Below, one piece after another: positions 1 through 49,388 of a stretch of DNA of 49,388 bases; within the stretch, counting starts at the first letter, position 1, and each line of letters opens with the position of its first letter. The stretch is from Nostocales cyanobacterium LEGE 12452 (lineage in GTDB: Bacteria > Cyanobacteriota > Cyanobacteriia > Cyanobacteriales > Nostocaceae). Where the stretch lies: positions 1 to 49,388 of the forward strand of contig JADEXV010000023.1 in assembly GCA_015206945.1 (NCBI GenBank), given 5' to 3'. The notes under the pieces are model-generated. The model saw only the letters and a list, made by a program, of their open reading frames with translations. It searched no databases and was not told the DNA's origin. The translations under genes were made by a program, and so were the position numbers.

Positions 1-1614
1 ATAGTTGGTGGCGTATCCTTGTCTCGGTTCAGCCGAGATTAGTCCATCGGCAGCCAGTCCTAACAAACTGTTGCGGGTATGACTGTCTGAGTATCCCAGT
101 CGATGAGCTAATTCTTTGGATGTAAATCGGATGTTTCGATTTTTGCTAAAAAATTCTAAAAGTGCGTCTTTGGCTGATTGTTCAGAGACGCTTGACCCCT
201 GATCCTGTTCTTCTCCTAAAAATGTGAAACTGACATCTTCAGGGTTGAAGTACATCCGATATTTCTTGCCGGAGGATCGCGATCGCGATTTATTGATTTC
301 TAAGAGGCGATCATAAGGTGTGGCGGTCTGGCTGTTGTCTTTGGTCAGTGTCCACACTTCTGAAACAGCGTTTCTAATTGCAGTTGTGCCCCGCACTCCT
401 CCTTCACGGTTGGTATGGTGAATTATCAAAAAAGTGGTTTTGTACTGAGTGGCTAACCCAGTCATTTGCAGGATGGGGCGGGCGTATTCCATCTGCGACT
501 CTTGATAAATCGAATATTTGTTAGCAGTTGAGAGCGAGTCAATTACTACAAAATCGGGCTGGAACTCCTTTAAATCTTGGATGAGTGCTGGCATATTCTC
601 GGCACTCCACCCAAACCGCACTCTGACGTATGTCCCAATGTCGTCTTCGGAATAACCAAGAGATTGCAATGCTTGCAGCATATCTCCCGGACTCTCGTCA
701 CCTTGGTAATAAAGGATTTTTCGCTTTTCCCCTGTAGCAATAAATTTACCGAATTGAGTACCTTGAATCATGACTTTCGCGATTCCATAAGTGAATTTTG
801 TTTTTCCAATTCCACCATCTGCTGCTAGCAGAATTGTGGTACTTTTGGGCACTAAGCCATTGACCAACCACTCACGAACTGTAGAACCTGCTAATTGCTT
901 TAGTTCTTCGTAAGTGAGTAAATTAGTACACACAGCAGTGAGACTTTTTAGATAGAAGTGTTCGAGAAAACTTGTCGTAACCGAATGCTCTTTAGCCAGT
1001 TCATGCAGCTTGAGAAATCTGAATGATGGCTCGACTACTGTTGTATAAATATTCGTCACTTCTTCCAGTAGTTGGTCGTGCTTCCATCTCTGGTATTCCT
1101 CTTTAGTTGGTGCAACTGGTGTATCAGTTACTGCTTTTATTTTGTTAGTAACTGTTGAGAATATATCTACTAAATCCTGCTCTTCATCGTAGGCTAGCCT
1201 GATAGCTCGATGCCCTTCCCTGATGAGTTCGCGGCGTTTATGCTTTTTGATTACCGTGTCTGCTTGCTTGTCGATATTTACCGCACTAACTGTTCTGTCA
1301 AAGAGAGTAGCTAGCTTGTTTCTCCCACCAATTCTTGCTAGTAAATCATGGTCTGATAACCAGCTACTAACACTTAATAAGTCTGTTGGTTCACCTTTCT
1401 TGCAAAGCTTTAAACACGCTTGATAAATATCTTTGTGTGCCCCAATGTAGAAGTGTTCTGGTTTTAACCTGTCTTTAACCCGATAGATTGCTGATGGATC
1501 TAATAGAATGCCACCCAGCACCGCTTCTTCAGCTTCAATATTTTGTGGTAAAAGCTTATTGTCGTTAGGACTAAAGTCTAATTCTTCGGTGTAAGAATAG
1601 GGAACAGCTACCAT
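1..1614 (-). CDS. DnaB-N / RepA-like AAA helicase of a plasmid-type replicon (C-terminus cut by window edge)
   Basis: The minus frame is open from an ATG at 1614 to the left edge (538 codons with no stop), so the C-terminal end is missing. Residues about 15-110 resemble the N-terminal domain of DnaB-type replicative helicases (LPQNIEAEEAVLGGILL). A RecA/RepA-like ATPase follows, with Walker A ADGGIGKTKF near residue 268 and a Walker B-like segment ending DFVVIDSL. The last visible part looks like a winged helix (RFTSKELAHRLGYS). Proteins with this layout act as replication helicases or helicase-primases on cyanobacterial plasmids and integrated elements. Unwinding at an origin is inferred from the family. 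The gene sits at the edge of a block of small orphan genes, which supports an accessory replicon or an integrated remnant. Confidence 0.8.
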   Translation of the reverse strand, partial: MVAVPYSYTEELDFSPNDNKLLPQNIEAEEAVLGGILLDPSAIYRVKDRLKPEHFYIGAHKDIYQACLKLCKKGEPTDLLSVSSWLSDHDLLARIGGRNKLATLFDRTVSAVNIDKQADTVIKKHKRRELIREGHRAIRLAYDEEQDLVDIFSTVTNKIKAVTDTPVAPTKEEYQRWKHDQLLEEVTNIYTTVVEPSFRFLKLHELAKEHSVTTSFLEHFYLKSLTAVCTNLLTYEELKQLAGSTVREWLVNGLVPKSTTILLAADGGIGKTKFTYGIAKVMIQGTQFGKFIATGEKRKILYYQGDESPGDMLQALQSLGYSEDDIGTYVRVRFGWSAENMPALIQDLKEFQPDFVVIDSLSTANKYSIYQESQMEYARPILQMTGLATQYKTTFLIIHHTNREGGVRGTTAIRNAVSEVWTLTKDNSQTATPYDRLLEINKSRSRSSGKKYRMYFNPEDVSFTFLGEEQDQGSSVSEQSAKDALLEFFSKNRNIRFTSKELAHRLGYSDSHTRNSLLGLAADGLISAEPRQGYATNY

Positions 1615-1838
1615 TTTTCTGTCCCCCGATTGACTAGCTTTGAATTATTTGATGTGGTAGAATGTGGAAAACTAACGGTTATTTGACCGCTTAATCTTAT
1701 TAAGTATTTGTTCATTTTTTACTGATGTTTTATTGTGTTGAATTCACCAAGGTCTAAATTGGTGAGTTTTTTTTTGCGTGTGCTTATTTGCCTAGTTCCT
1801 ATTGAAACATTGTTAGAAGTCGAACATCTTTGATTAAT

Positions 1839-2045
1839 TTAGGGTGCTGGTGTATCTGTAAGTTGCAGGTAAAGCAGAAAATTATCTAGTTCGTCCTCAG
1901 TCAATAGCAAGCGCGATCGCTTCCCGTAGTATTTCAACAAATGCTCTCGACCTTGTTCAGTCGTCCAGCCCAGGCGCTGCATTTGTGCATCTATGCTGGT
2001 CATGAGGTCTTCGAGCCTTTGACCTTCAGCTTTTTGGTCGGTCAT
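1839..2045 (-). CDS. small acidic hypothetical protein, 68 aa
   Basis: Function not recognised. The protein is charged and probably helical (LEDLMTSIDAQMQRLGWTTEQGREHLLKYY is split here only for description; the core reads RLGWTTEQGREHLLK). It has no membrane segment or signal peptide. Its ATG overlaps the stop of the upstream 84-aa gene (2042-2296) by four bases, which indicates translational coupling in a two-gene unit. The WTTEQGREHL part resembles short helical segments in other Nostoc accessory proteins, but this is an impression rather than a family match. Confidence 0.6.
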   Translation of the reverse strand: MTDQKAEGQRLEDLMTSIDAQMQRLGWTTEQGREHLLKYYGKRSRLLLTEDELDNFLLYLQLTDTPAP

Positions 2046-2296
2046 TGGACATTAGGCATTGGAGCAGGACGTTTAATTTTCATGCTTGTGGCTACCTCTT
2101 TGATCCGATCCAGCAGCGTTGGGTTTTGCTGGAACAGGTTTGGTAATTCATCCAAGACCCGCGCTGTTAAGACGATCGCCTGGTCAGGTTCCAGTTCTGG
2201 ATCAATGGTGCGGATATAGCCGATGAATTCCTCTAGCTCGTAGATAAGCAGACTTCTTGCTCTAACTACCTTTGATGAGATTTTTGCTTTAGTCAT
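2042..2296 (-). CDS. small helical hypothetical protein, 84 aa
   Basis: Function not recognised. The sequence is soluble and rich in helix formers (ELEEFIGYIRTIDPELEPDQ), with a basic N-terminus and a proline-rich tail. It is the first gene of a coupled pair with the 68-aa gene at 1839-2045 (ATGA overlap). The coupling and lack of internal stops support a real gene. The pair lies between the helicase gene and the ribbon-helix-helix gene on the same strand, so all may belong to one replicon-maintenance region. That role is inferred from position only. Confidence 0.6.
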   Translation of the reverse strand: MTKAKISSKVVRARSLLIYELEEFIGYIRTIDPELEPDQAIVLTARVLDELPNLFQQNPTLLDRIKEVATSMKIKRPAPMPNVQ

Positions 2297-2387
2297 TTGT
2301 CATTTATCATTGGCGATCGCACTCCCTTAGACATTCGGAACTTCGTGGCGATCGCACTCCGGTTTGAAGTGAGGCGATAGCGCCACG

Positions 2388-2425
2388 AATAAAGCCGTCT
2401 ACCTGAAGAGGCAAACGGCTTTATT
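2388..2425 (-). terminator. intrinsic terminator-like hairpin
   Basis: A perfect 11-base inverted repeat (AATAAAGCCGT and ACGGCTTTATT) is separated by a 16-base loop. Read on the minus strand it ends in a short T/A-rich tail. The stop codon of the -1 reading frame behind the ribbon-helix-helix gene (2421-2423) lies inside this stem, so that frame probably marks the true end of the coding part of the transcript. Confidence 0.65.
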
Positions 2426-2570
2426 CTTGATGTTCGATTTTTTCGTCTTTACTAAAATCCTTGTCTAATCGGTGCAGTTCTTGCAACCTAACTTCTAATT
2501 CACTTGCTTGAGTTTTGTAATATGCCAGCTGTCGTTCGGTTTCTTGGATCAGCTGGCGGACTATTTCCCC
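2421..2570 (-). other. coiled-coil extension in the -1 frame of the ribbon-helix-helix gene
   Basis: After the GGGG run at 2567-2570 the -1 frame reads about 50 residues with strong heptad character (GEIVRQLIQETERQLAYYKT, then ELEVRLQELHRL) and stops at 2421. The same frame continues upstream opposite the ribbon-helix-helix frame, but there it is Ser/Gly-rich and looks like a shadow. The simplest reading is one gene of about 115 residues joined by a -1 shift at or near CTG GGG AAA TAG. Either the shift is programmed or a single-base change broke the gene. A separate downstream cistron is less likely, because no start with a ribosome site is evident. Confidence 0.5.
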
Positions 2571-2761
2571 AGTGACTCCATTACTTGACCGTTCTCCAGT
2601 GCTAGCGGTATCTCCTTGTTGGCCACTCTCTCCACTAACTCTGATCTTGTCATTCCCAGACTCTCGGCTAATTGTCGAAGTGCTTCCCATGATTCCGGGG
2701 TTACTCTCAAAGTCCCCGATATCCCTACTTTCCCGCTTTTTGGACGGCCTGTTCTTGCCAT
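2561..2761 (-). CDS. ribbon-helix-helix (CopG/Arc-type) DNA-binding protein
   Basis: A basic N-terminus (ARTGRPKSGKV) is followed by a ribbon-helix-helix fold: a strand (GISGTLRVT), helix 1 (PESWEALRQLAESLG) and helix 2 (TRSELVERVANKEIP). Such proteins bind DNA as dimers and usually repress their own promoter or regulate plasmid copy number or partition. The frame ends at a TAG at 2561-2563, giving 66 residues. In the -1 frame a well-formed coiled coil continues to 2421 and stops inside a terminator, so this product may be a truncated version of a longer protein. Short AT-rich palindromes upstream (2803-2869) are candidate operators. The gene is divergent from the small-gene operon that starts at 3049 and may control it. 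Confidence 0.75.
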   Translation of the reverse strand: MARTGRPKSGKVGISGTLRVTPESWEALRQLAESLGMTRSELVERVANKEIPLALENGQVMESLGK

Positions 2762-2802
2762 TTTCTATTCCCATATCGACCCCTCAATTATTGCACATCT
2801 AA

Positions 2803-2869
2803 AAGTATATAATTAACTTGCACTTTTGAACGTGCAGTATTACTATCATAATATACTTTTATAAGTATA
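2803..2869. promoter_or_regulatory. candidate operator cluster in a divergent promoter region
   Basis: A perfect 7-base inverted repeat, TATACTT-TTAT-AAGTATA, lies at 2852-2869. A third copy of the half site AAGTATA is at 2803-2809. Between them is a second small palindrome, TGCAC-N8-GTGCA (2819-2836). The cluster lies just upstream of the ribbon-helix-helix gene and before the divergent plus-strand operon. Repeated half sites with dyad symmetry are typical of CopG/Arc-type operators, so autoregulation is a reasonable inference. Confidence 0.45.
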
Positions 2870-2977
2870 GAAGTCTCCCCAACGCCTGATAGTTTGCGTT
2901 GCACCTGGAGCAAGCACCCACGCCATTGCCGCAGTGCCCGGCGCGGAAACACCCTGTACCTGATGCCCAAATAAAAA

Positions 2978-3004
2978 GGCAATCGCTACTCGAAAGCGAT
3001 CGCC
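2978..3004 (+). terminator. hairpin in the operon leader, possible attenuator
   Basis: GGCAATCGCT and AGCGATCGCC form a 10-base stem with one mismatch and a 7-base loop, followed by TTGTTC. It is 45 bases upstream of the first operon gene and its ribosome site. One arm contains a HIP1 octamer, so part of the symmetry may come from HIP1 rather than from a role in termination. Confidence 0.3.
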
Positions 3005-3048
3005 TTGTTCAATGTAAATGGAAATTTGTCAATAAGGAGATTTTACCA

Positions 3049-3354
3049 ATGTCCAAGCCATTAGGCTACTACACCAGTTACACCCCCGGCGATGGTTCTT
3101 ATCTGGAAGTGTTGCAAGAGAAATACGGTGCAACTTTCGAGAAGATGACTAAACAAGAAAAACTCTTTCTTGTGCAAGCAATTGCGGCTCAATACTGCGT
3201 TGAGCTAGACGGCGATCCTCGCATCGAAATTAAGCAATTGCCTTCTGAAATGTATAAAAACTCAGTGTCATATAGCGACCTTCTGGGCTTACTCGAAGCA
3301 CTCATTGCACAAATCAGGTGGGGGCAGAATGCAGAACCTGTACACCACTCCTGA
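3049..3354 (+). CDS. hypothetical soluble protein, 101 aa, first gene of the accessory operon
   Basis: Function not recognised. The start at 3049 was chosen because AAGGAGA stands 8 bases before it. An in-frame ATG at 2899 would add 50 residues of unstructured sequence. The protein begins SKPLGYYTSYTPGDGSY and continues with a helical segment (EKYGATFEKMTKQEKLFLVQ) and a Leu-rich helix near the C-terminus (DLLGLLEALIAQI). Its end overlaps the next gene by 26 bases, consistent with tight coupling in the series up to 6118. Confidence 0.7.
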   Translation: MSKPLGYYTSYTPGDGSYLEVLQEKYGATFEKMTKQEKLFLVQAIAAQYCVELDGDPRIEIKQLPSEMYKNSVSYSDLLGLLEALIAQIRWGQNAEPVHHS

Positions 3355-3799
3355 AGCAGCTAAGTTAACCAACATCCCAGAAAGTACAATCCGCAGTTGG
3401 TTAACCCGATATCCTTCAGTGTTCCAGTTTGATATTCATGTCATCAAGGATGAACACAAGCAGAACCTGTGGACTGATGCGGGAATTGAACTGTTGCAGA
3501 GTCGGCGTGCGTCGAAAAATGCAACGGATGACGATGCAAATTTTGACGCAGAATCCGACGCACCCGATTTACTTGAGTCGCTGTTAGAGGAAGATTCACA
3601 GCGCCTAGCTAACGAATATTACCGACAGCTACCCGGTCGCACGTTGCAACGTATTAAACAGATGCGGCTCAACCCGACACCTGAACAACGCCAAATAGTC
3701 GAATTGTCATTCCGCACTGCCATCAACGCGGGAACAGAGCATCTACTCTTACCCACATATCAGCCGATGTTGCTAGAGGGAGGAGATGAAACAGACTAA
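3329..3799 (+). CDS. MerR-like helix-turn-helix protein, 156 aa
   Basis: The N-terminus LYTTPEAAKLTNIPESTIRS is a MerR/excisionase-like helix-turn-helix followed by a wing-like stretch (DEHKQNLWTDAGIELLQSR). An acidic linker (residues about 68-90) leads to a helical C-terminal part (QLPGRTLQRIKQM). The start at 3329 has AGGTGGGGG just upstream and is preferred over the ATG at 3305. A DNA-binding role is inferred from the HTH. It could be the operon regulator or a plasmid partition/replication accessory factor. It overlaps the next gene by 14 bases. Confidence 0.7.
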   Translation: MQNLYTTPEAAKLTNIPESTIRSWLTRYPSVFQFDIHVIKDEHKQNLWTDAGIELLQSRRASKNATDDDANFDAESDAPDLLESLLEEDSQRLANEYYRQLPGRTLQRIKQMRLNPTPEQRQIVELSFRTAINAGTEHLLLPTYQPMLLEGGDETD

Positions 3800-4037
3800 A
3801 CAACAGCTTACCAGTAAGGTTGTACCATTCACCGGGGAATTTTACCCAACGGCATCTGAACCCACACCATCCGGAAATAACATTGCTGCATTTTTAGTCA
3901 TGCTTGCAGCTGCATTAGTTGCTGGCTTGAGCATAGGTGCAATTTCCACGTACCAAAGCGCGGATCAAGTGCAACTGCGCGAAATGAAAGCCCAAAGCCA
4001 ACAGCTCGAAAAAGTCAAAAACCAAGTTTGTAGATAG
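3786..4037 (+). CDS. single-pass membrane protein with C-terminal coiled coil, 83 aa
   Basis: A hydrophilic N-terminus of about 30 residues is followed by one membrane segment (AAFLVMLAAALVAGLSIGAI) and a charged coiled coil (REMKAQSQQLEKVKNQ). The start lies inside the end of the previous gene with GGGAGG just upstream, which suggests coupled translation. Function not recognised. The layout, a short cytoplasmic tail with one helix and an external or internal coiled coil, fits a scaffold or anchor for a larger complex made by the neighbouring genes. That is an inference from architecture only. Confidence 0.65.
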   Translation: MKQTKQQLTSKVVPFTGEFYPTASEPTPSGNNIAAFLVMLAAALVAGLSIGAISTYQSADQVQLREMKAQSQQLEKVKNQVCR

Positions 4038-4046
4038 GAGTAAACA

Positions 4047-4559
4047 ATGGGAATCCTGGCACGAATTACTAGCGCTGCAAAGTCCAGCAACAAGAGTAAT
4101 GAATCGTCGCTCTCGACCGGGGGCCACGGGATTGATAAAAATAGGGTGCTATCTCCAACAGATCCAACCGTAGTTAACCCAGTGAACGCGGGAACTTGGG
4201 AGACTGTGAGGACAGCACCAGTCAATCATACACCTCGGTACTTTAACAAAGTTGAGGCTGATGCACTCAAACAGGTTGCAGCCCAGAAAAAACTTGAAGC
4301 ACGCCAAGCGAAACGAGCTTACAAATCGCTTAAAACTCTTGAACAATCAGATGCACAGGTACACCGTGAGCATCGCAAGTACATCAAGGAAGTTGCAGAC
4401 AGCGAACTGACTAAAAAGCGTTCAGATGCTTCTACAGCAAGGCATCTACACACACTCAGACCTGAGTATGCAAAGCTAGGTTTTGGTCTAGATAAGGCTG
4501 AAAATAAAGCCCAGCAACGGATTGAAGAACTGAAAGCCAAAATCAAGGAAAAATACTAA
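4047..4559 (+). CDS. basic coiled-coil protein, 170 aa
   Basis: Function not recognised. Residues 1-70 are low-complexity and polar. Residues about 73-165 are a long, Lys/Ala-rich helix or coiled coil (AQKKLEARQAKRAYKSLKTL). There is no membrane segment. A ribosome site (ATAGGAG) precedes the ATG. The stop overlaps the ATG of the next membrane-protein gene by one base (TAATG). The basic coiled coil could bind nucleic acid or act as a structural spacer, but the sequence does not decide this. Confidence 0.65.
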   Translation: MGILARITSAAKSSNKSNESSLSTGGHGIDKNRVLSPTDPTVVNPVNAGTWETVRTAPVNHTPRYFNKVEADALKQVAAQKKLEARQAKRAYKSLKTLEQSDAQVHREHRKYIKEVADSELTKKRSDASTARHLHTLRPEYAKLGFGLDKAENKAQQRIEELKAKIKEKY

Positions 4560-4831
4560 TGGCAAAGGCGGTACACCTGGGGGCTTGGTTCCTGCTAGGC
4601 TGTATCGCCTCTAGCTTTGTGGCTTGGCTAGGGGCGCTGCATCCTGCTTTGTTTCGGGTGATGTGGGTTATCTACATAATGTCTTGCGCTGCGCTAGTCC
4701 TTGCACTGCTTACCGATGACGCGGTGAGACAGTTTCTCAAATTGTCTGAACCAGATTATTATGCCTTGCTGATTGCGATCGCAGTTTCGATTGTCTTGGG
4801 AGGAATGCTGTCATGGCTGATAGGTGGTTAA
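4559..4831 (+). CDS. small integral membrane protein, about three helices, 90 aa
   Basis: Three hydrophobic segments are visible: LGAWFLLGCIASSFVAWLGA, VMWVIYIMSCAALVLALL and YALLIAIAVSIVLGGMLSWL. There is no signal peptide or known motif. It overlaps its neighbours on both sides (1 base upstream, 19 bases downstream), so it is translated as part of the operon. Function not recognised. Holin-like or membrane-anchor roles are possible, but nothing specific supports either. Confidence 0.65.
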   Translation: MAKAVHLGAWFLLGCIASSFVAWLGALHPALFRVMWVIYIMSCAALVLALLTDDAVRQFLKLSEPDYYALLIAIAVSIVLGGMLSWLIGG

Positions 4832-5355
4832 AGACCAATTGCTTATTGGCTAGTGCTGCGGCTTTTTGGCTAGCTGCACTTTCCCCATTACCCCAAATTG
4901 GCAAGGGAATCAGCTACAGCTTGGCACTTGTTGCATCAGTGCAACTAGTCACTGAGTCGCGGCGACTGATAGCGCAAGATGCCCGACGTGCAGCGCTCTC
5001 TGCAATGAACCAAGAACTCGAACAGGTAGAAATTGGACTGCATACCCAACAGCAAGAGCAAGCGCTCTATGAAATTTATGGCGCTGCACCAACTTACCCG
5101 CCGGAAGTCAAGGAGGAATTAACCACTAGCCTGGAACACTTATATAAGGAGCCGAGCGCAGATCGGACCGGTGAAACTTCCGCTTCCACTTCCGTGGATA
5201 AAGCCTTCTATTTAGCAGTTGTGGGACTGTTGGAAGTCAAAGGAGAAACTTATGTGATTGAGCAAATTTTGAAAATGGGCGGCCGTCGCTGGGAGGAGGG
5301 CAAGCGGCAATTGCAGCAGATATTGCAGCAAGGCAGGGAGGAGGAGTGGGACTAA
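4813..5355 (+). CDS. membrane-anchored protein with coiled coil and winged-helix-like C-terminus, 180 aa
   Basis: Two N-terminal hydrophobic segments (CLLASAAAFWLAALSPL and ISYSLALVASVQLV) are followed by a Glu/Gln-rich coiled coil (EQVEIGLHTQQQEQALYEIY). The C-terminal domain (GETYVIEQILKMGGRRWEEG) resembles the small helix-turn-helix found at the end of some Nostoc plasmid proteins. The ATG lies inside the previous gene. Function not recognised. A membrane-tethered DNA- or protein-binding role is inferred from the parts. Confidence 0.65.
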   Translation: MADRWLKTNCLLASAAAFWLAALSPLPQIGKGISYSLALVASVQLVTESRRLIAQDARRAALSAMNQELEQVEIGLHTQQQEQALYEIYGAAPTYPPEVKEELTTSLEHLYKEPSADRTGETSASTSVDKAFYLAVVGLLEVKGETYVIEQILKMGGRRWEEGKRQLQQILQQGREEEWD

Positions 5356-5429
5356 TTCAAAAGCGATCGCGCTTTGTGGAAGGAGTGCGATCGCTGTTCA
5401 TCTACCTATGTAAAAAATATCACAAAGTT

Positions 5430-5744
5430 ATGCAAATTAAAAGCATTAGTTACCACCGAGTGATTAACTTGGGGAACTACGAAAGCAAACGTCTAGAACT
5501 GTTTGCGGAAGTTCAAGAAGGAGAAGATCCAGAAACTGCAATTTCATCCCTAGCAGAACTTGTAGAGCGAAAAGCTAGAGAGAGTTTCGAGCTAATTTTT
5601 GACATAAAGGAACTGAAAAAGGAACAGAGAGAACTTAGTAAAGAAGTAGAACGCCTCAAAGCTGAAAAAGATAAATTGACTGGGGAGGAGCCTAACCCGG
5701 ATGATATCCCTTTTAATGTTGCACCTAATTTAAATAACTTTTGA
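5430..5744 (+). CDS. hypothetical protein with LGNYES motif and C-terminal coiled coil, 104 aa
   Basis: The N-terminal part (ISYHRVINLGNYESKRLELF, then EVQEGEDPETAISSL) resembles a small domain seen in many phage and plasmid proteins, where a strand carrying 'NLGNYES' is followed by an acidic turn and a helix. The C-terminal half is a coiled coil (KELKKEQRELSKEVERLKAE). The start at 5430 is chosen because this conserved part begins there. The frame opens earlier at 5346, but those residues overlap HIP1 repeats. No clear ribosome site is present. The biochemical role is unknown. Confidence 0.65.
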   Translation: MQIKSISYHRVINLGNYESKRLELFAEVQEGEDPETAISSLAELVERKARESFELIFDIKELKKEQRELSKEVERLKAEKDKLTGEEPNPDDIPFNVAPNLNNF

Positions 5745-5755
5745 AATCCCAAATT

Positions 5756-6118
5756 ATGCTGCTATCACCTGAACAAATGCTCAACGTACAGCTAGCTTTT
5801 TGGATTAACGATCCGACTCAATTAACTTTAAAAAATCGGGGTAAATCTAGAGATGAGAAGCTTGCCAATTTAGAGGAATGGAAAAAGTTAGTTGCAGTCA
5901 AGCAAAAAATTGTTGATGCTTTTAAACCGCGTCCTGGTGAAACAGATGTTTTTGTGCATGTTTTTACGGGTGAACGATTAAGTTACCCAGACTGCTTAAT
6001 AGAAACAGTTCTCACAGAAGCAGAAATTGAACTTTTAGATGAAGAAGACGAAGCTCTAGAAATTTTTTCAGATGGGTATTTTGAAGCAGCTCGGTTAGTG
6101 GCTCAAAATCTCGCCTGA
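5756..6118 (+). CDS. acidic hypothetical protein, 120 aa
   Basis: Function not recognised. The protein is soluble, with an N-terminal helix (SPEQMLNVQLAFWINDP) and a strongly acidic C-terminal part (TEAEIELLDEEDEALEIFSD). A TTG start at 5741 that overlaps the previous stop is an alternative and would add five residues. The acidic, compact nature is common in phage and plasmid accessory proteins such as DNA mimics, but no specific likeness is seen. It is the last gene before the non-coding stretch ahead of the IS110-like recombinase. Confidence 0.55.
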   Translation: MLLSPEQMLNVQLAFWINDPTQLTLKNRGKSRDEKLANLEEWKKLVAVKQKIVDAFKPRPGETDVFVHVFTGERLSYPDCLIETVLTEAEIELLDEEDEALEIFSDGYFEAARLVAQNLA

Positions 6119-6416
6119 TGAGCCGGACTGACTCGCCGGCGAAACGCGATCCATTTGCATCGCGTCGCGGTCTGGAGTCCAACCCAGACGTACAGCACAT
6201 ACACACAGCAGCTTAGGGCTTTTTGTATGAATCAAGCTTTTACGGCTTTCTCTAGTTCATAAGCTCGGCCGCTGTGAGTGCGCTGTTTTCTCCCTATGTC
6301 ACCAGAAGTTACCGCTTTTGGTTTTGCCTTGAGAGTGAACTAGGCTGTTGTGGCCTTCGGGTGATTCGCAGGCATGGCATCAGGGACATAAGACAGAACC
6401 ACCCAGGAGGAACTGA
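6119..6416 (+). other. 298-base non-coding stretch before the IS110-like gene; candidate structured (bridge-type) RNA
   Basis: No open frame of note is present. The stretch contains several self-complementary segments: CGCGAT/ATCGCG at 6145-6164, and CTAGTTCA (6253-6260) pairing with TGAACTAG at about 6338-6345, enclosing roughly 77 bases. A GCC-TTCG-GGT mini-hairpin lies near 6353. A strong ribosome site (AGGAGGAAC) ends it. IS110-family elements express a guide (bridge/seek) RNA of about 150-200 nt from the non-coding flank next to the transposase. The length and position fit, but the RNA itself is an inference. Confidence 0.3.
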
Positions 6417-7604
6417 ATGATTAGAATTTTGGGACTTGATGTTAGCAAGTCCTCGGTTTCAGCTTGCCTGCTTTTGGAGAAGCCCGAAGATCCACGTCAA
6501 TTCTATTATGAATGTCCATTTTTTAAGTTGAACGCTGATGCAAAGGGAATTCAAGATTTACTCGCGCTCAATGCGGACATTGCCCTACTAGAGCCGACTG
6601 GCAACAATTACAGCAAGCTTTGGGGCACACACTTGGCCCGTGCCGGAGTAGAAGTGCGGTTGGTAGGTCACAAGGAATTGCGAAATTATCGAGCAAATCA
6701 CTTGGTACTGCCTGATAAAGATGATGATGCCGATGCTCTCGCCCTTGCCTGCTACTACTTTGACTATCAAAAAGACCCGCGTCGATTTGTCCAAATTCGC
6801 GATCGCACCATTGTCAGAATCCGGGAACTGGTACTGAGACTTGCTCATTTAAATCGCGTTCAGTCGCCGATCATGAATCGTGCGCGGCAAGATTTAGCGT
6901 GGCAGTTTCCAGAGGTGGCACTAGTAAAGTCCAAGAGGGGTGAATCCGGTGAAGTGCCGCTACTGTGGGGCTGGCTTGCCGGAGTTCGCAAAAGTAAGCG
7001 TTATGACTGCCTTTACTCCCAAACCGTAGGCTTAGGCATCACTGACACAGTTCGCCAACACGCTTTGAGAATTTGCAATCTCCAAAGTGAGGAACACGCC
7101 ATCGAGGGAGAGTTGCGAGAATTACTTGGTGATCCTCGCTTCGAGCATTACCGTACAGTTTTTAAAAAGTTTGGATTTGGCGATCGCCTTTCGTCGGTCA
7201 TCATTTCTCAGATTTACCCAATTGAGGGATTCCTAGATGCAGATGGTAAACCAGAGGTGAGGATACGCCAGGGGCGAAATTCCAAAAAGCCCACTAAACG
7301 CCACCTTTCACTGAGAAGATTTCAGAAAGCCTTGGGCGCTGCTCCCTCAATGGAAGCATCCGGCGATAGCCGTAAATCTAAAGTAGTTGGCGGTTCGGAT
7401 TTGTGCCGTAAGTCTTTGTGGCAGTGGGTATTCACTCGCATTGAGCCGAAGCGATCGCGCCTGAAAAATGAAATTGGTAAAATTTTAGGCGAACAGTTAG
7501 ACACTGAAAAATCTGCGGGTCGTCCTGTAAAGCTTGTCAGGAATCGGATTGCAGCCAAAGGAGCAAGGTTACTATTTAGAGAATTAGTTAAAGGCTTGAA
7601 GTGA
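6417..7604 (+). CDS. divergent IS110-family DEDD recombinase/transposase, 395 aa
   Basis: The N-terminal RuvC-like domain keeps the DEDD pattern: D8 in ILGLDVSKSS, E59 in LLEPTGNN, and D103 and D106 in PDKDDDADALAL. This spacing matches IS110 enzymes. The C-terminal Tnp domain follows, with a helix-hairpin-like segment (FGDRLSSVIISQIYPIEGF) and a candidate catalytic serine S315 in APSMEASGDS, then a basic helix (LCRKSLWQWVF). IS110 enzymes join DNA under the direction of a bridge RNA. Relatives of the same fold include the Piv invertases. It is longer than many IS110 transposases because of inserts at about residues 175-200 and 275-300. No flanking copy ends are visible, so it may be a resident recombinase rather than an active insertion sequence. 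A strong ribosome site stands 6-12 bases upstream. Confidence 0.8.
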   Translation: MIRILGLDVSKSSVSACLLLEKPEDPRQFYYECPFFKLNADAKGIQDLLALNADIALLEPTGNNYSKLWGTHLARAGVEVRLVGHKELRNYRANHLVLPDKDDDADALALACYYFDYQKDPRRFVQIRDRTIVRIRELVLRLAHLNRVQSPIMNRARQDLAWQFPEVALVKSKRGESGEVPLLWGWLAGVRKSKRYDCLYSQTVGLGITDTVRQHALRICNLQSEEHAIEGELRELLGDPRFEHYRTVFKKFGFGDRLSSVIISQIYPIEGFLDADGKPEVRIRQGRNSKKPTKRHLSLRRFQKALGAAPSMEASGDSRKSKVVGGSDLCRKSLWQWVFTRIEPKRSRLKNEIGKILGEQLDTEKSAGRPVKLVRNRIAAKGARLLFRELVKGLK

Positions 7605-7911
7605 CAAAAACGGAATTATGACCAATGCTTCGTTTTTACAAAAATTGCATTATTGAATTTTTCGCTAGTGAAGATTACACCTGGGGTTGCTGTGTAACTT
7701 TCCCTAATGAAGATTGGGAAGATGTGGGCGATGGGTTTATTAGTTGGGAGAGCGCTTACTTTAAAGCGACTCAGGCAATAGATATTGGTTTAATAGCTAT
7801 GGGTCAAGCCAGCGATAACGAGCGAGTCCCCTCACGTGTAAATCCTGGGTTGTAGGAAAGAGTAGCTAAGAGGCTGGATGCAAGGGGCGCTGACCCGTTG
7901 AAGTGACAAAA
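7596..7911 (+). repeat. direct repeat of a 14-base leader (TTGAAGTGACAAAA), 302 bases apart
   Basis: TTGAAGTGACAAAA occurs at 7596-7609, where it includes the last codon and stop of the recombinase gene, and again at 7898-7911 before the second small gene. Similarity continues after each copy (CGGAATTATGACCAAT against TGGAGATTATGCCTAAT). The copies therefore look like duplicated translation-start regions, perhaps left by a tandem duplication of a small gene. It could also mark a recombination boundary. Confidence 0.6.
7625..7855 (+). CDS. small hypothetical protein, 76 aa
   Basis: Function not recognised. The protein is acidic and aromatic-rich (FPNEDWEDVGDGFISWESAY). It starts RFYKN, resembling the NRYYYK start of the 106-aa gene downstream, and both genes have the same duplicated leader. 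An ATG at 7618 in another frame aligns better with the downstream gene's start, so this copy may carry an early frameshift. It is probably a diverged duplicate of the neighbour. Confidence 0.45.
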   Translation: MLRFYKNCIIEFFASEDYTWGCCVTFPNEDWEDVGDGFISWESAYFKATQAIDIGLIAMGQASDNERVPSRVNPGL

Positions 7912-7919
7912 TGGAGATT

Positions 7920-8240
7920 ATGCCTAATCGGTACTATTACAAATTAGTTGGACAAACCCCGATTCCTGTTGAGTCCTTCATGGAGTGGTCTTTGTGGATA
8001 ATGTCAGCTAGCACCACGGTTATGATCAATGAACTTAAAGACTCGATCATTTCAACTAGATTCGTGGGCATAGACTTAAACCCTGGCAGCTGCAACTCGC
8101 TTTCTCAACCGATGATATTTGAAACTTTGGTCATGGGTGGGGTAATGGATGGAAAAAGGAACTTTTACCCCACCTGGGATGAAGCAATAGAGGGGCATCT
8201 GAAAATATGCACTCAAGTTTTTAAGCTTTCAAATGACTAG
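7920..8240 (+). CDS. small hypothetical protein, 106 aa
   Basis: Function not recognised. The start at 7920 is preferred over 7911 because TGGAGA stands just before it. The protein begins PNRYYYKLVGQTPIPVESFM and contains DEAIEGHLKICTQVF near the end. It appears soluble with no known motif. It follows the second copy of the 14-base leader and overlaps the next tiny frame by eight bases. Its gene is part of the accessory block to the right of the recombinase. Confidence 0.55.
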   Translation: MPNRYYYKLVGQTPIPVESFMEWSLWIMSASTTVMINELKDSIISTRFVGIDLNPGSCNSLSQPMIFETLVMGGVMDGKRNFYPTWDEAIEGHLKICTQVFKLSND

Positions 8241-8331
8241 AGTGAAACTAGAAGCTTTACTCCCTGTCCCAGATTTTGCAAGTGAGTTGAGGCTGACGGT
8301 GGAAGATTTATTTGGCTGGCTATTGGAGTAA
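8233..8331 (+). CDS. possible 32-residue leader-like ORF
   Basis: ATG at 8233 opens a frame reading TRVKLEALLPVPDFASELRL and ending WLLE. It overlaps the end of the 106-aa gene by eight bases and ends 37 bases before the GTG of the CbiG-domain gene. It may be a real small protein or the remnant of a larger one cut by rearrangement at the element boundary. Confidence 0.3.
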   Translation: MTRVKLEALLPVPDFASELRLTVEDLFGWLLE

Positions 8332-8368
8332 ACCAAATCCTGAAGAGTTGAATAAGGAAATACATCAA

Positions 8369-8809
8369 GTGCAACAGGTTTTATGGGTAGGAATCGGTTG
8401 TAAACGGGGAACATCATGGGAGTTGATCGATCTGGCAATTGAGCAAGTCTTTCGAGAAAATCAACTTTTTCCAAGTGCGATCGCAGGTATTGCTACCATT
8501 GACACTAAAGCCTCGGAAGTTGGCTTAGTCAAACTTTGTCGCCTCCGCAATTTACCCCTAAAAACCTTTTCTGCGGAAATACTTCGCTCTGTCTGTGTCC
8601 CCAATCCTGCCACAATTACCGATGATAAAGTAGGTACGCCTAGCGTAGCAGAAGCAGCTGCTATTCTTGCAGCCTCTCAAATCACATCATTGACTGTTTT
8701 CCCTTTTACAAACATAGAGGAATTGCGGGTGAAGTTCTTAGTTCCTAAACAAATTTTCAACATGCAAGGGCAACTAGGAGCGGTAACTCTTGCTGTTGCC
8801 CAAGCTTAA
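8369..8809 (+). CDS. stand-alone CbiG C-terminal domain protein (cobalamin pathway family)
   Basis: The 146 residues from GTG 8369 match the C-terminal domain of CbiG, cobalt-precorrin-5A hydrolase (LWVGIGCKRGTSWELIDLAI, then GTPSVAEAAAIL). CbiG opens ring lactone and releases acetaldehyde in anaerobic B12 synthesis. In many cyanobacteria this domain occurs fused or alone. The start GTG 8369 is chosen because AAGGA precedes it. TTG starts at 8312 and 8348 would add a proline-rich tail. No other cobalamin gene is in the window, so its partner must lie elsewhere. It could also be a moonlighting small domain. Confidence 0.75.
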   Translation: MQQVLWVGIGCKRGTSWELIDLAIEQVFRENQLFPSAIAGIATIDTKASEVGLVKLCRLRNLPLKTFSAEILRSVCVPNPATITDDKVGTPSVAEAAAILAASQITSLTVFPFTNIEELRVKFLVPKQIFNMQGQLGAVTLAVAQA

Positions 8810-8841
8810 AATATTAGTATTACAAAAATTCCCTAATTTTT

Positions 8842-9195
8842 CTAGTCAACAACTCTCAAAAAATAGTTAATGATGCTAGAAACAATTGCTAGTACAATTG
8901 AACCTAACAAAGCAGGTAAAAAACCCTGAATCTCAAAACCAGAACCAGGAGTTAGGACACTTGCCAGCCAAAGGGCTAAAGCATTAATCACCAATGTAAA
9001 TAAACCAAAGGTGAGCAAGGTAATTGGAAACGTCAAAATCTGTAAAATTGGTCTAATAAATGCATTAACCAAACCAATTACAAAGGCAGCGATTAAGGCA
9101 GTCACAAAATTCTTGATAAAGAATCCCGGAACGATATTAGCTGTAATGAATAACGCCACCGCAGTACCGAGCCAAGTTAATAAAAAGTGTTGCAT
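8842..9195 (-). CDS. phage-holin-family (YvlD-type) membrane protein, 117 aa
   Basis: Four hydrophobic segments span the protein (HFLLTWLGTAVALFITANIV, FVTALIAAFVIGLVNAFI, LTFGLFTLVINALALWLASV and LLGSIVLAIVSSIINYFL). A conserved NAFIRPILQILTFPI between helices 2 and 3 is the hallmark of the PF04020 family, named phage holin family 4 but common in bacterial chromosomes and of unknown exact role. It is convergent with the CbiG-domain gene with only 32 bases between, and no obvious operon partner. Confidence 0.85.
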   Translation of the reverse strand: MQHFLLTWLGTAVALFITANIVPGFFIKNFVTALIAAFVIGLVNAFIRPILQILTFPITLLTFGLFTLVINALALWLASVLTPGSGFEIQGFLPALLGSIVLAIVSSIINYFLRVVD

Positions 9196-9767
9196 AAGTT
9201 TTTTTAGAGGAATTAGCAGTAAGTTTAATTAATTTCACTATTGCCAGTTGTGATTTGTAACACGATCGAGTGTTGTTGTGCTTGACTCCTAAAGTTGCCA
9301 TCATCTTTTATCAGCCTAAAATCAATGTAATTTTTCAGTGCTGGCATAGAGAGATACTTCTAATCTGTGTATCTCGATCGTATTGCAGTATGTACCGAAT
9401 TAAATTCATAAAAAATGGTGTGAAGCAAAAAAACCTACGGAGGTTTCTTGACTTAGAGAAACCTTTGTACATTAATGGCAACTACGTAATCGTTGCCAGT
9501 TTCTATAATTGACTGACAAGTTTTTTTGGCAATGTAGGGATTGAACCTCACACTACTGGAAGTGTCGTGATTCCTGCTTCAATCTGATTGGCACTCATAA
9601 TTTTTTATCCCCTCAATACTAGCTATTTTACCTGTTTTAGGGAATGAAGCAGCCCTGCTTTTAGAACGGATATACAAAAAACCTGTTTCCAAGCTGATGT
9701 CATCAAATAGATGTAACGGTAGTTGAAATGGGCAACCTAAGCCTATCCGCCCAAAAATCATGTATTG
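9196..9767. other. intergenic stretch, no convincing gene
   Basis: The stretch carries a 24-base hairpin with arms AGGTTTCT/AGAAACCT (9441-9464). Two weak open frames at 9270-9512 (+) and 9579-9761 (-) have no ribosome site or family resemblance. A short segment near 9530-9556 resembles the T-arm of a tRNA on the minus strand but lacks the rest of the molecule. The promoter of the chemosensory operon should lie near 9700-9767. Confidence 0.5.
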
Positions 9768-11327
9768 ATGAATCAGATAAGCAGCGATCGCCCCATTTTA
9801 TTTGAATCCAATTCTCAACACAGTGATGACTTTAGTTTGTCACAGATGGTTGATCTGATTGCTGATACATTCGGTATTCACATCAAGCCACACTATCAAG
9901 ATACATTAAAGAAAAATCTTTTGACTCGCATCCGGGCACTGGGATTATGCTCGCTCGATGATTACTATCAGTTGTTGGTGGCAAAAAATCAATTAGTTCC
10001 TGGTGCGACAGAGTGGCAAGAACTAATTTCTTTACTCACTGTAACTGAAACTTATTTTTTTCGGGATCAAGGGCAGATGTCGCTGCTCAAAAATCAGCTG
10101 CTCCCAGAGTTAATCGAGCGCAAACGGGAGCTTAGTTTAACTCAGTGTAACCTTGCTAATGGAGAATTTTATCGGCCGACATTACGGCTTTGGAGTGCCG
10201 GGTGTTCGACTGGTGAAGAAGCTTACTCACTTGCCATTCTGGTGAAGGAACTAATCCCTGACAATCAAGTATGGGACATTCTGATTTTAGGTACAGATAT
10301 TAGTCAACCCGCGATCGCACTGGCTCAACAAGGAATTTACAGTGATTGGTCTTTTCGGACAACCACTCCAGAGATCAAAAATCGCTACTTTCGATCCCAC
10401 AAACAAGCTTGGAAAATCGATCCTGCTATTCGAGCAATGGTCAAATTTCAACCTGGAAACCTGATGCAGGATAACTTTCCCGCTTATGCATCCAGTATTC
10501 ACGATTTCGATTTGATTATTTGCCGCAATGTGTTTATTTATTTTGACTTTAATGCGATCGCCCAAGTTATAGGCAAGTTTTACTGCTCTCTGACACCGGG
10601 AGGGTTTTTACTTACAGGACACACAGAATTACACGGGCAAACAACTGAACCGTTTCAAGTCAAAAATTTCCCACAATCTACGGTTTATCAAAGGCATAGC
10701 TCACTCAACGAGCAGAGCAAAGTCTTAAATACCATAATACCTGCTGCCATTGAGAGCAGGGAAACCGAAATTTTTTCCCCCTCTCTCCCAAGCTTGGGGA
10801 CGGGCTTCGGCGTGAGCGCAAACATTCAAACTCTTTTAGATGCAGCCAAGGAATCGTTAATTCAAGAAGCTTATGCCGATGTAATTCAAATAGCGGAACA
10901 ACTGATTGCTGTTGCTCCCCAAGACTTTCAGGCATATTGTTTGATGGCAGAAGCTTACGCAAATCTTGGCGATTACTCCCAGGCGAATCAGGCATGTCAG
11001 CAGGCACTCCAGATCAGCCCGTTGGCGATCGAACCCTATCATTTGTTAGCTCAAATTGCCGAAGAGCAAGGAGATCACGACAGTGCAAAATTATTCTTAA
11101 AACGTATTATTTATCTCGCTCCTAATTCTGTTACTGCTCACCTGGAATTGGGTTCTATATACGAACGAGAGGGAAATGAAAAACAGGCTCAAAAAACCTG
11201 GCGATCGCTTCTAGAGATTTTGCAAAATCTACCCCAACAAGCGATCGATTCCCATAGCCAGCAAACCACTGCCGAACTAAAAGCACACGTTCTTAAGCAC
11301 TTAAATTCAACTAGTTATGAGCCATGA
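9768..11327 (+). CDS. cheR: CheR methyltransferase with C-terminal TPR repeats, 519 aa
   Basis: The N-terminal helical domain (residues about 25-100) precedes a SAM-dependent methyltransferase with WSAGCSTGEEAYSLAILV, the acidic TDIS and ICRNVFIYFD. It methylates glutamates on the chemoreceptor helices encoded downstream. The C-terminal part (about 360-500) contains TPR repeats (AYCLMAEAYANLGDYSQANQ), as in WspC-type CheR. A linker at about 330-350 is a low-complexity repeat-like insert. ATG 9768 is preferred over the overlapping TTG 9765. It overlaps the next gene by 11 bases, the head of a six-gene operon. Confidence 0.93.
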   Translation: MNQISSDRPILFESNSQHSDDFSLSQMVDLIADTFGIHIKPHYQDTLKKNLLTRIRALGLCSLDDYYQLLVAKNQLVPGATEWQELISLLTVTETYFFRDQGQMSLLKNQLLPELIERKRELSLTQCNLANGEFYRPTLRLWSAGCSTGEEAYSLAILVKELIPDNQVWDILILGTDISQPAIALAQQGIYSDWSFRTTTPEIKNRYFRSHKQAWKIDPAIRAMVKFQPGNLMQDNFPAYASSIHDFDLIICRNVFIYFDFNAIAQVIGKFYCSLTPGGFLLTGHTELHGQTTEPFQVKNFPQSTVYQRHSSLNEQSKVLNTIIPAAIESRETEIFSPSLPSLGTGFGVSANIQTLLDAAKESLIQEAYADVIQIAEQLIAVAPQDFQAYCLMAEAYANLGDYSQANQACQQALQISPLAIEPYHLLAQIAEEQGDHDSAKLFLKRIIYLAPNSVTAHLELGSIYEREGNEKQAQKTWRSLLEILQNLPQQAIDSHSQQTTAELKAHVLKHLNSTSYEP

Positions 11328-12381
11328 ATCTTATTTAATCTTTAATCTCAATCACTCACGCTATGGAATTCTGGCAACAGCCGTGCAAGAACTCTTCTTT
11401 TTGCCAGAAGTGACTGCGATCGCAGTCACTTCTGGCACAATTTTAGGCGTGATTAACCTGCGAGGGAAGTTTCTGCCCGTGATGGATTTATATCGTCGTT
11501 TAGAACAAGCACGTCCCCCTTTTCAATTGACTGACAGCATGATTGTCTTGGAGTGGAAAACTCAACGAATCGGCATCATCGTCAATCAAGTGGATAGTGT
11601 ACAAGCGATCGCACCTGATCGGATCGCTGCCAATGTTTGCGATCGATCAAAAGAGAGTTTGCAAAATAAATTGCTGACTGGCATTGCCAATGTTGAGGAG
11701 GGCATCGTTACATTGCTCAATCCCGAACTGTTGGTGCAACACGCCTTTATAGAGACTGTTTTCAATCTAAATTCTGATTTTAACAACAACGGCTCAGTCA
11801 ATGACACACTAAAACATTCCTCTGATTCAGCCCTAAATCAGGGCTTATACGATCATTTCGATTCGCAGGAGCGACAGATTTTGCAAGAGCGAACTGAAGC
11901 TCTGCGATGTTCGGTTGATGACGAAGATTCGGCATCGCTCTTGCCTCTAGCGGTTGTGGGGTTGGGGGGTGAGTACTTTGGGTTTGGCTTGGAAACGGTG
12001 CATGAGTTTACCGAAATTCACAAGATTACCCCGATTCCCTGCTGTCCGCCGCACATTGTTGGCAATATCAACTTGCGGGGCGAAATTGTCACCTTAATTA
12101 ACATCAATAATGTGGTCGATCTGCCCATGAATGGGGTGCGATTGCATCAGCAAGCCGTTGTCGTGCGTCTGGATCAACGAGTGGCGGGCATTGCCGTGGA
12201 TGACATTTTTGATGTGACGTATGTCCATCCCTCCCAAATGACCACCCCTCCAATTGCCCTGAATTCTGCCAAAGACGACTATCTCCAGGGTGTCGCACCT
12301 TATCGCGATCGGATGATGAGCATCATCAATTTGTCCAAACTGCTGACTTCAGAAGCATTGGTTGTCAATGAAGAGGTCTAA
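11317..12381 (+). CDS. cheW: tandem-domain CheW adaptor, 354 aa
   Basis: Two CheW domains are visible. The first (about 5-150) includes [20 protein letters not shown] and [11 protein letters not shown]. The second (about 205-350) includes [20 protein letters not shown] and [15 protein letters not shown]. CheW couples receptors to CheA in the array. Two fused domains in one chain replace the two separate adaptors seen in Wsp-type systems (WspB and WspD), which is the odd point. The ATG lies inside the end of cheR (11-base overlap). It ends one base before the first receptor gene. Confidence 0.92.
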
Positions 12382-12382
12382 T

Positions 12383-13786
12383 ATGCAATACAATTTTAAG
12401 CTCGGTCGGGTTGTTACGTTTGGGTTTGGTTCGGTATTTGTAGTTATGGTTGTGATTGGCATTGTCTCCAAGCTCACGACCAACAAGTTAGTGGAGTCCA
12501 ATGGCTGGGTCAGCCATACCTACCAGGTTGAGGGAGGCCTGGAGGATATTACCAAGTTTCTGGTCGATGCCGAAGCCGGACAGCGTGGCTTTATTCTCAC
12601 CCAAAAGGCGAACTATTTGGAGCCTTACAACACATCCGTTGCCAATTTTGAGAAAAGCTTTGATGAGGTCAACAAGCTGATTCAGGACAACCCGGAACAA
12701 GTGACACGGTTGAATCAGGTCAAGCAACTGGCAAAAGACAAAATGGCAGAACTTGCTGAAACCATTGAGTTGACGCAGCAGGGAAAACGCCAGGAAGCCC
12801 TGAATCTCATCCTTTCTAATAAAGGCAAGCAAATCATGGATGAGATTCGGGTCAAATTGGCAGAAATGACGCAGGTTGAGGAACGGCTGCTGGCTGATAG
12901 GCAACAGACAGCAAAGCAGGCAGCATACCTGGCAGACTTGGTTTCCTTGGGAGGAACCACGATCGCGATCTTATTCGGCTCATTCGTGTTGTTCTTCATT
13001 GCCCGTGGAATTGTGCGACCGATTACCCAGGTCGCTAGTGCGATCGCGGCTTCTACAACCGAAATTGCTACAACAATCGAGCAGCAAGAACGCACCACCA
13101 TGCAACAAGCCAGTTCTGTCAACCAAACCACCACCACAATGGATGAATTGGCAGCTTCCTCGCGCCAGTCTGCCGAACAAGCAGAAGCCTCAGCCGCAGG
13201 GGCGCGGCAGGTGTTGTTGCTGGTAGACGGTCGCGCTCAAGAAGGTCAGTTCAGCAAATCGAGTCTACGCGAGAAAGTAGGCGACATTGCCGCCCAAATT
13301 CTCCATCTAAGCGAACAAACCAATCAAATCGGTACGATCTCCACCCTGGTTAGTGACCTGGCCACTCAAACTAATATGCTGGCGCTCAACGCGGCAGTAG
13401 AAGCGGTGCGAGCCGGGGAACACGGCAAAGGCTTTGCAGTTGTTGCTGCCGAAATTCGCAAATTAGCAGACCAGAGTAAGCGATCGGCTGAAAAAATTAA
13501 TGTACTGGTCTTAGACATTCAAAAATCGACCAATTCCACCGTTATGGTGACTGATGAAGGTACGAAAACCGTAGAAAAGATTGTAGATGCCATCAAAACG
13601 ATCGCGGTGAATGGTCAGCAAATTTCCCTGACTTCCAATCAACAAGCGATCGCAGTGCAACAGGTGGTAGAAGCCATGAACTCGCTTAATATTGCCGCTA
13701 GGGAAACCGCCTCTGGCATTAGTCAAATTAAAGTCGGCACCCAACGACTGAATGATGCCGCCCAAGAACTAAAAGCCGTTGTCTAA
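12383..13786 (+). CDS. methyl-accepting chemoreceptor with CHASE3-like sensor, 467 aa
   Basis: Membrane segment 1 lies near residues 8-30, a CHASE3-like extracytoplasmic helical domain at about 35-175 ([12 protein letters not shown]), and membrane segment 2 at about 185-210. The cytoplasmic hairpin holds the receptor tip ([20 protein letters not shown]). Start 12383 has AGAGG seven bases ahead. Against the neighbouring receptor it lacks 14 residues (two heptads) after EGTKTVE in the ascending helix but only three in the descending helix ([18 protein letters not shown]), so the two helices are out of register. The linker-side segment looks degenerate. It may signal poorly or be stabilised by the partner receptor. 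Confidence 0.9.
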
Positions 13787-13807
13787 AAATATATTGGAGT
13801 TACAACT

Positions 13808-15388
13808 ATGTTAAAAACTATGTCTCTGCATGGACGATTGATGGGTTCATTTTTGCTGATGGGCGGTATCGTCATGGTCGTAGGGTTTTTTGGCTGGCGG
13901 GGTACTCATCAATTAAGCAGCCATATCGACACCCTCAGTAATAACAGCCTCCCCAGCATCGACGGATTGTGGAGAGTTAATGAAGGGCAGACCCAGATCC
14001 AGTCGGCAGAGCGAGCGATTATCAACCCCGAACTACCCTCCGCAGCCAAACAGTTTGAGTTAAATCGAATGCAGGCAGCCTGGAAGCAAATTGACGCAGG
14101 TCTTGAGGAATATGAAGCCACGTCCCGCACCCGCGACGAGGACAAACTCTATCAGACGTTTAAGCAACAGTGGCAAGCGTGGAAGCAAGATCATGCCGCC
14201 TATCTTCAGGCTTACCAGGATTTTGCCCGGTTAGGTGTTGTAAACCCCACTGCCAGACAGCTTGAATTGACCAGACAGGAGCGAGAAAATTCTCCAGAAA
14301 TGAAGGTGGCGATCGCTGCTGCCATTCGACTGACAAAACTTAAACAAAACGCTGTTGTCGAAAATGATGTTTCCTTTGCGGCGGCAACTGACTCATTGTT
14401 GCAACTGATCAAAATTAATCAGGATACTGCTGAAGATGCAAATAAAGCCGCCAGTGACGATACCCGCTTGACCACAGGTTGGGTGCTTACTGGTATTATT
14501 GCTGGGCCTCTGGGGGCAATCTTACTAGGATTTTTTCTGAGCAACAAAATTGCTAAACCGTTGACAGGCAAAATTGCTCAAATTGTTCAAACAATGGCTG
14601 CCTCCACCAATGAAATCGCCGCTGCGGTTGAGCAGCAAGAACGGACTGCGACTCGGCAAGCAACTTCTGTCAATCAAACCACTATCACCATCGATGAATT
14701 GGGAGCCTCATCGCAGCAGTCAGCCGAACAGGCAGAATCGGCGGTAGCAGGCGCACGGCAGGCGTTGACCCTTGCAGGTAATGGTGCTAATGCTGTAAAA
14801 CGCACCCTCAAAGGTATGGAAACCCTACGGCAGAAAGTGGGAGCGATCGCGGAGCATATCACACGCTTAAATGAACAAACCAAGCAGATTGACAGTATCT
14901 CTGGTCTGGTGGGCGAGTTGGCAAGTCAGACTAATATGCTGGCGTTAAATGCTGCTGTAGAAGCAGTCCGGGCAGGGGAGCATGGTAAAGGCTTTGCCGT
15001 TGTCGCTGCTGAAATTCGCAAACTAGCAGACCAGAGCAAAAAATCAACCGAAAAGATCAGCACCTTGGTAGGCGACATTCAATCTGCTATCAACATCACT
15101 GTCGTTGTCACCCATGAAGGCACTAAAACTGTGGAAGAAGGGACGCGAATTGCCCAGGAAACGTCAGAATCCTTTGCAGGTGTAGAAGGTGCAGTGAATA
15201 ACATTGTTATCAACAGTCAACAGATTTCACTCAATATCAACCAGCAAGCGATCGCCATTCAGCAAATTGTCTCTGCCATGAATGACCTGAATATTGCTGC
15301 GCGTGAAACTGCCAGTGGCATTAGCCAGATCCGCTCTGGTACTCAACAACTAAACGAGTCAGCGCAAGCACTCAAGGCAACCATTTAG
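13808..15388 (+). CDS. methyl-accepting chemoreceptor with four-helix-bundle sensor, 526 aa
   Basis: N-terminal membrane helix (about 10-30), a helical periplasmic domain of the 4HB_MCP type (about 32-215), a second membrane helix (TGIIAGPLGAILLGFFL), then the signalling hairpin with tip [24 protein letters not shown] stands 9 bases before the ATG. The hairpin has the normal symmetric length, unlike the receptor before it. Both share nearly the same tip and distal helix, so they arose by duplication and can be expected to form mixed arrays with the tandem CheW and CheA. Confidence 0.92.
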   Translation: MLKTMSLHGRLMGSFLLMGGIVMVVGFFGWRGTHQLSSHIDTLSNNSLPSIDGLWRVNEGQTQIQSAERAIINPELPSAAKQFELNRMQAAWKQIDAGLEEYEATSRTRDEDKLYQTFKQQWQAWKQDHAAYLQAYQDFARLGVVNPTARQLELTRQERENSPEMKVAIAAAIRLTKLKQNAVVENDVSFAAATDSLLQLIKINQDTAEDANKAASDDTRLTTGWVLTGIIAGPLGAILLGFFLSNKIAKPLTGKIAQIVQTMAASTNEIAAAVEQQERTATRQATSVNQTTITIDELGASSQQSAEQAESAVAGARQALTLAGNGANAVKRTLKGMETLRQKVGAIAEHITRLNEQTKQIDSISGLVGELASQTNMLALNAAVEAVRAGEHGKGFAVVAAEIRKLADQSKKSTEKISTLVGDIQSAINITVVVTHEGTKTVEEGTRIAQETSESFAGVEGAVNNIVINSQQISLNINQQAIAIQQIVSAMNDLNIAARETASGISQIRSGTQQLNESAQALKATI

Positions 15389-15415
15389 TCGTTCAACCCT
15401 TAACTACTTAAAACT

Positions 15416-17749
15416 ATGATGATCGATGATGAAGAACTGAGAGACGTTTTCAAAGTAGCCAGCGAAGAACATCTGCAAAACTTGGATGATGGATTACTGC
15501 ATCTGGAAAACCATCCCGACGATCTAGCTGTACTGGAAGCCTTGATGCGAGAGGCGCATTCTCTCAAAGGCGATGCCAATATGCTAGGAATCAAAGATAT
15601 AGGCACTCTGGCACATCAAATTGAGCATGTTTTGACTCAACTCAAGCGGCAAGAAAACCCTGCGTCCTCGTTGGGCAATGGTACAACAGATTCACCCTAT
15701 GAACGCCTTGCTCATGCGATCGCCGCCATCCGCAAACTCGTTCATGAAGCCGTCACCGGAGAAACTGCCAAGGTTGATACCTTTTCTGTTCTGGCCGAAT
15801 TGATGGGAGCGCAGCCGGGAAAAAGGGAAGATAATCCAACTCAGGAACCAGAAGTCAACAGTATTGAAGTCATAAATGCAGTAAAAAACAATACTTTTGA
15901 TAAGAATCAAGAGCCAAAGGAAAACGGAGCAATCCAAAATCCAAAATCCAAAATCGTTCGACTGAGCGAAGCCGAAGTCCAAAATCTCCACACCCCCACC
16001 AATAGCTACCGTATTGAAACCATCCGCGTTGGCACTCGCCACCTGGATACGTTGATGACACAAGCAGGGGAGTTAACTGTAACCAAAATTCGGATTGCTC
16101 ATCGGCTGGGAGAAATTGAGGCGATCGCCAATTTGTGGGAAGAATGGAATCGAGATTTGTTCACTAATCGGTTTGCGTTCAGCCGAGAGCAACAAGGTGA
16201 TGTCGCCCACCAACGTCTAGAAACTTTTCATCATCACTCTGAAAAACGATTAGAGCAATTGGGCCATTTGGTGAAAACCTTGCAGAGTTCCCTTTCAGAA
16301 GACACAACCCGACTGGAACAACTAAGTAGCGATCTAGAAGAGGGTATTCGTACCCTGCGATTGCTGCCCTTTGCAACGATTTTCAACCTCTTCCCCCGAA
16401 TGGTGCGCGATCTGGCGCAACAGCAGGGAAAGTTGGTGGAGTTGATCCTGGAAGGCAAAGACACCCTTGCCGATAAACGCCTGTTGGAAGAAATGAAAGA
16501 TCCGCTAATGCACATCCTGCGGAATGCGATCGATCACGGGATTGAGCCACCACAAGAACGAGAACGGCTAGGTAAACCAATAACGGCAACGATTCGGCTC
16601 AAAGCTTACCAGACTCCCACTAACATTGTGCTGGAAATCAGTGATGATGGGCGGGGGCTTGACCTGGATAGAATCAAACAAATAGCGGTGAAACGGGGCA
16701 TTTGCGGGGAAGAAGAATTAGCAGCAATGACTCCCAGCCAAATCCAAGCGTTGATCTTCGCACCAGGGTTTTCAACAGCCCCCCTGGTTACAGAAGTATC
16801 AGGGCGGGGTGTGGGGCTGGATGTGGTGCAAACCAATGTCGAGAAATTGAAAGGTACGATTCAGGTAGAATCGTTTCCCGGACAGGGATGTACGCTGCGC
16901 GTCAATCTCAGTATCACCTTGGCAACTGCCCATGTCTTGATTGTGCAAGTGAACGAAATGCCTTACGCCATCCCAGTCGAGTTTGTACAAACCGCTTGCT
17001 TAATCAAGTCAGAAGAGATTTTTCCCTTGGAGGGACGTGACACAATAATTCGGGATAGCCAACCCATTTCGATTGTGCAGTTGGCCGATCTATTAGAACT
17101 GCCCCCGATGCCATCTGGATTAACTCAAGAAACGGCACTTTCCTGTATTATTCTTCAGGTTGGGCAAGCACAACTGGGTGTAGTGGTGGATGCCTTAGTG
17201 GATGAGCAAGATATACTGATTAAACCCCAAAGTCAGTTACTTAAACGAGTCCGCAATGTTTCTGGAGCAACAATTTTAGGCACTGGAGATGTGTGTATGG
17301 TGCTGAATCCCCAGGATTTGGTGAAGTCAGCCCGATCGCGATCGCAGTCCATCTCCTCTACCCAAACTCGTCAACTTGCGCCCACAAAACACACCGTCCT
17401 ATTAGTCGAAGATTCCATTGCCACACGCACGCAAGAAAAGCGGATTTTAGAAACCGCAGGTTATCAAGTGATTACTGCTGTGGATGGTTTGGATGGATTG
17501 AACAAACTGCGATCGCACGCCGTTGATGCTGTTGTTAGCGATGTGCAAATGCCAAATCTTGATGGCTTGGGGTTAACTGCCAAAATCCGCCAATATCAAG
17601 AATATAGCGAAGTTCCAATTATCCTGGTTACTTCCCTTGCCAGCGATGAAGATAAACGTCGGGGTGCGGAAGCCGGAGCCAATGCCTACATTATCAAAGG
17701 CAGCTTTAATCAAGAAGCTTTGCTGTCAACCCTCAAACGGTTAGTGTAG
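15416..17749 (+). CDS. cheA: hybrid CheA histidine kinase with C-terminal receiver, 777 aa
   Basis: Order of domains: Hpt (about 5-110, phospho-acceptor H48 in REAHSLKGDANMLG), long linker, dimerisation helices (about 205-330), ATPase with the N box (ILRNAIDHGIEPP) and G boxes (ISDDGRGLD, SGRGVGLDVV), a CheW-like domain (about 505-640), and a receiver (about 659-777) with acceptor D709 in VVSDVQMPNLDG. No P2 CheY-docking domain is seen. Fusion to a receiver is typical of WspE/FrzE-type kinases that pass phosphate internally before an output partner. The linker holds a CCAAAAT repeat. It is 27 bases behind the second receptor. Confidence 0.93.
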   Translation: MMIDDEELRDVFKVASEEHLQNLDDGLLHLENHPDDLAVLEALMREAHSLKGDANMLGIKDIGTLAHQIEHVLTQLKRQENPASSLGNGTTDSPYERLAHAIAAIRKLVHEAVTGETAKVDTFSVLAELMGAQPGKREDNPTQEPEVNSIEVINAVKNNTFDKNQEPKENGAIQNPKSKIVRLSEAEVQNLHTPTNSYRIETIRVGTRHLDTLMTQAGELTVTKIRIAHRLGEIEAIANLWEEWNRDLFTNRFAFSREQQGDVAHQRLETFHHHSEKRLEQLGHLVKTLQSSLSEDTTRLEQLSSDLEEGIRTLRLLPFATIFNLFPRMVRDLAQQQGKLVELILEGKDTLADKRLLEEMKDPLMHILRNAIDHGIEPPQERERLGKPITATIRLKAYQTPTNIVLEISDDGRGLDLDRIKQIAVKRGICGEEELAAMTPSQIQALIFAPGFSTAPLVTEVSGRGVGLDVVQTNVEKLKGTIQVESFPGQGCTLRVNLSITLATAHVLIVQVNEMPYAIPVEFVQTACLIKSEEIFPLEGRDTIIRDSQPISIVQLADLLELPPMPSGLTQETALSCIILQVGQAQLGVVVDALVDEQDILIKPQSQLLKRVRNVSGATILGTGDVCMVLNPQDLVKSARSRSQSISSTQTRQLAPTKHTVLLVEDSIATRTQEKRILETAGYQVITAVDGLDGLNKLRSHAVDAVVSDVQMPNLDGLGLTAKIRQYQEYSEVPIILVTSLASDEDKRRGAEAGANAYIIKGSFNQEALLSTLKRLV

Positions 17750-17807
17750 AGGTTTGCGGATGAATGAAGAATAATTATCTCGTAAAATCTGAATTTACTG
17801 TCAATTG

Positions 17808-18938
17808 ATGAAAAATGCCCCGATTCGCGTCTTTCTGGTGGAGGATTCCCTCGTCGCCTTAACCATCCTCAAGCGGATTCTGGCGAGTTCCCCGGAAGTG
17901 GATGTGGTGGGAACTGCTCCCAATGGCGTGGAAGCATTGGAGCGAATTCCAGCCGCACAGCCCCAGGTAATCTGCACCGATTTACATATGCCCAAAATGG
18001 ATGGACTGGAACTCACCCGCCGGATTATGGCAGACTATCCCCGTCCCATTCTGGTGATCAGCACCTCCGTTAACACTCAAGAAGATTCCCGTAATGTTTT
18101 TAAACTGCTGCAAGCGGGTGCTTTGGATGTTTTTCCCAAACCCAGCATTGACTCACTTTCAGACTATGAACACGTCAAGCACGAATTAATCAACCGGATC
18201 AAAGTTCTGGCAGGGGTTACAGTCTTTACTCGCCACACCCGAACTGCGACGGTAGAACCCAGAACGCATCCTGTTAGCCCCAAAAGTAAGCCAGAACCAT
18301 TCAACCCAAAACCTGTCAGTAACTCGCAATTCCCCATTCGTAATTCCCCCTTCTCCCTACCCAAAGTCGTAGCGATCGGAGCCTCCACAGGCGGTCCCCA
18401 GGCACTGTACACGATTTTAAAACAACTGCCTGCAAACTTTCCCGTACCCATTCTGTGCGTCCAACATATCAGCGAAGGATTTCTGCAAGGACTGGTAGAT
18501 TGGCTAGCAGCAGAATGTTTCCTGCGCGTGACGATCGCCCAACCGGGAGAATTTCCCAAACCGGGTACTGTCTACTTCGCTCCCGAACGACAACACCTGC
18601 AACTAGACACTCAAGGGCGATTAACCACCGTCAGTACCCCTGCCGTTTCCGGGCATCGTCCCTCCGTTACAGCTTTGTTTCAAGCCGTTGCCACCTGTTA
18701 CCCACGCTCGGCGGTTGGTATTTTGCTGACTGGCATGGGACGGGATGGCGCAGATGGATTACAAGCGATCGCCCAAGCTGGAGGCACTACCATTGCTCAG
18801 GATGAACAAACCTGCGTTGTCTTCGGGATGCCCAAAGAAGCGATCGCTCTGGGAGCCGCCCAACACATTTTGGCGATCGGCGAAATTGCCCCCATGCTAT
18901 TAAATCGAATCTGCTACATCAACTCTAGACATTCTTAG
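17808..18938 (+). CDS. cheB: CheB chemoreceptor methylesterase/deamidase, 376 aa
   Basis: An N-terminal receiver (acceptor D58 in VICTDLHMPKMDG, acid pair in VEDS) is joined by a linker to the esterase domain. The latter has the triad serine in AIGASTGGPQA, histidine in CVQHISEGF and aspartate in TGMGRDGADG. It removes methyl groups added by the CheR of the same operon, giving adaptation. The linker at about 145-185 contains a low-complexity segment (NSQFPIRNSPFS) whose DNA looks like Nostoc short repeats. ATG 17808 is preferred over the TTG at 17805. It ends the operon. Confidence 0.94.
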   Translation: MKNAPIRVFLVEDSLVALTILKRILASSPEVDVVGTAPNGVEALERIPAAQPQVICTDLHMPKMDGLELTRRIMADYPRPILVISTSVNTQEDSRNVFKLLQAGALDVFPKPSIDSLSDYEHVKHELINRIKVLAGVTVFTRHTRTATVEPRTHPVSPKSKPEPFNPKPVSNSQFPIRNSPFSLPKVVAIGASTGGPQALYTILKQLPANFPVPILCVQHISEGFLQGLVDWLAAECFLRVTIAQPGEFPKPGTVYFAPERQHLQLDTQGRLTTVSTPAVSGHRPSVTALFQAVATCYPRSAVGILLTGMGRDGADGLQAIAQAGGTTIAQDEQTCVVFGMPKEAIALGAAQHILAIGEIAPMLLNRICYINSRHS

Positions 18939-19177
18939 ACGAATGGCACTCAGAAAAGCTAAAAACTCGTCAGGGCAGGGTGTTGGGGGTAGGGTGTGGG
19001 GTGTAGTGTTTAAGAAAATTGAGTTTTAGTGCGTCAAAGAGAATAATATCTTCTTAATTTTCTATATCCCACGCCCAAAAGCCTTATAAATAATAGATTT
19101 GCCGTTATCTTAATACCATTGCATTTTTAGACATCTTTCGTCCATTTGACGTTTGATCGTCTGTGTAATATCTGTAA

Positions 19178-19561
19178 TCAGGAGCCAATAAATTTTCGTA
19201 CAGCTTCGCGCAATTGTTCAGCATCAAAAGGTTTGATCAGATATTCTGTTGCACCCGCCAGATGACCCTTCACCCGGTCGAAGGGAGAATCTTGAGAAGT
19301 CACCATAATCACAGGCAAATGCTGAAACTGGGGCAGGCTCCGCACCGTGCGGCAAAACTCCAACCCGTTTACATCCGGCATCTGCACATCCAATAGCAAG
19401 ACTGAAATCGGTTGATGATAAATGATCGACAGGGCATCAACCGCGTTAGCGGCTGTTATTACTTGATAGCCCGGTTCTAACGCTCGTTTAATCATTTGAT
19501 GAATCACAGGGCTATCATCAAGCGCGAGAACAATCGGTGAGCTTGTCGTACCATTTGACAT
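19178..19561 (-). CDS. single-domain response regulator (CheY-like), 127 aa
   Basis: One receiver domain only: acid pair in ALDDSPVI, acceptor D58 in VLLLDVQMPDVNG, Thr/Ser in VTSQDS and the conserved lysine in LIKPFDAEQ. It is convergent with cheB across a 239-base gap. With no output domain it must act by protein contact. It is the nearest candidate for the output of the CheA-receiver kinase or of the histidine kinase next to it on the same strand (19659-21698). Confidence 0.9.
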   Translation of the reverse strand: MSNGTTSSPIVLALDDSPVIHQMIKRALEPGYQVITAANAVDALSIIYHQPISVLLLDVQMPDVNGLEFCRTVRSLPQFQHLPVIMVTSQDSPFDRVKGHLAGATEYLIKPFDAEQLREAVRKFIGS

Positions 19562-19658
19562 ACTTTACAAGTCGATGAGTTAATCATCGTTGGCGTTTAG
19601 CCTAGCATTCCCAAAGGAAGGCTTGAACAATTGATATTTTGATAATTTTTTACACGTT

Positions 19659-21698
19659 TCAAGTACTTTTAACCAGAGGTTCAACCGGAATTTGAATCAA
19701 GAACTCGCTGCCTTTCCCAAGTTCTGAGGAGCATTTTAAAATGCCACCATGTTTTTCAACCACAATTTGATAGCTGATGGACAGTCCTAGACCGGTTCCC
19801 TTACCGATGGGTTTGGTGGTGAAGAATGGATTAAACAGTTTTTGCTGGGTTGTTTCTGTCATCCCAGAACCGTTATCTCGAATCCGAATCACTACATTAT
19901 CTGCGTGGGAGGGTTGAGATAGATCGGAACTACCCGATTCTCTACTAATGAGTTCTGTTTCAATGGTAATGATCGGATTAGGCGTTTCATCCAAGGCATC
20001 GATCGCGTTACCCAAAAGATTCATAAATACTTGATTCAATTGCCCCGCATAACAATCAACAGGCGGTAAATTTTCGTATGCTTTAATCACCTGAATCTCA
20101 AACTTGGCACTAGTTAATTTCAACCGACTCTTCAAAATTAACAACGTGTTTTCAATCCCTTCATGGATATCCACAGGTTTCATCTCGGCTTCATCCAGGC
20201 GCGAGAAGTTCCGCAGAGATAGGACAATTTGCCGAATTCGTTCTCCACCCATTTGCATCGACGACAATAAATTAGGCAAATCTTGCATCAAGAAATCAAG
20301 ATCGATGCACTCTATCTTTTCCTGAATAGCATCAGTTCCATTGGGATAGGTTGCCTGATAAAGATGCAATAGTTCCAGCAAATCCCGAACATAGTTGGTT
20401 GCATAAGTAATATTACCGTTAATAAAGTTGACCGGGTTGTTGATTTCGTGGGCAACTCCGGCCACCAATTGTCCCAGGCTCGACATCTTCTCTTGCTGTA
20501 CCAGTTGCATTTGGGTTTGCTGTAACTGGCTCAGGGCGTTCCCCAGATAGGTGGCTTGAGTTTGAGCTGCAAAGGCGGTTGCTCGTGTTTGGGCAAGTAG
20601 TTCTGCCTGATCGAGAGCGATCGCTACTTGATCGGTGACAGCTTTGAGTAACCGAATTTCGCTATCAGTCCATTGACGCGAACCGCGACAGTGATGGCAA
20701 ACAATAGCACCCAATTGACCAGAATGCGTTCTCAGTGGCAGCAACAGCACCGAGTTTACTGCCAGTTGACGCAGCAGGGCGCGATCGTCCGGGGTGAGTG
20801 CCTCTGAGGTAGTAGAAACATCCTCAATCCTTAGCATATCTAGATTTAAGATAGTTTCTGCCAGAACGGAGCCTGATCCAAGGGAAAGTTCCCCCAACGC
20901 CATCTGAATCTCTGGGTTAGTCGCTTCGTGAGTCACCATAAACTTGAACCGATCTTTGTTGGGCAAACACCACACAAAGTCACAGCGATCAACTTGCAAC
21001 AGAGTATGAATCTCATTCACCGCCGTTTGTAAAATCGTGTCTAGATCCAAAGAATTACGAATTTGATTTGCCAGATTAAACAGAACTGAATCTTGTTGAC
21101 CAACCAATTCCTGAGTAATTAATTGCTGTTTTAGTTGTTTGATTTCCGGGATCATTTGACGCAGCTTCGTGGTGTTGCGCTTTAGCTCCAATTGCGCTAC
21201 TACTTGGTGGCTGAGTGTCTGCAATCCTTTCTGTTGTTTCTGGCTCAGATCGCGCGGTTCAAAGTCCATGACGCAGAGTGTACCCAGGACACAACCGCCA
21301 GCCGTTACCAGGGGGACTCCGGCATAAAACCGGATATTGGGAGCATTTATGACGAAGGGATTGGTGGCAAAGTGGGGATCAGCCAGGGTATCTGGAATCA
21401 TAAAGACATCTGGCTGGTTAATGGTGTGGTTACAAAAGGTGAGGTCTCGGCGAATTTCTGTTAATGTGATTCCGACCTTAGACTTAACCCACTGGCGATC
21501 GGCTCCGATAAAACTCACCAGTGCCATTGGAGCTTGGCATAAATCAGCCGCCAGTGCCGTCAATTCATCCAATGCCTGATTGGGTGCAGTATCCAAACCC
21601 TGAAACTGATACACTGCTTTGAGGCGTGTCAGTTCGCTGGTGCAGGGCATCGTTGTACAAGAGAGCACGGAATCAAGTAATAAATCAGGGATTTTCAT
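19659..21698 (-). CDS. GAF-GAF sensor histidine kinase, 679 aa
   Basis: First GAF domain at about 25-175 (RFYAGVPLVTAGG). A coiled linker leads to a second GAF at about 200-375, whose end (VCHHCRGSRQWTDSEI) resembles phytochrome/cyanobacteriochrome GAFs, though no bilin-binding cysteine is evident. The kinase core has acceptor H417 in GVAHEINNP, the N box (LLGNAIDAL) and G boxes (IRDNGSGM, GKGTGLGLSI). No membrane helix is present, so it is cytoplasmic. It lies 97 bases upstream of the single receiver on the same strand and may phosphorylate it. Confidence 0.92.
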   Translation of the reverse strand: MKIPDLLLDSVLSCTTMPCTSELTRLKAVYQFQGLDTAPNQALDELTALAADLCQAPMALVSFIGADRQWVKSKVGITLTEIRRDLTFCNHTINQPDVFMIPDTLADPHFATNPFVINAPNIRFYAGVPLVTAGGCVLGTLCVMDFEPRDLSQKQQKGLQTLSHQVVAQLELKRNTTKLRQMIPEIKQLKQQLITQELVGQQDSVLFNLANQIRNSLDLDTILQTAVNEIHTLLQVDRCDFVWCLPNKDRFKFMVTHEATNPEIQMALGELSLGSGSVLAETILNLDMLRIEDVSTTSEALTPDDRALLRQLAVNSVLLLPLRTHSGQLGAIVCHHCRGSRQWTDSEIRLLKAVTDQVAIALDQAELLAQTRATAFAAQTQATYLGNALSQLQQTQMQLVQQEKMSSLGQLVAGVAHEINNPVNFINGNITYATNYVRDLLELLHLYQATYPNGTDAIQEKIECIDLDFLMQDLPNLLSSMQMGGERIRQIVLSLRNFSRLDEAEMKPVDIHEGIENTLLILKSRLKLTSAKFEIQVIKAYENLPPVDCYAGQLNQVFMNLLGNAIDALDETPNPIITIETELISRESGSSDLSQPSHADNVVIRIRDNGSGMTETTQQKLFNPFFTTKPIGKGTGLGLSISYQIVVEKHGGILKCSSELGKGSEFLIQIPVEPLVKST

Positions 21699-21708
21699 AG
21701 TTTTATTT

Positions 21709-21950
21709 TTATTTGGGTGCGATCGCCAATTTGACGGTGAAACAGGTGTTTTGGATGGTGCTTTCCGCCGCGATCGCGCCAGCTATTTGTTTCACCAGCT
21801 TCTCGATCAGTGTTAGTTTCAAGCCACTACCGCTATATTTCCAGGGTTCGTGGTTGGGAATGGGGTAGAACCGATCAAAGATGCGGGATTGTTTTTCCAA
21901 GTCAATTTAAACTCCGGTGTTGCTGACTTTAATAAGGAGTGAAAAGATGC
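21709..21950 (-). pseudogene. decayed C-terminal fragment of a histidine kinase
   Basis: From about 21950 the minus strand reads LLIKVSNTGV, then a TAA, then IDLEKQSRIFDRFYPIPNHE and GSGLKLTLIEKLVKQIAG. This is the end of a HATPase domain (normally VxNTGVEIP...RIFDRFY...G.GLGLxLV). An in-frame stop replaces a codon after the NTGV box, and the G2 box glycine pattern is altered (GSGLKLTL). No dimerisation or sensor part is left. It is probably the remnant of a kinase once located here. Confidence 0.7.
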
Positions 21951-22449
21951 TGTTAGCGGATAGCTAAGGTTTAGCCCGTGCTAACTTCTCAACTCTGGCT
22001 AACACTGTAATGATTCCCTCTGCTGGCGTTTATTTGCAGGCATTATTCACAAGTTTTGTAACAATGCGACTGAGGCTGAACATAGATAGCAATTCGCATT
22101 TTGAAACATTTGTACTGAGATTGGAGCCTTCAAAAGCTTTCAAGCTCGCTCCTTTGAATAACATAATGAGAGTTCCAGCCATTTGAAGTGACTGAAATCA
22201 CGGGGTATATTAATTGCGTTGGCGTAGCGTCTTGTAGAGAGCGTCTGGGGTTTCTACGCCAGTTCCTAAAACGGGGGGAACCCCCGGAACAGACCAAAAA
22301 CCCTTCCCCTCTGCCCCTCGGTCACTCAGCGTTGGTCATTGAGCGTAGCGGAAATGAGCCGAAGTGCTGCGCCTCTGCGGTTTTAATGATAGGTCTTTAA
22401 TCGGACACGATATCATACACTATTCAAAGCTTTAAGAGTCGGGATAAGC
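21951..22449. other. gene-free stretch with dispersed-repeat debris
   Basis: No supported frame. The part from about 22200 to 22390 has GGCGTAGCG/CTACGCC-type palindromic fragments, which are scattered in Nostoc genomes, and a GGGGGGAACCCCC palindrome near 22274. Nothing else is recognised. Confidence 0.5.
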
Positions 22450-23439
22450 CTAACGCCGCAAAAGAACCTCCCAGGTAGAGCCACCAACTACACCATCAGG
22501 TTCTAAGCCATAGCGCTTTTGTGCTGCTTTTACTGCTGCTTCGGTTGTCTCGCCAAAGTCTCCATCGGCATCACCTTTCAACAAACCAAGCTTTTTCAGT
22601 TGTTGTTGCAACTTAACAACTTCAGAACCACGTAATCCTATACGCAAAATTGGCAATCCTTCTGAGGTGTATTGAATACCAGGAGTTCGTTTTGTAGTTG
22701 TGTTTGACTGAGTTCTAGTAGTTGATGTAGTACGCTTCGGCGGTTTCTTAGTGCTAGAAGTCGGAGTTTTTCTGGGAGTAGCAGGTCTTGGTTCAGGGTT
22801 GGTCGTAACTTGGGTTACAGCTTTTTTTGGAGGAGTAGGTTTTGGTCTGGTCGGAACTTGTGTTACAGCTTGTCTCGAAGGGTTGGGGTTGGGATTTGCA
22901 ACATTGGTGAGGTTACTAGCCTGGGTTGGAACAGGAAAATTTGTCGCTGAGTTAAATCTTGGCTGGGATGAAGGGACGGTTGATGCTGCTACTGATTGAT
23001 TAGGAAAAAGTCGTTGCCAAGTGCTGGCATCAACAACGCCATCTGGATTCAAGCCAGCTGCTTGTTTAAATCGGGAAACAGCAGTAGCTGTATTTTCACT
23101 ATAAATACCATCTACTGCACCAGAATAAAAACCCAAAAGTTTCAGAGCTGCCTGAAGTTCAGCTACACGTTCGCCTTGACTGCCAACTTTGAGGCTAGGG
23201 CGGTTGATGCTATTTCCAGGATTTACTTGGGCAATTTTTTGTGGAGCTGCTATTGATACTACAGCCGTTGAGGTAATAAGCAGAGGCGTAGCAGAAAACA
23301 AGAGTATTTTAATGGCTGATAAAGATTTAGACCTCTTTGGCCGCCAATCTTTTTGCCGTTTTTCCATTCTACAGCGATTTACAGTTGGGTCTAGTAATTT
23401 TAAGTAACTCAAAATACTTGCTGTCAGGCTGCTTTGCAT
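22450..23439 (-). CDS. exported peptidoglycan-binding protein with two PG_binding_1 domains, 329 aa
   Basis: ATG 23439 is chosen because GGGAG stands eight bases ahead. A basic N-terminus and a hydrophobic stretch (AIKILLFSATPLLITSTAVV) form a membrane anchor or signal sequence. Domain 1 (about 83-145) has GERVAELQAALKLLGFY and GVVDASTWQRLF. A Pro/Thr/Lys-rich linker of about 110 residues follows, then domain 2 (about 260-329) with SEVVKLQQQLKKLGLLKGD and GVVGGSTWEVLL. Such proteins bind cell-wall peptidoglycan. No hydrolase domain is present, so it may position other factors or act as a wall-associated adaptor. Confidence 0.88.
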   Translation of the reverse strand: MQSSLTASILSYLKLLDPTVNRCRMEKRQKDWRPKRSKSLSAIKILLFSATPLLITSTAVVSIAAPQKIAQVNPGNSINRPSLKVGSQGERVAELQAALKLLGFYSGAVDGIYSENTATAVSRFKQAAGLNPDGVVDASTWQRLFPNQSVAASTVPSSQPRFNSATNFPVPTQASNLTNVANPNPNPSRQAVTQVPTRPKPTPPKKAVTQVTTNPEPRPATPRKTPTSSTKKPPKRTTSTTRTQSNTTTKRTPGIQYTSEGLPILRIGLRGSEVVKLQQQLKKLGLLKGDADGDFGETTEAAVKAAQKRYGLEPDGVVGGSTWEVLLRR

Positions 23440-23545
23440 GGAATTCACTCCCAGAATATTCTCATGCTAATGGTACAGCCGCTTGGTCTAAAAAACAGCT
23501 GCTGCATTTTACAATATCTCTGACGGGCGTCGTTGAGGCAGATTC

Positions 23546-24820
23546 TCAGTTCGCGATCGCTCGATTAATTGCTTCTTCTTGACCAACTAAAGACAGGTAA
23601 GGCTCTTTTAAATATTTACAAGCTGAAGCGATCGCATCCTTGGCACTCACCGCCGCAATCAATTCTTGGAACTTGGTGTCAAAATCAATTCCTAAGCCCA
23701 AAATTTCATACCAACCATATATCTGAGCAATTTGCCCGTTGGTTTGTTTACCTAAAGCGTATTGCCCCAGGATCTTGTTTTTAGCAGCTTGGAGTGCGCT
23801 TTCGGATACTTCAGTGGTACATAACAAATCTACTTCTGTACGCAGTCCTTCTAGGGCAATGCTGGTATTCTCCGGTGCCGTACCCATATAAACTACAAAG
23901 GAGGCTGGAAATAACCTTGTGGAGTAAAAGGCGGATACTTCGTAAGCTAAACCACGTTTTTCCCGCAATTCGACAAATAAGCGGCTAGAAAGCCCATTTC
24001 CCAAGTAGGTACATAGCAACTTCAGGGCGGCGTAGTCAACAGAACTCACTGATGTTCCCAAATACCCCAGCATCACGATTGATTGTTGTGTCTGTATTGG
24101 CTTTAGTCTTACCTGCGGTTCTACCTTAATCTCAGGTAAATTCAGTGTTGGTAGTGCCTGAGATGGGGATTGCCAATCAGCAAAAACTTCTTCCACCAAT
24201 GCGGCTGCATCTGTGGGTGTGACTCTACCAGCAATACTAATTACTACATTATCTGGACGAAAATAAGTTTGGTGATAATCCACTAAATCTGCACGAGTTA
24301 AGCTACTCATCGTGGTTTCATCTCCCAGCACTGACATCGAGTAGGGATGATTTTGGTACATTACCTGCCGCATTTGTTCAAAGGCGACATTGAACGGTTG
24401 TTCTTTTTGGGAACGAATATCTTGGAGTGCTAAACGCCGTTCTAGTTCGACTTGAGTTTCGGGAAAAGTCGGCGATCGCAAAATCCGTCCTGCTAATGTT
24501 AAAATTTCCCCAAAATCGGATGTTACCGTTTTGAAAGATAGCAAAAAATAATCAGTGCCAGCATCCGCACTCAAACTTGCCCCTACAGACTCAACTTTTT
24601 CTGCAATTTCAAAGCTAGAAAGTCCATCACATCCTTTTGTCATCACTGCTGATAACAAATGTGCCAATCCTGCTTGCTCTCGGTTTTCGTTACAACTACC
24701 GGCACGCACAAAGATTCGCGCTGCAATAATGTCCGCAGCCGGATTTTCTGCCACCAGCACGACAAGTCCATTGTTCAATACGGTGCGATGGATGGGCGAT
24801 TTTTGCAGCAAGGTTGTCAT
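23546..24820 (-). CDS. M16-family peptidase homologue lacking the zinc site, 424 aa
   Basis: The fold is that of insulinase/processing-peptidase M16 proteins, but the HxxEH motif is replaced (GLAHLLSAVMTKG), so zinc hydrolysis is not expected. The Arg/Tyr pair region (SSRLFVELREKRGLAYEVSA) is kept, as in subunits that bind substrate beside an active partner. The partner is the gene upstream (24922-26187), which has an intact site. The frame opens at 24841 inside a heptad repeat. ATG 24820 gives TTLLQKSPIHRTVLNN and fits the family better. Confidence 0.88.
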   Translation of the reverse strand: MTTLLQKSPIHRTVLNNGLVVLVAENPAADIIAARIFVRAGSCNENREQAGLAHLLSAVMTKGCDGLSSFEIAEKVESVGASLSADAGTDYFLLSFKTVTSDFGEILTLAGRILRSPTFPETQVELERRLALQDIRSQKEQPFNVAFEQMRQVMYQNHPYSMSVLGDETTMSSLTRADLVDYHQTYFRPDNVVISIAGRVTPTDAAALVEEVFADWQSPSQALPTLNLPEIKVEPQVRLKPIQTQQSIVMLGYLGTSVSSVDYAALKLLCTYLGNGLSSRLFVELREKRGLAYEVSAFYSTRLFPASFVVYMGTAPENTSIALEGLRTEVDLLCTTEVSESALQAAKNKILGQYALGKQTNGQIAQIYGWYEILGLGIDFDTKFQELIAAVSAKDAIASACKYLKEPYLSLVGQEEAINRAIAN

Positions 24821-24925
24821 TTGTCCTTTGTCATTTGTCATTTGTCATTTGTCCTTTGTCACTTGTCTTTTGTCTTTTGTCATTTGTCTTTTGCTAATGA
24901 CTAATGACTAATAACTAATGACTAA
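24816..24925. repeat. short tandem heptanucleotide repeats (TCATTTG/TCCTTTG/TCTTTTG type)
   Basis: About fifteen seven-base units of the form GTCATTT, GTCCTTT or GTCTTTT run from 24816, followed by several GACTAAT units to 24925. These are the short tandem repeats typical of heterocystous cyanobacteria. They fill the space between the two peptidase genes and reach into the open frame of the downstream one, creating a false upstream start. Confidence 0.85.
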
Positions 24926-26187
24926 CATGGTTTAAGTACGGTAACTGCGTAATTCTGGGGTGATAGATACTGTTTAGCTAATTTTTGCAATTCTTGGGCA
25001 TCAAATGACTGAATCTGCTGGGGATATGTCACAGCTAATTCAGCTTGGGCGATGGTATTGTAATATCCATAAAGCCCTGTAAGTTGATTTGGTGTTTCGG
25101 TAGAAAACGCATACTCATTACATAGCAACCTGCGTGTCCGAGCAAGTTCTTGTTCGCTAATTCCTTTAGTTTGCAAATCATCTAAATGAGCGCAAATTAA
25201 AGATTCAACTTTCTCCAGATTTTCTGGTTCTAACCAGGCAGTAATTGTAAATAAACTTGAATCTCTTTGTAGAGAAAAACTACTGCAAATTCCCTGTACC
25301 AATTGCAAATCTTCTCGTAAATCACGCACTAAACGCGAAGTCCGTCCTTCTGCCAATAACACTGACAAAAAATCTAAACCATAGCCAGTACGGATATCTT
25401 CTACTCCGGGTACTAGCCAAGCCATCAACAATCGCGCTTGCTCTATGCGTGGTAAACACAGTTCTTGACGGTGAATTCCTGCGATCGCTGGCTTTGTCAC
25501 TTTCCCAAACTGCGGACAATTCGAGCGTTCCGCAAAATCAGCAAATGAATGATTTACCATTTCCCAAGCTGCTTGCTGGGCTATACCTCCAGCAATTACC
25601 ACAGTCATATTTTCCGGCTGATAGTGGGCGTGATGAAAACAGCGCATTGCTTCTGGCGATTGCTGCATCAGTTCTTGCTCAGTGCCCAACACTGAACGTC
25701 CATAAGGGTGATGCGGATAAATGCTTTGAATTAGTGCTTGAAATCCTATCCAGTCGGAATCGTCTTGACATGAGCGAATTTCTTCTAGCACTACATCCCG
25801 TTCTCGGCTAAATTCATCTTCTGGAATTGCCGCATTGAGTAGTAGTTCTCCCAAGTAGGGCAGAGTATCTTTTAAATAAGGAGCAGCTGTGGTGAGTGAA
25901 TAATGAGCATAATCATAGCTTGTCGCCGCATTACTCACGCCACCTCGGTTTTCAACTTTGGAATCGAACATTCCAGGGGGTAGCGTCGCCGTACCTTTAA
26001 AAATCATGTGTTCTAAAAAGTGCGCCATGCCAAACCACGGTTTTGGCTCTAGGCTGGCTCCAGCACGCACCCAAACATCCGCCACAACTACAGGAGTAGT
26101 GGGAATTTCTTGATGAATAAAAGTTAAACCATTCTCTAGTCGGAAGACCGAGGCTGGAAATACGGTATTAGTTAGTTGTTTTAACAA
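24922..26187 (-). CDS. M16-family zinc peptidase, active subunit, 421 aa
   Basis: The zinc motif HFLEH lies at residues 56-60 (GMAHFLEHMIFKG), with the distal glutamate expected in EEIRSCQDD or nearby. Two M16 halves follow, the second with the Arg/Tyr region (GRTSRLVRDLREDLQLVQGI). It probably works with the inactive M16 homologue downstream as a heterodimer, as in the bacterial PqqL/processing-peptidase-like pairs. Its substrate, perhaps signal or leader peptides or damaged short peptides, cannot be told from the sequence. Confidence 0.9.
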   Translation of the reverse strand: MLKQLTNTVFPASVFRLENGLTFIHQEIPTTPVVVADVWVRAGASLEPKPWFGMAHFLEHMIFKGTATLPPGMFDSKVENRGGVSNAATSYDYAHYSLTTAAPYLKDTLPYLGELLLNAAIPEDEFSRERDVVLEEIRSCQDDSDWIGFQALIQSIYPHHPYGRSVLGTEQELMQQSPEAMRCFHHAHYQPENMTVVIAGGIAQQAAWEMVNHSFADFAERSNCPQFGKVTKPAIAGIHRQELCLPRIEQARLLMAWLVPGVEDIRTGYGLDFLSVLLAEGRTSRLVRDLREDLQLVQGICSSFSLQRDSSLFTITAWLEPENLEKVESLICAHLDDLQTKGISEQELARTRRLLCNEYAFSTETPNQLTGLYGYYNTIAQAELAVTYPQQIQSFDAQELQKLAKQYLSPQNYAVTVLKPC

Positions 26188-26354
26188 TTTTTTGTAGTTT
26201 TGACCACAATTTAACGCAATTGTGTCATTTTAACTCTGAACGATACCTGATTTAGAATCAAGTTATACAGATTTAGTAGAATTATGCTATTCCTGTCCTC
26301 CAGATTACCGAAAAATTAGAAGCGTTATGCATTGAGAGGAAAATCGCAAATTAA

Positions 26355-29300
26355 TTAAAATACTGGAATCTCAATGACAAATTCTGTTCCTTCACCAAGT
26401 ACAGAATTGCAACTCAACCGCCCATCATGGGTTTCTTCGACAATTTGACGAGCGATCGCGAGTCCCAATCCTGTTCCTTTGCCAACCTCTTTTGTTGTAA
26501 ACAGGTGATCAAATATCCGCGATCTAACCTCTTCTGACATCCCCTGACCGTTATCTTTCATGCGAATTACCACCATGTTTTGCTCACTGGATACTTCGGT
26601 GTGAACCAATATTTGGTGATGATTGGCTTGCGCTTGGGCAAAAGAAAGCCCCTCACAGGAACTATCTAAGGCATCAATGGCGTTAGCAAGGATGTTCATA
26701 AATACTTGATTTAGTTGTCCTAAAAAGCACTTAACTGGTGGTATTTTTCCGTATTGAGTGATAACTTCAATTGCTGGACGTTTTTCGTTAGCTTTGAGGC
26801 GATATTTCAAAATCAACAGGGTACTCTCAATCCCTTCATGGAGATTACAAGCAACTTTTTCGGCTGTATCGGCTCTGGAGAAAGTGCGGAGACTGATGCT
26901 AATGTCTTTAATTCGATCGCTTGCCACTTTCATCGAGTCTACTAGCTTTGGTAAGTCTTCAGTCAGGAATTCTAGGTCAATTTCTTCGCCATGCTCAATG
27001 ATTGCGATCGCCGGAGTGGGATAATGGTCTTGGTAACATTGGATATGGGCGAGTAAGTCTTGAATATACTCTTCGGCATTGTTGACACTGCCGTTGAGAA
27101 ACCCAATCGGATTATTAATTTCATGTGCCACTCCAGCAACTAAGTTACCCAAGGTTGCCATTTTTTCATTTTGCACCATTTGTAATTGGGCTTGTTGGAA
27201 ATTTTGCAGCGCTTCTTCTAAATCCTGAGATTTTTGCCGTAAATCAGCTTCAGACTCTTGTAGTGCGGCTTCAGCAAGTTTACGTTCGCTAATATCTATG
27301 ATTACGCCATCCCATATAATCGAGCCATCAGCTTGTCGCTCTGGTTGGGATGCACCTTGAAGCCATTTTACGGTTCCTGAAGATGTGATAATTCGCCATT
27401 CGTGTCGAAATGGTGTGATGTTTTCAGCAGAGTAGATCATCGCCTGCTGAATGCTGGCAAAATCATCTGGATGTTCCATAGAACGAAGATTCTGCGTTCC
27501 TGTGATTATTTCCTCTGCTGTCACCTCATAAAGGTTGTAGCAGCCAGAACTGACGTAGGGCATTGAAGCTGAACCGTCAGCATTTAAACGTAGTTGGTAA
27601 ATTGCCCCAGGAATATTATCAGCGAGTTTCTGGAAGCGGGCTTCGGTAGTACGAAGTTGAGCGATCGATCGCTCTAATTGATGGGCATAATTTTGAGATT
27701 CTTGATAAAGACGGGCATTTTCTAGAGAGATGGCGGCTTGAGTGCATAGGAGTTGGATAACTTCGGTGCGATCGCTTGTAAATGCGCCAATTGTCAACTT
27801 ATTTTCCAGATATAGTAACCCGATTAATTGGCCATGACGCAAAATCGGCGTACACAACACACTTTTGGGTTGTTGCTGGATCAAATATTGGTCAGTAATA
27901 AAATCGTTTTTTACTGTTGCATCATCCAGCACCACAGTTTTTAAGCTGTGTTTGACATAGTTTACCAATGCGATCGGAATGTTTTGGCTGCTTGACAATG
28001 GTACAGATACTAGAGTCACCCCTTCATTGATGGTGGCTACAGCTTTAACCAGTAAGTTGTCCTGTTCGAGTACAAGTAGGGCAGCTTTTTTCGCTCCAGC
28101 ATTTTCCATTACCACTTGCAAAAGAGTAGCGAGCAATTGCTCTAATTTAATTTCACTGGAGAGAACTTGTGCGGCTTTAAAGAGGGTGGCAAAATCGAGG
28201 GCTTCAGAAATACTGCTGCTAGAAAGATTTGTGTGGATGGTTTGATGTGGGAATGACGAGCCATCAATGGTTGAACTCAGTTGTAAGTGATGATGCTGCC
28301 CTTGTAAGATGGGAGCCAGAAGTTGAGGATAGCGTTTTTCTAAATCCTCAGTTTTGGCTTTAGCGCCCCAACGAGCGTAGCAGTAATAAGCTTCTTGCAT
28401 ATAAACTTGGGCGATTTTTTCTTTGCCCCAGTCGAGGTAGAACTTGGCAGCTAGCTCATTGCTCAAGGCTTCTTCTTGGATATATTGGTTTGCTTTCGCT
28501 AGAGTTATGGCGCGATCGTATAATTCTATTGCTGCTATTTTTTCGCCCAGAACTCGATGCCGTTCTGCTTCCACCAAATCAAATTTATGCTGGAAATTCA
28601 TCGGTGCAAATTTGGCTCGAAACTGCAATTTTTCCTGGTTTTCGCCAACCTTTAAGAGTAATTGTTTTTGTTGAGATGGTTCAGCCGTTGGATAGACAGC
28701 CAGCCGAGACAGAGAATCGTAATAGTAGAAAACAGGCAAAGATAGCATTCCTGCGCCACCGTTAAGGTATTGCTCTCCCTGATTTCCATTTTCAACTGCC
28801 GCCGAAAAATTCTCAAACAAATAACTGAGTGTTAATTTACTTAGGAAAAATACATGGAGTGTTAATTCGTCGTTCTCTTTAATCAGCGCAGGTAAGAGTT
28901 GTTCTTCTTGACAATCTTCACCAATGAGGGTTTCTGGATTGTCGCTAGATTCTGTGAGATTTTTAATGCTTTGAGAGACTATACTAGACCATTTTAATAA
29001 GCTTTTATTTTTGGCAAAATTAGACTCGTAGGCTTTAATATCTGCTAAGAGAATTTCCAAAACTTCTGTGCCACTTAAATAGACATAGAATAACTTGAAA
29101 ATCATCGATACCAGCACATGAAAAAAATCGCCTGTTTCTAATCCAAGACTATGGGATTCCTGTAATAAACTAATTGAAGTGCGAACATGTTGTTTATTAC
29201 ATTGATTTAATGCACCCGCCTTAAATAGAGTCATGCTTTGAACAGATTTTGCTTGAAATCTATCCACAAGCATTAAAGCTAGCTGGCCAAATTCGTAGCC

Positions 29301-32210
29301 TGACTCGAGTTGGTTACAAATATTAAGTACAATTCCAAAATCTGCATACCCTGGTGCAGAAAGTGGTGCATTGCCGTATTTAAGAGATAAATTCACCTCT
29401 TCGCAGGCAATAATTGGGAACAAATAAGGGGCAGCCTGGTGGATGGCGGGAGCGATGCTAGCCATAATCCGCAAAGCAACCAAAGCTTTGGTATCGTCCA
29501 TCAATGGCAAATCAACTAAGCTCTCAATACTTCTGGCTGCCAAAGTCGAGAGGGTGTTGACTACATATTGCTGAATGTCTGGAGGTGTTACTGATTCAGG
29601 TAATGTCACCCCAAGTTGAGCGAGAAGTTCACGCCCAGTTGCAATCGCTTTGAATAATTGATTCCGCACCTGATAAGCTTGGAGTTGCACTTCATAAACT
29701 TTCACTCTATCTAGTAAGGTGGTTGTTTCTTCGATGACAACCTGGATAAGAGATTCCATCTGCTCAAATTCATTGTTGAGAAAAGCAGCTTCGGCAGCCT
29801 CTTCGTATAAACCTCGAGTCAGTTCGTAGGCGATTTCCCAACTATTAATCGGCAGCAGTTGCATTCCCGACTTGAGATAATGAATTGCTGCACCATAAGC
29901 GGTAGCTTCTTTTGCTTTTCGACCGGCATTCAGATTTAACTGAGCTAATTGTTGACGTTCACTTGTCTGGGTGATTAGCGCTATTCCACAATTCAACTGA
30001 CTGACAATCTCAAAAATTCTCTCCTCTTGCTGAGATTCAGAGGTATTTTGCAAGAGTAATCGACCAATTTTAAGATGGGTAAATTGTTTTTCTTCATCTG
30101 GGATTAGAGAATAAGCCGCTTGCTGCACGCGATCGTGTAAAAATTTGTAGATAGGGATTTGGAAATTAGAATTTAAAGGGTTGGAGTCGGAATCATACCC
30201 ATTATCTTGAAAAAATTTATAAACTTCATTAATAGGTAAAGCTAACCCTTCTTGCAAAGCTTTCCATAAAGACGCTGCCGTTTCGGTTTCCGATTGTTCA
30301 GAAACAATTGCTAAGGTTAGCAAATCAAACTGGTTGCCAATACATGCGGCTAATTTCAACACATTTTGCGTTGCTGCTGGCAACTTCTGCAACTGTAGCG
30401 CTACGAACTCTACCACATCATCGGTCAAAGCTAGTGCCTTCACAGCAGAAATATCACATTGCCAGTAACCTTGATAAAAATTAAAACTAATTAGCCCATC
30501 TTCATATAATGCTTTGAGAAATTGCGTGGTAAAAAATGGATTTCCTTGAGTTTTTTGATAGACGAGTTGCGTTAGAGGTTGAGCAATTTCATTTGAACAA
30601 CTCAAGGTATTAACCACCAATTGAGCTAAACTAGCTTTACTTAACGGAGCTAAAGTAATGTTATGAATTGTGGCATTAGCCTTGCGAATATCCGCTAAAG
30701 TCAACATCAACGGATGTGCGGTAGAGACTTCATTGTCTCGATAAGCCCCAATTAAAAGTAAAGAGCCACTTCCTGACTCACTCATCAACAATTGCATCAA
30801 TTTGAGTGATGCAGAATCAGCCCACTGTAAATCATCGAGAAAAATTACTAATGGATGTTCTTTGGTAGTAAATACCTGAATGAACTTTTGGAAGAGTAAA
30901 TTGAAGCGATTTTGTGCCGCACTTGGTGAAAGTTCCGTTGCAGGTGGTTGTTGGCCAATAATTTGTTCTAGTTCAGGAATTACCTCAAGAATGACTTGCC
31001 CTTGATCGCCCAGCACTTGTAAAATTTTATTTTTCCAAGTTGACAATTGGACATTACTTTCACTCAGTAATTGTCCCATTAAGTCTCGAAACGCCTGCAC
31101 AAAAGCAGAGAAGGGAATATTCCGATTAAATTGGTCAAATTTGCCTTTGATGAAGTAGCCCCGCTGCCGGACAATGGGTTTGTGAACCTCGTTAACTAAA
31201 GCCGTTTTACCAATACCAGAAAAACCAGCTACCAGCATTAATTCCGTCTGATTGTTGGTAACGCGGTCAAATGCTTTCAGCAGAGTTTCAACTTCATGCT
31301 CGCGACCATAGAGTTTTTCTGGGATAATAAAGCGATCGCACACATCCCGTTGAGCAATTGGGAAACTTACAATTTTCCCTGTCTCCTTGAGTTGAGCCAA
31401 ACAACTTTCTAAATCATATTTCAGCCCAAATGAACTCTGATAGCGGTCTTCGGCATTTTTCGCCATCAGTTTGCTAACAATAGATGAGAGTACAGGCGCA
31501 ATTTGTGGATTAATCTCATGCACTAAAGGCGGAAGTTTGGCAATATGACAATGTACCAATTCCATCGGATCGTGCGATTTAAATGGTAATTTCCCTGTTA
31601 GCAACTCGTAAAAAGTTACACCCAAAGAATAAAAATCAGTACGGTAATCAATTCCCCGATTCATTCGTCCAGTTTGCTCTGGAGACAAATAGCCGAGTGT
31701 CCCTTCTAGCACATTAGGACTCATCAGGACTTGAGTTTCGCGTGGCAGTAGAGATGCAATACTAAAGTCAATTAACTTAACTTCTTTAGTTTCTGGATTA
31801 ATTAAAATATTGGCGGGTTTAATATCTTTGTGAATGATCCGATGACGAATTAGAATATCTAATGTATTACACAGTGTGATCGCAATTTGTAAAAACTCCA
31901 TCAGAGATTCTACCCTTCCCCCGATTCCCCATTCCTTCAAGGAAATTCCCCCAAAGTCTTCCATCACTAACACATAGCCATTCTGATAGGGTTCCAGACT
32001 ATAGGTTTGGATGATTCCAGGTAGATTCAAATTTTTGGCAATGGTGAACTGGTTGCGAAACTGTACCAATTCGCTGAAGCTGGGATAAGCAGTTTTCATC
32101 AGCTTAATCACTACAGATTTTTGGTCAGTTTCTCGATTAGCACGATAAACCAAGGTTCGAGAACCGTTGTAGAGTTCTTTGCTAACCTGATATCCGGGAA
32201 TACTGACCAT
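26355..32210 (-). CDS. giant Ser/Thr kinase - AAA ATPase - GAF - PAS - histidine kinase, 1951 aa
   Basis: Domains in order: Ser/Thr kinase (about 1-275; IIHKDIKPANIL, KLIDFSIAS, and an activation segment with GTLGYLSPEQTG), an AAA_16-type ATPase (Walker A AGFSGIGKTALVNE near 330; Walker B VIFLDDLQW), a long helical TPR-like region (about 640-1330), GAF (about 1340-1505), PAS (about 1525-1640), and a histidine kinase with acceptor His in GVAHEINNPIGF (about 1693) and HATPase to the end (KGTGLGLAIARQI). This is the HstK-type family of Nostoc, which joins two phosphorylation chemistries. No response regulator is adjacent, so its target is unknown. No membrane helix is seen. Confidence 0.93.
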   Translation of the reverse strand: MVSIPGYQVSKELYNGSRTLVYRANRETDQKSVVIKLMKTAYPSFSELVQFRNQFTIAKNLNLPGIIQTYSLEPYQNGYVLVMEDFGGISLKEWGIGGRVESLMEFLQIAITLCNTLDILIRHRIIHKDIKPANILINPETKEVKLIDFSIASLLPRETQVLMSPNVLEGTLGYLSPEQTGRMNRGIDYRTDFYSLGVTFYELLTGKLPFKSHDPMELVHCHIAKLPPLVHEINPQIAPVLSSIVSKLMAKNAEDRYQSSFGLKYDLESCLAQLKETGKIVSFPIAQRDVCDRFIIPEKLYGREHEVETLLKAFDRVTNNQTELMLVAGFSGIGKTALVNEVHKPIVRQRGYFIKGKFDQFNRNIPFSAFVQAFRDLMGQLLSESNVQLSTWKNKILQVLGDQGQVILEVIPELEQIIGQQPPATELSPSAAQNRFNLLFQKFIQVFTTKEHPLVIFLDDLQWADSASLKLMQLLMSESGSGSLLLIGAYRDNEVSTAHPLMLTLADIRKANATIHNITLAPLSKASLAQLVVNTLSCSNEIAQPLTQLVYQKTQGNPFFTTQFLKALYEDGLISFNFYQGYWQCDISAVKALALTDDVVEFVALQLQKLPAATQNVLKLAACIGNQFDLLTLAIVSEQSETETAASLWKALQEGLALPINEVYKFFQDNGYDSDSNPLNSNFQIPIYKFLHDRVQQAAYSLIPDEEKQFTHLKIGRLLLQNTSESQQEERIFEIVSQLNCGIALITQTSERQQLAQLNLNAGRKAKEATAYGAAIHYLKSGMQLLPINSWEIAYELTRGLYEEAAEAAFLNNEFEQMESLIQVVIEETTTLLDRVKVYEVQLQAYQVRNQLFKAIATGRELLAQLGVTLPESVTPPDIQQYVVNTLSTLAARSIESLVDLPLMDDTKALVALRIMASIAPAIHQAAPYLFPIIACEEVNLSLKYGNAPLSAPGYADFGIVLNICNQLESGYEFGQLALMLVDRFQAKSVQSMTLFKAGALNQCNKQHVRTSISLLQESHSLGLETGDFFHVLVSMIFKLFYVYLSGTEVLEILLADIKAYESNFAKNKSLLKWSSIVSQSIKNLTESSDNPETLIGEDCQEEQLLPALIKENDELTLHVFFLSKLTLSYLFENFSAAVENGNQGEQYLNGGAGMLSLPVFYYYDSLSRLAVYPTAEPSQQKQLLLKVGENQEKLQFRAKFAPMNFQHKFDLVEAERHRVLGEKIAAIELYDRAITLAKANQYIQEEALSNELAAKFYLDWGKEKIAQVYMQEAYYCYARWGAKAKTEDLEKRYPQLLAPILQGQHHHLQLSSTIDGSSFPHQTIHTNLSSSSISEALDFATLFKAAQVLSSEIKLEQLLATLLQVVMENAGAKKAALLVLEQDNLLVKAVATINEGVTLVSVPLSSSQNIPIALVNYVKHSLKTVVLDDATVKNDFITDQYLIQQQPKSVLCTPILRHGQLIGLLYLENKLTIGAFTSDRTEVIQLLCTQAAISLENARLYQESQNYAHQLERSIAQLRTTEARFQKLADNIPGAIYQLRLNADGSASMPYVSSGCYNLYEVTAEEIITGTQNLRSMEHPDDFASIQQAMIYSAENITPFRHEWRIITSSGTVKWLQGASQPERQADGSIIWDGVIIDISERKLAEAALQESEADLRQKSQDLEEALQNFQQAQLQMVQNEKMATLGNLVAGVAHEINNPIGFLNGSVNNAEEYIQDLLAHIQCYQDHYPTPAIAIIEHGEEIDLEFLTEDLPKLVDSMKVASDRIKDISISLRTFSRADTAEKVACNLHEGIESTLLILKYRLKANEKRPAIEVITQYGKIPPVKCFLGQLNQVFMNILANAIDALDSSCEGLSFAQAQANHHQILVHTEVSSEQNMVVIRMKDNGQGMSEEVRSRIFDHLFTTKEVGKGTGLGLAIARQIVEETHDGRLSCNSVLGEGTEFVIEIPVF

Positions 32211-32306
32211 AGGGCTTAATTTTTGAGACCTCAGTATCTAGGGTTCCCAAAAATATGGCAATTTTTACTGTCAGTTCACCTACTTTAAACTGATTTAAAT
32301 AATTAA

Positions 32307-32337
32307 AGCTCCCAAGTTCTAACTGACTTTGGGAGCT
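32307..32337 (-). terminator. terminator-like hairpin after the 6S RNA gene
   Basis: AGCTCCCAA (32307-32315) and TTGGGAGCT (32329-32337) form a 9-base perfect stem. Read on the minus strand it is followed by TTTAATTATTT. It is placed just after the predicted 3' end of the 6S RNA, and could end that transcript. On the plus strand the tail AATAATTTTT is also T-rich, so it may work both ways. Confidence 0.5.
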
Positions 32338-32349
32338 AATAATTTTTAA

Positions 32350-32531
32350 GTTCACCGCGACGCCGTTTTACCTAAGTTTATGACCTGGGTTTATCCAGGT
32401 GGGAACCTAAATTCCTCGTTTAAAGTTTCCGGGTACATGCCCGGTATACTGCCACGAGAACAGTTGACTCCCTTGTCATTAAAGGCATAGATCAAAAAAC
32501 TTGATGGCAGTCACCAACGTCGTAGTGCAAC
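32350..32531 (-). ncRNA. ssaA: 6S RNA (cyanobacterial SsaA type)
   Basis: A minus-strand stretch of about 182 bases lies just downstream of purK, the place where cyanobacterial 6S RNA genes are known to occur. The two ends pair (GTTGCACTACGACG at the 5' end with CGTCGCGGTGAAC at the 3' end) to close a long hairpin. Inside are CCGGG-TACATG-CCCGG and ACCTGG-ATAAAC-CCAGGT hairpins and an unpaired central part, as in 6S RNA. A perfect TATAAT lies seven bases before the start. 6S RNA binds RNA polymerase holoenzyme by mimicking an open promoter. The exact ends are estimates. Confidence 0.82.
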
Positions 32532-32537
32532 TCACTC

Positions 32538-32543
32538 ATTATA
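32538..32543 (-). promoter_or_regulatory. -10 box of the 6S RNA promoter
   Basis: TATAAT on the minus strand, with a T/A-rich stretch upstream and a candidate TTGAAC 21 bases away (spacing longer than ideal). It places the start near 32531 and gives the RNA the expected length. It lies between the purK stop and the RNA, so 6S RNA can be made independently of purK or by read-through. Confidence 0.65.
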
Positions 32544-32591
32544 GCTTTTCAAAAGATGTTGTGTGTTCAATATCGAAACTTTCTGAGCTAT

Positions 32592-33746
32592 TTACCTGGG
32601 ATACCAGATAGATTCTATGGTGTGGGCGATGGAGTACGCCGATTCTTGATTTTGATTATCCAGCAAAACAGTGACATGTCCCAACTTTCGCCCAGGACGT
32701 GATTCTGTCTTCCCATACCAGTGAATATGCGCTTGGGGAATTTCTGCTATTTTTTGACGCTGGTTTTGGTAGTCGCTGTGAGAATTTTCATACCCCAGTA
32801 GGTTAACCATCACAGCGCCAGCGCACTGCAAAGCCGGATTTCCCAAAGGTAAACCACAAACGGCTCGAAGATGCTGCTCAAACTGAGAAGTTTCACAAGC
32901 GTCAAGCGAAAAATGCCCAGAATTGTGGGTACGGGGTGCAATTTCATTTACCAGGATCTTGCCATTAGTACCCAGAAATAGCTCAATTCCAAAAATTCCC
33001 ACTACTTCTAGGCTATTTAATAGAGTATGTGCGATCGCTTGGATTTCTGCTACTTGATTAGGCGTAATCTCGGCTGGCGCAATCACCCGTCGACACACTT
33101 GTTGTTCTTGTTGAGTTTCCACTACTGGATAAGTAACAATTTCTCCCTCCACAGAACGAGCTGCAATAATTGCTAATTCTCTTTCAAAGGGGACAAATTC
33201 TTCTACCAAGAAAAGTGATTGATTTAAAGTTTTTGTTGTGCTTTCATGACTTAGCTTTTGTTCTAAAGCAGCAAAATCCCGAATTATGAAAGTACCTTGA
33301 CCATCATAACCATGACGACGGGATTTCAAGACTGCTGGAAAACCTAGATATTCTATTTTGGATTGAAGATTTTCCACCTCCTCAAGAGCAAAAAATTGAG
33401 GGACTAATAAGCCCAAATCACGTAAATAGCAACGCTGATGATATTTATCTAAAAGAGGAGCTAAAGCTTCTAATCTGGGACGAAAACAAACACCTTGCTG
33501 TGCTAAACCAGATAAAGCATTCAGGTTAACAAATTCGTTTTCAAAGGTAATAACATCGCATTTTTGAGCTAATATTTCCGTAGCATTTGCATCATCAACT
33601 GGCGCAAAAACAGTTTCCTGAGCGATTGACACGGCCGGGTCGTGAATGCTTGGAGTTTGTACTACTAATTCTACTCCTAGCTTCTGCGCTGCATCCGCCA
33701 TCATCCACGCTAGTTGTCCGCCACCAATTACACCAACACGCTTCAT
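32592..33746 (-). CDS. purK: PurK, 5-(carboxyamino)imidazole ribonucleotide synthase, 384 aa
   Basis: An ATP-grasp enzyme that joins bicarbonate to AIR in purine synthesis. N-terminal RVGVIGGGQLAWMM, central ATP-binding segments (FPAVLKSRRHGYDGQGTF, LVEEFVPFERELA) and NEIAPRTHNSGHF are clear PurK marks, and the length is normal. ATG 33746 is chosen because it overlaps the TGA of the preceding pentapeptide gene (ATGA), a coupling arrangement. The gene is followed by 6S RNA. Confidence 0.95.
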   Translation of the reverse strand: MKRVGVIGGGQLAWMMADAAQKLGVELVVQTPSIHDPAVSIAQETVFAPVDDANATEILAQKCDVITFENEFVNLNALSGLAQQGVCFRPRLEALAPLLDKYHQRCYLRDLGLLVPQFFALEEVENLQSKIEYLGFPAVLKSRRHGYDGQGTFIIRDFAALEQKLSHESTTKTLNQSLFLVEEFVPFERELAIIAARSVEGEIVTYPVVETQQEQQVCRRVIAPAEITPNQVAEIQAIAHTLLNSLEVVGIFGIELFLGTNGKILVNEIAPRTHNSGHFSLDACETSQFEQHLRAVCGLPLGNPALQCAGAVMVNLLGYENSHSDYQNQRQKIAEIPQAHIHWYGKTESRPGRKLGHVTVLLDNQNQESAYSIAHTIESIWYPR

Positions 33747-34267
33747 TGACATCCTAGAGAATCACGAGTTTGCACGCCTGTTTTGGAATTCACACCACTG
33801 GCTTTTTCGCACAGTTCTTTAATTTGCGCTCTATCCAAAATTGCATCTGTAAAATCTGCTCCGTCTATATTTACATCATTAAATATGGCGCGGAGCAAAA
33901 GAGCTTCTTTGAAAACTACATCGCTCAAATCTGCCTTAGTCAAGTTTACCTGATCGACCATTGCATTCGTTAAATCCGCTCCGTGGAGATTTGCTTTTGT
34001 CATCACCGAAGCGCTCATGACTGCTCCCCGTAAGTCAGCGTTTGTAAAGTTAATCAATTCCATATTGGCGTTAGAAAACTCCGCAGCTTGCAAACTCTGT
34101 CCAGAAAAATCACGTCTTGATAACTCTGCATTACTAAATGACAGTGGATGAGTCCAGTCTACTGCTACTGCTGGATCAGCCACACACCAGATAAAAATTC
34201 CCAGAAGGAATACTAGTGTTTGCCGCCAAAAGATATTGAGAGCCAATTTAGTGTATAATCGCCGCAT
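33743..34267 (-). CDS. exported pentapeptide-repeat protein, 174 aa
   Basis: A signal-like N-terminus (RQTLVFLLGIFIWCVADPAVA) is followed by about fifteen pentapeptide repeats of the A(D/N)LXX kind (NADLRGAVMS, ANLHGADLTNAM, ADLSDVVF, GADFTDAILDRA) forming a right-handed beta-helix. In cyanobacteria many such proteins sit in the lumen or periplasm with unknown roles. The C-terminal tail has two Cys residues (KELCEKASG, SLGCQ), which could form a disulphide after export. Its stop overlaps purK (ATGA). ATG 34267 is chosen over the upstream TTG frame start. Confidence 0.85.
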   Translation of the reverse strand: MRRLYTKLALNIFWRQTLVFLLGIFIWCVADPAVAVDWTHPLSFSNAELSRRDFSGQSLQAAEFSNANMELINFTNADLRGAVMSASVMTKANLHGADLTNAMVDQVNLTKADLSDVVFKEALLLRAIFNDVNIDGADFTDAILDRAQIKELCEKASGVNSKTGVQTRDSLGCQ

Positions 34268-35004
34268 TTCATTACCGCATTTGAATATTAGCAAGACTGG
34301 ATCGTACTAATTGAGACTCGCAGCCTTGCTACTGGACTTGGAGAAGGTGTATTTCCGTTGCTTAATATTTTGTAACGCAAAAAGAACATAAACTTCTTAC
34401 TTTAGCAAAATTATCCCTGCTACTTGAGGTAGAGAGTGGCAATCTGCGATCGCACTAAAATTAGATATTCAGAACAATAATTATTAAATACAATACAGAT
34501 CGCAATGACTGAGTATAAATTGTTTCTCACATCAAGCAAGCTTTAGCAAAACAGAGACGGGGAGCCTAAGTTATCGCTCTTGATGAAGATAAAACTTGAA
34601 ATTCCTAACTTTCAAGGAATAATTTAGCTGCATAAAGCAATGTTTACTATGGGCTATGCCTATGCTTGTTGACTTATTTACAATTATTCATTTGGAGCTT
34701 TGAATTTCAAGATATCAAGAGTTTTATTGAGCAGTAATACTCACTGAATTATTGACAATTCTTGACTTTCCATTTTTCAAGTAAAGTTTGTTGTCTTTTG
34801 AATTCAACAGCCCCGATCAACTGTTAGTCTTTTAATTAATGAAAGCAAGGTTTGAGCGTAATTATATGCGTCTCAACTGCTTAACAAAGCTTAAAGTTCG
34901 ATAATTAACGTTAGTTTTATAGCGATTAGTTTAGTTCTTCAGGAATCTCCAAGAGTTTACATTCACCAAGCACACAACTTCCACAAACCGAACTCCCAAA
35001 CCCG
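34268..35004. other. 737-base gene-free stretch
   Basis: AT-rich, with no supported frame, no tRNA and no strong terminator. The promoters of the pentapeptide/purK unit (left) and of the 107-aa gene (right) must lie in it. The length suggests a long leader or an RNA gene, but no clear hairpin set was found by eye. Confidence 0.4.
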
Positions 35005-35328
35005 ATGATGAATCATTACTCACTTCAATGGATTGAGGCATGGTGCCAAGAAAATGGCTGGACAGATTTATTTGTTGAGCGACGTAACAACTTCTGGGCT
35101 TTCCCTCCGGGTGGGGTAATGCCGGAACCAATTCCAGTTCACGTTCTCAGAGTGATTAAAGCCGAGAAAGGATTGACTTTTGAAGAACGATTGTGGTCGA
35201 TGTCCGCAGTAATTGGCACAATCCTAGCTGTTCTTTGTACCTTTTGCTTGCAGTCACCGATGCCATTAGTTTTGGCTTTCGCTTTTAACGCCGTTACGGT
35301 GGCTCAATTTGAACTTGAAGATGCCTAA
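35005..35328 (+). CDS. conserved small cyanobacterial membrane protein, 107 aa
   Basis: The N-terminal half is polar with a characteristic WIEAWCQENGWTDLFVE and FWAFPPGGVMPEPIP. Two hydrophobic segments follow (MSAVIGTILAVLCTFCL and PLVLAFAFNAVTVA). It looks like one of the conserved proteins found in most cyanobacteria, but no function is recognised. A strong terminator follows directly. A start at the second ATG (35008) is equally possible. Confidence 0.75.
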   Translation: MMNHYSLQWIEAWCQENGWTDLFVERRNNFWAFPPGGVMPEPIPVHVLRVIKAEKGLTFEERLWSMSAVIGTILAVLCTFCLQSPMPLVLAFAFNAVTVAQFELEDA

Positions 35329-35352
35329 ATTTTTCTGTTGGGCTTTGCTATT

Positions 35353-35391
35353 AAAAACTGCTCTTGTCTACTTTCAGCAAGAGCAGTTTTT
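35353..35391 (+). terminator. rho-independent terminator
   Basis: AAAAACTGCTCTTG and CAAGAGCAGTTTTT form a perfect 14-base stem with an 11-base loop, ending in a T-run. It closes the transcript of the 107-aa membrane protein. Confidence 0.9.
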
Positions 35392-35631
35392 AATTTTTAA
35401 GAAGAGAGAATTCAGGAGTCAGGTGGTCGCCGAGCGTAGTCGAGATGAGCCAGAATGGGCTAAACCTTAGCTATCCGCTAACAGAATTGAATTCTGTGCG
35501 ACTTGCTACTGTTGTAAACAAGCTACGCGCTGCGCGAACATAGAGAGCATCTTGATTCAGAATTCTTCTTCAATAATTTGTATAGTAGCCGTCTAGTCTA
35601 TTAGGACATAACAATTAGAAATTACTAATAC

Positions 35632-36117
35632 TTAAGAGCAGCTAGCAGGTAAAGCTACCTTCGCATGTTTGTTAACATAGTCCACAAATAATTGCTTCAA
35701 TCGGGGACTAACGCCAGCGTGTTCAAAGAATCCAAAGCCGAGATTTCTTGCTTTTGCTAAGGTTTCCTCTGGTGTTAATCCTTCCTGGATAGCGATACTC
35801 AACAGCGCAATTCCAGTCGATCGCATCCCGGCGGCACAATGCACAACTGCTGGTTTCGGGATTTGTTCGAGTGTCGTGAGGATTTTGGTAATCACCTCTT
35901 CATTCAAATTTTTTAGATCCACCTTGAGTGGAACATTTTGATAATACAGCCCCAATGCTTCCGCGACTTTTTGCTCATCCTTAGAAAATCCTAGTTCATC
36001 AGGCGATCGCAGATTGAGAACGGACTTAAAACCTTCTTGAATAGCTTGCTCAAGCTGTTTTGGTATGACTTGTCCTGTTGTTGTCAAGTTTTCGTTAATT
36101 TGTATGGCGTTGATCAC
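35632..36117 (-). CDS. Cys-based protein phosphatase (DUF442/beta-lactamase-hydrolase-like family), 161 aa
   Basis: The phosphatase loop HCAAGMRST (Cys followed by Arg) matches the tyrosine/dual-specificity phosphatase signature, preceded by FKSVLNLRSPDELGF, typical of the small DUF442 phosphatases. The GTG at 36117 is chosen because AGGAG lies five bases ahead. The GTG at 36123 abuts the ribosome site. The family often occurs near sulfur-metabolism or regulatory genes. The substrate here is unknown. Confidence 0.85.
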   Translation of the reverse strand: MINAIQINENLTTTGQVIPKQLEQAIQEGFKSVLNLRSPDELGFSKDEQKVAEALGLYYQNVPLKVDLKNLNEEVITKILTTLEQIPKPAVVHCAAGMRSTGIALLSIAIQEGLTPEETLAKARNLGFGFFEHAGVSPRLKQLFVDYVNKHAKVALPASCS

Positions 36118-36564
36118 ATTCACTCCTTTTGACTTTCTAATGTCTGCCAGCTTGGTAAATACTCTAAGGGCACAAGCTTTGAGAAGATATTCAAAATAAA
36201 CACAGCAAAATTAGCCAAATATCACAAGATATTGCTTGATTTCTTCAAATTTGTCTTTTGAATTTGGTTATTTTATTGCTTTATCTATAATATACGGTTT
36301 ACCGATAGAATTAGTGATGATTATAGCTTATTATACTTTCTCCCGATATAATTACCGTAGCTTATATTTCAAGAGTTATACTATTGGGCAAGTTGGGAGA
36401 GCAATTGGATCAAGATTTTCGTGAACAAGGGTACAAATAGAACAATTCTTCTTTTTAAACTGGGCAAATGGCCCAGAACTAAAGTTTTCATTCATACTAC
36501 TTTCCTCCTGCCTCCTACCTCCTCTGCCCCCTGCTCTTGTAATCTGAATGCCAGCCCTGAACTT
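36118..36564. other. gene-free stretch with C-rich repeat remnant
   Basis: AT-rich to 36480, then a CCTCCTGCCTCCTACCTCCT tract (36487-36520 region) of a short-repeat type. An apparent 62-aa hydrophobic frame at 36236-36424 lacks a ribosome site and is not accepted. Nothing else is recognised. Confidence 0.4.
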
Positions 36565-37068
36565 ATGAGCGCTAACGAAATATCTCTTCGACCTGCCCAA
36601 GAAACAGATGCGTGGGTGCTGAGTGCAATTCATATTGCTGCTATCAAATCTCTACCTGCAACTTTCTACACCCAAAAAGAACTTTTAGCTTGGCGCAATT
36701 ACCGCGACAAACCTGATGGTTCAAATATTTTGAAAAATATGAAAGCAGAATCTTTCTGGGTTGCGGTCGAGGGAGATGTTGTTATAGGTTTTGCTAGTTT
36801 CATTGTTGATGAACTCATCGGGTTGTATGTCCACCCTAAATATCAAGGTAAAGGGATTGGCCGTGCTTTAGTTCAACATTTTTGTGACAAAGCAACTGAG
36901 CAAGGCATAGATAAGGTAATTACAACTGCTAGCCTTTATGCCGAAGGGTTTTATTTACGACTAGGATTTACTGCCATCCAAAAAGCACCTCATTATTTAA
37001 GAAATGGGATAGTTGTTCCAGTTACTAAAATGAGTAAAACATTAGCTCTCGCACCGAAATCAATTTAA
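36565..37068 (+). CDS. GNAT-family N-acetyltransferase, 167 aa
   Basis: The acetyl-CoA site (LYVHPKYQGKGIGRALVQHF) and the strand-helix layout with ASLYAEGFYLRLGFTAIQKA are typical of GNAT enzymes of the YafP-like kind. ATG 36565 begins SANEISLRPAQETDAWVLS, the normal family start. The frame opens earlier (36421), but that part is repeat-derived. The acceptor substrate cannot be told. Confidence 0.88.
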   Translation: MSANEISLRPAQETDAWVLSAIHIAAIKSLPATFYTQKELLAWRNYRDKPDGSNILKNMKAESFWVAVEGDVVIGFASFIVDELIGLYVHPKYQGKGIGRALVQHFCDKATEQGIDKVITTASLYAEGFYLRLGFTAIQKAPHYLRNGIVVPVTKMSKTLALAPKSI

Positions 37069-37152
37069 GAAGGTAAATATTTTCAATAACTTTAAAAATG
37101 TTGGCATAAACACTATTTTCCCCAAATTACGACCACTTTTTCTACATAATCT

Positions 37153-37179
37153 ATGATGAAAGTAAGTACTTGCCATCAT
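37153..37179 (+). promoter_or_regulatory. candidate operator before the TetR-type gene
   Basis: An 8-base palindrome AAGTACTT (37164-37171) lies between ATGATG and CATCAT (37153-37158, 37174-37179), just before the regulator's start codon. TetR-type repressors commonly bind such dyads at their own promoter. The two dyads are not exactly concentric, so support is weak. Confidence 0.3.
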
Positions 37180-37181
37180 AA

Positions 37182-37790
37182 ATGCATAAAACCATACGTT
37201 CATCAACTCTCACCCGTACACGTTTGATAGAAGCCGCCTTGCAGGTATTTGCCAGTTTAGGTGTTCAAGGAGCAACTACCCGTGAAATAGCTCGTGTTGC
37301 TGGTGTAAATGAGGTGACTTTATTTCGCCACTTTGCTAGCAAAGAACAACTTTTGGGAGCAGTAATGAAAAATGCTTTGGCACTCCAGACAGAAGCCCTT
37401 GCACATTCCGAAGCGTGGACACAGGATCTAAAAATTGATTTAAAACAGTATGCTCATCTTTACAATACTATGCTAGAGACACAGGAGGATCTAATTCGTA
37501 CCTTTATTGGAGAAGCCAAACGTCATCCAGAGGCAGCCAAACAAGTCATTCAAGAAGCTGCCAAGCCCTTAGCGGAAAAACTGGTAGCTTATCTGCAATC
37601 GAGTCAGAAACTAGGCACTGTCAGAGCAGACCTCGATCCATTTCCGGCTGTCGATATGTTTACAGGAATGCTGTTAGCTGGAATGCTATGCCGCAGTGCA
37701 AAATTCAATCAAGGCAGCTATAGCTGTGAGGACTATATCGAAACCTGTGTAGATATTTTTGTGCGCGGTATCAGTAGCACTCCCTTCTAA
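37182..37790 (+). CDS. TetR-family transcriptional regulator, 202 aa
   Basis: The N-terminal helix-turn-helix (RLIEAALQVFASLGVQGATT, then VNEVTLFRHFASKEQLL) is a clear TetR DNA-binding domain. The C-terminal helical domain (about 75-200) would bind a ligand that is not identifiable. It stands alone after the acetyltransferase gene and 500 bases before the lanthipeptide precursors. It could regulate either, or only itself. Confidence 0.9.
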   Translation: MHKTIRSSTLTRTRLIEAALQVFASLGVQGATTREIARVAGVNEVTLFRHFASKEQLLGAVMKNALALQTEALAHSEAWTQDLKIDLKQYAHLYNTMLETQEDLIRTFIGEAKRHPEAAKQVIQEAAKPLAEKLVAYLQSSQKLGTVRADLDPFPAVDMFTGMLLAGMLCRSAKFNQGSYSCEDYIETCVDIFVRGISSTPF

Positions 37791-38302
37791 TACAATTTCC
37801 CGCATTTCTCACAAGCTTGAGGTCAGAGGTGCAGGGGCAGCACTTCTCTACGTTCGCGCAGCGTGTCGCAGACAGACGCTGCGCGTAGCTTGCTTCCCCG
37901 GAGGCGTACGACGGCTACGCAGTTCGACTGCGCTTGCGCTCACCGTAAACTCTGTTACCGAGGGGCAGAGGGGAAAGGTTTTGAATACACCCTTTACCCT
38001 TTAACTCTTTCCCTTTTCCCAGACCATAAGGAAAGTGAAAAATGCTTATCCAAACCGTATTGACAGGGCAGGGTTTTTTGAGCTTTCTGCATAGATTTGG
38101 GAATTATAAGTAATTAGCTGGACATGATATAGCTAATCCCTGAATTAATCTGTGCAGAAAAATTTTTCTGCAATCGTAACTATTTCCCCTAGTTCTCCCC
38201 TATTTATTTCTAAATTCAAATCAGAAAAGCAGAGAACACCGCCCCAAACAAGCGCGCAATCTCTGCCGTATAAATAAGTCAATAAAAATGGAGAACAAAC
38301 CT
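37791..38302. other. intergenic stretch with palindromic repeat, leader of the lanthipeptide cluster
   Basis: The left part (37840-37930) has GCGCAGCGT/ACGCTGCGC arms (37856-37884) and other GCGTAGC fragments dispersed in Nostoc genomes. The right part, AT-rich, should hold the promoter for the precursor genes. It includes several TAT-rich hexamers without a decisive -35 box. No gene is supported. Confidence 0.5.
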
Positions 38303-38584
38303 ATGCTACACCAAATTAAAGAATTGCTGCAAAATGCACAATTACAACAGCAAGTAAAAGCAGCAGCTAACCAAGCAGAAGCTATCAAAGTGATAGCGAT
38401 CGCTAGTGCAGAAAAAGGTTATAACTTTACAGTTGAAGCCATTTCTCAAATGCTGACAGAACTAACCTTTGTGGACTCCAATGAACTGAGTGAAGAAGAA
38501 TTACTTAGTGTTAGTGGTGGATTGATGGCTGATAGTGCGCCTAAGCTATGTCATACAGAAGGCTGTGGTGGCGGACACTGCTAA
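38303..38584 (+). CDS. Nif11-type lanthipeptide precursor 1, 93 aa
   Basis: The leader (about 73 residues) is of the Nif11-like kind and ends in the double-glycine-type site SEEELLSVSGG. The core after it is LMADSAPKLCHTEGCGGGHC. GGAG lies nine bases before ATG 38303, and the same distance pattern is seen in the second precursor, so the upstream ATG 38288 is less likely. The core has one Ser, one Thr and three Cys. Upstream genes are not needed for this unit. LanM (39560) would dehydrate and cyclise it, and the C39 exporter would cut after GG. Confidence 0.9.
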   Translation: MLHQIKELLQNAQLQQQVKAAANQAEAIKVIAIASAEKGYNFTVEAISQMLTELTFVDSNELSEEELLSVSGGLMADSAPKLCHTEGCGGGHC

Positions 38585-38825
38585 AAAAGGTATATAGCTT
38601 CTCTTTCTCCTTAGCATTGTAGCCTCCAAGGTCAGGTTGTTTTTCTAAAAGAGCTTTTTAGATCCAACTGTTCCAATATTTTAATTTGGATAATTTCCAT
38701 ACTTGGTACTGAGTTTCAATGCAGAACGAGATACTGCCTAACAGATTTCCTCTTTACTTTTTTAATCAAGAACAAGAGGGAATTCAATTAACAATTACTA
38801 TCACCAACTCGGAGAAAATACAATT

Positions 38826-39116
38826 ATGTTGTCACAAATTCAAAGCCTACTCCAAAATAGCCAACTACGCGAGAATATACAAGCAGCAGTTACCCAAACA
38901 GAAGCCATCAAACTGTTGCTAATTGCCAGTGCAGAAAAAGGTTATACTTTCACAGCCGAAAGCGTAGCTCAAATGCTGGCAGAATTAACCTTTGTGGATT
39001 CCAATGAACTGAGCGAAGAAGAATTACTCAGTGTTAGTGGCGGTGCAATGGCTGATAGTGCGCCCAAACTATGTCACACAGCTGGTTGTGGTGGCGGACA
39101 CTGCTATCTCTCGTAA
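38826..39116 (+). CDS. Nif11-type lanthipeptide precursor 2, 96 aa
   Basis: Leader and site are almost the same as in precursor 1 (AELTFVDSNELSEEELLSVS then GG). The core is AMADSAPKLCHTAGCGGGHC followed by YLS. The two genes clearly come from duplication. Differences are a Glu-to-Ala change inside the first ring region and the three-residue extension. GGAG precedes ATG 38826. It is 242 bases downstream of precursor 1 and 443 bases upstream of LanM. Confidence 0.9.
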   Translation: MLSQIQSLLQNSQLRENIQAAVTQTEAIKLLLIASAEKGYTFTAESVAQMLAELTFVDSNELSEEELLSVSGGAMADSAPKLCHTAGCGGGHCYLS

Positions 39117-39135
39117 TTCGTAATTTTTGGTGAAA

Positions 39136-39230
39136 TATAGGACTCAGACTTGATTTTTGAAAACATACTGAAACTGAAAAGACAGTTTTATCTTAAATTT
39201 GTTCAAAAATCATAATATATGAGTCCTATA
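39136..39230. mobile_element. 95-base MITE-like inverted-repeat element
   Basis: The ends TATAGGACTCA and TGAGTCCTATA are complementary, and the similarity continues inward (TGATTTTTGAA and TTCAAAAATCA), leaving about 40 bases unpaired. There is no coding capacity. The TA-bounded ends suggest mobilisation by an IS630/Tc1-type transposase elsewhere. It lies between precursor 2 and LanM, where it may add a hairpin to the transcript. Confidence 0.65.
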
Positions 39231-39362
39231 ATCTACCAAATAGTCAAGTTTTTGGTCTTTATCTGTTGGGGACTTGTACCCCAACTAATTCAATTAATAA
39301 TTACAAGTTATTTTAATTATGCCTAAGTAGGTAGAGATAATTAAATATAAAATAAACTCCTA

Positions 39363-39426
39363 GTTTGTAGTGAGCGATTTATCGCTCAGAGCAAGGATTA
39401 TCAGGACTAAAGTCCTTACTACAAAC
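39363..39426. mobile_element. 64-base palindromic repeat (MITE-like)
   Basis: Terminal repeats GTTTGTAGT and ACTACAAAC flank two inner palindromes, GAGCGATTTATCGCTC (39372-39387) and AGGACTAAAGTCCT (39403-39416). It resembles a dispersed Nostoc repeat of the GTAGTGAG type. It has no coding capacity. Confidence 0.7.
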
Positions 39427-39559
39427 AATAAATTTATTTATGCCTAGATACTTACCTAATTAGTACTTAATTTAAAACTTATTTCAGACGAACGCTATTG
39501 GTATTAATACCAACTATTAAAACGTACACCAGAATTGATACTTACCTTTTAACTCCATC

Positions 39560-42500
39560 ATGAGAAATCCAGCTATGGTTCAACAAGTTGTTCGCTTATC
39601 CCAACAGAAAACATCAGACGATTTAAGAGCGATCGCAGCCAATGCTAGCTTTCTCTGGGAACGCCTTGATGAAAGCAGATTTGCAATTAATGTCGATCGA
39701 GTCAATGAACAAGAAATTAACCGTCGTAGACATCGCTGGTGCGAAGTTGCAGCAGAAGGTAAATGGGATACGTTGCACAAACGCTTACAGTGGGAAGGGC
39801 TAGACCTCGATACTGTTAGTTCCAAATTGGGAACTATCGAGTTGCTAACCGATCAACCTTTGCCTGAGTGGGCAGAAACCTTGCAGCAAATCATCCAAAC
39901 CGCTACAGGATTCAATTCTGCAACCGAAGAATTTCTACCAATCGATTCACAAAATCCGATCACTTTTGAAGATATTCTTTTGCCTGCTATCTTGGTAGCC
40001 AGACAGCAATTACTGACTCGTTGCGACAGTCAATTCACCCAAGAGTATCTTCCCTTATCGATTCTTTCCCACAACGCTTACAGTTCTCTAGAACGTGGTC
40101 TACTGAAACGATTAGCAGGAATTTGCACAAAGACATTAGATTTTGAATTTTCTCAGGTGCGTCCCTTTGGTCAAAGCTTGCTCGGCTTACTAGGACTAGA
40201 GACAGAAAACAATAATACTCACTACACCAAGTTTGTCAATCAACTCCTAGAAGATGGAATGCTGACGTTCTTCCAGAAGTATCCAGTTCTCGGTCGGTTA
40301 GTCGCAACAGCAGTCGATTTTTGGGTTGAGTTTACTGCTGAATTTCTCGAACGTTTAGTTGCAGATAGGACAGATATTCAACGAACTTTTGATGAAGCGA
40401 TCGCTCCATTTTCTCAAAACAAAGTTGCCGAAATTCAAACATCCATTTCCGATGCACACAAATGCGGACGAACAGTGATTTCCCTCACCTTTGAGTCTGG
40501 ACTTAAACTTGTTTATAAACCCAAAGATTTAGGATTAGAGGTTGTTTTTAACCAATTTTTGGATTGGTGCAATCAACACAGCAATCTTTTAGATTTTAAA
40601 GTCATTCAGGTACTAGAGCGCAACGGTTATGGTTGGGTGGAACATGTTGAACAGTTGCCTTGTCTGGATGAAGCCGCTGCGAAACGATTCTATCAGCGTT
40701 CTGGGATGCTGTTGTGTGTGCTTTACGCTTTGCGGGGAACAGATTGCCATTACGAAAACTTAATTGCCAATGGCGAACATTTGGTGCTGATTGACATGGA
40801 AACGCTGCTGCACCATGAACCGAATCTCATTGAAGACTCACCGCTTACCCAAGATTTAGAAACAACCGCCACACGACAATTTTGGGATTCCGTACTCCGC
40901 ACCGGACTTTTACCGCGTTGGGATTTTAGTGGCGATCGCAGTGTCGCTTATGATATTAGCGGACTAGGTAGCACAGATCCTCGATTATCTCCCCGCAAAG
41001 TGCCGCGCTGGCAGAACATTAATACAGATAATATGCAGCTGTTGTCTGAGCCTGTAACCTTGCCGATTGGGAAAAATGTGCCGTTCTTGGGTGAAGTTCC
41101 TCTGTCTCCAAACGATTATCAACAACAAATCACCACTGGATTTGAGCAGATGTATCGCTTTTTGATGGCGCACAAAGATTTCTTAATTTCACGCCAAAGT
41201 TTGCTATCTGCTATGCAAAATCAGCAGGTGCGCTTTATCTTCCGCAACACCCGTATCTATGGCATCATCCTCCAAAAAGCTTTAGCACCCGATTACCTCA
41301 AACACGGCGTAGACTACAGTATTCAGCTTGATGTTCTCAGCCGTGCTTTTCTAGTTGCTCAAAATAGACCGAACGCTTTTCCTGTTTTGGGCGCAGAACT
41401 CCGAGCAATGGAACAATTGGATATTCCCTTCTTCACGGCTAGCGCGGTAGTTGATGAACTGAGTTTAAACGGTTCTTCTTCCATTCCCAACTACTTCAAA
41501 CAATCCAGTTACCAAGACCTACTCAACCAGTTACAATCTCTAGATGAAATCGACCTAGCTCGACAAGTAGCGATTATTCAAGGCTCGTTCGATGCCAAGA
41601 TTGCAACCACTTCCAGCCGCCAAGGTGGGCAATGGCAAGGCGAATCGTTACCGTTGCTGAATTCAAAACAATTGATTGCTGAAGCCAAAGAAATTGCCAC
41701 TCAACTAGAAACCAGAGCCATTTCTGACCCTGATGGCAGCGTTAACTGGATTGGCTTAGACTTTGTGCCTCGTGCCGAACGATATCAACTGCAAGTATTA
41801 AATAATTGTCTTAGTGACGGACGCTCTGGAGTTGCCTTGTTTTTAGCTGCACTGAGTCAAGTAACTGGTGATTCCCGTTACCGTGATTTAGCATTGAGGA
41901 CAGTGCAATCTCTGCGTCGCCAAATCCACACCATTGAGCCAGAAACTTGGGAACGCATGGCTCGTTTCATGGGTGTTGGGGGTGCAACAGGTTTGGGATC
42001 GATGATCTATAGCCTGGTGAAAATTAGTCAATTCCTCAACGATGCAACCCTGTTGTCAGACGCTCAAGTATTAGCCAATTTGATGACACCAGAACTAATT
42101 GCTGCCGACGAACACTTGGATATTATGAGTGGAGCAGCAGGAGCAATTTTGGGATTATTGTCCCTGCATCAAGCCACAGGAGAAGCAACCGTATTAGAAA
42201 AAGCGATCGCCTGTGGACAACATTTAATCAACCGTCAAGTTAGCCACAACGGTGCGCCCAAAGCTTGGCATACTTATTGGGACAAGCCCTTAACTGGCTT
42301 CTCTCATGGAGCCGCAGGTATCTCCTATGCCTTGCTCAGACTTTATGCCGCCACCTCAGAGGGCAAGTACTTAGAAGCAGGTTTAGCAGGAATTGAGTAT
42401 GAGCGTAGCGTTTTTTGCCAGTCCACCGCCAACTGGCCCGACTTCCGCAGAATGGGACAATCAGGGCAACCTGACTTTGCAAATAAGTGGTGTCATGGTG

Positions 42501-42883
42501 CAGCCGGCATTGGTTTAGGACGCTTAGGCAGTTTGAGAATCGTGGAAACGCCGGAAATTCAACAGGAAATTGAAATTGCTCTCCAAACTACTCAGAATTT
42601 TGGCTTACAAGCGATCGATCACTTATGCTGTGGCAACTTCGGTCGGGCGGAAGTGCTGTTAGTCGGTGCAAAAATCTGTTCCCGTCCTGATTGGCATCAA
42701 ATTGCTCACCAGAATGTAACAAATGTTGTGGCTAGAGCCAAGCGAACAGGAGCTTATCAACTGTTCCCCAACTTACCCAATTCTGTATTTAATCCTGGCT
42801 TTTTACCCGGTATATCTGGAATTGGTTATCAATTGCTGCGTCTGGCTAACAATGACTTGCCTTCAATATTGTTGTGGGATTGA
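39560..42883 (+). CDS. lanM: LanM class II lanthipeptide synthetase, CCG (ProcM-like) type, 1107 aa
   Basis: The N-terminal dehydratase (DUF4135, about 100-650) has the kinase-like motifs LVYKPKDLGLEV and GTDCHYENLIANG followed by LVLIDMETLLHHEP. The C-terminal LanC-like cyclase (about 730-1107) has zinc ligands in WCHGAAGIGLGR and HLCCGNFGRAEV. The second motif is CCG rather than CHG, so three Cys ligands are expected, as in prochlorosin synthetases known for broad substrate tolerance. It phosphorylates and eliminates Ser/Thr, then adds Cys to form thioether rings. It follows two Nif11 precursors. No good ribosome site is seen at ATG 39560. Confidence 0.95.
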   Translation: MRNPAMVQQVVRLSQQKTSDDLRAIAANASFLWERLDESRFAINVDRVNEQEINRRRHRWCEVAAEGKWDTLHKRLQWEGLDLDTVSSKLGTIELLTDQPLPEWAETLQQIIQTATGFNSATEEFLPIDSQNPITFEDILLPAILVARQQLLTRCDSQFTQEYLPLSILSHNAYSSLERGLLKRLAGICTKTLDFEFSQVRPFGQSLLGLLGLETENNNTHYTKFVNQLLEDGMLTFFQKYPVLGRLVATAVDFWVEFTAEFLERLVADRTDIQRTFDEAIAPFSQNKVAEIQTSISDAHKCGRTVISLTFESGLKLVYKPKDLGLEVVFNQFLDWCNQHSNLLDFKVIQVLERNGYGWVEHVEQLPCLDEAAAKRFYQRSGMLLCVLYALRGTDCHYENLIANGEHLVLIDMETLLHHEPNLIEDSPLTQDLETTATRQFWDSVLRTGLLPRWDFSGDRSVAYDISGLGSTDPRLSPRKVPRWQNINTDNMQLLSEPVTLPIGKNVPFLGEVPLSPNDYQQQITTGFEQMYRFLMAHKDFLISRQSLLSAMQNQQVRFIFRNTRIYGIILQKALAPDYLKHGVDYSIQLDVLSRAFLVAQNRPNAFPVLGAELRAMEQLDIPFFTASAVVDELSLNGSSSIPNYFKQSSYQDLLNQLQSLDEIDLARQVAIIQGSFDAKIATTSSRQGGQWQGESLPLLNSKQLIAEAKEIATQLETRAISDPDGSVNWIGLDFVPRAERYQLQVLNNCLSDGRSGVALFLAALSQVTGDSRYRDLALRTVQSLRRQIHTIEPETWERMARFMGVGGATGLGSMIYSLVKISQFLNDATLLSDAQVLANLMTPELIAADEHLDIMSGAAGAILGLLSLHQATGEATVLEKAIACGQHLINRQVSHNGAPKAWHTYWDKPLTGFSHGAAGISYALLRLYAATSEGKYLEAGLAGIEYERSVFCQSTANWPDFRRMGQSGQPDFANKWCHGAAGIGLGRLGSLRIVETPEIQQEIEIALQTTQNFGLQAIDHLCCGNFGRAEVLLVGAKICSRPDWHQIAHQNVTNVVARAKRTGAYQLFPNLPNSVFNPGFLPGISGIGYQLLRLANNDLPSILLWD

Positions 42884-42919
42884 GCTTGTTGTTCGTACTC
42901 AAAAATAGCTTTTGAACAC

Positions 42920-42945
42920 ACCCTATTAGCTTAAACTAATAGGGT
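42920..42945 (+). terminator. hairpin after the lanM gene
   Basis: ACCCTATTAG and CTAATAGGGT form a perfect 10-base stem with a 6-base loop, 37 bases after the lanM stop. A T-run is lacking, so it may be a transcript-stabilising structure instead of a full terminator. Confidence 0.55.
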
Positions 42946-43174
42946 CAGAACTAGCGCTTTCAAGGTGTTGGCTGCTGATAAAGGCTACGGCACGAAACAA
43001 AAAATTTAAATTTTTATTTACCATGTTTTACAAAGTTATAAAACCATAACATATACACGTAATTTAATAAATCTTTTTTTATCGTAAATGAATACAAGAA
43101 TAATTTCTAGTGTCCTGATAACTATGTAATGGCGTGGTATATCTACTTAGAGTTTTGTAGTAACAGCCGACTCA

Positions 43175-45253
43175 ATGAAACACAAAAAAACCAACCATAA
43201 ATATGGTGTAAGTAGATGGTTATCTGCGTTGAAAACTAAGATTTTCTTATTACTGAGTATTTTTATCACTACTAGTTTTGGTATTGTTTTATCAAATTTG
43301 TTGATAACAAGCCAGCCAGCTTTCGCAAAGATTGACCCACTACAACCAGCACCAACTCAACCTGTAGGCTACTACGATTATTTCGGTAAACTCCTCAGCC
43401 CCCAAGAAGCATCACAACTGGTTGCCAGTAAAGGACTTAATCCTCAAGACCCTATCTCTTATGAAAAAATAGGCGCAGTTCATATTACTAAAGAATTAAT
43501 TACCCGAGGTGAAGATATATTTTTCAATCGACCCTTAGGTGATTTATTTGGTTTGCAAGGTGTGTTTGGTGTTGGAAAAGGTTCAGCCATTCTTTCGGAT
43601 GAAATTACTACAGCAATTATTAATTTGCGGGGTCAGGCAAGCAATAATTTAAAAATTATCTTGCAGAAAGATATACCTATAGGTAGTCGGATTTTACGAA
43701 AAGGTACAGCCATAAATACAGGCTTAAAGCTAGAAAAAGGCTCAATTGATCCCTTAGGGTCGACACCGAATGGGCAAATTACTTGTGCATTTTGTCATGC
43801 GACTCTTTCCAAAGAAGGTAAACGTATTCCTGGTATAGCAAATGGTGAAATAGCATTTCCGATATTTCTGGGTTTAGCACCAAATTCATCTGCTGCTTTC
43901 TCACGTACCCAACTCAATCCCCTAGATCCAAAATACCAAGGCAATGGCAAAACTATTATTGACAGTAAAGGTAATTTAGTAAAATTGCCCGATCCTAAAA
44001 AGTTTGAGAAGGCTTTTGATGATATTTTATGGGAATTACCTTTTGGTAATTTTGAAAGTTCCACAGATGGAATTAAAAATACCACTCAAATTCCCAACAA
44101 TTTCACCTTTAAAACTGCTCCTTACACTGCTTCTGGAGAAGCTGCTGTTGGCCCGTTTGCAGGATTGAGTGCTTTCAACAGTGCTGTTCACTCTTCAGAA
44201 ACGAACATCCTCGCATCATACGAACTCATTGCCAAAAGTCTGAATATTGATCCAGAAGTTTATCTTGGTACTGCTCTTCAAAATTCTGCTGACGAAAGAA
44301 TACGTTTACCAGAAGGATCTCCTGTAAAACCTTCAGAGTTCCTGCGGGCGATCGCACCAGATCCTAATAAAGCAGAGTTACAAGATCAAGTTGTTGCTCC
44401 TGGTGTTGGTAACTATCCAGACTTGAAACCCAACTTGTTGACAGCTAATGGACTGATTTTTAGTCCCCCTACTGGCAACCCTTTCGATAATGCCAGTGGG
44501 AAGTTCATGTTTGCTAATAACGCCATGTCTGCTTTTCAAAATAGCTTGGTACCACCTGCGAACCACACTCCTGAAAACTGGCAAGCACTAAATAGTAATT
44601 CAGTCAAACGTGGGGTCAAAGTCTTTGAAAAGGCTAATTGTGCAACTTGCCATATTCCCCCTTTCTTCACCGATAACAAAGTTCACCCAGTTGAGAAAAT
44701 TGGTACTAATCCAGCCCGTGCCCAGTCTCGCTTGGCATTGGCGAAATTCTTAGTGCCTCCTAAGCTATACAGTTTCAATACTCCTGTTCCTATACCTGCT
44801 AATGCAAAAGTGTTGGATGTCCCAACCCCAGGGATTTCTGATAACCCCACTAATCAACTACCAAATGGTGGTTACAAAACTACTCCCTTACGTGGCCTTT
44901 ATTTAAACCCACCCTATTTACATGATGGTGGTGTAGCAGTACGTGCTGGTAGTTTAAAATTTGACTCTAATGGCGATTTCACTGTTGTTGATCGTACTGG
45001 GTTAGGGCTGCCTGGTACTCTACGCCAAAGCATACCAGCTGATGCTGCTAGCAGCTTAAGAGCTTTAGTTGATCGCGAACTTCGTGCCAAAGTCATCAAA
45101 GCTAACAAAGCTGACTCTGATTTAGTAAGTACTAACCTTGATGGTACAGGTCATGAATTTTATGTAGACAGTCAAGCTGGATTTAATTCTAAACAGCAAA
45201 CAGACTTGATTAATTTCTTACTGGCGCTTGATGATAACCCTGGTAAATTTTAA
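43175..45253 (+). CDS. exported di-heme cytochrome, CcP/MauG-like, 692 aa
   Basis: A signal peptide (IFLLLSIFITTSFGIVLS, end near residue 50 at AFA) is followed by two haem-binding motifs, CAFCH (about 207) and CATCH (about 490). The motif LRGLYLNPPYLHDGGVAV near the end is typical of bacterial cytochrome c peroxidase/MauG-type proteins. Such proteins reduce peroxide or oxidise a protein partner in the periplasm. The family is usually shorter, and this one has long inserts. It lies between LanM and the exporter genes, but no direct role in peptide maturation is shown by sequence. Confidence 0.85.
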   Translation: MKHKKTNHKYGVSRWLSALKTKIFLLLSIFITTSFGIVLSNLLITSQPAFAKIDPLQPAPTQPVGYYDYFGKLLSPQEASQLVASKGLNPQDPISYEKIGAVHITKELITRGEDIFFNRPLGDLFGLQGVFGVGKGSAILSDEITTAIINLRGQASNNLKIILQKDIPIGSRILRKGTAINTGLKLEKGSIDPLGSTPNGQITCAFCHATLSKEGKRIPGIANGEIAFPIFLGLAPNSSAAFSRTQLNPLDPKYQGNGKTIIDSKGNLVKLPDPKKFEKAFDDILWELPFGNFESSTDGIKNTTQIPNNFTFKTAPYTASGEAAVGPFAGLSAFNSAVHSSETNILASYELIAKSLNIDPEVYLGTALQNSADERIRLPEGSPVKPSEFLRAIAPDPNKAELQDQVVAPGVGNYPDLKPNLLTANGLIFSPPTGNPFDNASGKFMFANNAMSAFQNSLVPPANHTPENWQALNSNSVKRGVKVFEKANCATCHIPPFFTDNKVHPVEKIGTNPARAQSRLALAKFLVPPKLYSFNTPVPIPANAKVLDVPTPGISDNPTNQLPNGGYKTTPLRGLYLNPPYLHDGGVAVRAGSLKFDSNGDFTVVDRTGLGLPGTLRQSIPADAASSLRALVDRELRAKVIKANKADSDLVSTNLDGTGHEFYVDSQAGFNSKQQTDLINFLLALDDNPGKF

Positions 45254-45438
45254 TTGAGACTGCGGCTGATACAAAGAGTGAATTTAGCTTTCATCCGACG
45301 CTAACTTCGGGCAAAAGTAATCCAGAGTTGCGTTCGAAGATATTACTTTTTGTTTGGAAACAGGGATTTGGGAGCCAGAAGAAAGAAAATTCTGGCTCCT
45401 ACCAGAATTTTTACTTTATTTTTTTGGAGAATTATCTG

Positions 45439-46011
45439 ATGGAATTAGTCAAAAAGCTTGGCATTGCTACTGCTAGTGCTGTTGTCGGCTTGACTGTTAT
45501 CGGTGCATATTCTACAGCGCAAGCTGCACAGTTATTTGATTTTCAGTATTCTTTTCCCAGTTCCGAAGCAAATGGTACGGCTATTTCAGCTAGCGGGACT
45601 CTTACTACAACTGATCTAGACCCCATAAACAACAATTACACAATCACAGGTATAAGTGGGACAAGGACAAATCAAGGAGTTGCAGAGACAATAATCGGGT
45701 TGCTCTCACCGGGTACATACGGTGTCAACGATAATCTGTTGAATGCGAGTAAGCCACTGTTAACCACGAACGGTTTTTCTTACCTGGTTTCCGGTAGCGG
45801 GGAAGACGGTCAGGGGAACGTTAACGTATTCTATAGTAGTTTGAGTGAAGGTTATTCAGAGCTTTCAAGTGATGTAGATTATGGCAACTTTAGTATCAAT
45901 CCACGTTCTGTTCCCGAACCTCATGCAGTAAGTGGCTCATTAATTGCTCTTGGTTTTGGCTGGTGGAGGACACGAAAGCAAGCATTAGCTTCCCGAAAGA
46001 AAACCTCATAA
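45439..46011 (+). CDS. PEP-CTERM exported protein, 190 aa
   Basis: ATG 45439 is preceded by TGGAGA. A signal sequence (LGIATASAVVGLTVIGAYST) ends near residue 28. The C-terminus has the sorting signal VPEPHAVSGSLIALGFGWWR followed by basic residues, which directs cleavage by an exosortase. The middle is a beta-rich Ser/Thr/Asn domain with no known motif. No exosortase gene is in the window. A terminator-like hairpin follows. Confidence 0.85.
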   Translation: MELVKKLGIATASAVVGLTVIGAYSTAQAAQLFDFQYSFPSSEANGTAISASGTLTTTDLDPINNNYTITGISGTRTNQGVAETIIGLLSPGTYGVNDNLLNASKPLLTTNGFSYLVSGSGEDGQGNVNVFYSSLSEGYSELSSDVDYGNFSINPRSVPEPHAVSGSLIALGFGWWRTRKQALASRKKTS

Positions 46012-46042
46012 AAGCATTTAGGGGTAAAAGTAGCCTAACGCA

Positions 46043-46073
46043 GCAGACTATTGCTCTAGCAGTAATAGTCTGC
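46043..46073 (+). terminator. hairpin after the PEP-CTERM gene
   Basis: GCAGACTATT and AATAGTCTGC form a perfect 10-base stem, 31 bases after the stop. A T-run is lacking, so termination is likely but not certain. Confidence 0.55.
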
Positions 46074-46287
46074 TCAACCGTTGGAAGTTGTAGACTGTCC
46101 ATAATATATCGCGTACACCGGACACCACCACCAAGATTTAATGAGGCCAGCGCCCCCAGTTCGTCTACCAAATAAGCATTACAAGCGATCGCTTCCTTAA
46201 TTCTCCCCTAGTTCTCCCCGATCGCACTTTAATCTTAGAAGTCTAGAAGACTTGAGGCTCTAGGTGCTGTCAGCAACAAGGAGAACA

Positions 46288-47727
46288 ATGCAACTAAAAC
46301 ACAGCCACATCTTCCGCCAAGAAGCCCTGGAGCGCTTATCCTCACCAGAACAACTGGATCAAGCGATAAATGTGATCAAGCCTCAAGCTTGGTTGACTTT
46401 ATCTGCAATGAGTTTTGTGGTTGCTGTGGCTGGCGTTTGGAGTGTGTTTGGCAGAATTCCCCTGACTGTCACAGGTCAAGGTATCTTGATTAAACCGCAC
46501 CATGTTGTGGAATTTCAAGCACCCAGTTCTGGCCCGTTACTAACTGTGAAGGTAAAGGCGGGAGATATTATTAAACAAGGTGATGTACTAGGGATAATTG
46601 ACCAATCAGCGCTAAAGCAGCAACTACAGCAAGAGCAAGTAAAGTTGCAACAACTGCAAACCCAGAATCAAGAGACTGACAGGTTACAAAAGCTGCTGAT
46701 TGACCAACAAATTATCACCCTTGGGCAGCAAAAACTTGATCTGGAAAATAATCTACATCGAGAGCAAGGTGCGCCAAAGTTACGCGATCAAACATTGAAA
46801 GCGATCGCTCAAAAACGTCAAAGCATTAATTCCCGCAAACAACAAATTAATTACTTACTCAAAACTCTCAAAAAACGGGTTGATAATCGCCGTCAGCTTT
46901 TTGAGGAGCATGTCATCAGCCAAGATATGCTGGTGCAAGCTGAACAAGAATATTTTAACACTCAAAGCGAACTATCAGATATTGACGTGCAACTAAAGGA
47001 TCTTGAAATCCAAGAAACCACTACGCAACGAGAATATCTGGAAAATCTCAACAGAATTGACGAAATTAAAACCAAAATTAAAGACCTTAATACTCAAAAT
47101 ACTAAGTTACGCGAACAAGACCTAAAGCAATCAATTGACAAAACCAATCAAATTCGGGAAGTAAAGCGCCGCATTGCCCAATTAGAACTGCAACTATCTC
47201 AAGAAAGTAGAATTATTAGCAAATATAATGGTCACATTCTCGAACTGAGTGTTGTCCCTGGACAAATAATGAATCCGGGTAGTCGTTTAGGATCAATTGA
47301 GGCTGAACAGCCAAACTCAAAACTTATGAGCCTTGTTTACTTTGCTAATAAAGATGGTAAGCAAATCAAGCCAGGGATGGCTGTACAGGTAACTCCCAGC
47401 TTTGCTAAACGCGAACGCGAAGGTGGCATTGTCGGAACGATCGCAGATATTTCTTCATTTCCGGTAAGTACACAAGATATTACAGCGATCGTTGGTAACA
47501 AAGAAATTGCCGCTAGTCTTGCAGGTAAAGGTGAAGGTAAGGTGCAAGCTTTTGTCCAACTCCAAGAAAACCCTACATCAGTCAGTGGCTACAAATGGTC
47601 ATCTTCCGATGGTCCAGCTTTAAAAATATCTTCTGGGACAACTACATCAGTTCAAGTGAAAGTTGGAGAAAAAGCACCAATTTCTTATATTATTCCTATG
47701 CTGCGATCTTGGACGGGAATTTATTAA
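46288..47727 (+). CDS. NHLM-type HlyD secretion adaptor (membrane fusion protein), 479 aa
   Basis: AAGGAG precedes ATG 46288. One membrane helix (AWLTLSAMSFVVAVAGVWSV) is followed by a lipoyl-like half domain (VVEFQAPSSGPLLTVKVKAG), a long coiled coil (about 110-315), the second lipoyl half and a beta-barrel part (IKPGMAVQVTPSFAKRE). It matches the NHLM/NHLP bacteriocin secretion proteins that pair with a C39 ABC exporter, the next gene. It would connect the inner-membrane exporter to the outer parts of the envelope. Confidence 0.92.
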   Translation: MQLKHSHIFRQEALERLSSPEQLDQAINVIKPQAWLTLSAMSFVVAVAGVWSVFGRIPLTVTGQGILIKPHHVVEFQAPSSGPLLTVKVKAGDIIKQGDVLGIIDQSALKQQLQQEQVKLQQLQTQNQETDRLQKLLIDQQIITLGQQKLDLENNLHREQGAPKLRDQTLKAIAQKRQSINSRKQQINYLLKTLKKRVDNRRQLFEEHVISQDMLVQAEQEYFNTQSELSDIDVQLKDLEIQETTTQREYLENLNRIDEIKTKIKDLNTQNTKLREQDLKQSIDKTNQIREVKRRIAQLELQLSQESRIISKYNGHILELSVVPGQIMNPGSRLGSIEAEQPNSKLMSLVYFANKDGKQIKPGMAVQVTPSFAKREREGGIVGTIADISSFPVSTQDITAIVGNKEIAASLAGKGEGKVQAFVQLQENPTSVSGYKWSSSDGPALKISSGTTTSVQVKVGEKAPISYIIPMLRSWTGIY

Positions 47728-47756
47728 TTTACGCTGTGTGCAACTTTCTCTCAGAC

Positions 47757-47842
47757 CTAACCCCCAACCCCTTCCCTACAAGGGAAGGGGAGCAAGAATC
47801 AAAGCCTCTCTCCCTGTGGGGGAGAGGTTTGGAGAGGGGTTC
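47757..47842. repeat. dispersed palindromic repeat (CCCCTTCCCT/AGGGAAGGGG type)
   Basis: CCCCTTCCCT and AGGGAAGGGG form a perfect stem with loop ACA (47768-47790), followed by a second stem CCTCTC/GAGAGG. The outer parts (CTAACCCC, GAGGGGTT) pair as well. This is a well-known kind of dispersed repeat in filamentous cyanobacteria. It fills the gap between the adaptor and exporter genes. Confidence 0.8.
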
Positions 47843-47909
47843 TAAGGATAAATTGCACATCGCGTTAATTTGGGCATTGGGGTTAAAACTTGGAGGTTCA
47901 CCGTCAAAA

Positions 47910-48014
47910 GCTCAACGTTCACCTTCATAAGCTCAACTTCCACCCTCAGAGGCTCAACGTTCACCTTCATAAGCTCAACTTCCACCCTCAGAGGCTCAAC
48001 GTTCACCTTCTAGA
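47910..48014 (+). repeat. five 21-base tandem repeats
   Basis: Units begin with GCTCAACGTTCACCTTCATA or GCTCAACTTCCACCCTCAGA and alternate exactly five times from 47910, then decay. The unit length is seven codons. One frame reads AQRSPS/AQLPPSE, interrupted by TAA in the GTTCACC units. The array sits 28 bases upstream of the exporter start and may be a short-repeat expansion, or the vestige of a coding linker. Confidence 0.85.
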
Positions 48015-48041
48015 AGCTCAACTTCCCCCTTCCCCTTTCCC

Positions 48042-49388
48042 ATGCCCAATCCCCAATCCCCAATTCCAAAATTTAAACCAAACCGTGTCCGCACTTCTAC
48101 ACTTTTGCAAATGGAAGCGGTCGAATGTGGTGCGGCTGCTTTAGGAATAATTCTGAGCTATTACGGGCGGATTGTGCCACTGGCTAAACTGCGTGAAGAA
48201 TGCGGTGTCTCGCGGGATGGGAGTAAAGCTTTTAATATCCTCAAAGCTGCCAAAAATTATGGACTCAATGCTAAAGGTTTAAAACTGTCTCTGGAAAACG
48301 TCAAAACTACCCGTCTCCCCTACATTGCCTTTTGGAATTTTAACCATTTTCTCGTAGTAGAAGGATATAGCAAAAAACGCGTCTACCTCAACGATCCTGC
48401 AAATGGTCGCAGAACAGTGAGTTGGGAAGAGTTCGATCGCGCATACACGGGTGTTGTGCTGACAATGGAACCAGGAGCGGGCTTTCAAAAGGGAGGCAAA
48501 AAAAATCACATTGTCTCAGCCTTAACTAGCCGCTTACAAAACTCACGAGTTACTATCTTATTTTGCTTGCTAGCTGGATTATTGCTAACACTGCCTCGGT
48601 TAGCTGTGCCAGCCTTTTCTCAGGTATTTATCGATGAAATTTTAATCCAAGACCGACAAGATTGGTTACGACCTTTGCTGTTAGGAATGCTGTTAACTAC
48701 TTTATTACGGGCATTCCTTGCCAGACTGCGACTTACCTACCTGCGGCGATTAATGGTTAAGTTGTCAGTCAGCACATCAGGACAATTTCTCTGGCATATC
48801 TTGCGATTGCCTATTGGGTTTTACGATCAACGCTTTGCTGGGGAAATCAGTAGCCGGGTGCAACTGAATGACCGGGTGGCAGAAGTACTTTCAGGGTCTT
48901 TGGCAACCACAGTAATTGACGCGGTGATGATGATATTTTACCTGCTGATTATGATTCAGTATGACCAATTGCTGAGTGCGATCGCAGTCGGTTTTGCTTT
49001 AATCAACATTCTCGGCCTCTTATTTTTATCGCAAACTCGTGTAGATACAAATATGCGCCTAGCTCAGGAATATGGCAAGGTGGGCGGAGTAACGATTAGC
49101 GGCATCCAAACGATAGAAACCATCAAAGCTTCGGGATTGGAGTCAGATTTATTTGCTCGGTTTGCGGGTTATTATGCTAAAGCGCTCAACGCCCAACAAC
49201 AATTAGGTTTACAAACTCAAATTCTCACCACATTACCCACAATTTTGACAGCCCTAACCACAGCTTCTATTCTGCTGATTGGTGGTTTACAGGTAATGAA
49301 GGGCAATCTCAGCATTGGGATGCTGGTTGCCTACCAAAGTTTAACACTAAGCTTCTTAGAGCCAGTTAATAGCCTCGTTAATTTCGGC
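48042..49388 (+). CDS. C39-peptidase ABC exporter of the NHLM type (C-terminus cut by window edge)
   Basis: The N-terminal C39 peptidase has catalytic Cys in LLQMEAVECGAAALG, His in NHFLVVEGY and Asp in LNDPANGR. A transmembrane domain follows from about residue 155 (VTILFCLLAGLLLTLPRLAV, then MIFYLLIMI). The nucleotide-binding domain lies beyond the right edge. It would cut Gly-Gly leaders of the Nif11 precursors and export the mature peptide with the HlyD-type adaptor upstream. The ATG at 48042 lies in a CCCAATC repeat, so the exact start is uncertain. The frame is open to the edge. Confidence 0.92.
   Translation, partial: MPNPQSPIPKFKPNRVRTSTLLQMEAVECGAAALGIILSYYGRIVPLAKLREECGVSRDGSKAFNILKAAKNYGLNAKGLKLSLENVKTTRLPYIAFWNFNHFLVVEGYSKKRVYLNDPANGRRTVSWEEFDRAYTGVVLTMEPGAGFQKGGKKNHIVSALTSRLQNSRVTILFCLLAGLLLTLPRLAVPAFSQVFIDEILIQDRQDWLRPLLLGMLLTTLLRAFLARLRLTYLRRLMVKLSVSTSGQFLWHILRLPIGFYDQRFAGEISSRVQLNDRVAEVLSGSLATTVIDAVMMIFYLLIMIQYDQLLSAIAVGFALINILGLLFLSQTRVDTNMRLAQEYGKVGGVTISGIQTIETIKASGLESDLFARFAGYYAKALNAQQQLGLQTQILTTLPTILTALTTASILLIGGLQVMKGNLSIGMLVAYQSLTLSFLEPVNSLVNFG

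What the first reader, a model, noticed from the sequence alone, without database searches (positions are those of the whole stretch)
6119..7604. IS110-family DEDD recombinase with a structured non-coding partner region inside an accessory gene block
The protein keeps D8, E59, D103/D106 and a candidate S315, so it should be active, yet it carries inserts and stands in a cluster of resident small genes without visible insertion ends. The 298 bases before it have no gene but contain distant complementary segments (CTAGTTCA/TGAACTAG) and local hairpins. IS110 enzymes use a bridge RNA encoded in such a region. This could be a domesticated, RNA-guided recombinase serving the element.
Basis: partly seen in the sequence, partly recalled or inferred. 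Interest (0 to 1): 0.75.

Follow-up and report, generated by a model that had tools for sequence, protein, structure and literature searches.

The report
Ribozyme-trimmed RNA guide steering element integration
A multi-gene cyanobacterial mobile DNA element appears to choose where it inserts with a short guide RNA preceded by a self-cutting hammerhead ribozyme, and the guide differs between nearly all relatives examined and usually matches the insertion site.

Summary
Gene 6417-7604 is an intact, divergent IS110-type DEDD recombinase; D8, D103, D106, S315 are identical in 67 of 67 aligned sequences, E59 in 66; nearest PDB fold IS621. The 300 bases before it hold a hammerhead ribozyme (6112-6169, cleavage predicted after C6166) and a two-loop bridge RNA, both with covariation. 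It is neither a short IS nor domesticated: it lies near the right end of an element of about 17 kb (right end window 8245; left end on contig C77). Guides predict junctions: the five bases after the right-end motif equal the own guide in 23 of 36 loci, against 3 of 1260 swapped pairs; five of 36 misfit. Left ends with the own left guide 5/5 lie 7-18 kb upstream in 10 further copies; in two loci the candidate found did not match. Empty sites exist for two elements. Guide bases are hypervariable (28% identity against 86% elsewhere). Verdict: new variant of a known kind, IS110-type RNA-guided recombination serving as integrase of multi-gene elements, the guide apparently released by a ribozyme. 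Cleavage and recombination were not tested.

The parts
6417..7604 (+). IS110-type DEDD recombinase, 395 aa, presumed RNA-guided integrase of the element
   Evidence: Pfam PF01548; D8/D103/D106/S315 in 67 of 67 and E59 in 66 of 67 aligned sequences; AlphaFold2 model pLDDT 87 (residues 312-326, with S315, under 50), best PDB matches IS621 8wt9 (E 1.9e-10) and ISCro4 9t56
6112..6169 (+). type-I-like hammerhead ribozyme: stem I 6112-6114/6167-6169, core CTGATGA 6115-6121, stem II 6122-6126/6136-6140, GAA 6141-6143, stem III 6144-6150/6159-6165, predicted cleavage after C6166
   Evidence: sequence; covariance model R1 (built from 23 of the sequences) gives 72 sites, one each in 72 of 78 loci; 13 of 15 pairs change on both sides; parser 53 of 78 against 19 of 20000 control segments
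6130..6179 (+). possible pseudoknot of the hammerhead: loop II GACTC 6130-6134 with GAGTC 6175-6179
   Evidence: 4 or more complementary bases in 37 of 41 strictly parsed sequences (no chance control run); no compensatory change within the 20 close sequences
6167..6416 (+). predicted bridge RNA (5' end set by the ribozyme; 3' end not known)
   Evidence: alignment A2, RNAalifold, pair counts
6224..6231 (+). left target guide TGTAT + core GAA in the target-binding loop
   Evidence: variable 5-mer in a constant frame; 4 of 5 to the left flank TGGAT
6251..6258 (+). right target guide TCTAG + TTC (predicts GAA-CTAGA)
   Evidence: 5 of 5 to the right flank CTAGA 8248-8252, with one extra A at the junction
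6332..6339 (+). left donor guide AGAGTGAA in the donor-binding loop
   Evidence: agrees with the right end TAGAGTGA-A; guide and end agree in form in 36 of 36 loci (31 AGTGA/TAGAGTGA, 5 ACTGA/TAGACTGA; only these two forms were searched)
6359..6367 (+). right donor guide GGGTGATTC (reads GAATCACCC; left end is GAATCCCCA, one mismatch)
   Evidence: sequence
8238..8246 (+). right end of the element, TAGAGTGA-A, junction with the chromosome
   Evidence: listed chromosomal matches start at window 8246 in 32 of 52 other genus genomes; upstream sequence of 19 genomes shown; motif ends other elements too
1..8245 (.). right part of the element as contained in the window (left part: contig C77:1-8972 of the same genome; that the two contigs meet is inferred)
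   Evidence: left flank of the interrupted gene found at C77:8973
1..1614 (-). DnaB-like replicative helicase (broken by the contig end)
   Evidence: 79.5% DNA identity to a gene in L054 that has Pfam DnaB N 1.4e-28 and AAA_25
3305..5355 (+). small genes of the element (HTH-like, short membrane-type proteins) shared with several other elements
7625..8240 (+). two small ORFs between recombinase and right end (in Nostoc linckia z4 a DpdA-like gene sits in this interval)

Best explanation
A lineage of multi-gene cyanobacterial elements (six measured at 13.1-16.6 kb; two more about 19 kb, two about 8 and 10 kb) uses an IS110-type DEDD recombinase plus bridge RNA, encoded near the right end, as its integrase. 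Inferred mechanism: a transcript entering from upstream carries a hammerhead ribozyme that cuts itself (here after C6166) and gives the bridge RNA its 5' end. The target loop pairs with a site L5-GAA-R5, the donor loop with the joined element ends (TAGAGTGA-A with GAATCCCCA). The recombinase exchanges strands in the shared GAA, so the element lands as L5-GAATCCCCA...TAGAGTGAA-R5 without target duplication. Shown here: anatomy, covariation, guide-junction matches, empty sites. Inferred: self-cleavage, RNA processing, the protein-RNA complex, recombination.
For: Own right guide equals the 5 bases after the right-end motif in 23 of 36 loci having the motif (of 42 with parsed guides, of 78 loci); 6 more 4/5; window and L087 5/5 with one extra A; swapped guides 3 of 1260. 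On the first 31 loci 0 of 100000 permutations as good. Left ends L5-GAATCCCCA with own guide 5/5: L045, L046, L047, L048, L049, L067 at 12-15 kb and L076 at 6.7 kb, plasmid CP150887.1 at 9 kb, two copies in G091 at about 18 kb; window 4/5. The two G091 copies have the same guide and right flanks CGAAA (5/5) and CTAAA (4/5). Empty sites: window and L049, whose 13-base target is intact in 9 of 11 other genomes shown and one base off in 2. A second group with another right end fits in 4 of 6 correctly parsed loci. Ribozyme. Fold.
Against: Five of 36 right junctions do not fit the own guide (0-3 of 5): L066, L068, L075, L103, L118. L103 fits the guide of a second copy in the same genome (L127), probably an assembly chimera; the others are unexplained. 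Of 8 loci with GAATCCCCA upstream, L066 and L050 do not match. The window's left guide has one mismatch and its right junction an extra A. Donor guide and left end have a constant mismatch (TCACC against TCCCC). A tyrosine recombinase is in 6 of 6 complete elements and in this one, so another integration enzyme is not excluded. Rfam's RAGATH-1-hammerhead scores 23.1 bits against a cut-off of 56.3 and no other hammerhead model was listed. S315 lies in the low-confidence part of the model. No expression, cleavage or recombination data.
Confidence: 0.9

Rival explanations
1. The element is integrated by its tyrosine recombinase; the DEDD unit is a resident insertion sequence that merely travels inside it.
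For: A phage-integrase-family protein is in this element and in 6 of 6 complete ones. The conserved DEDD unit has a sharp left edge at 6112.
Against: The DEDD RNA's guides match the junctions of the whole element. The sharp edge at 6112 is the start of the ribozyme. The sequence shared by the two junctions is essentially GAA.
Confidence: 0.05
2. A domesticated recombinase that no longer moves DNA but does host or element-internal inversion.
For: One full copy in this genome; conserved together with a gene cluster.
Against: Related elements lie at many different sites, two each in G041, G015 and G091, with guide-matched junctions and empty sites.
Confidence: 0.02
3. An ordinary compact IS110 insertion sequence inserted next to these genes.
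For: DEDD fold and bridge-RNA logic are those of IS110.
Against: Left ends found are 7-18 kb from the gene, and an upstream gene cluster accompanies it in several other genomes.
Confidence: 0.02

Closest known systems
IS110 family (IS621, ISCro4) with bridge RNA (PMC11208160, passages read; PMC11208158, search listing and abstract start only)
   Same: DEDD recombinase fold, target and donor loops in a non-coding RNA upstream of the gene, short core shared by target and donor
   Different: Element ends enclose about 8-19 kb with other genes; the RNA lies 7-18 kb from the left end, so a promoter formed at the abutted ends of the circle (PMC11208160) would not be directly before it; a hammerhead ribozyme precedes the RNA; guides vary strongly between relatives
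IS1111/IS110 seekRNA (PMC11187229, passages read)
   Same: short matches on both sides of the insertion point
   Different: ribozymes in the passages I saw are HDV ribozymes placed after the RNA in constructs; here a native hammerhead stands before it
Hammerhead ribozymes of bacteria and prophages (PMC3088659, passages read); Rfam RF03152 RAGATH-1-hammerhead
   Same: core, three stems, pseudoknot contact; that paper already reports that many bacterial hammerheads lie near integrase genes often grouped with prophages
   Different: the passages seen leave the function open and speak of mRNA processing; here the ribozyme is tied to a recombinase guide RNA. Rfam score below cut-off. The words cyanobacteri* and Nostoc have 0 occurrences in its main text
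Integrative elements with tyrosine or serine integrases (recalled)
   Same: integrase gene near an end, site-specific insertion, empty sites in relatives
   Different: site choice by an RNA guide instead of protein-DNA recognition

Membership tests
IS110/IS1111 recombinases | DEDD RuvC-like domain plus C-terminal Tnp_20 serine domain | tested here: met
   Pfam 28-30 bits N-domain, 16 bits C-domain (under its cut-off of 21); Foldseek IS621 E 1.9e-10; residues conserved
IS110/IS1111 recombinases | non-coding RNA with target and donor loops that match insertion site and element ends | tested here: met
   5 of 36 right junctions misfit
IS110/IS1111 recombinases | no target duplication, short shared core | tested here: met
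   junctions of the window and L049 elements share GAA, empty sites in relatives; window has one extra A
IS110/IS1111 insertion sequence (as an element) | compact element holding essentially only the recombinase and the RNA (recalled) | tested here: not met
   ends 13.1-16.6 kb apart in six elements, about 10 kb on a plasmid, about 19 kb in G091
IS110/IS1111 insertion sequence (as an element) | guide RNA transcribed from a promoter at the abutted ends of the circle | tested here: inconclusive
   RNA lies 7-18 kb from the left end; promoters were not mapped
IS110/IS1111 recombinases | recombination activity | not testable with these tools
   needs bench assay
Hammerhead ribozyme | CUGANGA/GAA core, stems I-III, NUH cleavage site | tested here: met
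Hammerhead ribozyme | passes an Rfam hammerhead cut-off | tested here: not met
   RF03152 23.1 bits against 56.3; no other hammerhead model listed
Hammerhead ribozyme | self-cleavage | not testable with these tools
   needs in-vitro transcription
Temperate phage or conjugative element | virion or transfer genes | tested here: inconclusive
   weak tape-measure match 6.5e-6 for one protein, DnaB helicase, no capsid or terminase among the proteins tested; no relative of the recombinase in phage records or viral contigs

The most novel reading that the evidence does not exclude
These elements rewrite their own target guides: within otherwise 86%-identical guide RNAs the ten guide bases are no more alike than chance (28%), so some process besides slow mutation re-programs where a lineage integrates, and the ribozyme-released RNA may take part in it.
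Probability: 0.25. Interest if true: 0.95.

Novelty: new variant of a known kind. Interest (0 to 1): 0.85.

Why it matters
It extends bridge-RNA recombination from short insertion sequences to integration of multi-gene elements, with dozens of natural guide-target pairs, a compact test bed for large-cargo programmable insertion. It offers a concrete, testable job for a bacterial hammerhead ribozyme: making the 5' end of a DNA-targeting guide RNA; earlier work noted hammerheads near integrase genes without a known function (PMC3088659). And it makes testable how IS110-type guides change their target.

Tried and rejected
Of 108 recombinase matches starting at residue 6 or before, 78 were kept; 30 rows were dropped because their upstream DNA was identical to a kept row or under 150 bases (mostly the same locus fetched twice; the second G091 copy is among them). 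'42 of 42 guide pairs distinct' therefore holds after that filter; the two G091 copies share a guide. For L127 the stored left guide is a mis-parse; it is in none of the junction counts. Guide patterns recovered 24, then 14, then 42 of 78 loci. The first hammerhead parser found 41 of 78; allowing a one-base bulge 53. The first control (46 of 6000) was spoiled by real sites and was repeated with them masked. MAFFT misaligned stem II in the wide set (A1), so model R1 came from 23 sequences, which match by construction; A4 is fitted to the model. In the left-end scan the motif occurred in 8 of 42 loci (own guide 5/5 in 6); many other loci lack enough upstream DNA. Of 13 loci the pattern took the donor loop in 4 (L021, L024, L026, L038) and failed in 3; 6 were parsed, 4 fit, L041 had 290 bases to search, L030 none in 1224. 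Searches without a relative: phages, viral contigs, PDB sequences. Literature searches that listed no paper on this combination.

Full report
What is in the window. The window is one whole contig (C437) of an 8.38-Mb draft genome with 551 contigs; the closest named relatives of the recombinase are Nostoc strains. The gene is at 6417-7604; the genome holds one full copy. Matches at E 0.001 were found in 56 of 99 relatives' genomes, many of them fragments, in 65 named loci and on 2 plasmid records; none in phage records or viral contigs (close relatives only).

The gene belongs to a larger element. DNA similarity around the gene starts at 6112 or 6113 in most close relatives and ends near 7583-7622, and in several genomes parts of the same upstream cluster (window 2875-5396, in some also 2-1626) accompany it. 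Matches to the chromosome downstream start at position 8246 in 32 of 52 other genus genomes by the listed places. One search shows the bases before that point in 22 rows from 19 genomes: they are alike and differ from the window, as expected of an empty site. The left flank lies at C77:8973 in this genome; the broken gene there is Uma2-like. Junctions..TTGGATG|AATCCCCAG.. left..CTAGAGTGA|AACTAG.. right, against ..TTGGATGAACTAG.. empty. So the element is C77:1-8972 plus window 1-8245, about 17.2 kb if the two contigs meet; a helicase gene spans the break.

The hammerhead ribozyme. At 6112-6169 the sequence reads CGC-CTGATGA-[GCCGG..CCGGC]-GAA-[ACGCGAT..ATCGCGT]-C^GCG. A parser requiring core and three stems accepts 53 of 78 upstream regions and 19 of 20000 masked control segments; all 53 and only one control score 14 or more, and that control is apparently a piece of the window's own site (L130). 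A covariance model from 23 sequences gives 72 sites in 978 kb, one each in 72 of 78 loci, by their coordinates a few hundred bases before the recombinase. On these 97.7% of cells pair and 13 of 15 pairs change on both sides; 0 of 500 shuffles reach this, 18 of 500 for the number of pair types (the alignment is fitted to the model). In 292 genomes of the phylum the model lists 28 sites in 20 genomes, under stricter filters; 25 of 28 have a DEDD match in the same locus of up to 3 kb. A pseudoknot is possible in 37 of 41 strictly parsed cases with differing sequences; no chance control was run, and in the close set it shows no compensatory change. Rfam gives only a weak RAGATH-1-hammerhead match. 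In the same phylum sample 35 of 292 genomes have IS110 N-domain matches at 1e-5; some with several, such as G260 and G095, have no ribozyme match listed, so the ribozyme seems tied to this clade; I did not inspect them one by one.

The bridge RNA. On 20 aligned sequences RNAalifold predicts stem III, the pseudoknot helix, a target loop and a donor loop; I added stems I and II. Counts for the whole: 97.8% paired, 24 of 56 pairs with changes on both sides, 0 of 500 shuffles, slid versions 29-44%. Two 5-base segments of the target loop vary freely: identity among 15 close relatives is 27.8% there and 86.1% elsewhere; all 42 parsed guide pairs differ after identical rows were dropped.

Guide against junction. 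In 36 loci with a right-end motif, the five bases that follow equal the own right guide in 23 and differ by one in 6; swapped guides match fully in 3 of 1260. The window and L087 match fully with one extra A. Misfits: L066, L068, L075, L103, L118. For the first 31 loci 0 of 100000 permutations was as good. Donor guide and end agree in form, AGTGA with TAGAGTGA in 31 and ACTGA with TAGACTGA in 5. A more distant group (35-38% identity) has another end, GTTTCAGTTACCCT-GAA, followed by the own guide in 4 of 6 parsed loci. Left ends, [own left guide]-GAATCCCCA: at 12-15 kb in L045, L046, L047, L048, L049, L067 and 6.7 kb in L076; at 9 kb on a plasmid, where the right end fits too; and at about 18 kb in both G091 copies, each of which also has one unrelated similar site. 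L050 and L066 do not fit. Lengths measured: 13105, 15391, 15737, 16620, 15458, 16149 bp.

Empty site of L049. The joined flanks match as one stretch of all 362 query bases in G038, G009 and G030. Of 12 loci shown (41 of 53 genomes had some match), 9 have GGCATGAAAGTGC intact, 2 are one base off and 1 is the element's own left junction.

The protein. AlphaFold2 on 30 sequences: pLDDT 87, pTM 0.73; residues 312-326, with S315, under 50. Best PDB matches are IS621 with bridge RNA and ISCro4, TM about 0.5-0.56 by query.

Other genes. Six of six complete elements carry the DEDD gene, a 193-207 aa tyrosine recombinase and a small left-end protein, each matched directly by the copy in this genome. 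A long protein clusters in all six, but this element's 968-aa one matches three of them directly, and its helicase one. No capsid, terminase or conjugation gene was recognised among the proteins tested, so whether the element is viral is open.

Mechanism and limits. Guide-junction agreement makes RNA-guided integration by the DEDD enzyme the best explanation. Self-cleavage, processing and recombination are inferred. The role of the tyrosine recombinase was not tested. How guides come to differ so much is the main open question.

Literature. Ten searches listed no paper on this combination; the library lacks bioRxiv and most subscription papers. I read passages of PMC11208160, PMC3088659 and PMC11187229; others only as listings. 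PMC3088659 reports that many bacterial hammerheads lie near integrase genes often grouped with prophages, so the neighbourhood is not new; the link to a bridge RNA is what I did not find.

Noticed in passing
L064 about 10018-10180 (G000:C508:28517-28627): Decayed remnant of the recombinase C-terminus followed by a right-end motif CTAGAGTGAACAGAG. A fragment of about the same residues (345-381) is listed in at least 25 of 53 genus genomes, so it may be one ancient shared insertion; one copy was looked at.
   Followed up: partly
L046, L050, L019, L020, L024, L038, L042, L128 upstream of the recombinase: An insert rich in GCGATCGC-like palindromes appears between CTGATGA and stem II of the hammerhead; whether these ribozymes still work is unclear.
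   Followed up: no
L103 and L127 (Nostoc linckia z4): The right junction at L103 fits the guide of L127, suggesting that two element copies were mis-joined in assembly.
   Followed up: partly
L054:8551-9342: A DpdA-like gene (DNA modification family, Pfam 1.9e-27) fills the interval between recombinase and right end, where the window has two small ORFs.
   Followed up: partly
L063 9837-10855: In G014 an inverted remnant of the recombinase lies beside DNA matching the window's chromosomal flank 8840-9396.
   Followed up: no
window 32348-32531 (-): 6S RNA, Rfam RF00013, 107 bits; ordinary.
   Followed up: no
L206, L211, L213: Three hammerhead matches of the phylum scan without a DEDD match in the locus (L206 holds only 1.8 kb).
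   Followed up: no
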